Assembly: GCA_020721005.1 (NCBI GenBank)
Contig: DYNP01000017.1
Coordinates: 1-64,000 of the forward strand
Length of the DNA stretch: 64,000 bases
Direction of reading: 5' to 3'
DNA from: Thiomargarita sp.
GTDB lineage: Bacteria > Pseudomonadota > Gammaproteobacteria > Beggiatoales > Beggiatoaceae
Under the pieces are notes generated by a model. That model was not told where the DNA came from. It was given only the letters and a program-made list of their open reading frames with translations, and did no database searches. Of this stretch, positions 1 through 64,000 are shown one piece after another (position 1 is the first letter of the stretch; each line of letters begins with the position of its first letter). Both the position numbers and the translations under genes were made by a program.

Positions 1-324
1 ATACGAAGTGAACAGGAGATGACAATGTTTTTAGAATCCATGAAAGAACACTTTGTTAAAGTACGTTATGAAGGTAAACTTGAGGGAATACAGGAGGGTG
101 AATATAAAGGCAAACTTGAGGGAATACAGGAAGGTGAACGTAAAGGCAAACTGGAGGGTAAACTGGAGGGTAAGCTGGAGGGTAAGCTGGAGGGTAAGCT
201 GGAGGGCAAACTGGAAATTGCTCAGGCAATGCTTGTTAAAGGGTTAGACGTGAATTTTATTGCAGAAATCACTGGATTATCAGTAAGTGAGATTGAACGG
301 ATCAAAAATGATAGAAATCATTAG
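1..324 (+). pseudogene. Rpn-family nuclease/transposase, C-terminal part (copy 1)
   Basis: The reading frame is open to the left window edge (IRSEQEM.. before FLESMKEHF), so this is the 3' end of a longer gene or of a decayed one. What is visible is the variable tail of the Rpn (recombination-promoting nuclease, PD-(D/E)XK) family: a KLEGIQEGE segment, a run of five KLEG units encoded by a 12-bp tandem repeat, then the typical end with IAQAMLVKGLD and a short helix-turn-helix-like ITGLSVSEIERI. The catalytic domain is not in view. An ATG at 19 or 25 follows an AGGAG, but comparison with the next copy suggests these codons are internal. A nearly identical copy follows directly. Family assignment is by recognition of the tail only. 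Confidence 0.7.
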
Positions 325-364
325 TGTAGGCAGGTAATTGGGTCATTCTTCTCGTTTTTTCTCA

Positions 365-387
365 TTCCCAAGTGCCATTTGGGAACG
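365..387. repeat. Short palindrome between Rpn copies
   Basis: TTCCCAA and TTGGGAA arms surround a 7-base loop. A related imperfect palindrome at 711-735 occupies the equivalent place after copy 2, so the unit appears to travel with the Rpn tail. Confidence 0.6.
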
Positions 388-418
388 ATAAAAAATACGA
401 AGTGAACAGGAGATAACA

Positions 419-682
419 ATGTTTTTAGAATCCATGAAAGAACACTTTGTTAAAATACGTTATGAAGGTAAACTTGAGGGAATACAGGAGGGTGAATGTA
501 AAGGCAAACTTGAGGGAATACAGGAAGGTGAACGTAAAGGCAAACTGGAGGGTAAGCTGGAGGGCAAACTGGAGATTGCTCAGGCAATGCTTACTAAAGG
601 ATTAGAGGTAAATTTTATTTCAGAAATCACTGGGTTATCGATAAGTGATATTGAACAAATCAAAAATGATAGAAGTCATTAG
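419..682 (+). pseudogene. Rpn-family C-terminal fragment (copy 2, tandem duplicate)
   Basis: Its 87 residues match copy 1 almost base for base, but with only two KLEG units before KLEI, that is three fewer 12-bp units. The frame is closed by a TAA at 389-391, just before the duplicated block begins, so the nuclease domain is absent and this is a truncated duplicate. If translated it would start at ATG 419. The ATG at position 19 of copy 1 is ATA here. Divergence is concentrated near the 3' end (TKGLEVNFISEITGLSISDIEQI). It is likely non-functional as a nuclease. Confidence 0.7.
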
Positions 683-710
683 TGTATGCAGATAATTGGA
701 TCATTTTTCT

Positions 711-735
711 CGTTCCCAAATTGCATTTGGCAACG
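711..735. repeat. Imperfect palindrome after Rpn copy 2
   Basis: CGTTCCCAAA pairs with TTTGGCAACG with one mismatch. It is a relative of the palindrome at 365-387. Confidence 0.5.
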
Positions 736-740
736 AAAAA

Positions 741-929
741 ATGTTTGAGGAATATAATCAGGAGCAAAAGAAGGCAGAAAGTTTTCTGGAAGGGCTTAAG
801 GAAGGTCGTCGAAAAGCAGTGGAAGCCGCAGCTCGTAATTTATTGTCTTTGGGTGTTTTGAGCATTGAGCAGATCGCAATGACCACCGGTTTAACTGTTG
901 AACAAGTGCAAGAATTGTCCAAACAGTGA
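741..929 (+). pseudogene. Rpn-family C-terminal fragment (third, divergent)
   Basis: This 62-residue frame (MFEEYNQEQ.. to QELSKQ) has the layout of an Rpn tail: a charged helix with EGLKEGRRKA, then NLLSLGVLSIEQIAMTTGLTVEQVQEL, which corresponds to the helix-turn-helix-like end of the two preceding copies. It lacks KLEG repeats and is clearly older or from another subfamily. The start at 741 is chosen because upstream sequence is the palindromic repeat. No nuclease domain is present. It is probably a relic, though a short expressed protein cannot be excluded. Confidence 0.55.
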
Positions 930-994
930 ATTTTTATTGACAGGATTGTTTTGATTTTTGGGATTATTTTTACATTAGGAACTTTTTAATCGTT

Positions 995-3900
995 ATGAGT
1001 CATTCTCGTTTTGGCAATCGCCGTAAAAAAATTGTTGATTTACATGATTTTTCAAATGCCTTGCAACTTGCCAGGCAAGATTATCAGCGGGCTAATTACT
1101 TGGAGTCCTTGGATATTTATGAGCAATTGGTGACAACTTATCCAGCCCAATCGATTCCATTATTGGCTGAAGTTTATGAGATTTACCAACAGTTGCCTCA
1201 AAAGGATCGTTACAACTTATACCAAGCTCGATTTTTTGAGTTCGGCATTCAACCCACTGACAAAGTGCTTGATGTGGGAAGTGGTCATTTGCCTTTTCCT
1301 TTTGCGACCCATTTAACTGATATCACTTTGGAAAATCACCAGTATGGTCGGGCAGGTATTCCCTTTAAACATGTTGCTGGAAAGCCGGTGTTTGAATGTA
1401 ATATAGAGCATTTGCCATTTGGGGATCAGGAGTTTGATTTTGTGTATTGTTCCCATGTGTTGGAACATGCCGACAATCCGGAAAAGGCTTGTCAGGAATT
1501 GATGAGGGTAGGAAAAAGGGGATTTATTGAGACTCCGACCAAGGGTAAAGATATTTTTTTGAACACGGCTAAATTGTCCAATCATCGTTGGGCAGTGGAT
1601 TATTTTGATCAGACTTTGGTCTTTTTTGAATACACTCCCGAGGAAATTGAGGGATTACAACATGGTATTCTTCTGCAGATGCATTTGGGTCCAGAAACTC
1701 TTCGGGAAAAAGCGTTCTCGGCACTTTTGTATTTAAAAGCCAATCAAATCAATACGATGTTTCTCTGGGAACAGTCGTTCAATTATGAAGTGAGGCGGAT
1801 TTCTGGACCTTCTCAAGTGATTGCTCCAGCTCAGATCGATCCGATTTCATCGCCCACCGTTCAACAGTCTCAGTCTCGTCCTGCTTTGAAATTTATGCAA
1901 GTTCACAATTTTTATGAAGCCTACTTGCATAATTTTTACACCCGTCGTCCTACTCTGGCTGCTCAATCCTTTCAGGAACAAATAACGGCTCTGGTTCAAG
2001 ATGGTTTTGCGGCAATTCATATATTTGCCCCTTATATGCAACAAGTGGGTTATCAAACCTCTCAATTGGTTATTGCTAACTGTGCTCCTGCCCAATCGCA
2101 ATGGTTGCGAGAACATCATCGCACTATCAATAATCCGGAACAATGGCTTTATGAAGTGGTTCGGCAACAGATAGAAACTTTTGAGCCGGATGTTTTGTAT
2201 CTGACTGATCCCATCACTTTTGACAGTCATTTCATTCGCAGTTTACCTAAAAAGCCTCGCTTGATTATGGGCTGGCGAGCTTCAGTAATTCCAGCAGGTG
2301 TTGACTGGTCAGAATTTGATATTATCCTGTCCAATTTGACTGCATTACGAACCATGGCAGTTCAATTGGGAGCCAAATCAGCAGAATCATTTTTCCCCGG
2401 TTTTCCAGAGCAATTTTTGTCTGCTCTTGTAAACACACCCACTGGCTCAATTGATGTGGTTTTTCCTGGTTCCATCATGCTGCCAGTCCACACTCAGAGA
2501 CTGATCTATTTACAAAAAGTAGCCCAAGCCGCCAATTCTCCTGGCCAAGGATTCTCATGTGCCTTTTATCTCAGTGCCAATCCACAATCATTGCCTCCAG
2601 AAGTGGCTCATTATCAACAGGGAGCTCGTTGGGGACTGGAAATGTATCGAACCTTGCGCAGTGGTAAGATTGTGCTTGATATTCGGGGAGATATTGGATT
2701 TGTGGATCCTGCCACTCAAACCACAGTTGATTTGGCCCGTCGAGAAACCGCCAACATGCGCATTTTTGAAGCTACAGGATGTGGAGCATTTTTATTGGCA
2801 GAGCATCACGAGAATTTGCAGGATTATTTTGAAATTGGCCGAGAAATTGAAACTTTCCGAAACGAGCAAGAATTAATCGAAAAAATACGGTATTATCTTG
2901 CGCATCCAAAAGAGCGAGAAGCCATTGCCCGACGCGGTCAACAGCGATGTTTAAGTCAGTATTCCACCTTAAAACGGGCACAGGAATTGGACAGTTTAGT
3001 TCAAAAGTTCCTGTCTTCAAATAATCTTTCTTCAATGTCAAAACTATCTTCAAGTTCCACTACAATTCAATCAGTTCCTTCTTACTCCCCTCCTTCCAAT
3101 TCCCCTTCACAACAAAATTCTTTTTTGTCAACTGATTTTATGCAACGTGCTCAACAGGCTTTGATTGCTAACAATTTTGATACCGCTCTAAACTTATTAA
3201 GTCAAGCCAAAGCTCTTAAACAACCCACCCTAAATTTAGACACATTAAGAGCCATGTGTTTTCTCAAGCTCAATCAAGTGGGGGCGGCTTGGCAGGCTTT
3301 GCTTGAAGAATTGCGGTTTTTTCCAGATAATCAGGAGGCTAAAAATTGGTTGCAACAAATTGAAACTCAAGTGCCTCAATTGAAAATTGGTCAGATTCAA
3401 GATCCTGAATTTCAAGATTTATTTAAGTTAATTCGTCCGCACACCATGTTGAGCGAAGCTCGTCTCTATTCTTTATTTTCCCTGGTCAAACGGATTTGTG
3501 TGGAAAACTTGCCGGGCAATGTTGTTGAGTGTGGTGTGGCTGGCGGGGGATCTACCGCTCTCATGGCTTTGGTCATCAAACGCTATTCCCAGCAGCCACG
3601 ATGGTTATATGCTTTTGATTCTTTTGAGGGTTTACCAGCACCCACCACGATAGATAAACATGAGGGTGCTCCTGCTGAATCCACCGGTTGGGGAACGGGA
3701 ACTTGTGCGGGTTCCGAGGAACATTTGCGGAATTTGTGCACCCAATTGGGAATTGTAGATGTGGTGAAACCAATCAAGGGTTATTTCCAAGACAGTTTAC
3801 CGCGGATGAGAAATTGGGTGGGAATGATTGCGTTGTTGCATTTGGATGGGGATTGGTATGAGTCAACTCAGGTGATTTTACAGCAGTTTTATGATCGTAT

Positions 3901-4768
3901 AGTCAACGGGGGCATCTTACAAATTGATGATTATGGGTATTGGGAGGGGTGTCGTCGCGCAGTGCATGAGTTTGAGACCACTCGCTCCTTAAAGTTTGAT
4001 TTGAAACCGATTGATGATACAGGGGTTTGGTGTGTGAAACCTGATCAATTTCCTGTCAATCCAGTTTTGGAACGGTCTTTGATCTCTGAGTTTTCACAAG
4101 ATGATCCCATGAGTTTGGGAATTCAAAGCCAAATGTCGCAGAATGAGCGTTTTCAATTGTATTATGCAGTGCGAAAAGAATTGAGAATTTCAACTGATAA
4201 GCCAGTGCGTTTTATAGAAATTGGTTCGTTTGCCGGCGCTTCTTTATTGTTGACTTGTCGGGCTTTTCACAGAATAACGCCCTATTTTCAAGGTTTTGCC
4301 ATAGAGCCCAATCGTCATCCACAGTTGATGCAGTTGGTCCCTCAATTAAAACCGCAGGTGACCCATCTGCCTATGTTGTCTCAGCAGGCATTGCCCCAGT
4401 TACAGCAACAATTTGAACAGGATGGAAATTTTCCAGTGTTCATTTTTGTGGATGGTGATCACAGTTACGAAGGGGTATGGCAAGATGCTATTGATTACTT
4501 CCAATTGTTGGCTCCGGGGGGATTGATGGTATTTCATGATTGTTTGCCTGCTTTGAATGCCGAGAATCGGGAGGCTATTCTGTTCCATCATGGTGGTCAG
4601 GAGCCTGGAGTGCGGCGGGCTTTTGAGGAATTGGTGGAATGTACTTATGGGGAAGTGGTGGAGTTGCCCTTGTTATTCCCCAGCGATCCAACTCAAACAC
4701 AGGCTTACTTGCCGATTATTCCAGGGGTATTTTCAACTTTACGGGCTTATCGGAAGGGAATGGAGTAA
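995..4768 (+). CDS. Modular methyltransferase-glycosyltransferase-TPR-TylF-methyltransferase protein
   Basis: The 1257 residues hold several catalytic modules. After a short TPR-like N-terminus comes a class I SAM methyltransferase (VLDVGSG near residue 90, then DFVYCSHVLEHADNPE near 150). Residues about 290-680 resemble CgeB/YkvP-type glycosyltransferases, ending with RIFEATGCGAFLLAE and a short tail before a Ser-rich linker. A TPR-like stretch covers roughly 710-800. Residues about 820-1020 are a TylF/macrocin-type O-methyltransferase (VVECGVAGGGST, YAFDSFEGLP, LQIDDYGYWEGC). The last 190 residues are another methyltransferase (RFIEIGSFAGAS, FIFVDGDHSYEG, GGLMVFHDC). It probably builds and methylates surface glycans. 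No signal peptide is seen, so it should be cytoplasmic. The RBS (AGGA) is distant from the ATG. Substrate is unknown. Confidence 0.85.
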   Translation: MSHSRFGNRRKKIVDLHDFSNALQLARQDYQRANYLESLDIYEQLVTTYPAQSIPLLAEVYEIYQQLPQKDRYNLYQARFFEFGIQPTDKVLDVGSGHLPFPFATHLTDITLENHQYGRAGIPFKHVAGKPVFECNIEHLPFGDQEFDFVYCSHVLEHADNPEKACQELMRVGKRGFIETPTKGKDIFLNTAKLSNHRWAVDYFDQTLVFFEYTPEEIEGLQHGILLQMHLGPETLREKAFSALLYLKANQINTMFLWEQSFNYEVRRISGPSQVIAPAQIDPISSPTVQQSQSRPALKFMQVHNFYEAYLHNFYTRRPTLAAQSFQEQITALVQDGFAAIHIFAPYMQQVGYQTSQLVIANCAPAQSQWLREHHRTINNPEQWLYEVVRQQIETFEPDVLYLTDPITFDSHFIRSLPKKPRLIMGWRASVIPAGVDWSEFDIILSNLTALRTMAVQLGAKSAESFFPGFPEQFLSALVNTPTGSIDVVFPGSIMLPVHTQRLIYLQKVAQAANSPGQGFSCAFYLSANPQSLPPEVAHYQQGARWGLEMYRTLRSGKIVLDIRGDIGFVDPATQTTVDLARRETANMRIFEATGCGAFLLAEHHENLQDYFEIGREIETFRNEQELIEKIRYYLAHPKEREAIARRGQQRCLSQYSTLKRAQELDSLVQKFLSSNNLSSMSKLSSSSTTIQSVPSYSPPSNSPSQQNSFLSTDFMQRAQQALIANNFDTALNLLSQAKALKQPTLNLDTLRAMCFLKLNQVGAAWQALLEELRFFPDNQEAKNWLQQIETQVPQLKIGQIQDPEFQDLFKLIRPHTMLSEARLYSLFSLVKRICVENLPGNVVECGVAGGGSTALMALVIKRYSQQPRWLYAFDSFEGLPAPTTIDKHEGAPAESTGWGTGTCAGSEEHLRNLCTQLGIVDVVKPIKGYFQDSLPRMRNWVGMIALLHLDGDWYESTQVILQQFYDRIVNGGILQIDDYGYWEGCRRAVHEFETTRSLKFDLKPIDDTGVWCVKPDQFPVNPVLERSLISEFSQDDPMSLGIQSQMSQNERFQLYYAVRKELRISTDKPVRFIEIGSFAGASLLLTCRAFHRITPYFQGFAIEPNRHPQLMQLVPQLKPQVTHLPMLSQQALPQLQQQFEQDGNFPVFIFVDGDHSYEGVWQDAIDYFQLLAPGGLMVFHDCLPALNAENREAILFHHGGQEPGVRRAFEELVECTYGEVVELPLLFPSDPTQTQAYLPIIPGVFSTLRAYRKGME

Positions 4769-4786
4769 GGAGTAACCACCCCTAGC

Positions 4787-5058
4787 CCCTCCTTAAAAAG
4801 GAGGGGAAATTGGGTTGTTTCCTTCTTTAAAAAGGAGGGGAAATTGGGTTGTTTCCTTCTTTAAAAAGGAGGGGAAATTGGGTTGTTTCCTTCTTTAAAA
4901 AGGAGGGGAAAATTAGGTTGTTTCCTTCTTTTTAGGGAGGGAAAATTGGGTTGTTTCCTTCTTTTTAGGGAGGGAAAATTGGGTTGTTTCCTTCTTTAAA
5001 AAGGAGGGGAAAATTAGGTTGTTTCCTTCTTTTTAGGGAGGGGAAATTGGGTTGTTTC
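4787..5058. repeat. Tandem array of eight 33-35 bp palindromic units
   Basis: Eight head-to-tail units start at about 4787, 4821, 4855, 4889, 4924, 4957, 4990 and 5025. Each has a hairpin core of the form CCTTCTTTAAAAAGGAGG followed by a GGAAATTGGGTTGTTT spacer. Unit 1 has the perfect arms CCCTCCTT/AAGGAGGGG. Units 5, 6 and 8 carry TTTTTAGGGAGGG variants. The array fills the gap behind the methyltransferase gene and could terminate or stabilise its transcript. This core is a familiar dispersed repeat in filamentous bacteria (recollection, not a search). Confidence 0.9.
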
Positions 5059-5126
5059 TTTGTTCTCAGACAGAATATGGGAACTGTAAATTTTGATTTT
5101 AGGTTTACTTTTTTGTCAGGTGAATC

Positions 5127-5429
5127 ATGAAGATGACTTTTGATGAATTTAAGGCGAGTTTGAGAGCAGAAACTTTTCCTTCTGGTTTGTCTAAACCTTT
5201 ACAGGCATTGTGGGAGGAAGCTAAAGGCAATTGGAATAGAGCCCATCAGATCGCTCAATCAATTGAGGATGAGCAGGGGGCTTGGGTCCATGCTTATTTA
5301 CATCGTAAGGAAGGCGATTCATTCAATGCCAATTATTGGTATGCCCGAGCCAATCAGTCTCGTCCCGATCTTTCATTGCCCGAGGAATGGGAAAAAATAG
5401 TGCAGATTTTGTTAAAAATTCAGGGTTAG
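5127..5429 (+). CDS. Small conserved protein of unknown function
   Basis: The 100-residue soluble protein reads WEEAKGNWNRAHQIAQ.. AWVHAYLHRKEGD..NANYWYARAN, a pattern I recognise from widespread conserved hypothetical proteins of about this length, without a known function. It is helical and TPR-like in spacing. An AGGTG precedes the ATG by six bases. It lies nine bases before the response-regulator gene in the same direction, so the two are likely co-transcribed. No catalytic motif is visible. Confidence 0.8.
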   Translation: MKMTFDEFKASLRAETFPSGLSKPLQALWEEAKGNWNRAHQIAQSIEDEQGAWVHAYLHRKEGDSFNANYWYARANQSRPDLSLPEEWEKIVQILLKIQG

Positions 5430-5437
5430 AATAGGTT

Positions 5438-6184
5438 ATGAAAATTATGATTGTTGATGATGAGCCATTGGCTAGAGACCGTTTGAGAGCGTTGGTTAAT
5501 GAACTTGCCATTGGTAAGGTGATTGCAGAAGCCAGTAATGGACGGGAGGCTGTGGCGATGGCTCAGGTCCATCAGGTGGAAGTGGTGTTATTGGATGTGC
5601 GGATGCCGGGCATGACTGGAATTGAGGCGGCTCGTCAATTGGCTGCGCTTTATCCTACCCCAATTCTGATTTTCACCACTGCTTATGGAGAATATGCCTT
5701 GGAAGCCTTTGAGCACCAAGCTGTTGATTATTTGTTAAAACCGATTCGTAAGGAACGTTTGGAAAAGGCGCTGGCACGGGCTCAGTTGTTGTTAGAAAAA
5801 CCAGCCACTGCAGTGGATGCACCTAAACCCGCAGCCCGCACTCATATCAGTGTTTATATTCGAGGAGAATTGCGCTTGATACCGGTCAATCAGATCGATT
5901 ATTTTTTGGCCAGTCAAAAATATGTCACTTTGCATTGGCGCCAAGGCGAAATTTTGATCAGTGAGGCTTTGAAAGATTTGGAACAAGAATTTGCAGGACA
6001 GTTTCTGCGTATTCATCGCAGCGCTTTGGTGGCGACAGTGAGAATCAGTAGTTTGCTGAAGCAATCCAATGGTCGTACTTATGTCAAACTTAAGGAACGT
6101 GATCAATTGTTGGAAGTGAGCCGCCGCCACTTGCCCAAGGTTAAAAAAGTATTGAAGGATATGCGAATTCCAGGGAGTTCATAA
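5438..6184 (+). CDS. LytTR-family response regulator (AlgR-like)
   Basis: The 248-residue protein has an N-terminal receiver domain with acidic pair D7/D8, predicted phospho-acceptor D53 (LLDVRMPGM), T81 and K101 (DYLLKP). A linker near 115-135 leads to a LytTR DNA-binding domain (about 140-240; LIPVNQIDYFLASQKYVTLHW, FLRIHRSALV, LPKVKKVLK). It should bind DNA and regulate transcription after phosphorylation, as AlgR/AgrA proteins do. The cognate histidine kinase is not in the window. It follows the small conserved gene by nine bases. All expected receiver residues are present. Confidence 0.93.
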   Translation: MKIMIVDDEPLARDRLRALVNELAIGKVIAEASNGREAVAMAQVHQVEVVLLDVRMPGMTGIEAARQLAALYPTPILIFTTAYGEYALEAFEHQAVDYLLKPIRKERLEKALARAQLLLEKPATAVDAPKPAARTHISVYIRGELRLIPVNQIDYFLASQKYVTLHWRQGEILISEALKDLEQEFAGQFLRIHRSALVATVRISSLLKQSNGRTYVKLKERDQLLEVSRRHLPKVKKVLKDMRIPGSS

Positions 6185-6241
6185 CCTGGTAGATTTCAAT
6201 TTACAGTGTGAAAATCTTCTTAATTATTCACCTCTCGCACC

Positions 6242-6270
6242 TTGAAAAAATAATTTAAATTTCCTATGAT
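6242..6270 (+). promoter_or_regulatory. Predicted sigma-70 promoter of pyrG
   Basis: TTGAAA (6242-6247), a 17-base spacer and TATGAT (6265-6270) match the sigma-70 pattern well and leave a leader of about 90 bases before the pyrG ATG. Confidence 0.65.
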
Positions 6271-6353
6271 AAACTCGTGATTATTGTTGCATGATGACAC
6301 TGACTTCCTCCAAAAAACACCCTTTCAATCACTTCCCTCCTGACTCGCTATAA

Positions 6354-8003
<1,650 letters not shown>

Positions 8004-8011
8004 AACTACAA

Positions 8012-8292
8012 TAAACCTCTTGCAAAAGTAAATGATGCGATAAGGATGAGATACGAAAAAATAAAAGGGAAATTTCCGTTGGAGTGTAGTCCCTTGGAGT
8101 GGAGGCTTTAGCCGGTACTTTGGAGTGGAGGCTTTAGCCGGCCAGCGGTAGGTCCTTGCAATTTGTGTATGTGGGGTAATGCCTACGGCTGACCGGCTAA
8201 AGCCTCCACTCCAAGGGACTACACTCCAACGTATCTTAACTGAGGGGCAACTCTCATTTTTTTATGGTCGCACACCTTTGCAAGAGGTCTAA
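8012..8292 (+). mobile_element. MITE-like element, copy A
   Basis: The left end reads TAAACCTCTTGCAAAAGTA and the right end CCTTTGCAAGAGGTCTAA, giving inverted ends of about 18 bp with one or two mismatches. Inside are two direct units of GGAGTGGAGGCTTTAGCCGG and their inverted counterpart (CCGGCTAAAGCCTCCACTCC), so the centre can fold into a long hairpin. There is no open reading frame. Three other copies are at 20431, 38945 and 44449. Confidence 0.85.
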
Positions 8293-8359
8293 TTTTTAGA
8301 AACGATACTTTAAATCTGACGAGAATCTCACTCGTCAAACTTAATAATGGGGATAATTT

Positions 8360-11300
8360 ATGAGTGATAGTTTAAATCGATGGCTGTTGTTGGGATTCTG
8401 CTTTCTGGGAACCATAGCCACCTTTAATTCCGAAATAACTTATGCTGAACAGTTGCAACACAATCCGATTCCTAATCAGGGAGATGCCAATGGAGACGAT
8501 GTACAAGACCATCAACAACCCAATTTGCGAAATTTATTTGACCCTGTTACCCAACGTTATGTAACTTTGGAAGTGATGCCCACAACTTGCGAAATTCTCG
8601 AAGCTCATATTACCAATGGCAAGAGCACTCGAGACAAAGGTCTGATTCCCAAGGAACAACTGATGGGAGGATTGATTTACTTTGAACTTGCTTGTGAAAA
8701 AGCTCAAATTTCCCTGTATTATCATCACTTAACCCAATTGACTGCCGACATGACTTTTTGGAAATGGGGACCGACCTTGCCCGGCCAACCTTCTACCAAA
8801 AACTGGTATCAATTGCCGGAAACTCAACTTGCAATGCGCACTGTTGGCACTCAATCAGTGGTTACTGTAGGTTATACCCTGACAGATGGAGAATTGGGCG
8901 ATGATACTCTTAAAGACGGACTGATTGTCGATCCAGGTTCCATGGGATTGGACACCGATTATGAGAATATAATCAGTCTGTTATCCAAAGAATACACTGC
9001 ATCTATTCCCGAGGAAGAAGCTGTTATTACTGTCAATCGCAATGGCACCTCAGGCTCCATCAGCGTTACTTACACCACCCAATCAAATACCGCCAATTCA
9101 GATGAAGACTATGCCTTTACCACCGGCACCCTCAATTGGGCAGATGGAGAACGAGGAGATAAAACTTTTACAGTCCCATTGCTGCCCGAAGCCACGGTGG
9201 GACAAACTTTTACGGTTATATTGGACAATCTAACCGCAGAAGGTAATTCCAGTTTGGGCATCAATGCTGCAACGGTCACTCTAACTGATCAAGTACCCCC
9301 AGTTGAAAATATTATTCGCAATTTCATCAGTTTTTCCGCTGCTCAATACACAGGCTCCAAGAATGCAGGGACAGTCACTTTAACAGTCAATCGCGATGGT
9401 TTGCAAGGAAAATTGTTGGTAGATTATGCCACCACTGTTCAAACTACCACCCTCAATAATTCAGCTATTGTTGATCAAGACTATCAAGACACTTCAGGTA
9501 CTCTAACTTGGGAAAATGGAGAACGAGACGATAAAAGCATTACCATTGCCATTCCCGAAACTGCCACAGCCGGGCGTGTGTTCAGTGTGTTTTTGAGCAA
9601 TCTACGAGGAAGTGATGAACAACCAGCGGTAGATGCTGCATTTGAGACCAGCACTGCCTCAGTCACAATTACTCAGGAACCTACTATATCTGAAAGTATT
9701 CTGGGCTTCAGCAGCAAGGGTTATACCGTGCTCACTGATCAAACCACCGCCACAATTTCCGTCAACCGGATCGGTTCTCAAGGTCAGGTCTCAGTCAATT
9801 ATCTGACTGAAGATGGAACCGCTTTGGCAGGTCAAGACTACCAAATTGCCGGTGGGACCCTCATTTGGAATGATGGGGAATCTGGCAATAAAGACTTTAT
9901 AATCAACTTATTAACAACAGCCACCACCGGTCATTCGCTACAACTGAAATTGACAGAACTATTGGGACCAGCTTCTTGGGGCACACAAACAGCCGTGCTC
10001 AGTCTCTTGGCTGCCCCCACCGATCAAACCGATCCGGAAACAACAGATCCTGAAACTGAGGGAAACACCGAAACTGAAGAGAATACCGGAAATAATGTAA
10101 CCCCTGATCCCACTATTCCTCCTCCGGTCTCTCCCCTCACCACTGGGGAAGTGACCAATGATTTTAATGCGGGGGGAATAACCCTGACTACTGATATGAC
10201 CATAAGCCCAGGTGGGAATTTGTCCAATGTCATTATGGAGGGTAATGTGCTCAATCAAGGCAATATTGTTGATGCGGTGTTGACTGGAGAAGTGATCAAT
10301 AATGCCAGCATATCTGGTAGCACTTTGAGTGGAGAAATCGTCAATAATGGTTTGATCAGCAATTCCCAATTCACTGAGTCCGCCAATTTAACTGGAGGTA
10401 TATTGGGTGGCGCGATTGAGAATCAGGGAACGCTTCGTGATTTTGAATTTGTGGGCACTTCATTAACGGGAGGTAATTTGGGTGGGACCATCACTTACAA
10501 CAGTAAAGTCGGTGGCACAATCAGCGATGTGCAACTGTTGCCCGATGCCCTGTTGATTGATGCCAAGTTAGGGGGAACGATCACTGCCGATCCCATCAGT
10601 ACTCTACAAAATCCCCGATTGATTGCAGGTGCCCAACTGATCGGTGGAACGGTCACTGGCAATGCCATTGCTGATTCCCAAAGTCAATTGACTGATGTAC
10701 AATTTGGGCCTGGCGCCACTTTAACAGGCGGCACTTTAAGCGGCAATATCCAAGGCGATCCCAGTAAACCTGCCCAATTGACCGGCGTCACCATCGCGCC
10801 TGGCACTGTTTTAAGCAATGTTGCCCTGGTCCCCCCGGTACAACTTTCAGAAGGCGTTGTTTTAGGTCCCGGAGTCACCATGCCAGAAGAATTGTTGCGA
10901 GAATTCCTGCCTGAGGATTTTAGCCAATTGGATGCCGAAGCTTTGGCCGACATGGATCCAGCTCTATTTAGCGTCCTGACTCCTGAAGAATTGGCCGCCA
11001 TTCCTCCGGAAGCCTTGGCGGAATTAACCCCGGAACAATTGGCTGCATTGCCAGAAGAAGCCATTGCTGCCTTAACCCCGGAACAACTGGCTGCCATTCC
11101 CTCCCAAGCTTTAGCTGGTCTCAGTCCCACTCAAGCCGCTGCCCTACAATCGGCGACAGTTGCCGTGATGAGTCCTCAACAATTTGCTGCAATTCCCATT
11201 GCTTCTATAAGCGGATTTACTGCAGACAATATGGGCGCCTTGCCCACCGCAGTTATCTCCTCTATGAATGCTGAACAAGTGGCTGCGCTAAATCCACAAA

Positions 11301-12658
11301 CCTTTACTCAATTGTCCTCCATTGAAGTTGGAGAATTCTTCAATCACTTCAATCCAGAGCAAGTTTCCTTAGAAATAGCGGCCAATTTATTGCCTGAAGG
11401 TTGGGAATTGAAACCCTCTGGCCAGATCATTCCCCCGGTGGGCACGGCCTTGGTGTTTCAAAATCTACCCATTTCAACTCCTCCTCAAATCGTATTACCC
11501 AACTTACCTGATTTGGGAACTGCCTTTGGGCTGGGGGGACAAGGCGACAGTCCCGTTGAGGAAGAGTTAAATGATATTTTTGCCGACAACCAAAATTTGA
11601 CCTTAGAAGATGTTGATCTATCGCAATTCATGTTATCTCAAGATGAACAAGGCATCTTGCAAGTGCGTGGAACCGGTGAATATGAGGGAGTTGATTTTGC
11701 ATTCATTCCCGATCAAAATGAAATGATACAAGTCGATGGAGAAATTCCGGTGGGTTTAGAAGTGATTGAAGGGGGATTTTACCGCTTCACCACCCAAGAC
11801 AGTCAACAATTTAAAATCACCCCAGCACCCAAAGACCCCGCAGGTTTATCTAAGGTATTAAATGATCAGCCAATTGTATTGGGAACACGCGGAGATGTAT
11901 TTTTAACTTTAGCCAATTCATTACGAGACAGGGGAGCTCGGGAAGTGGTCATTTTTGACCCCCTGATTGAACCAGCCCCAACGGACATGTGTCAAGATGT
12001 GGCAGGGGAACTGGTTTGTGATTTCCCAGCCGATTTCCAACCTGGCATTCGGATGAGCACCCGGACCCGGGCAGGAGAAGAGTTGCCAGTACAAAGCGTT
12101 GTTTACGAAGATGGGACTTCTCAAAAAGTTTATCCCACCTTGCTGTCACCCGATATTTTTATTGAGCAAGGATTGAAATTTGAAGGCGTTGAGAAGATCA
12201 CCTATCAAGCTGATGGTACCCTTGAAGTGATTTTTTTGGGACAAAAATATCGGGTAAGAATGCCCAACTTCGACGTCAAATTCCGCCAAATGTCAACTGA
12301 AGAACAAATTGCGCCCAATGTCGATGCCAGTGTTATCGGCAAAGTCACTTACACAGTTACTTTAGAGAGACCACCTGTCCCAGATGAAATATTACCCGCG
12401 GAACCAACTGAAGAGGAATCTGTGCCCAGCGAAACCGTAAATCCCGATGAAAGCACTGTTCCACCTGTAATAGAGAATGAAACTGGAGACACATCCAATG
12501 AAAACGATGCAGAATTACCAACTGTAAATTCTCGCTTAAGACAAACCAGACGGGATGAAGACACCGGATCTCGAGAAGTATTGGTTTTCGATCCTCTAGT
12601 AGAGCCAGTCGCTGAAGAAGAGTGTTATGAGCTGGATGGCGAAGTAATTTGTGAATAA
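8360..12658 (+). CDS. Secreted Calx-beta / choice-of-anchor-U repeat protein
   Basis: The 1432-residue protein begins with a signal peptide (WLLLGFCFLGTIATF..TYAEQ). Next comes GDANGDDVQDHQQPN and a domain of choice-of-anchor-U type (about 60-200; TLTDGELGDD, DGLIVDPG). Three Calx-beta repeats follow (about 210-550; VNRNGTSGSISVTY, TLNWADGERGDKTF and equivalents). A Thr/Glu/Pro linker leads to a glycine-rich solenoid (about 600-830; LTGGTLSGNI, LGGTIT) and then about a dozen LTPEQLAAIP-like decapeptides (about 850-1000). The C-terminal third is unknown but carries a duplicated motif: REVVIFDPLIEP near 1195 and REVLVFDPLVEP near 1410. It is probably a surface or matrix protein, with no enzyme motif. 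Confidence 0.85.
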   Translation: MSDSLNRWLLLGFCFLGTIATFNSEITYAEQLQHNPIPNQGDANGDDVQDHQQPNLRNLFDPVTQRYVTLEVMPTTCEILEAHITNGKSTRDKGLIPKEQLMGGLIYFELACEKAQISLYYHHLTQLTADMTFWKWGPTLPGQPSTKNWYQLPETQLAMRTVGTQSVVTVGYTLTDGELGDDTLKDGLIVDPGSMGLDTDYENIISLLSKEYTASIPEEEAVITVNRNGTSGSISVTYTTQSNTANSDEDYAFTTGTLNWADGERGDKTFTVPLLPEATVGQTFTVILDNLTAEGNSSLGINAATVTLTDQVPPVENIIRNFISFSAAQYTGSKNAGTVTLTVNRDGLQGKLLVDYATTVQTTTLNNSAIVDQDYQDTSGTLTWENGERDDKSITIAIPETATAGRVFSVFLSNLRGSDEQPAVDAAFETSTASVTITQEPTISESILGFSSKGYTVLTDQTTATISVNRIGSQGQVSVNYLTEDGTALAGQDYQIAGGTLIWNDGESGNKDFIINLLTTATTGHSLQLKLTELLGPASWGTQTAVLSLLAAPTDQTDPETTDPETEGNTETEENTGNNVTPDPTIPPPVSPLTTGEVTNDFNAGGITLTTDMTISPGGNLSNVIMEGNVLNQGNIVDAVLTGEVINNASISGSTLSGEIVNNGLISNSQFTESANLTGGILGGAIENQGTLRDFEFVGTSLTGGNLGGTITYNSKVGGTISDVQLLPDALLIDAKLGGTITADPISTLQNPRLIAGAQLIGGTVTGNAIADSQSQLTDVQFGPGATLTGGTLSGNIQGDPSKPAQLTGVTIAPGTVLSNVALVPPVQLSEGVVLGPGVTMPEELLREFLPEDFSQLDAEALADMDPALFSVLTPEELAAIPPEALAELTPEQLAALPEEAIAALTPEQLAAIPSQALAGLSPTQAAALQSATVAVMSPQQFAAIPIASISGFTADNMGALPTAVISSMNAEQVAALNPQTFTQLSSIEVGEFFNHFNPEQVSLEIAANLLPEGWELKPSGQIIPPVGTALVFQNLPISTPPQIVLPNLPDLGTAFGLGGQGDSPVEEELNDIFADNQNLTLEDVDLSQFMLSQDEQGILQVRGTGEYEGVDFAFIPDQNEMIQVDGEIPVGLEVIEGGFYRFTTQDSQQFKITPAPKDPAGLSKVLNDQPIVLGTRGDVFLTLANSLRDRGAREVVIFDPLIEPAPTDMCQDVAGELVCDFPADFQPGIRMSTRTRAGEELPVQSVVYEDGTSQKVYPTLLSPDIFIEQGLKFEGVEKITYQADGTLEVIFLGQKYRVRMPNFDVKFRQMSTEEQIAPNVDASVIGKVTYTVTLERPPVPDEILPAEPTEEESVPSETVNPDESTVPPVIENETGDTSNENDAELPTVNSRLRQTRRDEDTGSREVLVFDPLVEPVAEEECYELDGEVICE

Positions 12659-12705
12659 TCTCAAAATTATAGCCAACAAACTCTAAAAAAACTCACGTAA
12701 ACCAC

Positions 12706-12761
12706 GTAGGATGTGCTGAGCGTTTTCTGCGAAGCGCATCGGTCGCATTAGCCCATCCTAC
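12706..12761. repeat. REP-like palindrome
   Basis: GTAGGATGTGCT at the left pairs with AGCCCATCCTAC at the right with one mismatch. Inside is a second GCG/CGC-rich hairpin. A half copy (TGTAGGATGAGCT) follows at about 12777. Motifs of this GTAGGATGGGC type are common dispersed repeats of gammaproteobacteria. Confidence 0.65.
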
Positions 12762-12796
12762 ACGGTCTCCAACATATGTAGGATGAGCTAAAAAAT

Positions 12797-13294
12797 ATGA
12801 TTGACCATCACACTGATTTGCATATAACCATACTGGGAATTGGCAACACTTTACTCACTGATGAAGGCATTGGTATTCACATTCTCAATTACCTTCAACA
12901 CCACTTTCCCAACCTGCCCAATACCCAATATATCGATGGGGGAACTCTCAGCTTTACCCTGCTGCCCCTTATTGAGACCGCCACCCATCTTATTGTCGTT
13001 GATGCGGCTGAAATAAACCAACCGGCAGGTTGTTTTCACTGCTGGTTAGATGAACAAATGGATGAGTTTTTACAACGTCCAAAACGCAGCGTCCATGAAG
13101 TCAGTCTCATTGACCTGCTAGGCATGTTGCGCCTGACTGAACGATTGCCACTGAAAAGAGCCCTCATCGGTATCCAAGTGGAAACCACCGGTTGGGGAGA
13201 CAATCCCAGTCCCCAAGTGGCAGCTGCCATTCCCCGGGTGGTTGAAGAGATTTTTGCCCTCCTGAAAACCTGGGATTGTGTAAAGGGACCGTGA
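12797..13294 (+). CDS. Hydrogenase maturation protease (HyaD/HupD type)
   Basis: The 165-residue endopeptidase clips the C-terminus of a nickel-loaded [NiFe]-hydrogenase large subunit. Family marks are [14 protein letters not shown] near the N-terminus, whose Glu binds nickel, the Asp in LIVVDAAE, and the His in SVHEVSL. Length is normal. It overlaps hypF by the GTGA sequence at 13291-13294, so the two are translationally coupled. No large or small hydrogenase subunit lies nearby. Which hydrogenase it serves (group 1 or bidirectional) cannot be read from this window. Confidence 0.93.
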
Positions 13295-15576
13295 ATATTC
13301 ATTCCCAATCTGCAAAATACTGGCTCATCCAAGGCCAAGTCCAAGGCGTTGGCTTTCGACCTTACATTTATCGACTTGCCAAACAGCATAACTTAATCGG
13401 TTGGGTCAGAAATGCAGCCGGTCAAGTTGAAATTTGGGCTCAAGGCTCTGTCCCGGCATTACAAGCCTTTGCCGATGCTCTTGTCCAACAAGCCCCTCCC
13501 TTGGCTCAGCCTCATATTGTCAATGAAACTTATGTTCCCCTTGACCAAAATCTGACCACTTTCAACATTTTAGAAAGCATAACTCATTCCCACACAGATA
13601 TCCATGTTCCCCCTGATTATTTTACCTGTCAAGACTGTTTGGAGGAACTGCACAACCCTCAAGATCGTCGTTACCACTATCCTTTTATCAACTGCACCCA
13701 ATGTGGACCGCGTTATACCTTAATCCAGCAACTGCCCTATGATCGTCCCCATACCAGCATGGCAACATTCCCATTGTGTCCCGCCTGTGCTCAAGAATAT
13801 CATGACCCGGGCAATCGACGTTTCCATGCCCAACCCATTGCCTGCCCTGACTGTGGTCCCCAACTTTATTTTCAAGATAAAATTCAAAAAGTTATCGAAC
13901 CACAAGCCGCACTGACTGCCAGTTTAAAAGCATTGTCCGAGGGCAAAATCGTCGCCATCAAAGGCATAGGAGGCTATCATTTATACTGCTTAGCCAATCA
14001 TGATCAAGCGATTTTGACCCTGCGTCAGCGAAAAAAGCGCCCCTTCAAACCTTTTGCTATTCTCTGTCAACTTGAACATCTCAGTGCACAATTGAGCACC
14101 ACGGAAAAGGCATTACTACTCGATCCCAAACGCCCAATTGTTTTACTCAAATCCCAAATCTTAACTGTCCCTATTTCTTCCCAAGTCGCTCCCCATCTGG
14201 ATGAAATTGGTATTTTGCTACCTTACAGTCCCTTGCACCACCTGTTGCTGATGGGCATCCAACAACCCTTGGTAGCCACTTCGGCCAATATCAGTGGGGA
14301 ACCCGTATTAACCGACAATTTGGAAGTCGAGCAACGCTTGTCCACAGTGGCAGATGCCTTTTTACATCACAATCGTCCCATTGTGCGTCCAGCCGATGAT
14401 TCGGTCTACAAAATCATCGCCGATCAGCCCACTCCTCTCCGACTGGGACGCGGAACGGCACCCCTCGAATTCTCCTTGCCACGCCCTCTATCTTGTCCCA
14501 CATTGGCTGTTGGTGGTCATCTCAAAAATACTCTGACCTTGGCTTGGGAACAACACGCAGTCATTTCTCCTCACATTGGAGATTTGGATTCTCCCCGCAG
14601 TTTACACATTTTTACCCAATTGATTGATGATTTACAAAAATTGTATGCTCTCAAGATACAACGCATCGTCTGTGATTCTCATCCCAATTACGCCAGTACC
14701 CGCTGGGCTCAACAACAAAATTTACCCGTTGATACAATATTTCATCACCATGCTCATGCCTCAGCCTTGGTCGGAGAATGTTATCAAACTCAACATTCTG
14801 TCCATATTTCAACTTTGGCAGGAAAATTTCACCAAACTCACCCTTGGTTAATACTTACTTGGGATGGATTGGGACTGGGCCCCAATCAACAACTGTGGGG
14901 AGGTGAGACCTTATATGGTCATCCTGGCCACTGGCAAAGAATAGGCCATTTACGACCGTTCTCCTTACTTGGTGGGGAACGTGCTGCCAAAGAACCTTGG
15001 CGCTGTGCTGCAGCTTTATGTTGGGAAATTGGAGAATCTTATCCATCTGAAAATAAAGATATTTCTCTGTTATTTCAAGCCTGGCAACATGGTTTCAACT
15101 GTCCATTTACCACTTCCATAGGCAGACTATTTGACGGTGCTGCAGCTTTGATGAATCTACTTCAAACCAGCAGTTTTGAAGGACAAGCCCCTTTATGGTT
15201 AGAAACTCTTTATGATCCCAATTGCCATTCAAGTGTACCCTTACCGGTTGCAAAAAATGCACAAGGGCTGTGGGAAATTGACTGGCAACCGTTAATCCCA
15301 TTACTAATCGATTCCAACCGCACGCTTGAAGAACGCTCAACCCTGTTTCATAACAGTTTGGCTGAAGCGATTTGCTTGCAAATTCAATACATTAGTCAAG
15401 AATTTCCAATAACTCAAGTTGGATTATGTGGAGGAGTATTCCAAAACCGACATTTAACGGAATATGTTCAACAAAAATTAATTGCCAACTCCATTCCCGT
15501 CTTTCTCCAACGCTTATTACCCAGCAATGATGCCAGTCTCAGTTTTGGACAAATTATAGAAATCCTATTTCGTTAA
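13291..15576 (+). CDS. hypF: Carbamoyltransferase HypF
   Basis: HypF uses carbamoyl phosphate and ATP to make the thiocarboxamide on HypE from which the CN ligands of [NiFe]-hydrogenases derive. Domains in order: acylphosphatase ([16 protein letters not shown]), a double zinc finger with four CxxC pairs ([32 protein letters not shown]), a YrdC-like domain ([23 protein letters not shown]) and a Kae1-like domain ([34 protein letters not shown]). I chose GTG 13291 because it gives a GTGA overlap with the protease stop. A TTG at 13276 in the same frame is possible. Length (761) is typical. Other hyp genes are not seen. Confidence 0.95.
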
Positions 15577-15654
15577 AAATATAGAGTTCCCAGATAATGC
15601 ATTTAATCTGCAAAGTGTCTCCCTGTCAAAATCCTATCAGATGTCAATAAATCG

Positions 15655-15783
15655 TCATCCCAACTCAAGATTGACTTCTAAAACCTCTTCTCTACTTGTT
15701 TCTACCAACCTATAACTGGCCACTTTCATGCCATATTTTTGCCATTTTTGACCGATTAACTTATTTTTTACCTCAATCTTCAT
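15655..15783 (-). CDS. Possible 42-residue peptide
   Basis: The frame reads MKIEVKNKLIGQKWQKYG.. and ends LEVNLELG. The amino-acid composition is protein-like, with alternating charged and hydrophobic residues. However, no ribosome-binding site is seen, so it may be a gene fragment. Not recognised. Confidence 0.25.
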   Translation of the reverse strand: MKIEVKNKLIGQKWQKYGMKVASYRLVETSREEVLEVNLELG

Positions 15784-15982
15784 AATTTAGAAAAATACTT
15801 TAAAACTCAGCTAAGGCATTCCCCAAATGACTTAGCCTCATTTCAAGCCAATTCTTAACAATATCAGTTAACTTATTAAAAATTATTAAATTTATTTGGA
15901 ATCTATTTTGCATAAACCTCAATTGACCAGATTCACCGTTTTCCGTAACCATTTACAAATAGGCAAAATTGAGGACAAAATT

Positions 15983-16162
15983 ATGCGGCACCTACTTCTG
16001 GTAACCTTACTTAGTTTCGCAATGATGATCGCAATTCATAAACCTTGGGAAAATTCCCTTAATTTGACCACCTTCATCATAAATAAAGCGATTCCTGTGC
16101 TAACTACACCATTTTTAAGCCAATTACCCACTTTGGCAGACAGCCGTGCCTATGGAAAGTGA
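15983..16162 (+). CDS. Possible small membrane or exported peptide
   Basis: The 59-residue frame starts with MRHLLLVTLLSFAMMIAIHK, which looks like a signal anchor. A GAGGA lies seven bases before the ATG, a good spacing. The rest (NLTTFIINKAIPVLTTPFLSQLP) is weakly hydrophobic. No family is recognised. The good ribosome-binding site is the main reason to list it. Confidence 0.4.
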   Translation: MRHLLLVTLLSFAMMIAIHKPWENSLNLTTFIINKAIPVLTTPFLSQLPTLADSRAYGK

Positions 16163-16507
16163 AATTAGATTCTCTAAATTTCTTTTAATTTCCTATTATT
16201 CCCCGAATATCCAGCCCTAAATAATAGTATACAGGGTGAATACCTTACAGTTTTTCCTCCTTATTTAAAGGTTAATCACTTACCCAATATCCAGAGCCCA
16301 TGATAACCGTCTACGGTCTCCTAGATTTTAGCCCCGATCTTTTGAACATTTTATTAATTCAACCGGTTAATTTAAAAGGTGATTTTGGAAATTAGTTGCC
16401 AGCATTTTTCCCACTTTATACTCATCAGTCCTAACCTCTAAATAATGGTAGAATGGTCTTTCAAAGATTTAAATGCCTGTCTATAATCTATCCTCCAGTT
16501 TTACCCC

Positions 16508-16528
16508 GGGATCCCATTTTGGGATCCC
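16508..16528. repeat. Hairpin with repeated GGGATCCC
   Basis: Two GGGATCCC octamers, each self-complementary, are separated by ATTTT. The stem lies about 80 bases before the nSTAND gene. No T-tract follows directly, so a terminator is doubtful. Confidence 0.5.
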
Positions 16529-16610
16529 TCTTGACCTAATCCAGCCAATGATTTAACATTCTCTCAGCCCTATAAAATGACCATCCCTCTCCAATAAATT
16601 GGTTTTTAAC

Positions 16611-19600
16611 ATGAATTATTGTCCCTATCCCGGATTGCGCCCCTTTCGACATGACGAGACTCATCTATTTTTTGGGCGCGAAGACCACACTCAGCATTTG
16701 TTGAAAAAGTTAGAAACCCTTCCCCATTTCCTCGCCATTATTGGTCCCTCAGGCTGTGGAAAATCCTCCCTAGTCCATGCCGGCTTATTAGCTCGTTTGG
16801 AAACCGGATTTTTAAACAATGCCGGTAATCATTGGCAAGTGGCTGAATTTCACCCCGGCAATCGTCCCTTTACCAGTTTGGCAACTGCCTTACTTTCCAA
16901 TTCCGCTCTAAGTCCTTGGTATTTGCCCCTCACCAAACAACGGTCTCAATTGAGCAAAAATCTTGAAATTCAACTGAGACAGGGACCACACAGTTTACAT
17001 CATTTATTGCAAGACATTGCACTGCCTCAACATGTCAATTTATTGTTATTAGTTGATCAGTTTGAAGAAATTATTTTTCATGCCCAACAAACCAATTTTT
17101 CCGAAGCGGCAGAATTTATCGCCTTGTTGCTGGAAAGCAGTCGGCAAACCAATATTTATGTCGTAATGACCATGCGCTCTGATTTTTTAGGAAGATGTGC
17201 AACTTTTTCCGGGTTACCTGAAGCCATCAACCAAGGGCTATTTTTGATTCCTCGCCTCAACCGGGAACAATTGAAAAAAGTCATTGAGGCCCCAGTGCAA
17301 TTGTTTAAAGCTCACATTGAACCGGATCTAACCTATCAATTATTAACGGAAATTGAACAAGATTCCGATCAATTGCCATTGTTACAACATGCCCTAATGC
17401 GCATGTGGATATTGGCTCAGCTGGAGAATCCACAACACATTCAATTAACAGTGACCCATTACCAAAGTATTGGGGGACACTTATCCACCGCCTTATCTCA
17501 ACATGTGGATGAAGTGTATAACCATTTGGATCGGGACCAACAAAAAATTACGGAAATTCTGTTTCGTAGCCTAACTGAACTCAGTGGAGACCGCCATGAT
17601 AATCGGCGGCCAGTGGAATTAAAACAAGTCATTGCGCAAACCCGTGCAGACACAGATCAAGTTATTGAAGTAATTGATATTTTTCGACAACAGGGCAACA
17701 GTTTTTTAACTCCAGGTGAAGGTATTGATCTCAGTCCAGAAACTTTGTTGGATATTTCACATGAAAGTTTAATCAGGGAATGGCAACGCTTAAAAAATTG
17801 GGCTAAAAAAGAAGCTGTCTCTGCTGCTCTTTATCAACGTTTGGAAATTGACGCCAGGCTGTGGGAACAAGGGGAAGCGGAATTGTGGCGCGGTCTCAAT
17901 TTAAATAATGCTCTGGTTTGGCGCCATTTAGAACGTCCTAATGCAGCATGGGCTAACCGTTACGGTCGCTACTTTGACTTGACCATGCGTTTCCTAGATG
18001 CCAGTGAGGAACAACAAAATGCCGAAGCTCAACAGGCAGAGCTGGCTCAACAACGAGAATTGCAAAGACAACGCATTCATCGGCAAGCCTTTTGGGGCTT
18101 TTTAATTTTGTTGGCAGTGATGATGGTGGCTCTATATGAATTTTTCCAATTACAAAAGGAAGCCCAATTAAAAGAAGAAGCCATTTCTGCCCAACAAACA
18201 GCTGAGCAAGCAGAACAAAAATTGGCACTCAACCTCTTTGAATCCCAATTGACTCATGCCGCTTTACTTGCCAGAGTAGAAGACTATGCAACAGCTCAAA
18301 CTGTATTGACTCAATCGCAACAACTTGATTCAAAAGTCAAACCTTTTCAAATTCATGCTAGAAATTTACTCACTTGGTTTTGTGAAGTGATGGGCAGTTC
18401 CCCCTATCAAAGTTATGAAGGCAGTGAAGTTCAACTCGCTCCAATCAGTCTCGATCCCAATCAGTCTCGACTGGCTACTGGTGGAGAAGAAGGTATTATT
18501 GCCATTTTTGAAGTGCCCACTGGCCAATTACTACAACGTTTCAAGGCCCATGCGGAATACGTGTATGCCTTGGTCTTTCATCCCCAAACCCATGAATTGA
18601 TCAGTGCTGGTGATGACAGACGCATTGTTTTTTGGTCTCCCTCAGGTGAAAAATTATCCGAATGGACCACTACCGATTCGATTAAAGCTTTGGCTATCAG
18701 TCCCAACGGAAAATATTTGGCCACTGGAGGCGCTGATGGTATAATCCGCGTCTGGGAAATAGTCAACCACTCTCTGTTATACCTCTTTGAAGGTCATGAA
18801 GCTGCCATTTCAGAAGGGGGCTTAGCTTTCAGTCCCAATGGTCAACTGTTGGCCAGTGCCTCCTATGACAAATCTGCCAGATTATGGTCCCTAGAATCAG
18901 ATCAACTGCTATTTATTTTCAATGGACACAGCGATGATGTCAGCCATATTATTTTCAGTCCCGATGGCAAACAACTGGTAACCAGCAGTGATGACCAAAC
19001 AATCCGCCGTTGGGAAGTAAGCACCGGTCAACCCCTGTTTCCCGTTTTATACGGGCATCAAAACCGAGTGACAGGCTTAAGTTTTTTGGATCAAAACCAC
19101 TTGGTCTCTGGCAGTTTTGATCGAAATTTACGCATTTGGAATATAGAAAGTGGCAGCACTTTACGAGTTTTACAAGGACATTTGGCTCGGGTATTGGGAG
19201 TGGTAGTGGATCATCAAACGATTTTCAGTGCCAGTGGGGACGGGACTGTTAATCGTTGGCATATGGCTCTGCCTTATCAGCAACTGATTGATTTGGATGG
19301 ATTAGAACCTCGTTCAGTGGCGATTTCTCCTGCTCGAGATCAAGTGGCTGTGGGATTTAAGGAAGGCAATTTACGTTTATATTCCCTATCCAATCATAAA
19401 TTACTTTGGGAACTAAAACGAGCTCACGTTCAAGTCATAGAGCGTTTGGCATTTGATGCCAGTGGGCAATGGCTAGCTTCCGCCAGCTCAGATGGCACTG
19501 CCAAATTGTGGAAAGCCACCACTGGACAACTGCAACACAGTTTTGAAGGACATCAGGGAATAGTGAATGCCGTGACCTTTTCACCGGACGGCACCTGGCT

Positions 19601-20219
19601 GGCCACTGCTGGAGATGATGGTAAAATTGGATTGTTTAAGACTGATGGGACTGAAAAAAAATGGGTTGAGAATGCTCATGGAGGACACATGGTTTTATCT
19701 GTGGCCTTTGATGCTCAAGGTCATTATTTGCTGAGCAGCGGTCGCGATGATCATCCTGCTATGTTATGGAATTTCAAAGATAAAACATTAAAACCATATC
19801 GCAGTTTTCCCAAGGCCAAAGACATTCGTTGGGCAGCCTTAAGTCCAGACAATCAGAAAATTGCCACGGTAGGTCGTGACCAATTGGTACATGTATTTCA
19901 AGTGCACAATGGGGAAGAATTATTCCAATTGGCAGGACATGAACAAACCATTTTTAGAGCCATCTTCAGTCCAGATGGTCAACAATTGATTACGGTCAGT
20001 GGAGATGCCACTGTGCGTTTTTGGGACCTGAATGGGGGCAAAGAATTATTCAGTTTACGGCTGCCCACTCAAATTGGAGCCAATTCTCCACTTTGGGACT
20101 TTGATTTCCGTTGTGCAGTTGGAGACTGTCAAATTGCAGTACCTTTAACCAATGGTAAACTCATTATTTACGAATTGAAAAATATTTATCAGGAACACCG
20201 TCCAATTCCCCAAGAATAA
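16611..20219 (+). CDS. nSTAND1-type NTPase with WD40 repeats
   Basis: The 1203-residue protein starts with the hallmark NYCPYPGLRPF..FFGRE of the nSTAND1 NTPase module. Walker A GPSGCGKSS is at residues 45-53 and a Walker B-like LLLLVDQFEE near 150. A helical winged region runs to about 470. A single membrane segment lies near 492-512 (FWGFLILLAVMMVALYEFF), followed by a coiled coil. From about 600 to the end there are at least a dozen WD40 blades (FSPDGKQLVTSSDDQTIRRW and similar). The N-terminus should be cytosolic. Such proteins are ATP-driven sensors that oligomerise on ligand binding, related in design to NLRs. The effector, if any, is not obvious. ATG 16611 is preferred over an upstream in-frame TTG. 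Confidence 0.92.
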   Translation: MNYCPYPGLRPFRHDETHLFFGREDHTQHLLKKLETLPHFLAIIGPSGCGKSSLVHAGLLARLETGFLNNAGNHWQVAEFHPGNRPFTSLATALLSNSALSPWYLPLTKQRSQLSKNLEIQLRQGPHSLHHLLQDIALPQHVNLLLLVDQFEEIIFHAQQTNFSEAAEFIALLLESSRQTNIYVVMTMRSDFLGRCATFSGLPEAINQGLFLIPRLNREQLKKVIEAPVQLFKAHIEPDLTYQLLTEIEQDSDQLPLLQHALMRMWILAQLENPQHIQLTVTHYQSIGGHLSTALSQHVDEVYNHLDRDQQKITEILFRSLTELSGDRHDNRRPVELKQVIAQTRADTDQVIEVIDIFRQQGNSFLTPGEGIDLSPETLLDISHESLIREWQRLKNWAKKEAVSAALYQRLEIDARLWEQGEAELWRGLNLNNALVWRHLERPNAAWANRYGRYFDLTMRFLDASEEQQNAEAQQAELAQQRELQRQRIHRQAFWGFLILLAVMMVALYEFFQLQKEAQLKEEAISAQQTAEQAEQKLALNLFESQLTHAALLARVEDYATAQTVLTQSQQLDSKVKPFQIHARNLLTWFCEVMGSSPYQSYEGSEVQLAPISLDPNQSRLATGGEEGIIAIFEVPTGQLLQRFKAHAEYVYALVFHPQTHELISAGDDRRIVFWSPSGEKLSEWTTTDSIKALAISPNGKYLATGGADGIIRVWEIVNHSLLYLFEGHEAAISEGGLAFSPNGQLLASASYDKSARLWSLESDQLLFIFNGHSDDVSHIIFSPDGKQLVTSSDDQTIRRWEVSTGQPLFPVLYGHQNRVTGLSFLDQNHLVSGSFDRNLRIWNIESGSTLRVLQGHLARVLGVVVDHQTIFSASGDGTVNRWHMALPYQQLIDLDGLEPRSVAISPARDQVAVGFKEGNLRLYSLSNHKLLWELKRAHVQVIERLAFDASGQWLASASSDGTAKLWKATTGQLQHSFEGHQGIVNAVTFSPDGTWLATAGDDGKIGLFKTDGTEKKWVENAHGGHMVLSVAFDAQGHYLLSSGRDDHPAMLWNFKDKTLKPYRSFPKAKDIRWAALSPDNQKIATVGRDQLVHVFQVHNGEELFQLAGHEQTIFRAIFSPDGQQLITVSGDATVRFWDLNGGKELFSLRLPTQIGANSPLWDFDFRCAVGDCQIAVPLTNGKLIIYELKNIYQEHRPIPQE

Positions 20220-20241
20220 CCCATGATCTATTACTCCATTC

Positions 20242-20406
20242 TTAACCAATCTCATCTTCCCATGACCACCCTATAAATTGATTATTCAATAACTTACTTA
20301 TTGATTTTAACTGACTATTTTCCTGCCAAATCACCACCTGATTTCTCCCACCTCGTTTTGCCTGATACAATGCTTGATTAGCCATTTCCAAAACTGTCTT
20401 CTGCGA
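20242..20406 (-). pseudogene. GGDEF (diguanylate cyclase) C-terminal remnant
   Basis: Translation of the minus strand gives TVLEMANQALYQAKRGGRNQ followed by VVIWQENSQLKS and a short tail to a TAA. The ALYxAKRxGRN motif is the characteristic end of GGDEF domains. The frame is closed by a TGA at 20407-20409 and the rest of the gene is missing. MITE copy B begins only 25 bp further. It is a relic with no function expected. Confidence 0.85.
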
Positions 20407-20430
20407 TCAAAATGTTCATAATTTAAGAAA

Positions 20431-20735
20431 TAGACCTCTTGCAAAAGAAAATGATGTGATAAAAATGAGGTACGAAAAAATAAAAGGAAAATCCTCGTTA
20501 GAGTGGAGTTGGAGTGGAGTCCCTAGAAAGTACCTTGGAGTAGAGGCTTTAGCCGGTCGGCCGTAGGCATTCCCCCACATACACAAATTGCAAGGGCTGA
20601 CCGGCTAAAGCCTCTACTCCAAGGACCGGCTAAAGCCTCTACTCCAAGGTACTGGCTAAAGCCTCCACTTCAACGTTTCCTAATTGAGGGGCAACTCTCA
20701 TTTTTTCATGATCGCATACTTTTGTAAGAGGTCTA
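20431..20735 (+). mobile_element. MITE-like element, copy B
   Basis: It begins TAGACCTCTTGCAAAAG and ends CTTTTGTAAGAGGTCTA. Orientation is as in copy A, with the conserved right arm GAGGGGCAACTCTCATTTT. It holds one direct and three inverted GGAGT(A/G)GAGGCTTTAGCC units. It lies between the GGDEF remnant and the zinc-ribbon gene. The central palindrome around 20540-20670 is long. Confidence 0.88.
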
Positions 20736-20843
20736 ATAATTTGGTTTATGAAAAATGACAATGTTCCTTCCTTAAATTACCAATCACTGTATTTTCTGAA
20801 AAAATCCCATCAGAGAATCCAACGAGGAAACTTTATGAATTGG

Positions 20844-21896
20844 TTAGCGAATAATTTCCTCCTGATGAATGAGCCAATGACCGGGATTTTCTTCATCCAC
20901 AATCAATTTCAGTAAATGAGTCTCATCGATCAAGCGTCCATTTTTCATATAGTAACGCAATCTTGCTTTTATCGAAGCAGAATGATTGTCTAAAACCTGT
21001 GGTTTCACATTAGAAATTTCCACCCGATCCACTTGATTCCACCAATCTTGATAGAAGGTAAAGGTTTGATTATATTTAAAAGCTGGAGATAACATTTCCC
21101 AACTTTTTCCATACTGTTTTTGATTCAGTTGAGAAAAATAATCTTGCAAAAAAAGTGTGGGACTAATTGCTGCACGATCTTCATTTTTAAGCAGAGAATT
21201 TTCCGCTGAAAACTCTTGAGAATGGGTAGGTTTTAAAGTTTGCAACGCCTGCTCAGCCTCTTGTTGAGACTGTTTAATTTTAGACAGTTTCTGTTCCTCA
21301 GCCTGCACATTTTTTTGCAAATTAGCCAGAAATTTCTGTTTTTCAGCAATTTGCTGTTCTAAAACCACTTTTTCCTCTTGCAGTTTCAACAAATCTGTCT
21401 GAGCTATGGTCAATTGTTGCTGAGTTTCTTCAAATGTCTTCAACTGCTCTGCTTGCTGAACTTGAGATTCTTCTGCAGCCTGTTTTGTCAAAAAAGAGGC
21501 TGTCTCTTCACTGACAAAGGGTTGATCGGACAAAGGAAGTTCCAAAGATTCTGGAACATGAGTTACAGTTTCCTCAACTACAGGTGGTTGGGAACCAGCC
21601 AGGCGTTGTTGAAATTCCATTCTTTGATAAAAGATGAAGCCCACAATGCTCAAGATCAGCAATAAAGTGGTGACCAAGCCCATTATGTGATGGGATCGAG
21701 TTGGACTTAATTCTTCTATCTCTTCAATATCTTCCATCAATGATTCCCATTCTCTACGTGCCTTTTTAATTTGGGTTTTATAGGCATGCAATTGTTCAGG
21801 GCTCATGGTGGAAATATCCAAAAAATGCCAATCACATTGGGGACAGGCAATCTGCCCATTAGTTATGGGCAAACCACACACTGGACATTTTCTCAT
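20844..21896 (-). CDS. Zinc-ribbon, single-pass membrane protein with NTF2-like C-terminus
   Basis: The 350-residue protein starts with a zinc ribbon (CPVCG.. CPQCD). After a charged region it has one membrane segment near 75-95 (IMGLVTTLLLILSIVGFIFY), then about 100 residues of Gln/Glu-rich coiled coil. The last 110 residues (FLQDYFSQLNQKQYGKSWEMLSP.. HWLIHQEEI) resemble NTF2-like domains of envelope proteins. It probably sits in the inner membrane with the ribbon inside and the coiled coil and NTF2 fold in the periplasm. A strong GGAGGAT lies three bases before the ATG. Function is unknown. Confidence 0.85.
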   Translation of the reverse strand: MRKCPVCGLPITNGQIACPQCDWHFLDISTMSPEQLHAYKTQIKKARREWESLMEDIEEIEELSPTRSHHIMGLVTTLLLILSIVGFIFYQRMEFQQRLAGSQPPVVEETVTHVPESLELPLSDQPFVSEETASFLTKQAAEESQVQQAEQLKTFEETQQQLTIAQTDLLKLQEEKVVLEQQIAEKQKFLANLQKNVQAEEQKLSKIKQSQQEAEQALQTLKPTHSQEFSAENSLLKNEDRAAISPTLFLQDYFSQLNQKQYGKSWEMLSPAFKYNQTFTFYQDWWNQVDRVEISNVKPQVLDNHSASIKARLRYYMKNGRLIDETHLLKLIVDEENPGHWLIHQEEIIR

Positions 21897-22010
21897 GTTA
21901 TCCTCCTACTTTTAGTTCCTCAAGGAAACTTTTCAATTCCCATGCTCCATAAATTTCAGAAAATTTTAGATCATGGGAACTTATTTATTCTCAATATTCA
22001 AATATTTACA

Positions 22011-23798
22011 TCAGCCATTGATAGTAATCATAATAGGCTCATTGCTTTGAATCAAACGACCATCGGACAGTCGATAACCAAAAAATACTCGCAATGTGCC
22101 AGGATAATAAAAGGTGCCCTGATACATAGGGACAGTTTGTTTGGCTGACAAAGTGACTTTTTGTAAAAAGGGGATCAAATTGGCAGAATTCTGGTCCCAG
22201 AGTTGAATACTTAATCCTTCGCCTAACATAAAATACAATACTTCGGCATTCCAAGGCACGGTAGTCTCTGCATAAACTATGATATCAACCTCCTGTCCTA
22301 TGTGCATGGGATCGACAATAATTTCTCCCTTTACTTCCACCGGATCAGTCAGATTTTGAATCACTTCTCGCTGGGGAGCTTGTCCATTCACTGCGGCGCC
22401 CCCAGCAAAAGTGGCTTGTGGCGACTCAGTCCCATTTTGGCCAGTTATCTCATGTCCGGGTCCCAAAGTAGGTAAAAGGGAACTGAATTCTTCTTCAACT
22501 TCTGCTAACAGTCGAATTTCCACATCACTTAATGCCCTTGAGTAGATCCGAAATTCATCTAGGGGAATTGATTCGTGCCCAATTGAATTGAGAGGACTGT
22601 CAGATACTTGAGCGATGGTGCCCACCAGTTGTCCATTGATATAGTAACTGGTTTGACCTTGATTGGCTACGATGGTTAAATGGTACCAACCTTCACTTAA
22701 ATCGCCCATCATCAATCCGGATCCCTTAAATTCTGTGGTTTCCATTTCAGGTTGACAAATCAGACTTCCCAACTGATTGTCTTTGATGACCCAAGGCGAG
22801 CTTTGACAAGTGTTTGAATCTACAGTGATAATTGCATAATCTTTCGGATAAACTGCAGGTTGAAAAAACCAAGCACCTATAGACCAAGCTTCACGATTTA
22901 AGGTGAAGCCCCATTCTCCAGTTAGAGAATTATACAGGCTATTGGTACTTTGTAAAGCTTTATAGTATTGACCATAAACTAACAGTGCAGGTAGATACAA
23001 GGAAGAATTGATATTTACTTTATCCATTAAATCGTCATCGAATGGGTAGTAAGCAAGTAAATCCTGATAAAGTTCAGGTGGTTGTGGTAAATCGGTCCGA
23101 TCAGATAAAAGGTAAACTTCAAAATTTACCTGTAATTCTCCTTGATTGTCTTCATAAGTGCCCAATTGTCCAGATTTGCTGTCTTCAGTGGCATTCTCGA
23201 TAAATCCCAAGGCCAGTTGAGTTGCACCTGCTGGTACGATAAAGGTTTGGTGTTGTTGGTGCTCATCGTGACCATCTCCGATAAAAAAGACTTGATTGAG
23301 CGCAGGCAGAAAACTGGCAAAATGGGTTCGGTCAGTGAAGTCAAAAAGTGTTGATTCTACATGATTTTCAGCGTTGAGAGACAGTGTGGAATTGGTAAAA
23401 ACACCGGCCAAAAACATTGTTTTATGATCGTGTCGCAGTCCCATTAAAGAATTGGCACTGGACAGTAAGGTTGCTCCTGATCCATAGTCACCTCCATCTG
23501 CGTCATTAAAAGTGGTCTCATCCGTACCACAGCAAGTGATTTGACCGGTAATTTCCGGAAAGTGGAGAAAGAGGGAATGAATATTGGGTAGGTTAATGAT
23601 GGTGGGTGGTAATCCGCTTTTACCGGTAATTTGAGGGGAGGTGGTTTGGCCGATGGCAAAAATATTGGCTTGTGCCGAAACGCTGACATTGGCACCGTGA
23701 ATTAGAAATTCGTCTTGTAAATTGGCTACCACTGCTTGCCCCGCAGTGGGTATGAAGTTGATGAGTAAAGTACAAAGTAAGAGCAATAAAAGTTGCAT
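22011..23798 (-). CDS. Secreted LamG-domain surface protein
   Basis: The 595-residue protein has a signal peptide (MQLLLLLLCTLLINFIPTAGQA). I start it at 23798 because an earlier in-frame ATG would overlap mfd and place 34 hydrophilic residues before the signal. A concanavalin A/LamG-like domain covers about 260-430 (LLAYYPFDDDLMD, WSIGAWFFQP, WYHLTIVANQGQTSYYINGQ, DEFRIYSRALS). The last 110 residues (KVDI-like EVDIIVYAE.. LWDQNSANLIPF.. LRVFFGYRLSDG) form a domain also found at the end of the DUF1566 protein at 34911-38615. It probably acts in adhesion. It follows mfd by 64 bp on the same strand. Confidence 0.85.
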   Translation of the reverse strand: MQLLLLLLCTLLINFIPTAGQAVVANLQDEFLIHGANVSVSAQANIFAIGQTTSPQITGKSGLPPTIINLPNIHSLFLHFPEITGQITCCGTDETTFNDADGGDYGSGATLLSSANSLMGLRHDHKTMFLAGVFTNSTLSLNAENHVESTLFDFTDRTHFASFLPALNQVFFIGDGHDEHQQHQTFIVPAGATQLALGFIENATEDSKSGQLGTYEDNQGELQVNFEVYLLSDRTDLPQPPELYQDLLAYYPFDDDLMDKVNINSSLYLPALLVYGQYYKALQSTNSLYNSLTGEWGFTLNREAWSIGAWFFQPAVYPKDYAIITVDSNTCQSSPWVIKDNQLGSLICQPEMETTEFKGSGLMMGDLSEGWYHLTIVANQGQTSYYINGQLVGTIAQVSDSPLNSIGHESIPLDEFRIYSRALSDVEIRLLAEVEEEFSSLLPTLGPGHEITGQNGTESPQATFAGGAAVNGQAPQREVIQNLTDPVEVKGEIIVDPMHIGQEVDIIVYAETTVPWNAEVLYFMLGEGLSIQLWDQNSANLIPFLQKVTLSAKQTVPMYQGTFYYPGTLRVFFGYRLSDGRLIQSNEPIMITING

Positions 23799-23862
23799 AT
23801 TAGGGTGCCTTGTTAAGAAATTAAGGGGTTGAGAGCGATTATGATACGAAAACTTATCGTTC

Positions 23863-26800
23863 TCAGTGGAGTGCGGAGACTGCAGTTTTAGGGTGATCAA
23901 CTGATTTTTGCAAGCGTTCCAATAGGGTTTCTAGAAATTGATAACGTTTTGAAAATTCAGCTAATTCTAGCAATAGGTGCAGTTTGTGATTGCGACTGTC
24001 TAAACGATACTCATGAGGTCGTTGTTGTAAGAGTTGAATTATGGTTTTGGGATCAAAATCAATGGTTTTGTCAAATAGTAGATAACCTCCTTTTTCTGAA
24101 AAATCAATGCGTTGTATGCCAAGTGGAGTGGCTTTTAATTTCAATTCGGCAATTTTAATGAGTGTTTTGGCTGCTTCGGGCAGTAAACCAAAGCGATCGA
24201 TCATTTCAATGTGGATGTTGTCCAATTCTTGTTGAGTAGTGGCATTGGCAATGCGTTTGTATATGATCAGCCGGACATGGACGTCGGGTAAATAGTTATT
24301 GGGTAACAGGGCTGGACTGTATAGATTGATCTCTGTTCCCTTAGCCAAAGGTTGTAATAATTCAGGTTGTTGTCCAGATTTTAGAGCGGTGACGGCTCGT
24401 TCTAAAAGTTGAGTGTATAAAGTATAGCCGATTTCTTGAAAATGTCCACTTTGTTCACTGCCGAGTAATTCCCCCGCACCTCGGATTTCCAGGTCTTGAG
24501 AAGCTAAGGTAAAACCCATGCCCAAGTCATCTAATTCGCCAATGGCTGCAATGCGTTTGATGGCATCCCGAGTCATTTGTTTTTGAGGGGGAACGATTAG
24601 GTAAGCGTAGGCTCTATGATGGGAACGTCCAACTCGTCCACGCAATTGATAGAGTTGGGCCAGTCCCAGTTTGTCAGCTCGATGAATGATAATGGTGTTG
24701 GCGGTGGGAATGTCGATACCGGTCTCAATGATAGTGGTGCAAATTAAGAGGTTGAAACGACGATGATAAAAGTCTTGCATGACTTTTTCGAGTTGTCGTT
24801 CCCGCATTTTACCGTGGGCAATGTTGATTTGGGCTTCTGGGACCAGTTTTTTTAGGGTGTCGGCTTGTTGTTGGATGGTGTCAATGTCATTGTGTAGAAA
24901 GTAAATTTGCCCCCCTCGATTCAGTTCCCGACGAATGGCTTCAATAATGGTCAAGTCTTGCCATTCCTTGATGAAAGTTTTAACTGCCAAGCGTCCTGGT
25001 GGGGGAGTGGTGATCAGGGACAGGTCCCGCAGGTTGGCCAGGGCTAAGTTAAGGGAACGAGGAATGGGGGTGGCGGTTAGGGTGAGAACATCGACTTCGC
25101 TGCGCAGGGCTTTAAATCGTTCTTTTTGTTTGACCCCAAACCGATGTTCTTCATCGATAATCACAAGTCCCAAATTCTTAAATTGTAGATTTTCCTGCAA
25201 TAATTTGTGAGTCCCAATTATAATATCCAGTTGGCCATCGGCAATGGCTTGTAAGGTGGTTTTTTGTTGCTTGGCAGAGTTGAAACGGGAAATTTGGGCA
25301 ATTTTGATGGGCCAATCGGCAAACCGGTCTTGAAAGTTTTGGTGGTGTTGTTGGGCAAGTAGGGTGGTGGGGACTAGGACTGCAACTTGTTGTCCGTCGA
25401 ATACTGCAACAAAAGCGGCTCGCATGGCAACTTCGGTTTTGCCAAATCCCACGTCTCCACAGATGAGTCGGTCCATGGGTCGTGGGGAATAGAGATCGTT
25501 GAGAACTTCGGTAATGGCTCGTTGTTGGTCAGGGGTTTCTTCAAAGGGAAAGGTTTCGGCAAATTTTTGATAATTCTCGGTTTCTTGTTTGCAACTGTGT
25601 CCCAAACGGGCTGCCCGGCGGCTGTAAATGTCTAATAATTCTGCCGCCACATCGCTGACTTGTTGGGCGGCTTTGCGTTTGGCTTTTTCCCATTGACCTG
25701 AGCCCAGGCGGTGCAAAGGGGCTTGTTCAGGGTCAACTCCGGTGAATCGGTTGATCAGGTGCAAGGAGGTGACTGGCACATAGAGTTTGTCATTGTTGGC
25801 ATATTCGAGTTGCAAGAATTCTGCAATTTCCCCTCCTAAATCCATTTTGATGAGTCCCTGATAGCGCCCCACTCCGTGCTGTTCATGCACCACTGGCGCG
25901 CCTAAGGTGAGTTCGGTGAGGTTGCGAATGATGGTTTCGGGGTCGCTGAAGGTGGCACGATGGGTGGATTGTCGTTGGGCAATTTTTTCGCCAAACAGTT
26001 GGGCTTCTGTGATGATGGCTACGGGGGAATCGGGAAGGGGAATGAGAAAACCTTGTTCCAGTTTGGAAACGGTTAAACAGAGGCGGTCAGTGTGAGTGAG
26101 AAAGTCTGACCAGTGTTCGACAAGGTTGGGTTGGAGTTGCCATTTGCGAAGTAGTTCCAACAGTATTTCGCGCCGCCCAGTGGTTTCTGCGGTGATCAGA
26201 ATGCGTCCAGGGAAATGGTGACAGAATTCAGTTAGACAATTGGGGGTTGTGGTGTGACGAGTTTCCAGGGTCAGGGGAGGCAAAGGGGCGGTGGTAAAGT
26301 GTTGGTCGGAAGCGTGAGGAGAGGCGGTGGTTTCGGTGAGACGAATGTGGGGGTAATTTTTGATCGCAGCAAATATTTGATGGGTTTGTAAAAATAATTT
26401 GGTGGGAGTTAAAATGGGAAAGTCTGGAGCATGGCGCAACAGTTCATAGCGTTCCTGGGTCATTTTCCAGAATTGGTCAGCGGCTTCTAATACACTCTGA
26501 TAGGTCAAGAGAATGCTGTTTTTGGGTAGGTAGTCAAATAGGGTTTGACTGTGTTGAAAAAATAGGGGAAGATAATATTCGATGCCTGCGGGAGCAATTC
26601 CTCTGCTAACGTCTTGATAAGTGGGGCATTGGGTGGGGTCTCGACCAAATTCTGTCCGCCATTGACTACGAAATAGGGTAATGGCTTCTGAGGTCAAAGG
26701 GAATTCTCGAGCCGGCAATAGCTGGATAGAGGTGACTTTGGCTAATGAGCGTTGGGTCTCTGGGTCAAAGGTGCGAATGCTGTCCACTTGATCGTCAAGC

Positions 26801-27351
26801 CAATCAATACGATAGGGAATGAGACTGCCCATGGGATAAATGTCGAGCAATCCGCCGCGCAGGGCTAATTCTCCGGGTTCTACCACTTCGGAAACTGTGC
26901 GGTAACCACTGTGTTGTAAGTAGGAGCGCAATTGGTCGAGGCTGAGAATTTGGTCTTGTTTAAGCAGGAGGCTGTGGGTGTACACATAGTCTTTGGGAGG
27001 CAGTCGATACATCAGGGTGGTGATTGGTAGGACCAGCAGGCCGGTTTTCAACAGTTGCAGTTGGAAGAGGGTGGCTAAGCGTTCAGATACAATGGCTTGG
27101 TGAGGGGAAAAGCCATCATAAGGCAGGGTTTCCCAGTCTGGAAAGTTGAGGGCATGGGCTGAGGTGTAGAATTGAAAGTCGGTGAGCAGCCGTTGAGCAG
27201 AGAGGGAATCTGGGGTGATGACAATGACCGGGTATTGTTCAGTTAAATGGCTTAAGACCAGAGCGAGACTGCTGCCCTGTAAATTTTTCCAAGTTTGTCC
27301 AAGGGGTAGGGAATCGTGGAGCAGGGGGTGTAAGGGATTGAGTTCTGACAT
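23863..27351 (-). CDS. mfd: Transcription-repair coupling factor
   Basis: Mfd is the ATP-dependent translocase that removes RNA polymerase stalled at DNA damage and recruits UvrA. The 1162 residues match the family (E. coli about 1150). Visible parts are the UvrB-homology N-terminus (VIVITPDSLSAQRLLTDF), the RNAP-interaction domain (GAPVVHEQHGVGRYQGL), the RecG-like motor (Walker A CGDVGFGKTEVAMRAAF, DEEHRFGVKQKE, TATPIPRSLNLAL, QLRGRVGRS) and the TRCF C-terminal domain. The frame is open 99 codons further upstream, but ATG 27351 (MSELNPLH) matches the usual start and avoids overlapping the divergent gene. Confidence 0.97.
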   Translation of the reverse strand: MSELNPLHPLLHDSLPLGQTWKNLQGSSLALVLSHLTEQYPVIVITPDSLSAQRLLTDFQFYTSAHALNFPDWETLPYDGFSPHQAIVSERLATLFQLQLLKTGLLVLPITTLMYRLPPKDYVYTHSLLLKQDQILSLDQLRSYLQHSGYRTVSEVVEPGELALRGGLLDIYPMGSLIPYRIDWLDDQVDSIRTFDPETQRSLAKVTSIQLLPAREFPLTSEAITLFRSQWRTEFGRDPTQCPTYQDVSRGIAPAGIEYYLPLFFQHSQTLFDYLPKNSILLTYQSVLEAADQFWKMTQERYELLRHAPDFPILTPTKLFLQTHQIFAAIKNYPHIRLTETTASPHASDQHFTTAPLPPLTLETRHTTTPNCLTEFCHHFPGRILITAETTGRREILLELLRKWQLQPNLVEHWSDFLTHTDRLCLTVSKLEQGFLIPLPDSPVAIITEAQLFGEKIAQRQSTHRATFSDPETIIRNLTELTLGAPVVHEQHGVGRYQGLIKMDLGGEIAEFLQLEYANNDKLYVPVTSLHLINRFTGVDPEQAPLHRLGSGQWEKAKRKAAQQVSDVAAELLDIYSRRAARLGHSCKQETENYQKFAETFPFEETPDQQRAITEVLNDLYSPRPMDRLICGDVGFGKTEVAMRAAFVAVFDGQQVAVLVPTTLLAQQHHQNFQDRFADWPIKIAQISRFNSAKQQKTTLQAIADGQLDIIIGTHKLLQENLQFKNLGLVIIDEEHRFGVKQKERFKALRSEVDVLTLTATPIPRSLNLALANLRDLSLITTPPPGRLAVKTFIKEWQDLTIIEAIRRELNRGGQIYFLHNDIDTIQQQADTLKKLVPEAQINIAHGKMRERQLEKVMQDFYHRRFNLLICTTIIETGIDIPTANTIIIHRADKLGLAQLYQLRGRVGRSHHRAYAYLIVPPQKQMTRDAIKRIAAIGELDDLGMGFTLASQDLEIRGAGELLGSEQSGHFQEIGYTLYTQLLERAVTALKSGQQPELLQPLAKGTEINLYSPALLPNNYLPDVHVRLIIYKRIANATTQQELDNIHIEMIDRFGLLPEAAKTLIKIAELKLKATPLGIQRIDFSEKGGYLLFDKTIDFDPKTIIQLLQQRPHEYRLDSRNHKLHLLLELAEFSKRYQFLETLLERLQKSVDHPKTAVSALH

Positions 27352-27566
27352 GATGAATTGGGGTAACCTGAGTTCGATAGGATATCGGTTGAGGTGGTGG
27401 GTAACGAAAAGAAGTTGCCTATCTTGCTTGGCCGGCAGTTCCCTATTTGTAATTTGGCAGATTAGGTATAGCGCCAAGAGAGTGGATAGAGTGTTAAAAT
27501 TTGGCAGGTCTAATAGGAGAGTGTTCTCATTAATAGTTAGGGTGAATTTGGTTGGAGAATGATAGT

Positions 27567-28919
27567 ATGCGAGGATTTGTTGGTTATTTGTGCGGTGGTT
27601 TGTTGGGTATTGTGGCAGGATTGAGTCAGGCTCAAACCCAGTTGCCAAAAGTTGATGAGCCCGAGATTCCGATTTTTTCCATATCGGCAGCTGATCGCAG
27701 TCCCAGTGATATCGGCAGTGAATTGGGTCGGTTGGTCAAGGAACGTTTTCCGGATCTTGAACAACGTTATGATGCTTATTTGCATGAGGCGATGGGTCAA
27801 GCTCAGTTTGCGGAACTTTTAGAAAAACAGGTGTTGCCCAGTTTAAATTCATTGGATCTGCCTTTTCAGCAAGAGGTGGTGGCTATGGTAAAAACTTGGC
27901 AATTGGTTGCTGAGGATCAGTTAGGTGATGGTCAGTTGTCAGTTCATGAGGCGTGGGTGTTGCAATTTTTGCCGGAGTTGCAAACAGACAATACTGCTTC
28001 TGGTTTTGCCGTGTTGGGAAATATTTCTACGGTCTCTGGTCCCATTGTGGGTAGAAACTGGGCACAATTTTCCAATGAGAAATTGCGAAGTTTGGCCGCC
28101 ATCACCTTGTATCATTATGAGTATGAAACCGTGGTTAATCTCGGTTTTGCGGGGACAATCAGTGTGTTTAGTGGTTTTAATCATCAGGGACTGTTTGCAG
28201 GGTATGTGGCTGCTCCGGTCAATTATAGCACCCATGTAGATGAGGTTTCAATGGCGGCCAGTCATTGGGCAATTGTGCAGTTGCGAACGGTGTTGCAACA
28301 GGCCAAGTCAGTTCGGGAAGCTGTGGCCTTATTGTCTGATCAAAGTTATCGATCTTCTCATAATGTATGGTTGGCTGATGGGAAAACAGTGCAGGTTTTA
28401 GAGCAGCCCATTGGTGCGCAGAGTCGAGTGAGGGAAGTGAACAGTCCCTTGAGAACAGAATTATTGTGGGACAAGCCGGATCAAATGGCTGTGGTGAATT
28501 GTTTTGGGTTACAGGAAAATCCTGCCAACTGTTATGACAGTTATAATGTGTTACGTTGGCAACGTTTTCGGGAGTTGGCTCATTTTAGTGATAAACAGCC
28601 GGCTTCTCCACACGATATCATTAAGATTATGTTGGATCGACAGCAACAGGAGCAGGCTATTTTTGAGACTCGCACAATGCAAGCCATGGTATTTGTGCCC
28701 ATGAGTCGAGATTTGTATTTGTACACAGTCCCGACTACTGGTAATCCGGATGAAGTGGTGATGAGACCGATTGCTTTGCCTTTGCCCAATGTCAGTCAAT
28801 TGTCAGGGTTGACGATAGTGTTCGGGTTTGGGGGCATGTTTGTGATTTGGATGTTGGGTTTTGTGTATCTGGATCGCAGATTGTTACGAAAATTGGATAT
28901 GCAAAGAAATTTGGGGTGA
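27567..28919 (+). CDS. Exported C45/acyltransferase-like protein, likely altered active site
   Basis: The 450-residue protein has a signal peptide (MRGFVGYLCGGLLGIVAGLSQAQ) and a C-terminal membrane anchor (LTIVFGFGGMFVIWMLGFVYL). The middle resembles the C45/phospholipase B-like Ntn-hydrolase fold: helical prodomain, then FAVLGNISTVSGPIVGRNW, SGFNHQGLFAGYV, and WLADGKTVQVLE. In the family a Cys begins the mature chain and GRN is followed by Asp. Here the aligned segments are NTASGF and GRNWAQ, so both residues appear missing. It could be an inactive relative or use Ser. ATG 27567 has GGAG nine bases upstream. It is divergent from mfd. Confidence 0.7.
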   Translation: MRGFVGYLCGGLLGIVAGLSQAQTQLPKVDEPEIPIFSISAADRSPSDIGSELGRLVKERFPDLEQRYDAYLHEAMGQAQFAELLEKQVLPSLNSLDLPFQQEVVAMVKTWQLVAEDQLGDGQLSVHEAWVLQFLPELQTDNTASGFAVLGNISTVSGPIVGRNWAQFSNEKLRSLAAITLYHYEYETVVNLGFAGTISVFSGFNHQGLFAGYVAAPVNYSTHVDEVSMAASHWAIVQLRTVLQQAKSVREAVALLSDQSYRSSHNVWLADGKTVQVLEQPIGAQSRVREVNSPLRTELLWDKPDQMAVVNCFGLQENPANCYDSYNVLRWQRFRELAHFSDKQPASPHDIIKIMLDRQQQEQAIFETRTMQAMVFVPMSRDLYLYTVPTTGNPDEVVMRPIALPLPNVSQLSGLTIVFGFGGMFVIWMLGFVYLDRRLLRKLDMQRNLG

Positions 28920-28934
28920 GTGGCAATTTGGGAA

Positions 28935-29963
28935 TTATGGATGAATGTTCAGTGTGGCCAACTGTTTAAAGAGTTCATCGGCCACCCACTGATGAACTTG
29001 CTCGTTGGGATGGGCATCTGTGGCATTGACAATCAGAGTGGCTGGAGAATGATTAATAAATAAAGGAGTTAGATTGAGGGGAGTGAGTTGTAACTCATTA
29101 AACAGCTGGGTAATTTGTTGCAAGATGGGTTGACTGGAGTCGATTGCAACCAAGTTTGGGAATAGGATGGGCAGCAGTTGGATTTGAGTTTGTTGGGTGT
29201 ATTTGGCGAGTTGAGTCAATTCCTGTTTGTGAAGTTCCCAAGCGGGACCTGTGGCGTAAAATTGGCGCAGGTATTGCCAGTAGCGATCTTCAGGTTGTTG
29301 ATTGTGATAGCGGTACCATTGCCAATAGAAATAATTGAGGAAGTGGGAATTGCCAATGAGCCAATTGAGAACTGGTTGGGAAGGAAGTGAGGCTAAGTTT
29401 TTGAATTTAAAGGATTCTCCACTTTTAAGGGCAGCGGCTCGAATGTCGTCGATGAAGTAAGAGAGTATAATAAGCGCTGGTTTATAGGGGTAGTTGAGAA
29501 TGGCTTGATACTGTTCTGTGGTGCTCCAACCAACCTGGGCCACATTAGCCACCAGCCAATTGTTTCCCAATTGGGCTTGCAAGCGGTTGGAAAATCGATG
29601 TTGGTAGTTGGGAATTCCTTGCCCGGCAACAAATGAATCGCCGACTACGAGGATGAGGCGTTTAGTATCCAGTTCTTCTTGGGAATAGTCTGGGTCCCGA
29701 TAACCTAAGCGATTGATTGGCTGCCAGTGGGTTTGGAACCAACGTTGGTTGGCCAGGGTGAAACTGAAGCTGTCGGATTGGATGATGAAGAGGTAGGAAC
29801 TAACTTCAATGATGATGGCCAGGACCAGGCAGACGTGGGTGAATAGGCTGAGATTGATGGCCATTTCTCGGAAGCGAGAGGGGTATTTCCATATTTTGAA
29901 AAGGGCAAGGGTTAGGGTGATGGAGAGTAGCCAGATGAGGAGGATCAGAAAGTAGATGGTCAT
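28935..29963 (-). CDS. Membrane-anchored SGNH/GDSL hydrolase
   Basis: The 342-residue protein has two N-terminal membrane segments (residues 2-24 and about 38-62) and a periplasmic SGNH-like domain. Block I is LVVGDSFVAGQG (Ser nucleophile near 109) and the last block is DAHPNEQVH, holding the Asp-x-x-His pair. Such enzymes deacylate or acylate glycans and lipids. The start codon overlaps the stop of the sterol-desaturase-family gene (ATGA at 29960-29963), so the pair is an operon. A role in modification of an envelope lipid or glycan is inferred from this pairing. Confidence 0.85.
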   Translation of the reverse strand: MTIYFLILLIWLLSITLTLALFKIWKYPSRFREMAINLSLFTHVCLVLAIIIEVSSYLFIIQSDSFSFTLANQRWFQTHWQPINRLGYRDPDYSQEELDTKRLILVVGDSFVAGQGIPNYQHRFSNRLQAQLGNNWLVANVAQVGWSTTEQYQAILNYPYKPALIILSYFIDDIRAAALKSGESFKFKNLASLPSQPVLNWLIGNSHFLNYFYWQWYRYHNQQPEDRYWQYLRQFYATGPAWELHKQELTQLAKYTQQTQIQLLPILFPNLVAIDSSQPILQQITQLFNELQLTPLNLTPLFINHSPATLIVNATDAHPNEQVHQWVADELFKQLATLNIHP

Positions 29964-30814
29964 GTTGCTGGTTTCTCAGTTGTTTTGAAGTGGCGTTTGA
30001 AGCGTTGGTAGAGACCGATGAAAGGTTGGATTTGGTGTAGGATGAAGTTATTGGTGTAGTGGGGATCGCCGAATTCTCGAGGGGCTGGTTTTTGTTCGGG
30101 GGGGGGATCGTAGGCGGTCCCAAATAGGATGTCCAGGAAGATGAAGTTGCCGGAAAAGTTGGTGTCCCAGGCTTCTCGATCGGTGGCATGGTGCCAGCGG
30201 TGAAAGTGGGGGGAGGAGATCATGAATTTGTGGGTCCAGCGGGGACCATTCAGATTGCTGTGGATGTAGCGGTCCATGAAGGCGCGGAAGAAGAAGTAGA
30301 TGAGCAGGGCGGTGGGGGTGGCACCGAGGTAGATGATGGCAAAGATGTTGGGAGCGCTGAAGGCGATGCGTTCTAGGATGTGAAAGCGGCTGGTGGAGAA
30401 GGAGTCTAAGAGAGTAGAACTGTGGTGGACTTTGTGGAATTCCCAGAGTATTGGGACTTTGTGGAAATAGTAGTGAACGATGTAGAAAGCCGTTTCCCCG
30501 GTGATGATGAGGACCAGGAGGTTGAGCCAGAGAGGTTGATCAAGTAGGGCGTTTTGGAGGAAGGCTTGGCCGGTGGGATCGAAGAAGTGGGTGTAGAAGG
30601 CGAGGGCAACCAGGCTTTCTAAAATAACGGGGGAGGCGGCAAGGGTGACGATTTGGAGGAAATGATTTTGGTAGGTGTAGATGACGTCGCTGATGAGACC
30701 CCATCGTAGGAAGGGTTGGGGGTAAATGGGCCAGAGTTTTTCGAGGATGGGGAGTAGGGCAATCCAGCCGATCAGGCTGAAGAATTGGAGGAGGGTTTGT
30801 AGGTGGGGGGACAT
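29960..30814 (-). CDS. Sterol desaturase / fatty acid hydroxylase family membrane protein
   Basis: The 284-residue integral membrane protein carries the diiron histidine motifs HYYFH, HKVHH and HRWHH at the spacing of the fatty acid hydroxylase superfamily, with four or more membrane helices around them. It would hydroxylate or desaturate a lipid at the cytoplasmic membrane. The exact substrate (sterol, fatty acid or carotenoid-like) cannot be told. It is the first gene of the pair with the SGNH hydrolase. No strong ribosome-binding site was seen. The sequence is unusually G-rich on the plus strand (GGGGGG runs near 30098). Confidence 0.9.
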   Translation of the reverse strand: MSPHLQTLLQFFSLIGWIALLPILEKLWPIYPQPFLRWGLISDVIYTYQNHFLQIVTLAASPVILESLVALAFYTHFFDPTGQAFLQNALLDQPLWLNLLVLIITGETAFYIVHYYFHKVPILWEFHKVHHSSTLLDSFSTSRFHILERIAFSAPNIFAIIYLGATPTALLIYFFFRAFMDRYIHSNLNGPRWTHKFMISSPHFHRWHHATDREAWDTNFSGNFIFLDILFGTAYDPPPEQKPAPREFGDPHYTNNFILHQIQPFIGLYQRFKRHFKTTEKPAT

Positions 30815-31223
30815 GAAGGTTTGATTAAGAAGTTTGGAAGAAGGGTTGGAAGGAGGATTAGAGGGGAAATTATAGCATGGGGTTGGGGGGGATTCAATAC
30901 TTTTTGAGGAGATAGATTAGGGAGGAGGGTGTGTTACGTCGCGAAAAGATGCGCCTTAGTCATCCTTTCAATTCTGGATTCAAACCTGATGTTCACCTAG
31001 TGGCAAAGTGGGCAACGGGTTGTCCATCCTACCAAAACTGACGAATAGGAGCTCAATGCGTTGCAGACGGTTACCTTGCATAGGTAATGGCAATACCGTA
31101 TCAGCAATTAATCTGCTATCCAGCAATTGATGTAAGTAACCTCTTATTTCTTTAGAATAAATCTGTTTTTCGTGAATCAGTTCCTTTACAAAACTGATAT
31201 AATGCCTATCCGGTGGATGAGAA
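30815..31223. other. Intergenic region without a convincing gene
   Basis: Upstream of the desaturase gene the sequence is G-rich, then from about 31005 there is a REP-like stretch (GTGGGCAACGGGTTGTCCATCCTAC). A minus-strand frame of 91 codons covers 30980-31255, but its end is made of this repeat and no homology is recognised. Confidence 0.5.
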
Positions 31224-31253
31224 CAAAAATGGGTGGGACCCAAAGCCCCACCC
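31224..31253 (-). terminator. Rho-independent terminator of acs
   Basis: On the minus strand GGTGGGG and CCCACCC form a stem followed by ATTTTTGTT, 22 bp after the acs stop codon. Confidence 0.8.
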
Positions 31254-31275
31254 AAACAGATTTAAGGGAACATAG

Positions 31276-33213
31276 TTATTTGTTGGCGCGGTGGTTAATT
31301 AAGTTGTCAACCACACTGGGATCGGCTAGAGTCGAAGTGTCGCCCAAATTGCTGACTTCATTGGCGGCAATTTTTCGCAGAATACGCCGCATAATTTTGC
31401 CAGAACGGGTTTTGGGCAGGCCTGGCGCCCATTGAATGACGTCTGGGGTGGCAATGGGACCAATTTCTTCACGCACGCTTCTGATCAGTTCTTTGCGCAG
31501 TTCTTCACTGGGTTCAATTCCCGTCATCAAGGTGACATAGGCGTAGATGCCTTGACCTTTGATGTCATGAGGATAGCCAACCACTGCAGCTTCGGCAACA
31601 GCTGGATGTAAAACCAAGGCGCTTTCGACTTCTGCAGTTCCCAAACGGTGTCCAGAAACGTTGATGACGTCATCAACTCGTCCGGTTATCCAGTAATAAC
31701 CATCCTCATCTCGGCGAGCACCGTCACCAGTAAAGTAGGTCCCTGGATAAGTTTTGAAGTAGGTGTCAATGAAGCGTTGGTGATCGCCAAATACAGTGCG
31801 CATTTGACCGGGCCAAGGACGGGTGATGACCAAATTGCCTTCCGTTGCACCTTCCAAGACTTCTCCTTCATTGCTGACCAGAGCCGGCACCACGCCGAAA
31901 AATGGATGAGTGGCTGAGCCAGGTTTTAAACGAGTGACGCCAGGTAGAGGAGTGATCAATATGCCTCCGGTTTCGGTTTGCCACCAGGTGTCGACGATGG
32001 GGCAACGTCCATCTCCTACGACATGATAGTACCATTCCCAGGCTTCGGGGTTGATGGGTTCGCCCACGCTGCCTAAGATTCGGAGACTCTGGCGACTGGT
32101 GGATTTGACCGGGGCGTCTCCTTTGCTCATGAGTGCTCGAATGGCGGTAGGTGCGGTATAAAACAGGTTAACTTGATGTTTGTCAACGACTTGCCAGAAG
32201 CGACTGAAGTCCGGATAAGAAGGAATGCCTTCAAACATGAGAGTGGTGGCACCGTTGGCCAGAGGACCGTAAACGATATAGGAGTGGCCGGTGACCCAAC
32301 CTACGTCTGCGGTGCACCAGTAAATATCTCCGTCATGATAGTCAAAAATGTATTTGTGGGTCATGGCCGTGTACAACAAATAGCCGCCTGTGGTGTGTAG
32401 GACGCCTTTGGGTTTACCGGTAGAGCCGGAGGTGTAGAGAATGAACAGGGGATCTTCGGCATCCATGGGTTCGGCAGGGCAGGCGGGGCTGACTTTTTGG
32501 GTTTCTTCATGGTACCACAGATCTCGACCGTCATACCAGTTGATACGATTGCCTGTGTGTTTGACGACCAGGGTTTTTTTGACTGTGGGACACTCAGTAA
32601 GCGCTTTGTCAACATTGGCTTTTAGGGGTACTCCCCGTCCTCCTCGCAATCCTTCATCGGAAGTGATGACGAGTTCGCATTGGGAATCTTGAATGCGATC
32701 TTTGAGGGCTTCGGGAGAAAATCCACCAAAAACAATGGAGTGAACGGCGCCAATGCGAGCGCAGGCCAGCATGGCAACGGCAGCTTCGGGAATCATGGGG
32801 AGGTAAATGCAAACTCGATCGCCTTTTTTAACGCCCTGAGCCTTGAGTACGTTGGCAAGACGGCAGACTTGTTCATGCAGTTGCCGGTAGGTGATTTTTT
32901 TGTCCGTTTTGGGATCGTCACCTTCCCAAATGATGGCCACTTGATCGCCCCGCGTCTCTAAGTGCCGATCAACACAGTTGTAGGCAATGTTGAGCTGAGC
33001 TCCTTCAAACCAGCGGATTTTGCCTTCTGGGTAGTTCCAATCTTGTACTTTGTCCCAGGTTTTAAACCAGGTGACAAATTGGTGAGCTTGCTCCGCCCAA
33101 AAGTTGTCCGAGTCATTGATGGAGCGGGCATACATGTCCTGATACTGCTCTTCGGTGATAAGGGCGTGTTGGCGAATGTGGGGTAAGACTTCATAGATTT
33201 TGGTTTCTGACAT
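31276..33213 (-). CDS. acs: Acetyl-CoA synthetase
   Basis: Acs (645 residues, usual about 650) converts acetate, ATP and CoA to acetyl-CoA through acetyl-AMP. Motifs seen: the P-loop-like [12 protein letters not shown], the acetate-pocket region [49 protein letters not shown], and the C-terminal [16 protein letters not shown] whose second Lys is the acetylation-controlled catalytic residue in the family. ATG 33213 has a GGAG six to seven bases upstream. It stands alone with its own terminator. It would allow acetate assimilation. Confidence 0.98.
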
Positions 33214-33355
33214 GATTTTCTCCTGAGTTAAAGTAAATAACTTCACCTATCATTTGTGGGAGGTGAAGGTTGATTATTACAAATTGGGGCCTAAAAATCA
33301 AAATTCTAATTGAAGGATTATAAAAATTTAACGTTCCAGTTTCATGAGATTTGTC

Positions 33356-33385
33356 TTGTTCAATAATTCAATAGTGCGGTATAAT
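33356..33385 (+). promoter_or_regulatory. Predicted sigma-70 promoter
   Basis: TTGTTC (33356-33361), 18 bases, TATAAT (33380-33385), 58 bases before the start of the following secreted-protein gene. Confidence 0.55.
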
Positions 33386-33443
33386 GAAATTGGTTTTTGA
33401 GTCAATTGATTAATTGTACGTTAATTTATGATGAGGTCATGTT

Positions 33444-34766
33444 ATGTACCGAATAGGCACTCGATTAAATCGAGTCAATTTGAGCATTATTTCCCTTTTG
33501 GGAGTATTTTTGGTGAGTTGGTCGGGCGCCACACTGGCCCAAGAAGAGACCAATCCGTTGGAAACTGCAGGTAATTTTACGTTAACTGGTAAAAAGCGGA
33601 TCACTTTAACATCGGCAAAAGATGAGCAATTTTTTAGGGTGCGGGTGCGGGACAATGAGAATCCAGCCCGTGCTTTATCCGGCAATCTGTTGGTAAAATT
33701 GAGTCAACGAGATCCGCCAGGCATTGATCCTAACTCTGGATGGCGGGTGAATTTTTATTCAGAAAGAGATTTGGGCAATAGCTTATATACTTTGGAATGG
33801 CCAGAAACCACCATAGAGACTCGTTTTGAAGTGGGATTGTCGCAGGGCAATTATTACTACAAAGTCTCCTCTTTGAGCGATACCGTCTATCCCAAGAAAG
33901 AAGTTAGCTTTGAGAACGTCTGGGAAGAAAGTGAGTTCTATGAGAAAGAGCCCAATGGCGTGTCTGAAAAAGCAACTGCCATGGTGCTGAATGAGACTTA
34001 TGGGGCTAATTTTTCTGCGGTGGGAGATGTGGATTTTTATCGCTTCAGCTTAACTCAACCAGACACCGTGACCATTCTATTGACGCAGGAAACTCCATCC
34101 AGTGACACCCAAAGCGGTTGGTCATTCAGTTTAGTGGGTTATGGCGAAGCCGCCAGCAAGACTATGGCTTCCACTCAAATGTCAGAGACTTTATCGCTGG
34201 ATTTGCCCACCGGAGTTTATTATTTGCGAGTTGAACCGTTTGTCAATACCGAGGATTGCCAATGTGAGACCGAGGAAGCATCTGTTAAAGAAGTCACCGT
34301 GCCCGGAGTGGTAGGGCGTCGTTATCAAGTTCGAGTTGGAGCACCCAGTGCACCCGTACCTGCTGTCAATTGTGAGGAGGGCGAAGTGTATGGTCAACAT
34401 CCCACAACTTTAAGTTGGATTCGGTTCCACAACAATTGTGAAGTCCCTGAGAATTGGTTTAAAACAGAAGTGATGCCAGAAGGATTTACAGAATGTCCAA
34501 TCTGCCCAATTTGTTCTCCCCCCGTCCATGCCAATGTGGGCTTGGGGACTGGGTTGTTGCATATTCCCTTGGTCGATTTGAAAGATGATGTCGGTAATTT
34601 ATTGGGCGTGTATTCAGCCAATTTAAGCGTGATTCCAGACAGTGATTTTTCCCGTTTTCAACTGGATGATGCGGCACTTGTGGATATAGAGCCCACGGTG
34701 ACAACGGAAGAGACTGGAACAACAGAAGAGACTGTTGTGACTGAAGGGACCAGCGCAACTGAGTAG
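33444..34766 (+). CDS. Secreted protein with two PPC-like beta domains
   Basis: The 440-residue protein has a signal peptide ending near ATLAQEE. Two related beta-sandwich modules follow: about 45-150 (LTGKKRITLTSAKDEQFFRVRV.. GNYYYKVSSL) and about 165-290 (EKEPNGVSEKA.. GDVDFYRFSLTQPDTVTILL.. TGVYYLRVEPF), resembling pre-peptidase C-terminal domains. A Cys-rich segment near 350 (CPICPICSPP) may bind metal or form disulfides. The end is a Thr/Glu low-complexity tail (VTTEETGTTEETVVTEG). No catalytic motif. It is probably an outer-surface or periplasmic structural protein. Confidence 0.8.
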   Translation: MYRIGTRLNRVNLSIISLLGVFLVSWSGATLAQEETNPLETAGNFTLTGKKRITLTSAKDEQFFRVRVRDNENPARALSGNLLVKLSQRDPPGIDPNSGWRVNFYSERDLGNSLYTLEWPETTIETRFEVGLSQGNYYYKVSSLSDTVYPKKEVSFENVWEESEFYEKEPNGVSEKATAMVLNETYGANFSAVGDVDFYRFSLTQPDTVTILLTQETPSSDTQSGWSFSLVGYGEAASKTMASTQMSETLSLDLPTGVYYLRVEPFVNTEDCQCETEEASVKEVTVPGVVGRRYQVRVGAPSAPVPAVNCEEGEVYGQHPTTLSWIRFHNNCEVPENWFKTEVMPEGFTECPICPICSPPVHANVGLGTGLLHIPLVDLKDDVGNLLGVYSANLSVIPDSDFSRFQLDDAALVDIEPTVTTEETGTTEETVVTEGTSATE

Positions 34767-34798
34767 TTGAGCAATTCAACTCACTGTGTCACTGACTT

Positions 34799-34836
34799 AA
34801 ACCGGTCAGGTCTTTAAACCTGACCGGTTTTTTAAT
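34799..34836 (+). terminator. Rho-independent terminator, plus strand
   Basis: AAACCGGTCAGGT and ACCTGACCGGTTT form a perfect 13-bp stem with a 6-base loop, followed by a T-tract. It ends the PPC-like gene. Confidence 0.93.
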
Positions 34837-34842
34837 GCCATC

Positions 34843-34880
34843 ACAAAAAAACCTGACCGATCTTAAAAACCGGTCAGGTT
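34843..34880 (-). terminator. Rho-independent terminator, minus strand
   Basis: AACCTGACCG and CGGTCAGGTT form a 10-bp stem. Read on the minus strand it is followed by a T-tract, so it ends the DUF1566 gene. Its arms share the ACCTGACCGG core of the neighbouring plus-strand terminator. Confidence 0.85.
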
Positions 34881-34910
34881 TGTAGAAGAGATTAGAGGAA
34901 CGAACTTCTT

Positions 34911-37900
34911 CTAATCGTCGAGATTGATTTCGACCCCATCAGAACTTAGCACAACTGTGCCATTGGCTTTCCGATAGCCAAAGTTGACATTGAGAATGCC
35001 ACCGTACAATAAGATGCCCCGATAAATTTCAATCAGTTGGGCTTCTCCCAAAGTGACCTCGGATTCAAAGGCCACCAAATTGGCTGCATCTTGATCCCAC
35101 AGGTGGTAGCCACGATTCCCATCTAACATCAGATACACGGGCTCATCTTGAGCCGTGGCTTGATAAGTGGCATAGACCACAATATCCACCTTCGTGCCCA
35201 CATCTTTTGCATCTACAGCCATCGCACTTTGGATGTCCAAAACATCACTGAGTTTCTTGGCTGTGACTGTGGTCTCAAATTCCCCATCATTGACTGAAAT
35301 ACCCGCCTTAAAGTTAGTGCTGGTTTTGACTTCAACACCCTCTTTATCGGTGGCAACTGCTGCTCCCAATTCTGGCAGATCGGGAATCTCAACGACTGGT
35401 GGAAGCTCATTTTCACCGTCATCAGGATCAGATTCTCCATCGGGATCTTCAGATACAATGGCACCGTCTTCATCCTCAAAAGTGACATTGCTACCTTCCG
35501 TAGCGCAATACACTTTGGTCCCACGAGTAATGACAAGATTTTCCAACAGCGCAGGCGCTTGGCAGTCCCCTTTGATTGTTCCTTTGAGTTTACCGCCATT
35601 GATACGGGCACTGGCGCCCAATACCACATCAATCAGGAAGCCACTGCGTATGCTCTTGATTGTGCCCATCAAAACGCCTCCCGTGATCGAGGCACCTTTG
35701 AATTCAATATCAGTCAAAGTACCTTGATTCTTGATGAAGCCCGTCAAAGTTCCACCCTTAAGAGTGGCACCGCTGGCAATGGTCACATTGCTCACCCAAC
35801 CGGCGTTGTTAATTTGGCCTGCGAATACTACATTAGAAACATTGGCGGTTGCCGTCAAAGTCGTGTTAGTCAAAGTTTGACCGTTGCCTTTGTACAAACA
35901 ATTTAGGGTATTGTTACTTAATGCGCAAGAAGGTGGCGCCAGCGAACTGGAAGTCACTACTGGAGTTGCAGGACTGACAGGAGGGGGACTGACAGGAGGA
36001 GGACTGATAACTGGAGGAATCTCAGTGTCCACTGGTGGAGGTGGAGTTTCAGTGTCCACTGGTGGAGGTGGAATTTCAGTATCCACTGGTGGAGGTGGAG
36101 TCAATCCAGCCACGGGTTGGGACCATGCACTGCATACGGTTCCTTCGTTGACATAAGTTGCGTACATCACCCAATAGCCTTCATTCCAGCCCAATTGTCC
36201 CCACAAATTTTGCTCGTCGGGAAGCAACTCAGCCCATTGAAAACCGTTCCAAAAGTCTTCTAAACTTTCACCGATTGCAGGATGACGAACGCCTGTAACA
36301 GGAGGCGGTAATGCTGTTATTGGAGTTTGCTTAACATCCCAATAGAGTTGGTTGTATCCTAATTGAGTGGCTGCCGCTTGTTCCTCAGCGGTTAACTCTG
36401 CCCAAGTTTTTCCTTCACTGGCTGGTCCCACAATTTTACCGTCAGAAACACTGACGCAGAATTGCAGGGATTGGTTAACTTCAGCTGAGGTTAAAGCATA
36501 GGTGGTTGCCACTGCGCCTTCAATAGCCGTAGAACCTGTACCCTGTGCATCGGTTGCGCGATACCATTGGAAAGTAGTCCCACTTTCGGGATCATTGTCA
36601 GCATCAGAATATTGATAGGTCCCCGTTAAGGTTTGAGCTTCTTCCAAAGTACCGGTGATCGCGACTTGACCGGCGCTGGGCAGGTTGTTTAAAGGAGTTT
36701 CTGCAACTGGTGGTTCCGTGGTGGCGCTGGCTACTGCCGTGGACCAAGCACTGCATGTTTTACCTTTACCTTTCGCAAGGTAGTCAAAATACTGTGTCCA
36801 ATAGCCTTCAGTCCAACCCAATGCAGCCCACAATGCTTGTTCAGCAGCGGTCAATTCACTCCACTGGAAGCCATTCCAGAACTCACCTAAATCTTCCCCA
36901 GCAGCCGGTTGACGCACTTCCTCAGTAGAAGCATTAGGAGTAGAAGCAGTTTCAGGGGAATTCCAATAGGCTTCTGTATACCCTAATTCAGCAGCAGCGG
37001 CTTGTTCTTCCGCAGTCAAGTCTGCCCAATTTTTTTCCTGAGTAGCCGGACCGATGGTTTTGCCATCTGAAATTGTGACGCAAAATTGCAGGAATTTGCC
37101 CACTTCAGCCGCAGTTAACAGGTAAGTAGGGGTGGTCGCTCCGGCAATAGCTGTTGCATTGGTACCCTGCCCATCGTCAGCTTGATACCATTCATAAGTA
37201 CTGCCAGTTTCAGGATCATTGTCGGCATCGGCATATTCATACGTGCCAGTTAAAGTTTCACCTTCCACCAGTGTACCACTTATGGCGACATTGGCAGCGG
37301 TGGGCAGATTGTTCAAAACTTCCTCTTCTGCATTGTCTCTCACACAGCGGGCAAAATTGTAAATGCTGATTGCATCACCTTGAGGACCATTTCCTTCACC
37401 TTGGTAAGGAGTGGGATCGCCCGCTTTAGGATCACTGCGTTGAGCACCAGCGCCATGAACGTCATACAGTTGTTGACCGGTTGTAGTGGCGTTGGGAAGT
37501 TCCATATACCCTTGGGCCTCACCAAACGCAACGTAGACGGCGAAGTCTGGACCATCTAAATGGGTGGTGCTACTCCAGTAATAGGGATAGTTGGGAACAC
37601 CACTGTTATTGGTACCTTTTTCCAATTTAGTGGCACTGAACAAGGGATCGATAGCAGCCGAGTCTGTGGTATCTGGGGAACGAGTGTAGTCCACCAAGCT
37701 TTGCAACTCTTTGGCATTGGGCAAACGCCAGTCATCATGACCGGCGAATTCTAAACCTTCACACCAACCTAGGGCTTGTTCCCAATTAAGACTGCCGGCT
37801 GGAGTCTCATACTCGTTGGTATAACCGGTCTCAAAAGAGCCACTGTCCTTTTGCAACCACATCAGATCAGTACTGTTGTCAGTAATGGTCTCATCAGCAT

Positions 37901-38615
37901 TGTCGACAAATTCATTTTCACCATAGGCTGGGCCACGAACATAACGGACATAACGAATATCAGTAGCTTGAGTCGTAGGATAACCTTTGATGCGTCCATC
38001 GGCAAAATTAACGCCGAAAGCGGTGGCTGCTCCGTCCATAGTGGTACTCACATATTCTGTACTGGACCAGTACTGAGCATCTATGTAACGTTCTCCAGCA
38101 GCGGTATCCCCGTATTCAAAATTAAAGTAATCCGTATCTATATAAGGGACTGCATCGGCTGGAACTGTCGTGCTGGAAGGATCGGCAGTGCCTGTAGTGC
38201 CACTGAAGTCGATCAGGGAATACAGTTCTTTAATGGTGGGCAGTCGCCAATCTGTATGCCCCCCCAGATCAAGGGTGGCAGCGTCATCATTGGCTGCTGC
38301 AAAAGTCTTCTTATCCTGCTGATTAATAATGCCATCGTCATTAAAATCAGGCTCTTGCTGCCACATCAGCCCGGTGACATTGTCAGTAATAGTTCCATCC
38401 TGATTATCGGTATAACTGGGTGCATTTCCAACATACTTGGCATCTTGGCCACTGAAGGCTGCTCCTTGCTCGGGACAAGCGATCTCCGTGCTATTCGCAC
38501 CATAACACTTGTCCTGTCCGGTATCTGGCAGGGCAGCCCAAGCAGCTGATCCCAGACACAGGGTAGATATGACCAGTGTTGAGGCTAAGCTGGAGTACCC
38601 ATTTACTGTCTTCAT
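34911..38615 (-). CDS. Secreted DUF1566 modular surface protein
   Basis: The 1234-residue protein has a signal peptide (TLVISTLCLGSAAWAALPDTG). Two DUF1566/Lcl-type modules lie at about 45-230 and 235-430 (VTGLMWQQEPD, DDWRLPNAKELQSLVDY, YYWSSTT). Two repeats of about 200 residues follow (GTLVEGETLTGTYEYADADNDPE.. FWNGFQWSELTAAEQALW). A low-complexity linker has four PPPPVDTE-like units. Then comes a glycine-rich solenoid (LKGGTLTGFIKNQG, LKGTIKGD), and a C-terminal domain of about 110 residues (KVDIVVYAT, HLWDQDAANLVAF, LNVNFGYRKANG) shared with the LamG protein at 22011-23798. A role in adhesion or matrix is inferred. AAGGAG lies ten bases before the ATG. A wrecked second copy is at 44904. 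Confidence 0.85.
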   Translation of the reverse strand: MKTVNGYSSLASTLVISTLCLGSAAWAALPDTGQDKCYGANSTEIACPEQGAAFSGQDAKYVGNAPSYTDNQDGTITDNVTGLMWQQEPDFNDDGIINQQDKKTFAAANDDAATLDLGGHTDWRLPTIKELYSLIDFSGTTGTADPSSTTVPADAVPYIDTDYFNFEYGDTAAGERYIDAQYWSSTEYVSTTMDGAATAFGVNFADGRIKGYPTTQATDIRYVRYVRGPAYGENEFVDNADETITDNSTDLMWLQKDSGSFETGYTNEYETPAGSLNWEQALGWCEGLEFAGHDDWRLPNAKELQSLVDYTRSPDTTDSAAIDPLFSATKLEKGTNNSGVPNYPYYWSSTTHLDGPDFAVYVAFGEAQGYMELPNATTTGQQLYDVHGAGAQRSDPKAGDPTPYQGEGNGPQGDAISIYNFARCVRDNAEEEVLNNLPTAANVAISGTLVEGETLTGTYEYADADNDPETGSTYEWYQADDGQGTNATAIAGATTPTYLLTAAEVGKFLQFCVTISDGKTIGPATQEKNWADLTAEEQAAAAELGYTEAYWNSPETASTPNASTEEVRQPAAGEDLGEFWNGFQWSELTAAEQALWAALGWTEGYWTQYFDYLAKGKGKTCSAWSTAVASATTEPPVAETPLNNLPSAGQVAITGTLEEAQTLTGTYQYSDADNDPESGTTFQWYRATDAQGTGSTAIEGAVATTYALTSAEVNQSLQFCVSVSDGKIVGPASEGKTWAELTAEEQAAATQLGYNQLYWDVKQTPITALPPPVTGVRHPAIGESLEDFWNGFQWAELLPDEQNLWGQLGWNEGYWVMYATYVNEGTVCSAWSQPVAGLTPPPPVDTEIPPPPVDTETPPPPVDTEIPPVISPPPVSPPPVSPATPVVTSSSLAPPSCALSNNTLNCLYKGNGQTLTNTTLTATANVSNVVFAGQINNAGWVSNVTIASGATLKGGTLTGFIKNQGTLTDIEFKGASITGGVLMGTIKSIRSGFLIDVVLGASARINGGKLKGTIKGDCQAPALLENLVITRGTKVYCATEGSNVTFEDEDGAIVSEDPDGESDPDDGENELPPVVEIPDLPELGAAVATDKEGVEVKTSTNFKAGISVNDGEFETTVTAKKLSDVLDIQSAMAVDAKDVGTKVDIVVYATYQATAQDEPVYLMLDGNRGYHLWDQDAANLVAFESEVTLGEAQLIEIYRGILLYGGILNVNFGYRKANGTVVLSSDGVEINLDD

Positions 38616-38717
38616 GAGGTATTAACTCCTTAAAAAGGTTAAAAGTACCTTCTACTTCATACTTGATATTTCTGCGTAAAAAGAAGGCTTTCAAGATGGA
38701 TAGCTTACCTAAAGTAG

Positions 38718-38942
38718 GTAAGTTTTGTAGTATAGATTGGGAAAAATACAATATACCCCTTCTATTCATCCATTTCCCTGAATAATAGCGAATAATGTTC
38801 TGAGAATAAAGTCCTCACCTACTTTTCATGACAAATTATTTGAATTAATTACTCAATAATGCAAAAATCCATTAATTTTATATGGATAACTGAGCTTTTG
38901 ATAATAAGGGACCTGGTTTAAGATCGATAGGTGAAGGGGACC
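38718..38942. repeat. Left copy of segmental duplication
   Basis: This block matches 45007-45231. About 150 bp (GTAAGTTTTGTAGTATAGAT onward) are nearly identical, and the remaining part, which corresponds to the 3' end of the adhesin gene, is more diverged. The match stops exactly where MITE copy C begins. Confidence 0.9.
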
Positions 38943-38944
38943 AG

Positions 38945-39237
38945 AATGGAGGGTCTAGAAGGTACATTGGAGTGGAGGCTTTAGCCGGAATGGAGGGTCT
39001 AGAAGGTACATTGGAGTGGAAGCTTTAGCCGGAATGGAGGGTCTAGAAGGTGCATTGGAGTGGAGGCTTTAGCCGGTCAGCCGTAGGCACCACCCCATAT
39101 ACACAAATTGCAATGGACTACCGCCGACCGACTAAAGCCTCCACTCCAGTATACCGGCTAAAGCCTCCACTCCAACGTATCTTAACCGAGGGGCAACTCT
39201 CATTTTTTCATGATCGCATACTTTTGTAAGAGGTCTA
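38945..39237 (+). mobile_element. MITE-like element, copy C (left end lost)
   Basis: The element lacks the TAGACCTCTTGC left end. It starts directly with three 44-bp direct units (38945, 38989, 39033), each holding TTGGAGTGGAGGCTTTAG or a one-base variant. Next come the conserved centre, inverted units and the right arm GAGGGGCAACTCTCATTTT, ending CTTTTGTAAGAGGTCTA. The truncation abuts the adhesin remnant. Its intact end faces the five-gene block. Confidence 0.85.
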
Positions 39238-39245
39238 AATAAACT

Positions 39246-39779
39246 TTAGCCAATTTCTCCCAATCTCCGTAGCTTTTCATATAAAACCAAATAGTTTGTT
39301 TTTGCATCATGGATCTCATTTCTCATAACCATTTGGTATAAATCATCAAATGACATTTTTACAACATGAATATCTTCTCCGTCATCTAGTTTTTGTCCCA
39401 CCTGTTCTCCGATTCCGGTAAAAGCAAACATGTGAGTCGCTTCAGTATCATGGCCAACGCTTGAATAAAGTCTGCCAACGTAATGAATTTTATCTACGTC
39501 AATTTTTATTCCGCATTCTTCTTCTAACCCTTCAGCTGCAACTTCCTTTGGTGTTAAACCAGGTTTGTCTAAAGTTTCTGAAGGCAAGGTCAAAACATAA
39601 TGGTCAAGTCCGGGGCTGAATTGTCTGGCAAGATAAACATGATCTTCCTCATCAAGATAAAGTAAGATTACACTGTCTTTACAAACAACAATATCGTGCA
39701 ATTTTCCATTAAAATTTCTTTTAACCAGAGTTAAATAACCTTTATGGACTATTTCATCACCGTCTTTAATATTTTCCAT
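39246..39779 (-). CDS. Nudix-family protein with degenerate Nudix box
   Basis: The 177-residue protein resembles ADP-ribose pyrophosphatases: strand-rich N-terminus (DSVILLYLDEEDHVYLARQFSPG), Nudix region 67-91, and the C-terminal IHDAKTNYLVLYEKL. In the box the usual Arg-Glu pair is E83-G84, while E87, E88 and G90 are kept. The conserved Gly before the helix is Ser67. Hydrolysis may therefore be weak or altered. It is the last gene of the five-gene operon, 45 bp after the HAD gene, and ends 8 bp from MITE copy C. ADP-ribose or a related NDP-X as ligand is inferred from the overall fold only. Confidence 0.82.
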   Translation of the reverse strand: MENIKDGDEIVHKGYLTLVKRNFNGKLHDIVVCKDSVILLYLDEEDHVYLARQFSPGLDHYVLTLPSETLDKPGLTPKEVAAEGLEEECGIKIDVDKIHYVGRLYSSVGHDTEATHMFAFTGIGEQVGQKLDDGEDIHVVKMSFDDLYQMVMRNEIHDAKTNYLVLYEKLRRLGEIG

Positions 39780-39824
39780 ATCCCAATAAAAATCCTCTGT
39801 CTACTTAATTGAAGGGAATTAAAT

Positions 39825-40511
39825 TCAGGAAATCCACTGTGAAATTTCCATAAACTCTTCTACTGAATGCGTAGCGACTGCACACAACTCAGGATGTGCT
39901 TGATAGGCGAAGGATTTACCCACTTCTTGGGCAATGAATACATCATTTTTTCCATCTCCTATAAAAGCACATTCTTCTCGGCTGAATTGGTATTCTTTCA
40001 TGAGTAAATGCATAAATTCAACTTTGCCTTGAAAATCTGAAGGCAGAATATTCCAATGTTCCAGTGTACCGTCTGGGGTCCAAAAAAGATCTGCCGAAGC
40101 ATAAGAATGAGTTATTTTCAGGTGTTGTTGAGCGCGTCTTGCTTGATCAACAAAACCACCTGAAATAATTGCCGTTTTGATTCCTTGTTGGTGAAGATTT
40201 TTAAAAGTTTCCTCCACACCTGGATTGTATGGAATACTGTCAATAGCGTTATCGAACATGGACTTTGTCAAGCCATATTTCTTAAAAATTTCAAGACAAT
40301 CATCTATCCAATCCAAGTAACTTCTATATTCACCTGAATCCCATTTGATAACAGTTTTTTCGTTATCGATCAAGGCAAGTGAACCTAATTCACGCATTAA
40401 TCTCAGCCACAGGCTATAATGCTCATGATTAAGTTCACCAGGACCAAACTCAACTTGTTGCTTTGAAAAGACCGTTCCCTCCATGTCAACAAAGAGTAGT
40501 TTAATACCCAT
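39825..40511 (-). CDS. HAD-family phosphatase, SerB/ThrH-like
   Basis: The 228-residue enzyme has HAD motif I as D9-M-E11-G-T, the D-x-E-G form seen in ThrH-type phosphatases rather than the common D-x-D-G. Motif II is IISGGF and motif III/IV lie in AFIGDGKNDVFIA, with a helical cap between residues 20 and 100. It should dephosphorylate a small phosphate ester; phosphoserine-like or nucleotide-derived substrates are both possible. It starts 4 bp after the NadE-like stop, so the two are cotranslated. No membrane segment. Confidence 0.87.
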   Translation of the reverse strand: MGIKLLFVDMEGTVFSKQQVEFGPGELNHEHYSLWLRLMRELGSLALIDNEKTVIKWDSGEYRSYLDWIDDCLEIFKKYGLTKSMFDNAIDSIPYNPGVEETFKNLHQQGIKTAIISGGFVDQARRAQQHLKITHSYASADLFWTPDGTLEHWNILPSDFQGKVEFMHLLMKEYQFSREECAFIGDGKNDVFIAQEVGKSFAYQAHPELCAVATHSVEEFMEISQWIS

Positions 40512-40514
40512 ATA

Positions 40515-41306
40515 TTAAAAATTCACCCGGCAATAATCGGGGAAAACATCCATCTTATGCGCAATAAAAGAAACCCTTTCCAGTACGGTTAGAATAATAT
40601 TTTGCTTTATATCCAATTTCATGAGATTGGCATACAGGTCTGCTTTGCTGGAGGTCTCGTAGGTGTACAAAATCTCATCCAGGTCTACATATTTGACACC
40701 CTCAAGTTCAACACAAGAACCAGCAACGCAAGATACAGAACAAATCCTACCCGCAGATTCTGAAATGGTAGAAATCAAATGATCCAGTCCCAGTTGTTTT
40801 GCCATTCCTTTTTCCTGCATTTTAAATACTCCGCCTAGAGGGCTATAATCACCGACCAGGGAACCTTTTGGATACCAACCGGTCAATCTTTCCGTGCCAT
40901 TAATAGTTCCCAGACAAATTCTTCCTTCCTTACGGGTAGTCTCTTGGATCATAAGACCTATGAGCCTTGCATCCATAGTGGAGATGTCCCTGTAACTGCC
41001 GAGATTAAAACCAAGGTTTTTAATCACATCTTTACGCACTTCTTCTATTGAAACAACACCAAGTTGCAAATTATGCTCTTTGGCAAAACTTTGGACAAGC
41101 TCGATATTTTCTTCGCTTTCAGAAGTACTAGAAGTTCTAACAGTCAATGCCTTGACTTTATCACTGCCCAATGCTTCTATTGCCAATAGACAAAGCAACG
41201 AGGAGTCAATGCCACCACTTAAGCCTATTAAAACTTGGCTAGACCCTGCTTTTTCCCTGATATAATTCTTAACTTTTTCTGTGATTTGTGTATAATTCTT
41301 GTTCAT
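40515..41306 (-). CDS. NAD-synthetase-like ATP pyrophosphatase
   Basis: The 263-residue protein belongs to the NadE family, which adenylates a carboxyl group and amidates it with ammonia. The PP-loop SGGIDSS is at 30-36 and the GTxNxTE motif at 133-139 (GTINGTERLTGWYPKG). DEILYTYE near 210-217 matches the family's C-terminal part. Where NadE normally has a Pro-Ser/Thr-Ala..Gln-x-Asp-Glu loop, this protein has three cysteines, C189, C193 and C198. No glutaminase domain is present, so ammonia would be the donor. The start overlaps the ATPase stop by 4 bp. A paralog with changed substrate is as likely as the housekeeping enzyme. Confidence 0.85.
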   Translation of the reverse strand: MNKNYTQITEKVKNYIREKAGSSQVLIGLSGGIDSSLLCLLAIEALGSDKVKALTVRTSSTSESEENIELVQSFAKEHNLQLGVVSIEEVRKDVIKNLGFNLGSYRDISTMDARLIGLMIQETTRKEGRICLGTINGTERLTGWYPKGSLVGDYSPLGGVFKMQEKGMAKQLGLDHLISTISESAGRICSVSCVAGSCVELEGVKYVDLDEILYTYETSSKADLYANLMKLDIKQNIILTVLERVSFIAHKMDVFPDYCRVNF

Positions 41307-43300
41307 TTCTTTGATCCCTCAATTAGTTTGGTGTTAGAATTTTCGATAGCTGGTAACATTGCATTTGCAACACCAACTGCCAAGCCTGCATTGTACAACA
41401 GTGTTGCTGCAATAATGCCAAAATTTAAAAAATAAACGCCACCAATACAAATAATGCCGGGAATAATAGTGATGGCTAAATTATTTCTCATATTCTTATC
41501 AAGTTCATTGGCTAAATAAAACAAATCTGGTAAATGAACCAAACTTTTATCCATAAAAACAACTTGAGCAGTATCTGTAGCGATAGTAGATGCACCATGT
41601 AATGAAATTGAAACATGAGCAGTTTTTAGAGCAATAGAATCATTGATTCCATCTCCTACAAAACAAACCGATTTTCCCTCTGTTTGGAATTGCTTGATTA
41701 AAGCAGCTTTATTTTCCGGTAAAGTTTCAGCAAAATAATCATCTACCCCCAGTTCTTTTGCCAATTGTCGAGTAGGTTCTTCACGATCACCTGAAATAAT
41801 TGTAATTCTCATACCATTTTGTTTTAATTTTTTAATAACTTGCTTGACTTCAGGACGAATAGTTGTCACTATTTCAATAGTACCAATCAATTGTTTATTA
41901 ACGGCAATATAGGTTAGAGAATTACCTTGCTCATGGCAGTGAGCTTGAATATCGCTGATGCTTATTGGAATAGGAATATTTTCTAATTCCATAAAATTTG
42001 CGCTACCTACTCGAATTATCTCATCTTCCAATTTAACCTTTAGACCGTAGCCTACTTCATAGTTGGTCTTATCAACAGAAAATAATTGTAAATTTCGTTC
42101 TTTTGCGGCCAGCAGAATTGCTCTGGCAATTGGATGGGTTTGCTTATATTCAGCTGTGGCGGCGTAACAAAGTACTTCCTGTTCAGTATAGGTAGAACAA
42201 CAATGAATTTTACCTATTGCTGGTTGATCTTGCGTTAAGGTTCCTGTTTTATCAAATACAACTGTATCAACAGTTTTTAACAAATCTAAGGCACGTCCAT
42301 CTTTTACTAGAATTCCTTTTTCTGAGGCTATTTTGATGTAATTAAGCATACTGATAGGGGCTATAATTCGTATATTGTAACCAAAAGAAGCCATCAAAGC
42401 AGCAGCCGCACTTTTAACCCCTAAAATAGGTAAAGTAATGGCCGCAATTAATAAAGTTGGTATAGCAGTTTGATCAACAATTATTTCGCCTCTGGATTCA
42501 AGAGTGGATTTATAATCCACGGTATGATTTAAAATATGACCTATTTTAGCAGCAACTGTTTCTTTTCCTGTTTTATCAACACGGATATACAACTTGCCAG
42601 ATATTAACATGGTTGAAGCAAAAACCAGATCACCTTCCATTTTTTCTACAGGTTGCGCTTCGCCAGTGAGTTTATGCTGATCTATGCTGCCTATGCCTTC
42701 CATAATCACGCCATCTATAGGAATCATTTCTCCTGCATAAATGATAACAATATCACCTATTTGCAGTTTGTCAAATGAGGTTTGCACTTCAACGTTATTT
42801 ACTGCGACCCAAATAAACTGGGGAACTTCACCTAAAATATTAATCAAACTTTGTTTAGATTTATCTTGGGTTTTCAGCAATAACTTTTGGCTCGTATAAT
42901 AAAAAATAAAAAATAAAGCCATTGCAAAGAAATATTTCGATACTAATAAGACAAGTGCTATGGTGGCATCAAGGACGCCTGATTTAATTTCCCTTTTCTG
43001 AAAAAGCTCTTTATAGCCGCGCACAATAAAGGGCATATTTAGATAGGTCAACCCTACCATACAAATTGGTAGGAGTATGGGAAAAATTTGACTGCTTATG
43101 GTAAGTGCCAATATAGCTGCTGAAAAAGCCAGATTAGTATTAATCTCTTTCTCATTTTGTTGCTGAGTTAAGATTTGTTTGTTTTGATTGGATAATTTTT
43201 TTCTACGGGAGTTTATACGTTTAGAGTTTATACGTTGTTTTTTAATTGATGTTCCAACGTATAAAGCAACCCCACTTAGAAACGCGCCAAATAAAAGCAT
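41303..43300 (-). CDS. P-type ATPase, P1B-like without CPC motif
   Basis: The 665-residue pump has the P-type signatures TGEAQP (actuator), DKTGTLT with phosphorylated D350, HP in KQTHPIARAIL (a P1B hallmark) and GDGIND. Membrane helices surround these. The transport-site motif Cys-Pro-Cys of heavy-metal pumps is replaced: aligned to ACPCALGLATP is SFGYNIRIIAP. There is no N-terminal metal-binding domain, only a Lys/Arg/Gln-rich segment (25-48) after a hydrophobic start. Ion or other substrate is therefore open. The stop overlaps the NadE-like start (ATGA). It lies 12 bp after the nucleoside hydrolase gene. Confidence 0.9.
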   Translation of the reverse strand: MLLFGAFLSGVALYVGTSIKKQRINSKRINSRRKKLSNQNKQILTQQQNEKEINTNLAFSAAILALTISSQIFPILLPICMVGLTYLNMPFIVRGYKELFQKREIKSGVLDATIALVLLVSKYFFAMALFFIFYYTSQKLLLKTQDKSKQSLINILGEVPQFIWVAVNNVEVQTSFDKLQIGDIVIIYAGEMIPIDGVIMEGIGSIDQHKLTGEAQPVEKMEGDLVFASTMLISGKLYIRVDKTGKETVAAKIGHILNHTVDYKSTLESRGEIIVDQTAIPTLLIAAITLPILGVKSAAAALMASFGYNIRIIAPISMLNYIKIASEKGILVKDGRALDLLKTVDTVVFDKTGTLTQDQPAIGKIHCCSTYTEQEVLCYAATAEYKQTHPIARAILLAAKERNLQLFSVDKTNYEVGYGLKVKLEDEIIRVGSANFMELENIPIPISISDIQAHCHEQGNSLTYIAVNKQLIGTIEIVTTIRPEVKQVIKKLKQNGMRITIISGDREEPTRQLAKELGVDDYFAETLPENKAALIKQFQTEGKSVCFVGDGINDSIALKTAHVSISLHGASTIATDTAQVVFMDKSLVHLPDLFYLANELDKNMRNNLAITIIPGIICIGGVYFLNFGIIAATLLYNAGLAVGVANAMLPAIENSNTKLIEGSKK

Positions 43301-43312
43301 ACTTTTCCCTTC

Positions 43313-44410
43313 TTAATTCCCGCTCTTTGAACCGTCGAGTGATACCAGCGTTTTTAAGTCCTCAACTAAAATAGCTGACATATTAACTTCATCCACGTCC
43401 AAAACAACCCAAGAATTGGCCTCTGGTTTAGCGAAATGCCTCTCACCAATAAGAGTTTGTCCAATTGAAAATTGGCCTTTGGTCTCTACATTAACTTCGG
43501 CTCGGCGGATATTCATCAAAGTTTCCGGGTAAAACAAATAAAACAAAACAGATGCGTCATGCACAAGAAAACCACGAATACCATGACTGTCTCTGCTGCT
43601 TAATGTACTCAGCACCATAAAACTATTAAATTTTTTAATAAATTGAGCTATTTTGCTGCTCGGGTTAGTTTCAAGGATGGAATTAGCTTGTTCTTCGGTA
43701 ACAAGAATCTTATGACTTGCATCCAAGGGTAAGATGACTGTATCATTTCTACTCTTGAATACGGTCTGAGCTGAATTGGGATCGCAATGGATATTAAACT
43801 CCGCATGAGAAGTCATATTGCCACGATAACGAAAAGCACCCCCCATAATCACCACTTCTTTGGCTTTGGCGAGAATACCGGGGCTTTTTTCTTCAGCAGC
43901 GGCTAAGTTTGTTAAGGGACCTATGCTAACAACAGTGATTTCGCCGGGTGCTGCATTTAGCTTTTCAACAATCAAATCATCAGCTTTACGCGCTTTATCA
44001 TAGTTGTGCGACGATTCTGGTAATTCCATTGCTACACCACCTAAGCCGTCATCACCAAAAATATCCTCAGAACTACCACCTAGACATTTGTAATCAGAAC
44101 GTGCAGCACGTGCTATTTCCACATGAGCAAAGCCACCCAGTGCGAGAATTCTACTGGCATTTAAGAAAGTCTTTTGAGGGATAACATTGCCCCCAATGGT
44201 AGTTATAGAATCAATTTCGGCAAAGCCTTGTTTAACCAAACTCATTAGCCAAAAAATGGCAAACGCATCATCTACTCCCGGATCGGTATCAATCAAGATT
44301 TTAAGTTTATCTTGACCGGATGTTGTTTCACTGGCATGTACTACTAGAGGAAAGCTTAACATGAAGCTTATCAATGTAGACAAAGCATAACGCATAAATC
44401 TGTGATTCAT
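43313..44410 (-). CDS. Periplasmic nucleoside hydrolase (IUNH family)
   Basis: The 365-residue enzyme has a signal peptide (RYALSTLISFMLSFPLVVHA), so it should act in the periplasm. The calcium-binding DTDPGVDDAFAI motif is typical of inosine/uridine-preferring nucleoside hydrolases, which split the N-glycosidic bond of ribonucleosides. Further signs are SIGPLTNLA, VIMGGAF and HAEFNIHCDP; the Asp near the C-terminus is in FLVHDASVLFY. I start at ATG 44410, which has GGAGAT seven bases upstream. A longer frame from 44476 runs into MITE copy D and would bury the signal peptide. It is the first gene of the five-gene operon. Confidence 0.92.
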   Translation of the reverse strand: MNHRFMRYALSTLISFMLSFPLVVHASETTSGQDKLKILIDTDPGVDDAFAIFWLMSLVKQGFAEIDSITTIGGNVIPQKTFLNASRILALGGFAHVEIARAARSDYKCLGGSSEDIFGDDGLGGVAMELPESSHNYDKARKADDLIVEKLNAAPGEITVVSIGPLTNLAAAEEKSPGILAKAKEVVIMGGAFRYRGNMTSHAEFNIHCDPNSAQTVFKSRNDTVILPLDASHKILVTEEQANSILETNPSSKIAQFIKKFNSFMVLSTLSSRDSHGIRGFLVHDASVLFYLFYPETLMNIRRAEVNVETKGQFSIGQTLIGERHFAKPEANSWVVLDVDEVNMSAILVEDLKTLVSLDGSKSGN

Positions 44411-44448
44411 ACTAGCATCTCCAATAAATATCAATAAATTTTTCAAAT

Positions 44449-44763
44449 TAGACCTCTTGCAAAAGTATGCAACCATGAAAAAATGAAAGTTGCCCCTCAG
44501 TTAAGAAATGTTGGAGTGGAAGCTTTGGAATAGAGGCTTTAGCCGGCCCCTGGAATAGAGGCTTTAGCCGGTCCCTGGAGTGGAGGCTTTAGCCGGTCAG
44601 CGGTAGGCCCTTGCAATTTGTGTATGCGGGGTGATGCCTACGGCTGACCGGCTAAAGCCTCCACTCCAACCTACCTTTTAGAGCCTCCCCTTCAACGGTA
44701 ACTTTCCTTTTATTTTTTCGTATCCCATCTCTATCGCATCATCTACTTTTGCAAGTAAGTCTA
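44449..44763 (-). mobile_element. MITE-like element, copy D (inverted)
   Basis: It starts TAGACCTCTTGCAAAAGTA and ends ACTTTTGCAAGTAAGTCTA. It runs opposite to copies A-C: the AGTTGCCCCTC arm comes first and ATACGAAAAAATAAAAG-like sequence, read on the minus strand, comes last. The centre has direct and inverted GGCTTTAGCCGG units. It ends 39 bp before the nucleoside hydrolase start, so it may influence transcription of the operon. Confidence 0.87.
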
Positions 44764-44903
44764 TTGTATAAAACTTTCATTTGTAGATCAATACCTATTT
44801 TGTTTATAAGTCAATATTTGACTAGATAATTTTTTCATGATTATAATAAATATTGGATTTTCAAAGATTTAATAAAGCAACATACCTATAACAATATCAT
44901 CAA

Positions 44904-45005
44904 ATGACCGGCAAATTCGAAACCTTCACATTCACCATAAGCTGGTCCACGGACATACTAAACATCAATAGCTTGAGCCGTGGGATAGCCTTTGATGCGT
45001 CCATA
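44904..45005 (-). pseudogene. DUF1566 gene remnant
   Basis: The first part matches 37739-37766 and the second 37920-38005 of the intact DUF1566 gene, joined by an internal deletion of about 150 bp and followed by a jump of about 700 bp to the sequence upstream of that gene. The interval 44764-44903 before it is AT-rich with nothing recognised. Confidence 0.85.
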
Positions 45006-45006
45006 T

Positions 45007-45231
45007 GTAAGTTTTGTAGTATAGATTGGGAAAAATACAATATACTCCCTTCTATTCATCCATTTTCCTGAATAATAGCGAATAATATTCTGAGAATAAA
45101 GTCCTCACTTACTTTTCATGACAAATTATTTGAATTAATTACTTAATGATGCAAAAAATACACTAATTTCGTATAGATAACTGAGCTCTTAACAACAAAG
45201 GACTTGATCTAAGGTCGGCAGGTAAAGGGGA
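45007..45231. repeat. Right copy of segmental duplication
   Basis: Matches 38718-38942. From 45163 on it is the coding end of the adhesin gene. The noncoding part is better conserved between copies than the coding part. Confidence 0.9.
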
Positions 45232-48200
45232 ACTGCCGGTTAAGAAGTGGACAAAAAAAGTATTGCGGTTTATAAAATCTTCCCAACTTTTGAAACCGCA
45301 ACTGGATTTCAATAAATAATGACTGGTCTTTAACTGATTATTCAGTCCCAATAACCCGGCACTGATCTTAATATCTGGAGAATCGATATCAATCTGCCCA
45401 TCAATTCCCAATCGCGAAGAGGCAGTGACCAAGCTATTTGCAGAAGGAATATATTGTTCCGCCACCAAGCGAATATTACCCCCCTGCCCTTCATCCGCTT
45501 GAGCCCGGATTTGACTTTGATTTAACACCATAAAATTCGGATGCCCAATAAGAATATCGCCGCCTTTTTCCAGTCCTCCTTGAACACTGGTGGTAATTTG
45601 ACTGTGCTCCAATATTGTCAATTCACCCACGTTGAGCATGAGACTGCCCCCGCCTGCGCTGACTGCTTCCGTGGTAATGGCACTGTGGGTCAAGCGCAAT
45701 TCTTGAGCTTGAAGACTGATTGATCCAGTCTCGCCCCCATGAATCCGCTCTTGCCAATGACCATTGATATAAAAAAAAGCTCTGGATTTTCCTACTTCAC
45801 TGTGCGCCACAGTCACCACATCTCCCTCTTGAGCCTGTAACTGGTCCCGTTGCGCCATGTCAGACACGTGATATTCCTGACCCAATGGCAACCAATCGTT
45901 CCCAGAATAAATAAAACTCGCCGGATTTTCCTCCTCAACCCACTGAACAATATTCCCAGTCTGCGCCAAACTTAAACTGTGGAGAGCTGCTCGAGTGGGC
46001 ACAACGCGCGCTGGATTCAATTTGATCCAAGTTTGATCTTGATAAACAAAACTTTCCCCACTGCTTGCCACCTTAGCCAAATCGCCATTTTGCAGAGATT
46101 TTTGCTCACCCAAGGATGACAGGGCAATTTGATCGGACACTGTAAAAGACTTGATGCGGATGGGAAAAGCCATATTTCTTGGTCCCAAATTTCGGACAAG
46201 ATAAATAAAATCAGCAGATTTGCCATCGCCAGCGTCTTTCACATGAAAAGCCTGACCTTCTGTATAAGGCATTCTCTGCAGCTCAAACATATTTCTCAAC
46301 TGATTCAATTCGCTCACATTTTCCAAAGTCACACTCGATTCATCCTTAACTTTTACCCAATTTCCTCCTTTATAAAAAAAACGAGCTGGACGACCTTCCC
46401 CAGCATCTTGAACTTCAATCACTTCTCCCATCAGATTGACAGCGTAACGTTTTGAAAAATCCTGTAAAGCTGCCCAGTCTGCAACTGTCGATAATGGGTT
46501 AATACGAAGCAATTGCGTGCCTGTATATACATACTGCTCAGCCTTACCATTGCCCACATCAGCCACTTCTATTACATCTCCGGTAACCAATATTTGAGAA
46601 TCCCGATCATGGGAATTGGCCACTGTATACGTGTTCGGCAACTGACTTTCGGAACCAATAAAAGCATCATTCTCAAGATGTACCTGATCAGCTTGAATTT
46701 TAAGTTGCCCGGCTTTTCCCCCACCAGCAGTAGATGTAGAAATTTGGCCGCGATTGGTCACTATAAGATGTTTGGCTGACAATTCCAAATTGCCACTGTT
46801 CCCCGATTTTTCCAAAATACCTTCAGAAGTCGCATAAATGCCGCTGGTAGATTCATTATAACGACGCGGAGAAAAAGTTTGCAGATAAGTCAACTGCTGT
46901 AAAGCGGGAGGTTTAAGTGGAATCTGAGCAGCATCGCCACTGATGCGAAGAGTGTCTCGAATATCAATTTTAAGATTACCCCCCTCAGCATCATTGTTGG
47001 TGCTGGTTTTAATGACCGCTCCTTCTTTAATAATCAAATTCTCAGCTTGCAAATTGATCTGCCCGGCTCGACCCGCATTGCCCGCCAAACCGCGACTGGT
47101 TGCATAAATGCCCGCCCCAAATCCAGTGGCATTTTCCCCATAAGGATTTACCCCGGACAACGTCACTGTCCCCTTGACCCGCAAAGTGATATCTCCACTG
47201 TCTTGACTGTGTCGTGACTGACCGGACATGGCCCCCGTTGCAATTTGGCCACCGTCTTTGAGAACCAATTCTCCCGCCTCAATTTCAATATTCCCCCCTT
47301 TTCCGGCGACAGTGCCTTCATTTTCAGCATTGGATTTGGTGGCAATTTGACTGATAACCCCCAATTGATCAGCCCCCGCAACGCTGATTTTGCCCGTAGC
47401 CTGAATTTTAATATTGCCAGCATTCCCTAAGCTGAAAGTGGAAGCGTTCAACATTGCTCCATCGCTGATCTCAATGTCTTTCGCCACGACTTCAATATCA
47501 CCCGCTTGACCTTGGCCAAAAAAATTCGCGGTATACAGTCGACTTCCCATGCCCATGCGTTTTCCAGTCCCGCTCAAACTCAACAATTCCTGCGCATGTA
47601 AAGTAAGGTTACCTCCATTCCCAGTGCCATAAGGAGTCACTACAGTTTCAGTCTCGCCTCGATAAAGAATAGTCTTGGCTTCAATAAACAAATTCCCACC
47701 TCGCCCTTCCCCAAAAGACATCAAGCCAAAACCAGACACATCTTGGGAAGAATAAATACCGGAAACCACCACCGAGTTACTGGCTCTTACGGTCACATTT
47801 CCCCCTTGGCCATTCCCATAGGTAATATTGTCTATATGAGCATTCTCCTTGAATTCAATATCTTTTGCTTCCAACACAATATCACCCAAGTCTCCTATTT
47901 GTTTACCGTTATCCGAAGAAAATCCAGACCAGGCATCGATGCCTGCTCGATTTTGAACGCTTCCCTCAATCTTTCCTTCTTTAAGAGAAGATGCTGTTAT
48001 AGATTCTGTGGCCTGCAAGGTTACCTCAGTGCCATGACCTTCTCCCTCCACATAAACCTCAATTCTACCCATTTCCAACAATGCAATCGAGTGAGCCCAA
48101 ATATCAATTTTTCCCCCATTTTGGCTGCCTAAAGTATTAGATCTCAAGCGACTGTCTTGGGCTAAAAATTGTCCAGCCCGTATAAAAATACTGCCTCCCC

Positions 48201-49062
48201 CTGGACCACTGACATCCAACAAAGTATGTTCAGACAAAGTAAGATTACCCAATTGACTGGTAGAGGAAAGACTGGGAGACAAATCCAGTCCCATGGGGTG
48301 TGGCAGGACCTCTCCAGCTTGCGCAACGCTGGCCACATTAATTTGTCCAAAAGGAGCAGACAGGCTGGGTAAATCGGTGAAAATAGACTGTGATTGGGCA
48401 TTTTGAGTAGAAATAATTTGAAAAAATGTTCCCTGTTTGAAGGTAATATCTCCCCCAATCAACGACACCGTTTTCGTTGCCGGCACTCGCAAACCAGTGA
48501 GTTGATCCTGCCATTTTTCAGTGACTTCTCCCTGACCCATCACAGTGATCGGAGCAATATGCTCATCCAAAAAACCAAATGCAGCCACCGGAGCAGTTGT
48601 TAAGATCGTATTTTGAATGGACCGCGCATTGAATTGCCCACCTTCTTGCAAGCGCAAGTAATGAGCTGTGCTGGCATGAAAACTTCCTTCCACTTCCAAT
48701 TTGGCATGGGGTCCAAACAAGATTCCAGCAGGATTCAGAAAGTACAGATCAGCTTTGGGAATTGTCGAACGTAAGATACCATCGATCTGAGAATTTCGAC
48801 CGCCAGTCACTCGATTGATAATCGTCTGCACCGTGTTTGGACCACTGAAAATTGCAGTTTCATCGCGAGCCAAATTAAAATCCTCGAAACTGTGAAATAA
48901 ATTGCCACCCCGTTGCTGTCCCAACTCAGCCCTAATTTGATAGATGGGTCCAAACAAAGCATCTGACCGTCCCAGACTGCCATCTAACTGGATTTGGGCC
49001 TGTGCGATATTTATCAACCAAAACATCAGTATTTGCAAGAATAAGGTAAGAAAAACTTTCAT
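45163..49062 (-). CDS. Two-partner-secretion adhesin (filamentous haemagglutinin type)
   Basis: The 1299-residue protein has a signal peptide (FLTLFLQILMFWLINIAQA) and a TPS secretion domain to about residue 250 (GGNLFHSFEDFNL, TIINRVTGG.. GILRS, ADLYFLNPAGILFGPHAKLEV). A long right-handed beta-helix follows with GNAGNI/GGNV-type turns. Between about 790 and 1110 there is an insertion of roughly six modules of 40-50 residues (GEVIEVQDAGEGRPARFFYKG, GQAFHVKDAGDGKSADFIY). The helix then resumes (GGSLMLNVGELTIL). It should be exported through an outer-membrane TpsB pore, which is not in the window. A GGAG lies six to seven bases before the ATG. Confidence 0.92.
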   Translation of the reverse strand: MKVFLTLFLQILMFWLINIAQAQIQLDGSLGRSDALFGPIYQIRAELGQQRGGNLFHSFEDFNLARDETAIFSGPNTVQTIINRVTGGRNSQIDGILRSTIPKADLYFLNPAGILFGPHAKLEVEGSFHASTAHYLRLQEGGQFNARSIQNTILTTAPVAAFGFLDEHIAPITVMGQGEVTEKWQDQLTGLRVPATKTVSLIGGDITFKQGTFFQIISTQNAQSQSIFTDLPSLSAPFGQINVASVAQAGEVLPHPMGLDLSPSLSSTSQLGNLTLSEHTLLDVSGPGGGSIFIRAGQFLAQDSRLRSNTLGSQNGGKIDIWAHSIALLEMGRIEVYVEGEGHGTEVTLQATESITASSLKEGKIEGSVQNRAGIDAWSGFSSDNGKQIGDLGDIVLEAKDIEFKENAHIDNITYGNGQGGNVTVRASNSVVVSGIYSSQDVSGFGLMSFGEGRGGNLFIEAKTILYRGETETVVTPYGTGNGGNLTLHAQELLSLSGTGKRMGMGSRLYTANFFGQGQAGDIEVVAKDIEISDGAMLNASTFSLGNAGNIKIQATGKISVAGADQLGVISQIATKSNAENEGTVAGKGGNIEIEAGELVLKDGGQIATGAMSGQSRHSQDSGDITLRVKGTVTLSGVNPYGENATGFGAGIYATSRGLAGNAGRAGQINLQAENLIIKEGAVIKTSTNNDAEGGNLKIDIRDTLRISGDAAQIPLKPPALQQLTYLQTFSPRRYNESTSGIYATSEGILEKSGNSGNLELSAKHLIVTNRGQISTSTAGGGKAGQLKIQADQVHLENDAFIGSESQLPNTYTVANSHDRDSQILVTGDVIEVADVGNGKAEQYVYTGTQLLRINPLSTVADWAALQDFSKRYAVNLMGEVIEVQDAGEGRPARFFYKGGNWVKVKDESSVTLENVSELNQLRNMFELQRMPYTEGQAFHVKDAGDGKSADFIYLVRNLGPRNMAFPIRIKSFTVSDQIALSSLGEQKSLQNGDLAKVASSGESFVYQDQTWIKLNPARVVPTRAALHSLSLAQTGNIVQWVEEENPASFIYSGNDWLPLGQEYHVSDMAQRDQLQAQEGDVVTVAHSEVGKSRAFFYINGHWQERIHGGETGSISLQAQELRLTHSAITTEAVSAGGGSLMLNVGELTILEHSQITTSVQGGLEKGGDILIGHPNFMVLNQSQIRAQADEGQGGNIRLVAEQYIPSANSLVTASSRLGIDGQIDIDSPDIKISAGLLGLNNQLKTSHYLLKSSCGFKSWEDFINRNTFFVHFLTGSSPLPADLRSSPLLLRAQLSIRN

Positions 49063-49097
49063 AATAGTCTCCTGAGTTAAATTAAAATAATTTGGAG

Positions 49098-49106
49098 ATT
49101 ATACCA
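49098..49106 (-). promoter_or_regulatory. Extended -10 promoter of the adhesin gene
   Basis: On the minus strand TGGTATAAT fits the extended -10 pattern, 35 bases before the start codon. The -35 region is weak. Confidence 0.5.
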
Positions 49107-49342
49107 GTTCATTAATGAAACTGAAGATTAAAAAACGAGCTTAAAAACATTTACTATTTTCCCTCCTCACATAAGAAGGAGAACGTTTTGAGTTATCCTC
49201 TTTAATTTTCATATTTCCCCGGTCTCAAATCGCATATTCCTATGAATGTTCTGTTCTGAGTGCAAATCTTGATTTGCATTTGCATTTGAATGAGAATGTG
49301 CAAACCAAGGTTTGCACTCCATTTGCACTCCATTTGAATGCA

Positions 49343-49471
49343 ATTAAATCCATTGAACATCTTTGGTCCGTATTGAAGCGTTATGTCAGGCGTTTTCAAC
49401 CGCAATTCGCGTCCTTGACAGATACTCTGGATTTTATTTTCCAATTGGTTCCTCTCTTTAAGGGAAATTGA
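49343..49471 (+). pseudogene. Transposase C-terminal remnant
   Basis: The frame ends SIEHLWSVLKRYVRRFQPQF.. TLDFIFQLVPLFKGN, which looks like the end of a DDE transposase (the Glu in IEHLWS fitting the last catalytic residue). Upstream the sequence is low-complexity with repeated TTTGCA motifs and no transposase. A short relic; the IS family is not certain. Confidence 0.6.
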
Positions 49472-49648
49472 ATTTATTACCAATTTGTGCCTAATTTAAT
49501 TATAATTTATATTTATTTATAATATAAATAAAATGAATAGCATAAATTTAAACGAATATCACTATAAGATAAAACCAAACTACTTTCCGATTATAAATGG
49601 GTATTTGAAAATAAATGAGAAGAGAACTTTGAAGATCAGCCACAAAGA

Positions 49649-49741
49649 CTGTTGGAGGGCAAACAAAAAATTGCAAAGGCGACATTCGCCAAGGGACTGG
49701 AAGTAAATTTTAGGACACAGAAGATTGAAGTTGCAGGATAA
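49649..49741 (+). pseudogene. Rpn-family tail remnant
   Basis: The frame gives LLEGKQKIAKATFAKGLEVNF, matching KLEIAQAMLTKGLEVNF of the Rpn fragments at the window start, then degenerates to a TAA. No nuclease domain. Confidence 0.65.
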
Positions 49742-50089
49742 GAGATTGAAGCATCAGGGGAATTCAGTGGTCGGCGAAAATTGATCGGCAAAATCAATGC
49801 CAGATTTCCAGTTAAAGTACGTCTTAATGTTATATGCCTGGCCAAATTTAGCCAGTTGTAACTTATTTTAATTTTAGTTACTTGATTAATTTAGATTTTT
49901 TTAAAAAAAAAAGTAACCACTGCTTAAAATACATAATGAAGTATTGACTAAGGTAGTTCGGAGGTATATGCTTTGAAATACAAATTTCAGGAAGGTGTTA
50001 AGCCCCTAATTAGGTTAGGGTCACTTAATTTTAGATTATTGACGGATTTTTTAAAAATGAGATTTAAATTGGGATTTAAAATGTGGGAT

Positions 50090-50288
50090 TTAAAATGAAG
50101 GAAGGACTGGAGATAAGCAATTCTTTTTAGGAGGGAGTATCAGATCAAAGGATCTGAAATTATGCTGATTTAGCGCATTTAAAAACATATACAATCGTGC
50201 ATAACTTACAGGAGTTGGGCAACACAAACCTGGCGCTCAGCCTTGAAATTAGACCGCGGGACTCATTAGGGTCTCGCGGTTTTTTTTT
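50090..50288 (+). ncRNA. Candidate small RNA with several GGA motifs
   Basis: No gene precedes the strong terminator at 50253, so a noncoding transcript is possible. The stretch has about seven GGA motifs (GAAGGAAGGACTGGA, TAGGAGGGAG, AAAGGATC, CAGGAG) and a perfect CAGATC/GATCTG hairpin at about 50141 whose loop edge carries GGA. This resembles the plan of CsrB/RsmY-type RNAs that sequester CsrA. No promoter was identified, so this is tentative. Confidence 0.3.
50253..50288 (+). terminator. Rho-independent terminator
   Basis: ACCGCGGGAC and GTCTCGCGGT form a stem with a short loop, followed by eight T. Confidence 0.9.
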
Positions 50289-50330
50289 GGAGTTTCTACA
50301 GCTAACGCACTATAAAAAGACCACATAGTT

Positions 50331-50498
50331 AATATAGGGCGCAATGGTGTGAGCGTATTGCGCCGCATGTTGGTCCCAAATTTATGGTCACTCTCTTCAT
50401 CTCGTTCACCCATGACAAATTCAAAGATTGGAGAGGGATTGCTTGGTCTATCGTGTTTTCATGCGGCGCAATACGCTCACGCCATTGCGCCCTATATT
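50331..50498. repeat. 39-bp inverted repeat with nested palindromes
   Basis: The arms 50331-50369 and 50460-50498 are complementary at 38 of 39 positions (the one difference gives a G-T pair). The spacer is 90 bp. Each arm contains its own palindrome, GGCGCAAT..ATTGCGCC. The unit resembles two REP elements facing each other. No gene overlaps it convincingly. Confidence 0.9.
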
Positions 50499-50784
50499 AC
50501 TGTGCGTGGGAATGAGAGAATTGTGGTATTTTGAAATGATGGGTTTCGGCACGGGAAAGAGGGTGGCTAAAACGAAGGTCATGGACACACTTCCCTTCAT
50601 ATTGCCGTGCTATCATCTTATTGTGCTAAAATTCTACCGAAAAATTTATAGAGAAGTTGATTATCTCACCTTATGCAGATAAAATTTCGTGGAATGATAA
50701 ATCAATGACTTACTCTTTAGAGTGAATTTTATAAGTTCTTGATTTTTCGTAATTGAAAATTTGTTTTGCGTAATATGAGTGATT

Positions 50785-53700
50785 ATGATAACTCTACTGA
50801 ACTATACCCTGACTAAACTGATTTATGACAGCCCCAATTCGTTAGTTTATCGTGCCGTGCGTAACGACAACCAGCGGCCCGTCATCCTCAAACAACTCAA
50901 GGCTGACTATCCCACGCCTGCTGAATTAACCCGCTATTGCCACGAATTTGAGATACTCTCTCAATTGAAATTACCCGGCGTGATTCAAGCGTATGAGTTG
51001 AAACCTTATCAAAACACCCTGCTACTGGTTGTTGAAGATTTTGGTGGTGATTCCTTAAAAGCGCTCATTCCGCAAAATCGTTTGACGTTGACCGAATTAC
51101 TCTCTATCTTTATCCAATCGGCGGATAGTTTAGGTCAACTTCACGCAACCAATATTATTCACAAAGATATTAATCCCGCCAATCTGGTTTGGAATCGTGA
51201 CACTGGGCAATTGAAAGTGGTTGATTTCGGCACTTCGACGCAGTTACCACGAGAAACGCCCACACTAAAAAGTCCCAACGTCCTGGAAGGCACGTTAGCT
51301 TATATTTCCCCAGAACAAACCGGGCGCATGAATCGGAATTTGGATTATCGCACCGATTTTTACTCGTTGGGCGTAACGTTTTATGAATTGTTGACTCATC
51401 AACTGCCATTCTCCACGGAAGATGATCTGGAATTAATCCATTGTCATATTGCCAAATTACCCTTGTCACCTGCCGAACTCAATCCCGCTATTCCTCACAT
51501 TCTGTCGGCAGTGGTGATGAAATTAATGGCGAAAAATGCGGAAGATCGTTATCAATCAGCATTCGGTGTAAAGTATGATTTGGAACAGATTCTTGCAAAC
51601 CTAAAAGGTCTTGAAAACTGGTCAGGTTTCAAACTTGCCCAACACGATTTTTCGACCCATTTCCACTTGCCCCAAAAACTCTATGGGCGAGAGGAAGAAA
51701 TTCAACATATCTTGACCGCGTTTGATACGGTGATGCAAGGTTGCCGTCAATTACTGCTGGTGGCTGGCTATTCGGGCATTGGTAAGTCAGCATTGGTACA
51801 GGAAATTTATAAACCGATCACTCGTAAGCGTGGTTATTTTATCGCGGGGAAATTTGACCAATTTCAACGCAACGTCCCATATTCCGCGGTGATTCAAGCC
51901 TTTCGAGACCTGGTGCAACAACTTCTCACCGAACCCCAATCGCGTCTGGACACTTGGAAAACTCAGATAATGGCAGCCGTAGGTAATAATGGTCAGGTCC
52001 TCAGCGAACTGATTCCCGAAATGGTACTGATTCTCGGCCCGCAACCCGCCGTGCCCACGTTACCTCCCACCGAAGCGCAAAATCGTTTCAACTTGGTGTT
52101 TCAAAATTTTATCAAAGTTTTTTGTCAAGCCGACCATCCCTTGGTGATTTTCCTGGATGACTTACAATGGATTGACTCCGCCAGTTTGAAATTGCTGACA
52201 TTGATGATGAACGATATTCCCTATCTGTTCCTGATAGGTGCCTATCGTGACAATGAAGTCAGTCCCGTGCATCCGTTAATGACCACGTTAGATGACCTCC
52301 AGAAAGGGGGGCACCAGGTGCAAACCGTCACGTTGTCACCCTTGACGTTGTTACACCTAAATCAACTGGTCCGTGACATTTTGCATCTCCCCTTGGAACG
52401 CACGTTACCGTTAGCCGAATTAGTGTTGAAAAAGACGGGCGGGAATCCATTTTTCATGGGCGAATTTTTGAAGACGCTGTATGTAGAACACCTGTTGGAA
52501 TTCAACCTCCAAGACCGCGAATGGCAGTGGGATTTGGCACAAATTAAGGCACGCAACATTACCGATAACGTAGTGGAGTTGATGACCGGCAAAATCCAAC
52601 GTCTCCCCGCCCCCACTCAGGTCATCTTGACATTAGCGGCCAGCATTGGCAATCAGTTTGACTTGGCGACTTTGGCGGTGATTTCACAACAACCAGAGGA
52701 ACCGGTGAAAACCGCGTTATGGGAAGCCTTGAAAGAGGGTCTCGTGGTGCCGCTGGCGGAGAACTACAAATTTGTTCATGACCGCATCCAGCAAGCCGCT
52801 TACTCACTCATCCCAGCCGCTGACCGACCGGCGTTACATTGGCAGATTGGACAATTGTTGAAAACCCATTGGGGGGAGAATTTGGGAGAGAGACTGTTTG
52901 AAATAGTTGACCACCTCAATCAAGGCAGTTCCCTCGCGACCACCCCAGAGGCGAACATGCCACTGGTTCGTTTGAATTTACAAGCGGGCCAACGCGCCAA
53001 ATTAGCCACGGCCTATCAGATGGCCGCCAAATATTTGCGTTCTAGCCAACTTTGGCTGACTCCAAAACATTGGCAAACGGCTTACGAATTAACCCTCTCG
53101 GTCCATTTAGAACTGGTCGAAGTCATGTACCTGTGTGGTGACTTTGACCAGATGGAAGCGGTCGCCGAACTCGTCTTGCAACAGGCCAGTACTCACTTAG
53201 ATAAAGTGAAAATCTATGAAATCCGAGTACAAGCCTATATAGGACAAGCCTTACTGTTTAAAGCCCTTCAGACGGCACGAGAAGGACTGTCTCTCTTCGG
53301 CGTGGAATTACCAGAGAAACCGACACCCGCAGAGGTGGACCGCGCTTTGGCCGAGACGGCTACCAAGTGGCAAGGTGTGCCGATTAGCGAATGGGTTCAC
53401 TTACCACGAATGACTGCGCCGAATCGGCTGGCGGCCGTGCGTCTGTTATCTATCATTATGCCAGCGAGTTATCAAGGGATGCCAGAGTTATTCCCCTTGG
53501 TCGTCTCCAAAATGATTAATTTATCTATCGAGTCTGGTAATTCCGAACTCTCTCCTTTCCTATATGCTTGTTATGGAATGTTTCTCTGTGGTGCTATGGA
53601 GATTGAGGCGGGTTATCAATTTGGACAATTAGCTATTCAAGTGATAGAGCATTTGAATATTCAAGTTCATCGTGCTCGGGCTTTAGAGATTGTCAATGGA

Positions 53701-56055
53701 TTTATCAACCCTTGGAAAGAACGTTTATCTTTACCCACTCAACGCTTAAAAGAAATTTATCAGTTGGGGATAGAGGAAGGTGATGTGGAATTTGGGGGTT
53801 ACGCGGCCTTAATCCACTGTGAATGTGCCCATTTCTGTGGACTACCGCTGGCCGAACTTGAGTCTGCCCAAGCCTCATACATTCCAATATTGACACGACT
53901 AAAACAAAATACGTCGGTCAATTACTTGAAAATTTACTTACAAACGACTTTAAATTTGTGTAGTTTGGTATCTCCTCCGTCGAATTCTGCTACAGACCCC
54001 CTCGAAGACTCCGAGATGCCATTTTTGGTATCTGAACAAGACAAAGAAGCCTACGGCTTTCATTTTTACACGAATCGTTTATGTTTATGTTACCTCTTTT
54101 ATAAACCCCACCAGGCTTTGGAATATGCCCTCTTAGCGAAACGTTATCCGGCCGCTTCTAGTGGAAATTTCGTGGTAGCATTTTTCCACTTCTACGAATC
54201 TCTGTCTTACTTGGCTATCTATTCAGACACCCCTTCGATTAAGCGAAAAGAGATTCTGCAACAAGTTGCGGCTAATCAAAACAAGATGAAATTATGGGCA
54301 CATCATGCCCCGATGAACTGCCAACATAAATATGACCTGGTAGAAGCGGAGAAGGCACGAGTGTTAGGCCAAAAGTGGGAAGCCGCTGAATACTATGAGA
54401 AGGCGATTACCGGTGCCCGAGAGAACGAGTATCTCCAAGAGGAAGCATTGACTTATGAATTAGCAGCCCGGTTTTATTTGAATCAGGGGATGGAAAAATT
54501 TGCCCAAGCCTATCTGCAAGAAGCTTTGTATCGCTATCAACGCTGGGGGGCACTGGCCAAAGTCAAACAGTTAGAACAGAACTATCCGCAATTCTTAACT
54601 CGAACCTCTACCACCTCTCGGTTTAAAGGGACGGTAGTAGCTACTCGCCTCTCCACTGGGCGTGACTCCGATTTAGATTTAACCACCGTGATGAAAGCCA
54701 GTCAAGCCATTTCTGGTGAAATTGTCTTAGACAAATTGCTGATTGCTTTAATGAAAATTATTATTCAAAATGCGGGGGCGCAAACGGGCTATCTCATTTT
54801 GGTCAATCAAGGGAAGTTAGTGATTGAAGCGACCGGCACCATAGAAGTTGAACCAATCGGATTACACTCGCAACCCCTAGAGAATTGTCCCTCCCTCTCC
54901 CAAACCATCGTGAATTACGTGGCCCGCACCAAACAACGTGTGGTGTTAGAAAATGCGACTAAGACCGGTCAATTTATTCACGATGCTTATGTCAAACAAC
55001 ATCAACCTAAATCGATTCTCTGCGTACCGCTGATTAACCAAGGGAAGCTGGTCAGCATTGTCTATCTGGAAAATAACTTGACCACGGACGCCTTTACTGA
55101 GGAACGAGTAGAATTACTGAATCTCCTCTCCTCGCAAGCCGCTATTTCCATAGAAAATGCCCGTCTCTACACTAACTTAGCCACCCTCAATCGGGCCTAC
55201 GAACGCTTCGTCCCACGAGAACTTCTACACCTCTTAGGAAAAGACAGCATTACCCAAGTGAAACTAGGCGACCAAGTCCAAAAAGAAATGTCCATTCTCT
55301 TTGCCGACATTCGGTCCTTCACTTCCCTCTCCGAAAAAATGTCCCCAGCGGACAACTTTAAATTTATCAATGCCTACTTGAGTCGAATGCAACCGGTAAT
55401 TCATCAACATCATGGTTTCATTGACAAATATGTCGGAGATGCCATCATGGCCCTATTCAGTGGTGATGCCGATGATGCTGTGCAAGCTGGCATTGCCATG
55501 CTACATAAATTGACCGAATATAATCAACATCGACAACGATCTGATTACATTCCCATTCAGATTGGCATTGGTATTAATACGGGTCTATTAATGTTAGGCA
55601 CGGTCGGAGGCGAAGAGCGGATGGATGGCACCGTAATCAGCGATGCAGTCAACCTGGCATCACGGGTTGAAGGGATGACCAAAATGTACGGGGCCACCTT
55701 ATTAATTACGGAACATACCTATTCGCGCTTACGCTACGCTTCTCAATATACCATGCGTGAAATTGACAAAGTGCAAGTCAAAGGCAAAGCGCAACCCATA
55801 ACGGTTTATGAAGTCTTTGAGGGAGAAACTTTAGAACGAATCGCCTTGAAACGACAGACCTTAATTCCCTTTGAACAAGGACTAATACACTATCGTTCCC
55901 AAGAATTTACCGCCGCAATAACTGGCTTTCAGCAAGTGTTACAAAGGGATGCCACTGACCAAGCTGCGCAACTGTATCTGAAACGATGCCAATATTTTCA
56001 ACAACATGGCGTGGCAGCAGGATGGGAAGGAGTGATGGCGTTGGAAACTAAATGA
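50785..56055 (+). CDS. Ser/Thr kinase-STAND ATPase-TPR-GAF-adenylate cyclase
   Basis: The 1756-residue protein has an N-terminal Ser/Thr kinase domain (1-265; VILK with Lys36, HKDINPANLVWN, DFGTS, EGTLAYISPEQTGR). An AAA/STAND ATPase follows (Walker A AGYSGIGKSAL near 329, LVIFLDDLQWID near 455), then about 600 residues of TPR-like helices. A GAF domain covers about 1296-1460 and a class III nucleotide cyclase about 1495-1680 (ILFADIRSFTSLSEKM, YVGDAIMALF, GTVISDAVNLASRVEGM), with both metal-binding Asp present. A short TPR ends it. The usual family has a histidine kinase after GAF; here a cyclase takes that place. GTG 50779 is an alternative start. The ribosome-binding site is poor. Confidence 0.93.
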   Translation: MITLLNYTLTKLIYDSPNSLVYRAVRNDNQRPVILKQLKADYPTPAELTRYCHEFEILSQLKLPGVIQAYELKPYQNTLLLVVEDFGGDSLKALIPQNRLTLTELLSIFIQSADSLGQLHATNIIHKDINPANLVWNRDTGQLKVVDFGTSTQLPRETPTLKSPNVLEGTLAYISPEQTGRMNRNLDYRTDFYSLGVTFYELLTHQLPFSTEDDLELIHCHIAKLPLSPAELNPAIPHILSAVVMKLMAKNAEDRYQSAFGVKYDLEQILANLKGLENWSGFKLAQHDFSTHFHLPQKLYGREEEIQHILTAFDTVMQGCRQLLLVAGYSGIGKSALVQEIYKPITRKRGYFIAGKFDQFQRNVPYSAVIQAFRDLVQQLLTEPQSRLDTWKTQIMAAVGNNGQVLSELIPEMVLILGPQPAVPTLPPTEAQNRFNLVFQNFIKVFCQADHPLVIFLDDLQWIDSASLKLLTLMMNDIPYLFLIGAYRDNEVSPVHPLMTTLDDLQKGGHQVQTVTLSPLTLLHLNQLVRDILHLPLERTLPLAELVLKKTGGNPFFMGEFLKTLYVEHLLEFNLQDREWQWDLAQIKARNITDNVVELMTGKIQRLPAPTQVILTLAASIGNQFDLATLAVISQQPEEPVKTALWEALKEGLVVPLAENYKFVHDRIQQAAYSLIPAADRPALHWQIGQLLKTHWGENLGERLFEIVDHLNQGSSLATTPEANMPLVRLNLQAGQRAKLATAYQMAAKYLRSSQLWLTPKHWQTAYELTLSVHLELVEVMYLCGDFDQMEAVAELVLQQASTHLDKVKIYEIRVQAYIGQALLFKALQTAREGLSLFGVELPEKPTPAEVDRALAETATKWQGVPISEWVHLPRMTAPNRLAAVRLLSIIMPASYQGMPELFPLVVSKMINLSIESGNSELSPFLYACYGMFLCGAMEIEAGYQFGQLAIQVIEHLNIQVHRARALEIVNGFINPWKERLSLPTQRLKEIYQLGIEEGDVEFGGYAALIHCECAHFCGLPLAELESAQASYIPILTRLKQNTSVNYLKIYLQTTLNLCSLVSPPSNSATDPLEDSEMPFLVSEQDKEAYGFHFYTNRLCLCYLFYKPHQALEYALLAKRYPAASSGNFVVAFFHFYESLSYLAIYSDTPSIKRKEILQQVAANQNKMKLWAHHAPMNCQHKYDLVEAEKARVLGQKWEAAEYYEKAITGARENEYLQEEALTYELAARFYLNQGMEKFAQAYLQEALYRYQRWGALAKVKQLEQNYPQFLTRTSTTSRFKGTVVATRLSTGRDSDLDLTTVMKASQAISGEIVLDKLLIALMKIIIQNAGAQTGYLILVNQGKLVIEATGTIEVEPIGLHSQPLENCPSLSQTIVNYVARTKQRVVLENATKTGQFIHDAYVKQHQPKSILCVPLINQGKLVSIVYLENNLTTDAFTEERVELLNLLSSQAAISIENARLYTNLATLNRAYERFVPRELLHLLGKDSITQVKLGDQVQKEMSILFADIRSFTSLSEKMSPADNFKFINAYLSRMQPVIHQHHGFIDKYVGDAIMALFSGDADDAVQAGIAMLHKLTEYNQHRQRSDYIPIQIGIGINTGLLMLGTVGGEERMDGTVISDAVNLASRVEGMTKMYGATLLITEHTYSRLRYASQYTMREIDKVQVKGKAQPITVYEVFEGETLERIALKRQTLIPFEQGLIHYRSQEFTAAITGFQQVLQRDATDQAAQLYLKRCQYFQQHGVAAGWEGVMALETK

Positions 56056-56139
56056 CACAGTGATATGGGAATCATTGACCTTTCTTCCTCACTGGTAATC
56101 AGGACGATGACAATTGAAGTGCGGTAGACTAACAATAAA

Positions 56140-56235
56140 GTAAGCTGGGCAAAAGAGTGCAACGTTACCCACCAAAATTAACTGTTAATCAATAAGATAG
56201 GTGAAAAAAACGAAAAAACACCTTGCCCAGCCTAC
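56140..56235. repeat. REP-like inverted repeat
   Basis: GTAAGCTGGGCAA at the left and TTGCCCAGCCTAC at the right are complementary but for one base, 70 bp apart. The rest of the interval 56056-56376 holds nothing recognised. Confidence 0.65.
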
Positions 56236-56376
56236 CTAACCGGCAATTGGGACAATAATAATTCAAGTCTCTACGAGTAATTGCATTTTTTTCTACTTTT
56301 GCTTATCCGATGTCATTCTCACCAATGCAGTAACTTCTTTTTATTTCAGAAAATTCACCTCTCAGTTTCACATTCT

Positions 56377-58452
<2,076 letters not shown>

Positions 58453-58693
58453 TTACCTATAAAAGTCGATTAAAATACAATTTTTAGGTTAAAGATGGTT
58501 TTCCCGCTGCCACATCCTAACAAGGGAACAGTTACTCTTCGTTGCTCCAGCGGAAAAATAATCTGAATTTTGAAAGACATGACTGTAAATGCACATCTGA
58601 GACTTGGCATTTTGATATCACAGCATTTTATGACGATATTTCCCGGGTTGAAGAAGAATGTTGACAGCGGGGAAGAAGTAAATAAGCGGCGGG
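58453..58693. other. Intergenic region, nothing recognised
   Basis: There is a minus-strand frame of 85 codons at 58470-58727, but it has no family resemblance, no good ribosome-binding site, and overlaps the terminator. The promoter of ligA is expected here but was not identified. Confidence 0.5.
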
Positions 58694-58733
58694 GAAAAAG
58701 GGGCTCATGACCTGAAAAATGAGTCATTGAGCC
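58694..58733 (-). terminator. Rho-independent terminator of the TPR gene
   Basis: On the minus strand GGCTCAATGAC and GTCATGAGCC form a stem with one bulged base, followed by CCTTTTT, 20 bp after the stop. Confidence 0.7.
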
Positions 58734-58752
58734 ATGGACTTAATCTCAACAG

Positions 58753-60345
58753 TTAACCCAAAGTTTTAAGATCATGCACCAAAGTTTGTAAAGCCGGTCC
58801 CCACTCTTCTTTAGAACTTTGTCGATAAATTTTGAATCCTTTAAACCAAGGCGATTCCTCTCCGGTAAATAACCAGCGCCATTCAGCAGGATACGGCATG
58901 AGCACCCGAGCCGTTTTACCAATTCCAGCCAATAAATGCATGTTGGTATTACTGACTCCAATATATTCATCCATATAAAATAATACCGCCAACATGGCTT
59001 CCAAATCATTGTTATAATGGCTAAAATCGTGAACTGGGCGCTGTAGAATTTCAGCCAAAGTTTGTATTTCTTCTGATTTGGGCGCCCGTTGTAAGACCAA
59101 AATGGTGCCTTTCACTTTTGCTAAAGCGGTGGCCAATTCCACCAATGGAATTTCTTTATACAGTCCCACCACTTCTGGGGCCAATTTCACCTTTTTCTTA
59201 GGAGTGCCTGCCCACCAAGTGAGACCGATGTAAGGGGGCGGTCCCAACTGGCTGATTTTTTCCCGCATTGCACTTAAATGATGTGGCAGTGGGCACAGTT
59301 CCAAAGCAGGCATCACCTTATTGGGATGATCAATATTGAGCACCAAAGGTAAGTGCCCAACTAACAATTGATAATCTACTTTGGGCTGACTGTCATGTTC
59401 CCCCAACAATTGATCCAACCAGGGTTGTTTTTGTAACAAAGGCAATACCTTACAATAAGCACTGTGGCTTAACCAGGCTCCTTTAGCCTTTAACAATGGG
59501 GCAAAACGTAAGAAAAATAAAGTGTCCCCAATGCCTTGTTCCCTGACCAAAAACAGGCGCTTCTTGGACAAATTATCCGAAAGTGGTGGCACGCGTTTAA
59601 CTTCGGCTGCCAAAGCCCCATATTCTCGCCGATTGATTCGCCAAGCATATTCATGCCAACCCCGGGTAAATTGGCCAGTGCTGAGCAAAGTGGCAGCCAA
59701 TGAACAATGGACTTCTGCATCTTCGGGTAGAAAATTCAAGATCTTATAGTAACAGGCCACTGATTTATCCGCCTGACCTTGATTTAGAAATAGACCAGCC
59801 AAATTGTAATAAGCTTCTTTAAATTGGGGCGCCAACTGAATTGCCTTTTGTAAATAATGCATCGCCTGCTTAAAATTCTCCTGCTGTTTGGCAAGACTGC
59901 CCAAATTGTTATAAGCTTCCGCATAATTGGGGTGCAATTGCAAAGCTTGTTGAAAATATTCGGTGGCTTTGTCCAGATCGGACATTTCTTCTCTAGAAAA
60001 ACACACTCCTAAGTTATTGTAAACTAAATAATTTTCTGGATTATGTGGTTGCAATTGCAAAGCTTTTTCATAACTGGCAATTGCTTCCTTGATTTCCCCA
60101 ATTTCTTTCAATACATTGCCCAAATTGATGTGATAAGCAGCTGCATGAGGATTGAGTTGCAAAGCTTGCTTCATATATTTTAAAGCCAGCTCATTATATT
60201 CCTGCTGTGCCGCCACTACCCCTAAAAAATGAAGTGCATCTGCATGATTAGGTTCTTGTTCAAGCAGCTGTTTTAACAAGATTTCTGCTGCTAAAAATTC
60301 CTGTTTTTTGAGATGAGCTATGGCTAAAGAGAGACTGTCAGACAT
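58753..60345 (-). CDS. TPR protein with GT9-like glycosyltransferase domain
   Basis: The 530-residue protein begins with about six TPR units (1-235; YHINLGNVLKEIGEIKEAIASYEKAL, YNNLGSLAKQQENFKQAMHYLQKAI). The second half (about 260-530) resembles the heptosyltransferase/GT9 fold found fused to TPRs: LVREQGIGDTLFFLRFAPLLKAKG, PPYIGLTWWAGTP, and EYIGVSNTNMHLLAGIGKTARVLMPYPAEWRW. It lacks a signal peptide. A role in glycosylating proteins or polysaccharides is likely, and the five-module protein at 995-4768 is a functional cousin at the other window end. Confidence 0.85.
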   Translation of the reverse strand: MSDSLSLAIAHLKKQEFLAAEILLKQLLEQEPNHADALHFLGVVAAQQEYNELALKYMKQALQLNPHAAAYHINLGNVLKEIGEIKEAIASYEKALQLQPHNPENYLVYNNLGVCFSREEMSDLDKATEYFQQALQLHPNYAEAYNNLGSLAKQQENFKQAMHYLQKAIQLAPQFKEAYYNLAGLFLNQGQADKSVACYYKILNFLPEDAEVHCSLAATLLSTGQFTRGWHEYAWRINRREYGALAAEVKRVPPLSDNLSKKRLFLVREQGIGDTLFFLRFAPLLKAKGAWLSHSAYCKVLPLLQKQPWLDQLLGEHDSQPKVDYQLLVGHLPLVLNIDHPNKVMPALELCPLPHHLSAMREKISQLGPPPYIGLTWWAGTPKKKVKLAPEVVGLYKEIPLVELATALAKVKGTILVLQRAPKSEEIQTLAEILQRPVHDFSHYNNDLEAMLAVLFYMDEYIGVSNTNMHLLAGIGKTARVLMPYPAEWRWLFTGEESPWFKGFKIYRQSSKEEWGPALQTLVHDLKTLG

Positions 60346-60452
60346 TATTTTATCCTTTAATTGAGGAATATTTTCCTAAAATTGACTGCCTAAAATAGGC
60401 TGTGTCATCACTTAAATATAACAAATAACTTGAATCAAGAAAGACTGCCAGT

Positions 60453-60588
60453 CCTTTTTTGGTCCCCGAGAAACTTATCAGATCTTTAAGACTTGATAGG
60501 TTTAAGCAGAAAAACTGTTTTCAGTCCTAAAAAACCTTTTCTGGTCCCTGAGAAACTCGTCAAATCTTTAAGATCTGACAGGTTTAAG
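60453..60588. repeat. Two 54-bp direct repeats, each with a hairpin
   Basis: Units 60453-60506 and 60535-60588 differ at a few positions. Each carries a hairpin (AACTTATCAGA with ACTTGATAGGTT, and AACTCGTCAAATC with GATCTGACAGGTT). The rest of 60346-60646 is AT-rich, without a gene. Confidence 0.8.
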
Positions 60589-60646
60589 TGGTCATTCTAA
60601 TCGGTGATACGCTGCTACACATTTTATAACTGGAGTCAAGAAAAGG

Positions 60647-60675
60647 TTGACAAGCAGAAAAAACTTTTTTATACT
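60647..60675 (+). promoter_or_regulatory. Near-consensus sigma-70 promoter of the tRNA
   Basis: TTGACA (60647-60652), a 17-base spacer and TATACT (60670-60675), 57 bases before the tRNA. Confidence 0.85.
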
Positions 60676-60731
60676 TGCACCGAAAATCACTTGCCTTATT
60701 TATCGCCTTCCATTACACTGTTCATGTGAAC

Positions 60732-60808
60732 GGGCCTGTAGCTCAGTTGGTTAGAGCATCCGACTCATAATCGGCTGGTCGTAGGTTCAAGTCCTACCAG
60801 GCCCACCA
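60732..60808 (+). tRNA. tRNA with CAU anticodon, probably Ile2 (lysidine type)
   Basis: The 77-base gene folds fully: acceptor GGGCCTG with CAGGCCC, D-arm TAGCTCAGTTGGTTAGAGCA, anticodon stem CCGACTCATAATCGG with CAT, T-arm GTAGG.TTCAAGT.CCTAC, and encoded CCA. The anticodon arm GACTCATAATC and GGTTCAAGTCC resemble E. coli ileX more than elongator metT, so decoding AUA after lysidine modification is the better guess, with elongator Met as alternative. It is not initiator Met, since the first pair G-C is intact and the GGG/CCC anticodon stem is missing. Confidence 0.93.
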
Positions 60809-60843
60809 TTTCCTTTCCCTTTAAAATCAAAGCATTAGCCCTT

Positions 60844-61614
60844 ATGATCATCAAAAAAATGACCAGGGGAGTGATCCGTCTTTTATTGGTATTTTGGCTA
60901 CTATTGACTGGTCCGGTGATTGTACTGATTTTTGGTCCCTTGGAACTCCCCCGTGACTCCAACCTCTCCAGTCGGTCCTCTGCTCAACTGGCCCCCGCAG
61001 CAAATACCCCACAAAATATCATTCAAGTCTATGCTGCCCGTCTTGGACACTGGCGTGGTGCATTTGCCATTCATACTTGGATAGCGACGAAACGCTCTCA
61101 AGCCAATATTTACAATATTTATCAAGTTATTGGATCACGTCAATTAAGCGGTCACTCCACCCTAGTTATAGAGGAGGGAATTCCAGATCGTTACTGGTTT
61201 GGACAAAAACCTCAACTGTTGCTCAACTTACAAGGTGATTCGGAAGTAGAATCTCTCATTGACAAATTGGAGACCATCGTTCCCACCTACCCCTATCGCA
61301 ATAATTATCGGGAATGGCCAGGTCCCAACAGTAATACATTCACTGCATTTATTGCCCATCAAATTCCCGAATTACACCTCAAATTACCGGCCACTGCCAT
61401 TGGAAAAGATTTCTTGCCAAACGGTCAATTTTGGCAAACTTTTCCCAATCACATAGGCATTCAATTCTCATTACATGGAGTTTTAGGACTCACCCTCAGT
61501 CTAAAAAGAGGAATTGAAATCAACCTCCTAACATTGGCTGTGGGACTTGATCCTTGGAATTTGGCCCTGAATCTACCAGGGATTGGGCAAATAACTGCCT
61601 ATTCTTCTTACTAG
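60844..61614 (+). CDS. DUF3750 membrane-associated protein
   Basis: The 256-residue protein has an N-terminal membrane segment (LLLVFWLLLTGPVIVLIFGPL) followed by the DUF3750 pattern: VYAARLGHWRGAFAIHTWIATK, GIPDRYWFGQKPQLL, YPYRNNYREWPGPNSNTFTAFI, and a C-terminal LGFTLSLKRG-like segment. Function is unknown. The conserved His, Trp and Asn suggest a hydrolase-like periplasmic domain, which is inference. It lies 35 bp after the tRNA on the same strand and is convergent with the next gene. Confidence 0.88.
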   Translation: MIIKKMTRGVIRLLLVFWLLLTGPVIVLIFGPLELPRDSNLSSRSSAQLAPAANTPQNIIQVYAARLGHWRGAFAIHTWIATKRSQANIYNIYQVIGSRQLSGHSTLVIEEGIPDRYWFGQKPQLLLNLQGDSEVESLIDKLETIVPTYPYRNNYREWPGPNSNTFTAFIAHQIPELHLKLPATAIGKDFLPNGQFWQTFPNHIGIQFSLHGVLGLTLSLKRGIEINLLTLAVGLDPWNLALNLPGIGQITAYSSY

Positions 61615-61638
61615 GACCCAATTTTACTCTATTTCTCA

Positions 61639-63219
61639 TCAAGAAACCAAATAAGCTCTGGCCGCCAATTGCTGTAAAATCCTCTCAACCTGTTGATTTA
61701 AATACTCATCAATCTGAGATTCTGATAAAGAAGTTGCCTTCTCCTGACCCTGGTAAACTGCCAATTTTCCATCCCGAATAGCTTGACGTAAAATAGCCTG
61801 TAAAGCTGACCTGTCCTGTCGACCTTCTAAGTGTTGTAGGATTTCCCGGCTGGCCCAATCTAAGGTAAAGATCTCACAACGCAAATTGGTGATTTGATCT
61901 CCTTGTAAACACTGTAAACGAGCCAAGGGACTGGCAATCGGAAAACGACTGACAAAAGTGGTAAATCGAGGAGGATACAAGTGTAACTCAATGATTTTCT
62001 TGAAATATAAATCCAATAGCACACTTTCCACCTCTGCCCATTGTTCAACGGAAATGGCTTCTTGATAATGACCATTCTCCAAGGTGGAAGACAGTAAATA
62101 TTCTGCCTGTCTTTTTAATTCTGGAAAAGATAAACTGTGTGGCCAAACTTCCCCCAAACACAAACAAACTGCTTTCAACAGAGGGGAACCAATGGACAAG
62201 GCAGTTTGACCGGCCGCATTGCTAAATTGCTCTAAATGTCCCTCTTGATAAAAATCTGGGTCTTCGGGGAGAAATCGTACAGAAACTGGTTTTAACGGGG
62301 CGGCCAAATAATACCGTTCAAACTGCGGGGTCAAACATTCCCTTTCTACCGGCAAAGTTTGATGAGTAATCAAACTTTCCCGATAAGGAGTGTTCCGTAA
62401 AAAATCCCAATATTGTTCCTGCTCAAAAATTGTCACCGACAAATCGGGAAAAAACTGTTCCACAGCTGCCCGTGGCATTTTGGCATCTGCAATGTATTGT
62501 AAACCATAATGTTCAAGATGTTCCACAAATTCATGAAAAAATACTGGATGATTGTTTTCTTCCAAAAACTCATGAAATAAGTAATTGGGTGACAACTGTC
62601 TAATTTGTTCAAGTTCTCCACGCAAAGAAAGACTGTAGCTGTCAAATTTATCTTTAACCAGGGTGATAAAAAAGTTCAACAATTCTTGACTCTTTTGCAA
62701 TTTTTCATCCGGGTTTGTGATCTGACGAGTGCGATACAACAACATTTCCCGTAATGCCTGATTTAGGCGCCATCCCGGATAAACATTATAACTTAAATAA
62801 CCGATGCCCTGAGGCTGTAAGTGACGTTGATAGATTCCCAATAAAACATCTCGCAGATCTGCAGATACCCAAGAATACACCCCATGGGCAATAATATAGT
62901 CGAATGTTCCCAAATCTGCTGACAGGGACCGCATGTCCATGGCTAACAAAGTTATGTTTTTGAGGTCTAAATACTGCACAAATTCCTGTCCTTGCGCAAT
63001 TTGCTGAATCGACAAGTCAACGCCCCAAAATTCCCCTTGGGGAATTGCCAAAGCCATGGCTAACGTATTAATACCACTGGCACACCCCAATTCTAAAACT
63101 CGACAATGTTCAACTGGCGGCGGTTGCAATCCAAATAAAGTGGCCAAAGTGGCCAAATGATCGGGTTGAGTTTGTTGGTAAACATATCTAGTATAAGGAA
63201 TTTTATCGTAAACTGTCAT
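61639..63219 (-). CDS. SAM methyltransferase with methyltransferase regulatory domain
   Basis: The 526-residue protein has a class I methyltransferase domain (about 40-180; RVLELGCASGINTLAMA, FWGVDLSIQQIAQGQ, DYIIAHGVYSWV), followed by the all-helical regulatory region typical of this family (LSPNYLFHEFLEENNHPVFFHEFVEHLEHYGLQYIADA) and a C-terminal winged-helix-like part (ISEVEQWAEVESVLLDLYFKKIIELHLYPP-like). The substrate is unknown; proteins of this type often accompany peptide or glycan modification loci. It reads toward the DUF3750 gene. Confidence 0.9.
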   Translation of the reverse strand: MTVYDKIPYTRYVYQQTQPDHLATLATLFGLQPPPVEHCRVLELGCASGINTLAMALAIPQGEFWGVDLSIQQIAQGQEFVQYLDLKNITLLAMDMRSLSADLGTFDYIIAHGVYSWVSADLRDVLLGIYQRHLQPQGIGYLSYNVYPGWRLNQALREMLLYRTRQITNPDEKLQKSQELLNFFITLVKDKFDSYSLSLRGELEQIRQLSPNYLFHEFLEENNHPVFFHEFVEHLEHYGLQYIADAKMPRAAVEQFFPDLSVTIFEQEQYWDFLRNTPYRESLITHQTLPVERECLTPQFERYYLAAPLKPVSVRFLPEDPDFYQEGHLEQFSNAAGQTALSIGSPLLKAVCLCLGEVWPHSLSFPELKRQAEYLLSSTLENGHYQEAISVEQWAEVESVLLDLYFKKIIELHLYPPRFTTFVSRFPIASPLARLQCLQGDQITNLRCEIFTLDWASREILQHLEGRQDRSALQAILRQAIRDGKLAVYQGQEKATSLSESQIDEYLNQQVERILQQLAARAYLVS

Positions 63220-63249
63220 GAATAATTGCCTAAAATAGCCTCAAAAATG

Positions 63250-63281
63250 AAAAAACCACTCAAGTAACGGTTTTACTTGAG
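63250..63281 (-). terminator. Rho-independent terminator after the DUF1737-like gene
   Basis: CTCAAGTA and TACTTGAG form a perfect 8-bp stem with a 7-base loop; on the minus strand a T-tract follows. Confidence 0.8.
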
Positions 63282-63305
63282 CTGGTCATTGTCAACAATG
63301 CTGCC

Positions 63306-63476
63306 TCACTCTTGGAGCATCATCACCTGCACATAGGTTTTAATTTTACCTTGCTCATCGAAAGCAATAAGAAGATTCCCCATAGGCTGATATCCCTCTT
63401 TAATTCTCTCATTCACTGATTTTGTCAACTGTTTATCATAAGCTTCAACCACTGTAATGTACTTTTCTTTATCCAT
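63306..63476 (-). CDS. Small DUF1737-like protein
   Basis: The 56-residue frame reads MDKEKYITVVEAYDKQL.. VNERIKEGYQPMGNLLIAF.. and ends YVQVMMLQE. This is the DUF1737 pattern: a Tyr-rich strand, a helix with VNxxIxEGYQPxG, and a closing strand. GAGG lies about seven bases before the ATG, and a terminator follows. Function is not known in general. It lies 86 bp before the methyltransferase gene on the same strand. Confidence 0.85.
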   Translation of the reverse strand: MDKEKYITVVEAYDKQLTKSVNERIKEGYQPMGNLLIAFDEQGKIKTYVQVMMLQE

Positions 63477-63591
63477 CACTTTGCCTCAAAATTAATTAAA
63501 TAACGCCTGAAATAATGCTTGACATTTTAGTCAAACGACCATTAGTATAAGAATTTTACTGGATAATCCACCTTTTCAAAAGCAAAATTCC

Positions 63592-64000
63592 ATGGGTATA
63601 GACAACTTAGAACATTTTATTTTAGGGGAAACTGAAGAAGAATTCATCTGCGTTGACGAGGAAGAAAATCAACAAGTTGCAGTCAGTATGCTGCAACAAG
63701 CCGAATATCACTTGGATATACTCAGCCGTGACCTTGACCCGGTAATTTATGATACTCTGGAATACTGTGACCAATTGGAGGAATTGGCGTTACGCAGTCG
63801 TCATTCGCGCATACGTATTTTACTACACAACCCCAAAAAGGCCGCGCAACGGGGCCATTCTATCATTCATTTGGCAAAACGTCTAGGCAGTTTGATCCAA
63901 ATCAGAGCTCTTGCGGAAGTGCACAAATCCATTTCGGACACCTTTATGATTGTGGATGGCATTGGTATTATGCATCGTCCTCACATTGACACCTTGGCTG
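63592..64000 (+). CDS. DUF7931-like protein, N-terminal part (cut by window edge)
   Basis: The first 136 residues are seen: MGIDNLEHFILGETEEEFI.. VSMLQQAEYHLDILSRDLDPVIYD.. EELALRSRHSRIRILLHNP.. QRGHSIIHLAKRLGSLIQIR. This matches the DUF7931/phospholipase D-like pattern, where LDIxSRDLDPxxYD and the RIRILL strand are conserved. The His-x-Lys motif of true phospholipase D is not visible so far. A TTGACA lies at 63519, but a good -10 is missing. The gene continues past the window. Confidence 0.85.
   Translation, partial: MGIDNLEHFILGETEEEFICVDEEENQQVAVSMLQQAEYHLDILSRDLDPVIYDTLEYCDQLEELALRSRHSRIRILLHNPKKAAQRGHSIIHLAKRLGSLIQIRALAEVHKSISDTFMIVDGIGIMHRPHIDTLA

Follow-up and report, generated by a model that had tools for sequence, protein, structure and literature searches.

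A five-gene operon of foreign composition in Thiomargarita sp. and its possible role as a specialised-metabolite cassette

The stretch of 64,000 nucleotides of Thiomargarita sp. analysed here (contig DYNP01000017.1, in the following the window) holds on its minus strand, at 39246-44476, five open reading frames, for which our best explanation, with a probability of about 0.45, is a horizontally acquired, genome-specific cassette for a specialised, antimetabolite-like metabolite: a pyridine-type nucleotide would be modified, trimmed and exported. The tight packing of the genes, with one overlap of 4 bp and gaps of 3, 12 and 45 bp, had been claimed in a preliminary description of this DNA and was borne out by the reading frames and their spacings. 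Pfam and NCBIfam agreed with the family names given there, that is a Nudix protein, a HAD protein (phosphoserine-phosphatase-like), a NAD synthase, a P-type ATPase and a nucleoside hydrolase. The three altered key motifs were also recovered: F-G-Y in place of CPC in the ATPase, a Cys triad in the NadE-like protein and EG in place of RE in the Nudix box. The genes are as follows, with the basis of each assignment in brackets.

39246..39779, minus strand: Nudix hydrolase-like protein, ADP-ribose pyrophosphatase/NudE type, box RE changed to EG (open reading frame list, Pfam/NCBIfam, alignment)
39825..40511, minus strand: phosphoserine-phosphatase-like HAD phosphatase with DMEGT (DxE) as motif I (open reading frame list, Pfam/NCBIfam)
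40515..41306, minus strand: NadE-like PP-loop ATP pyrophosphatase, dinucleotide-site loops replaced, Cys triad 189/193/198 (Pfam/NCBIfam, alignment, model)
41303..43300, minus strand: P1B-like P-type ATPase lacking both CPC and the N-terminal HMA CxxC, from a family expanded in this lineage (NCBIfam, alignment)
43313..44410, minus strand: nucleoside hydrolase (IU_nuc_hydro) with a likely signal peptide, favoured start 44410, reading frame open to 44476 (Pfam/NCBIfam, homologue)

The NadE-like protein has the PP-loop motif SGGxDS with S30, G31, G32, D34 and S35 invariant in the alignment, and several core residues are also retained. In NadE enzymes the dinucleotide site is lined by an N-x2-[AS]-R-x-R helix, a GDGxxD loop and a GQxDE loop. 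All three elements were altered in the alignment, the helix to STMDARLIG, GDGxxD to GDYSPLGG and GQxDE to CSVSCVAGSC, so that C189-x3-C193-x4-C198 stands in place of the second substrate loop (GQxDE). The identity to the ordinary NadE enzymes aligned was 23-27 %, and the protein scored 105 bits against a PRK13980 cutoff of 255. A structural model built with viral NadE relatives presented the NadE fold (pLDDT 85, pTM 0.83) and was poor at the Cys loop, with pLDDT <50 for residues 182-200. Its fold matches were NH3-dependent NadE enzymes including the Francisella NMN synthetase; the LarE sulfur transferase appeared lower in the list. A separate, ordinary NAD synthetase is encoded in the same genome (C44, 535 aa), therefore the housekeeping role does not fall to the NadE-like protein. 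Searches for its orthologs in 58 genomes of relatives, 369 of the class, 398 of the phylum and 43 of the family revealed only ordinary NadE, as did scans of 85k genomes with exact peptides and masked motifs, which reach close relatives and exact motifs only; more distant orthologs outside their reach may possibly exist. A scan of viral contigs returned only ordinary-looking NadE relatives with 23-32 % identity over longer stretches. An archaeal tandem NadE of Haladaptatus was considered as a relative and rejected, since it scores strongly as an ordinary NadE (558 bits) and has no Cys triad. On the Haladaptatus plasmid (L019:3187-5813) this two-domain tandem protein lies in an amt/PII neighbourhood, and next to it is a NadE-like paralog with the annotation 7-cyano-7-deazaguanine synthase.

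For the nucleoside hydrolase, 44410 is a more probable start than 44476, because a GGAG site precedes that ATG and a homologue in another genus of the family (genome G017) aligns from there. This start leaves the protein with a likely signal peptide, read from MNHRFMRYALSTLISFMLSFPLVVHA. Both family motifs are present in the translation, DTDPGxDD as ILIDTDPGVDDAF and HDA as VHDASV, and the Pfam match had an E-value of 3e-70. The G017 protein (57 %) was the one homologue in the family and stands alone, beside tandem repeats at a contig end (L172:385-1506, C266). The translated HAD protein has DxE (DMEGT) rather than DxD as motif I, a feature missed in the preliminary description; a DxE variant of this motif occurs in ThrH. 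The search for HAD orthologs across the class gave SerB-like partial matches only. The Nudix protein departs from the box G-x5-E-x7-RE-U-x-EE-x-G-U in the alignment by EG in place of RE, with EExG retained. Judged from this box, a likely metal ligand is lacking, and the activity of the enzyme may be low or of a different kind.

The operon ATPase was aligned within a set of 90 family members, 88 from this bacterial family and two from plasmids of other bacteria. The motifs DKTGT, TGE, HP and GDGxND are present in it and the catalytic motifs are invariant across the alignment, while the TM4 site varies: the operon protein has F-G-Y instead of CPC, and a Cys at the first or third CPC position, as in CPC, SPC, TPC or CPH, occurred in none of the 90. 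An N-terminal HMA CxxC within the first 120 residues was likewise found in none; this motif is not universal even among true P1B ATPases. Six paralogs with 40-44 % identity lie in varied settings of the same genome, giving 7 copies in total. At E <=1e-120 the family was detected in this genome and in 18 of the 23 sampled members of the bacterial family, with 2-12 copies each, and was absent from all 13 genomes that represent other families of the class. In a descriptive count, on a sample ordered by resemblance to the ATPase of the window, 60 of 93 ATPase reading frames (fragments included) had a same-strand neighbour within 100 bp, and among the 76 such neighbours the 25 most frequent Pfam families were all enzyme families. 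Methyltransferases (three EgtD-type), TPP enzymes, enolase-like racemases, TauD/GBBH proteins, aminotransferases, decarboxylases and ketosynthases were frequent. Control genes at the same loci had methyltransferases too, but mixed with histidine kinases, TPR and HNH proteins. Individual partners included a histidine decarboxylase, an NNMT-type methyltransferase, a PLP decarboxylase, a GBBH-type oxygenase, a glutamine-synthetase-like ligase, sulfotransferases and, by sequence, an NRPS.

Some paralogs lie directly beside a pyruvoyl histidine decarboxylase (L092:4209-6603), an NNMT/PNMT-type methyltransferase (L091:7570-10400) or EgtD-type methyltransferases (L131:4327-7403, L159:5580-8803), and these partners provide ready substrate hypotheses for the orphan pump family. 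At another locus (L063:8771-11395, G000 C76) a CPC-less P-type ATPase reading frame of 874 aa is situated inside an apparent nuo (complex I) operon and reads into a NuoE-like C-terminus, which may reflect a fusion or an artefact of assembly. The pump of the operon belongs to a large, apparently undescribed family found beside many different small-molecule enzymes; among open-licence papers, a search on P-type ATPases in biosynthetic clusters or on FUPA families gave no match. It is a tentative and rather doubtful idea that the CPC-less ATPases of this bacterial family constitute a novel class of primary-active exporters, in which every member would be matched to the small organic metabolite made by its operon partner: elsewhere of the histamine, trimethylhistidine, carnitine or guanidino type, here a modified pyridine nucleoside produced by a NadE-like enzyme whose Cys triad is catalytic. 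If true, dozens of pumps annotated as 'heavy metal' would be metabolite exporters, each hinting at the compound of its neighbours. For a group of orphan P-type ATPases, the question of substrate would then become directly testable, because partners such as the histidine decarboxylase and the EgtD-type methyltransferase name a candidate substrate.

For the cassette at the window locus we infer substrate, order of steps, direction of transport and product as follows. A pyridine nucleotide is the likely substrate because the modifying enzyme is NadE-like. In a pyridine-type mono- or dinucleotide (NaMN, NaAD or a similar compound) this enzyme would adenylate the carboxylate and then replace it. 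An amide would result or, should the Cys triad hold sulfur or an iron-sulfur cluster, a thioamide or thio-acid. Next, the pyrophosphate would be split by the Nudix enzyme and the 5'-phosphate taken off by the HAD enzyme. The CPC-less ATPase would export the resulting riboside or base, a cationic or polar product, and the exported nucleoside hydrolase would free the base in the periplasm. By analogy, the Nudix, HAD and nucleoside hydrolase proteins would be natural trimming steps of such a pathway; given its solitary homologue in G017, the nucleoside hydrolase may stand outside it. If the reading of the ATPase holds, the operon would add a route to an NAD-derived antimetabolite that employs an NAD synthetase put to a new use. 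The preliminary description had combined a nucleotide-derived metabolite and its transport with a MITE-borne mobile unit; the former is plausible and gained support from the genomic company of the ATPase family, the latter is not supported.

The composition of the operon is foreign and speaks for an origin of its genes outside this genome. Its genes have GC3 values of 0.25-0.37, against a mean of 0.426 (sd 0.059) for 107 local genes, among which four of the five rank no higher than the 1st percentile and the remaining one at the 16th; a comparison of codon use with the neighbours had been proposed in the preliminary description. The operon ATPase has a GC3 of 0.25 versus 0.35-0.44 in the six paralogs. 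Its closest relatives (48-53 %) include loci of the same family with a GC of 0.34-0.40, therefore acquisition of the ATPase from a lower-GC family member is plausible from the sequence data. The gene of the window with the highest GC3 (0.70, most deviant codon use) lies at 29960-30814 and has a composition opposite to the operon. Long internal direct repeats (358-bp, 34-bp periods) were observed at 1-714 and 4754-5064, in or near a large plus-strand reading frame. A locus-specific direct repeat of 228 bp encloses the operon together with two MITE copies.

38715..38940, unstranded: left copy of the 228-bp direct repeat (89 % identical), beside a DUF1566-like gene
45004..45231, unstranded: right copy of the 228-bp direct repeat, preceded by a DUF1566-like coding fragment (44917-45004)
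38941..39236, unstranded: MITE copy C, without its left end repeat and with the right one present; its end is 9 bp beyond the stop codon of the Nudix gene
44450..44762, unstranded: MITE copy D, end repeats of the AGACCTCTTGCAAAAG type, own 3-bp target duplication ATT/ATT, long hairpin

A 201-bp probe of the direct repeat matched only these two sites in the genome. The repeat derives from the region upstream of the gene beside its left copy, which is probably DUF1566-like. The segments 37903-38940 and 44917-45231 represent a partial duplication of this gene and its upstream region around the operon, the right copy being a decayed fragment. An insertion that duplicated the flank would give the 228-bp repeat, and so would a tandem duplication followed by decay.

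The MITEs were central to the preliminary description, in which the operon was a mobile unit placed exactly between copies C and D. The positions were correct, but the placement is not above chance. The MITE core 20-mer had 1312 matches at <=3 mismatches in the 4.05-Mb genome and none in the reversed control; giant sulfur bacteria of the Beggiatoaceae had been known before to be rich in MITEs (PMC4853749). On the contigs that were listed in full, 10 of the 28 gaps between neighbouring clusters of exact matches were <=5.5 kb, therefore two copies separated by 5.4 kb are nothing unusual. That the matching arms face the operon is trivial, as each copy is itself an inverted repeat. A composite MITE transposon would have two intact outer ends and end copies without independent target duplications. 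Such transposition is not supported, because copy D has its own ATT duplication, in the same 3-bp pattern as several other complete copies, and in copy C the right end repeat is the only one. Homologues of the NadE-like, HAD, nucleoside hydrolase or Nudix protein were not found near the other ATPase loci read, where the sole other match was a weak HAD match to an ATPase itself. Within what was searched the five genes co-occur nowhere else, with or without MITEs, an outcome that the preliminary description itself had named as refuting its claim; the set is a singleton and no conserved neighbourhood backs a functional linkage of all five. Two copies do flank genes of foreign composition, still a composite unit moved between two inverted MITEs is very unlikely, without a second copy in the genomes searched, and copy number, spacing and target duplications led us to reject it. 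We regard the MITEs on either side as incidental to the operon. Copy D lies 39 bp upstream of the nucleoside hydrolase start, the leader RNA with this copy folds far better than shuffles (z -8), and it may affect expression. TAACTGA repeats are known from marine Beggiatoaceae; none was present in the window.

A salvage of NAD and nucleosides, with bases freed by the periplasmic nucleoside hydrolase, pieces of nicotinate or NAD recycled in the cytoplasm by the NadE-like, HAD and Nudix enzymes and an ATPase that imports or balances an ion, appears unlikely to us. The four enzyme families have nucleosides, nucleotides or phosphates as their substrates, and the catalytic DTDPGxDD motif and the likely signal peptide of the nucleoside hydrolase would suit this role; however, a normal NAD synthetase is already available, both the Nudix box and the substrate loops of the NadE-like protein are altered, the operon has no base transporter and no phosphoribosyltransferase, and the relatives of the ATPase are paired with biosynthetic-type enzymes. 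The low GC3 common to the genes, the 4-bp overlap, the spacings of 3-12 bp and the intact frames argue against an accidental assembly of foreign genes and a lineage ATPase, joined by insertion at a recombination-prone spot and sharing no pathway. The singleton set, the solitary nucleoside hydrolase in G017 and the duplicated flank point towards such an assembly, which we also consider unlikely.

The automatic annotation of the ATPase would make the locus a heavy-metal efflux operon, since TIGR01525 (heavy-metal P-type ATPase) was the best NCBIfam model and scored above its cutoff. Neither a Cys at the CPC positions nor an N-terminal CxxC was seen in 90 relatives, and the frequent partners include no metal chaperone or regulator family. 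A heavy-metal role of the ATPase was rejected on its motifs, and this operon type is highly improbable. Least credible is anti-phage defence or counter-defence by NAD rescue, which had been raised as possible at the outset: the NAD-type enzymes would fit, but none of the five proteins had a PADLOC match and viral contigs presented only the ordinary-looking NadE relatives (23-32 % identity), so that this suggestion found no support.

Compared with known systems, the NadE-like protein has its fold and PP-loop in common with NH3-dependent NadE enzymes (2e18, 3p52; Francisella NMN synthetase 3fiu) and differs from them by low identity, altered substrate loops and the extra Cys triad. The ATPase shares domain architecture and catalytic motifs with P1B heavy-metal ATPases, but has no CPC and no HMA CxxC. 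A precedent for P-type ATPases moving small organic cations are the P5B polyamine ATPases (PMC10654040); these are eukaryotic with a PPALP motif in TM4, and the operon protein reached only 103 bits against the TIGR01657 cutoff of 618. The 6-thioguanine operons, ycf in Erwinia amylovora and tgsA-F in Staphylococcus chromogenes, make a base analogue from a nucleotide and secrete it, with a PP-loop nucleotide alpha-hydrolase, a Nudix protein, a HAD phosphatase and an efflux protein (PMC7994395), the same kind of parts as in the window. Their PP-loop enzyme is sulfur-transferase-like (YcfA/TgsB-type), here it is NadE-type; their efflux is EmrE-type, here a P-type ATPase; tgs includes the cysteine desulfurase TgsA, whereas the operon has no desulfurase; and their product is a purine, whereas a pyridine-type product is proposed here. 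By this analogy, the best reading is an operon that would work like the tgs and ycf operons without being a member of their group.
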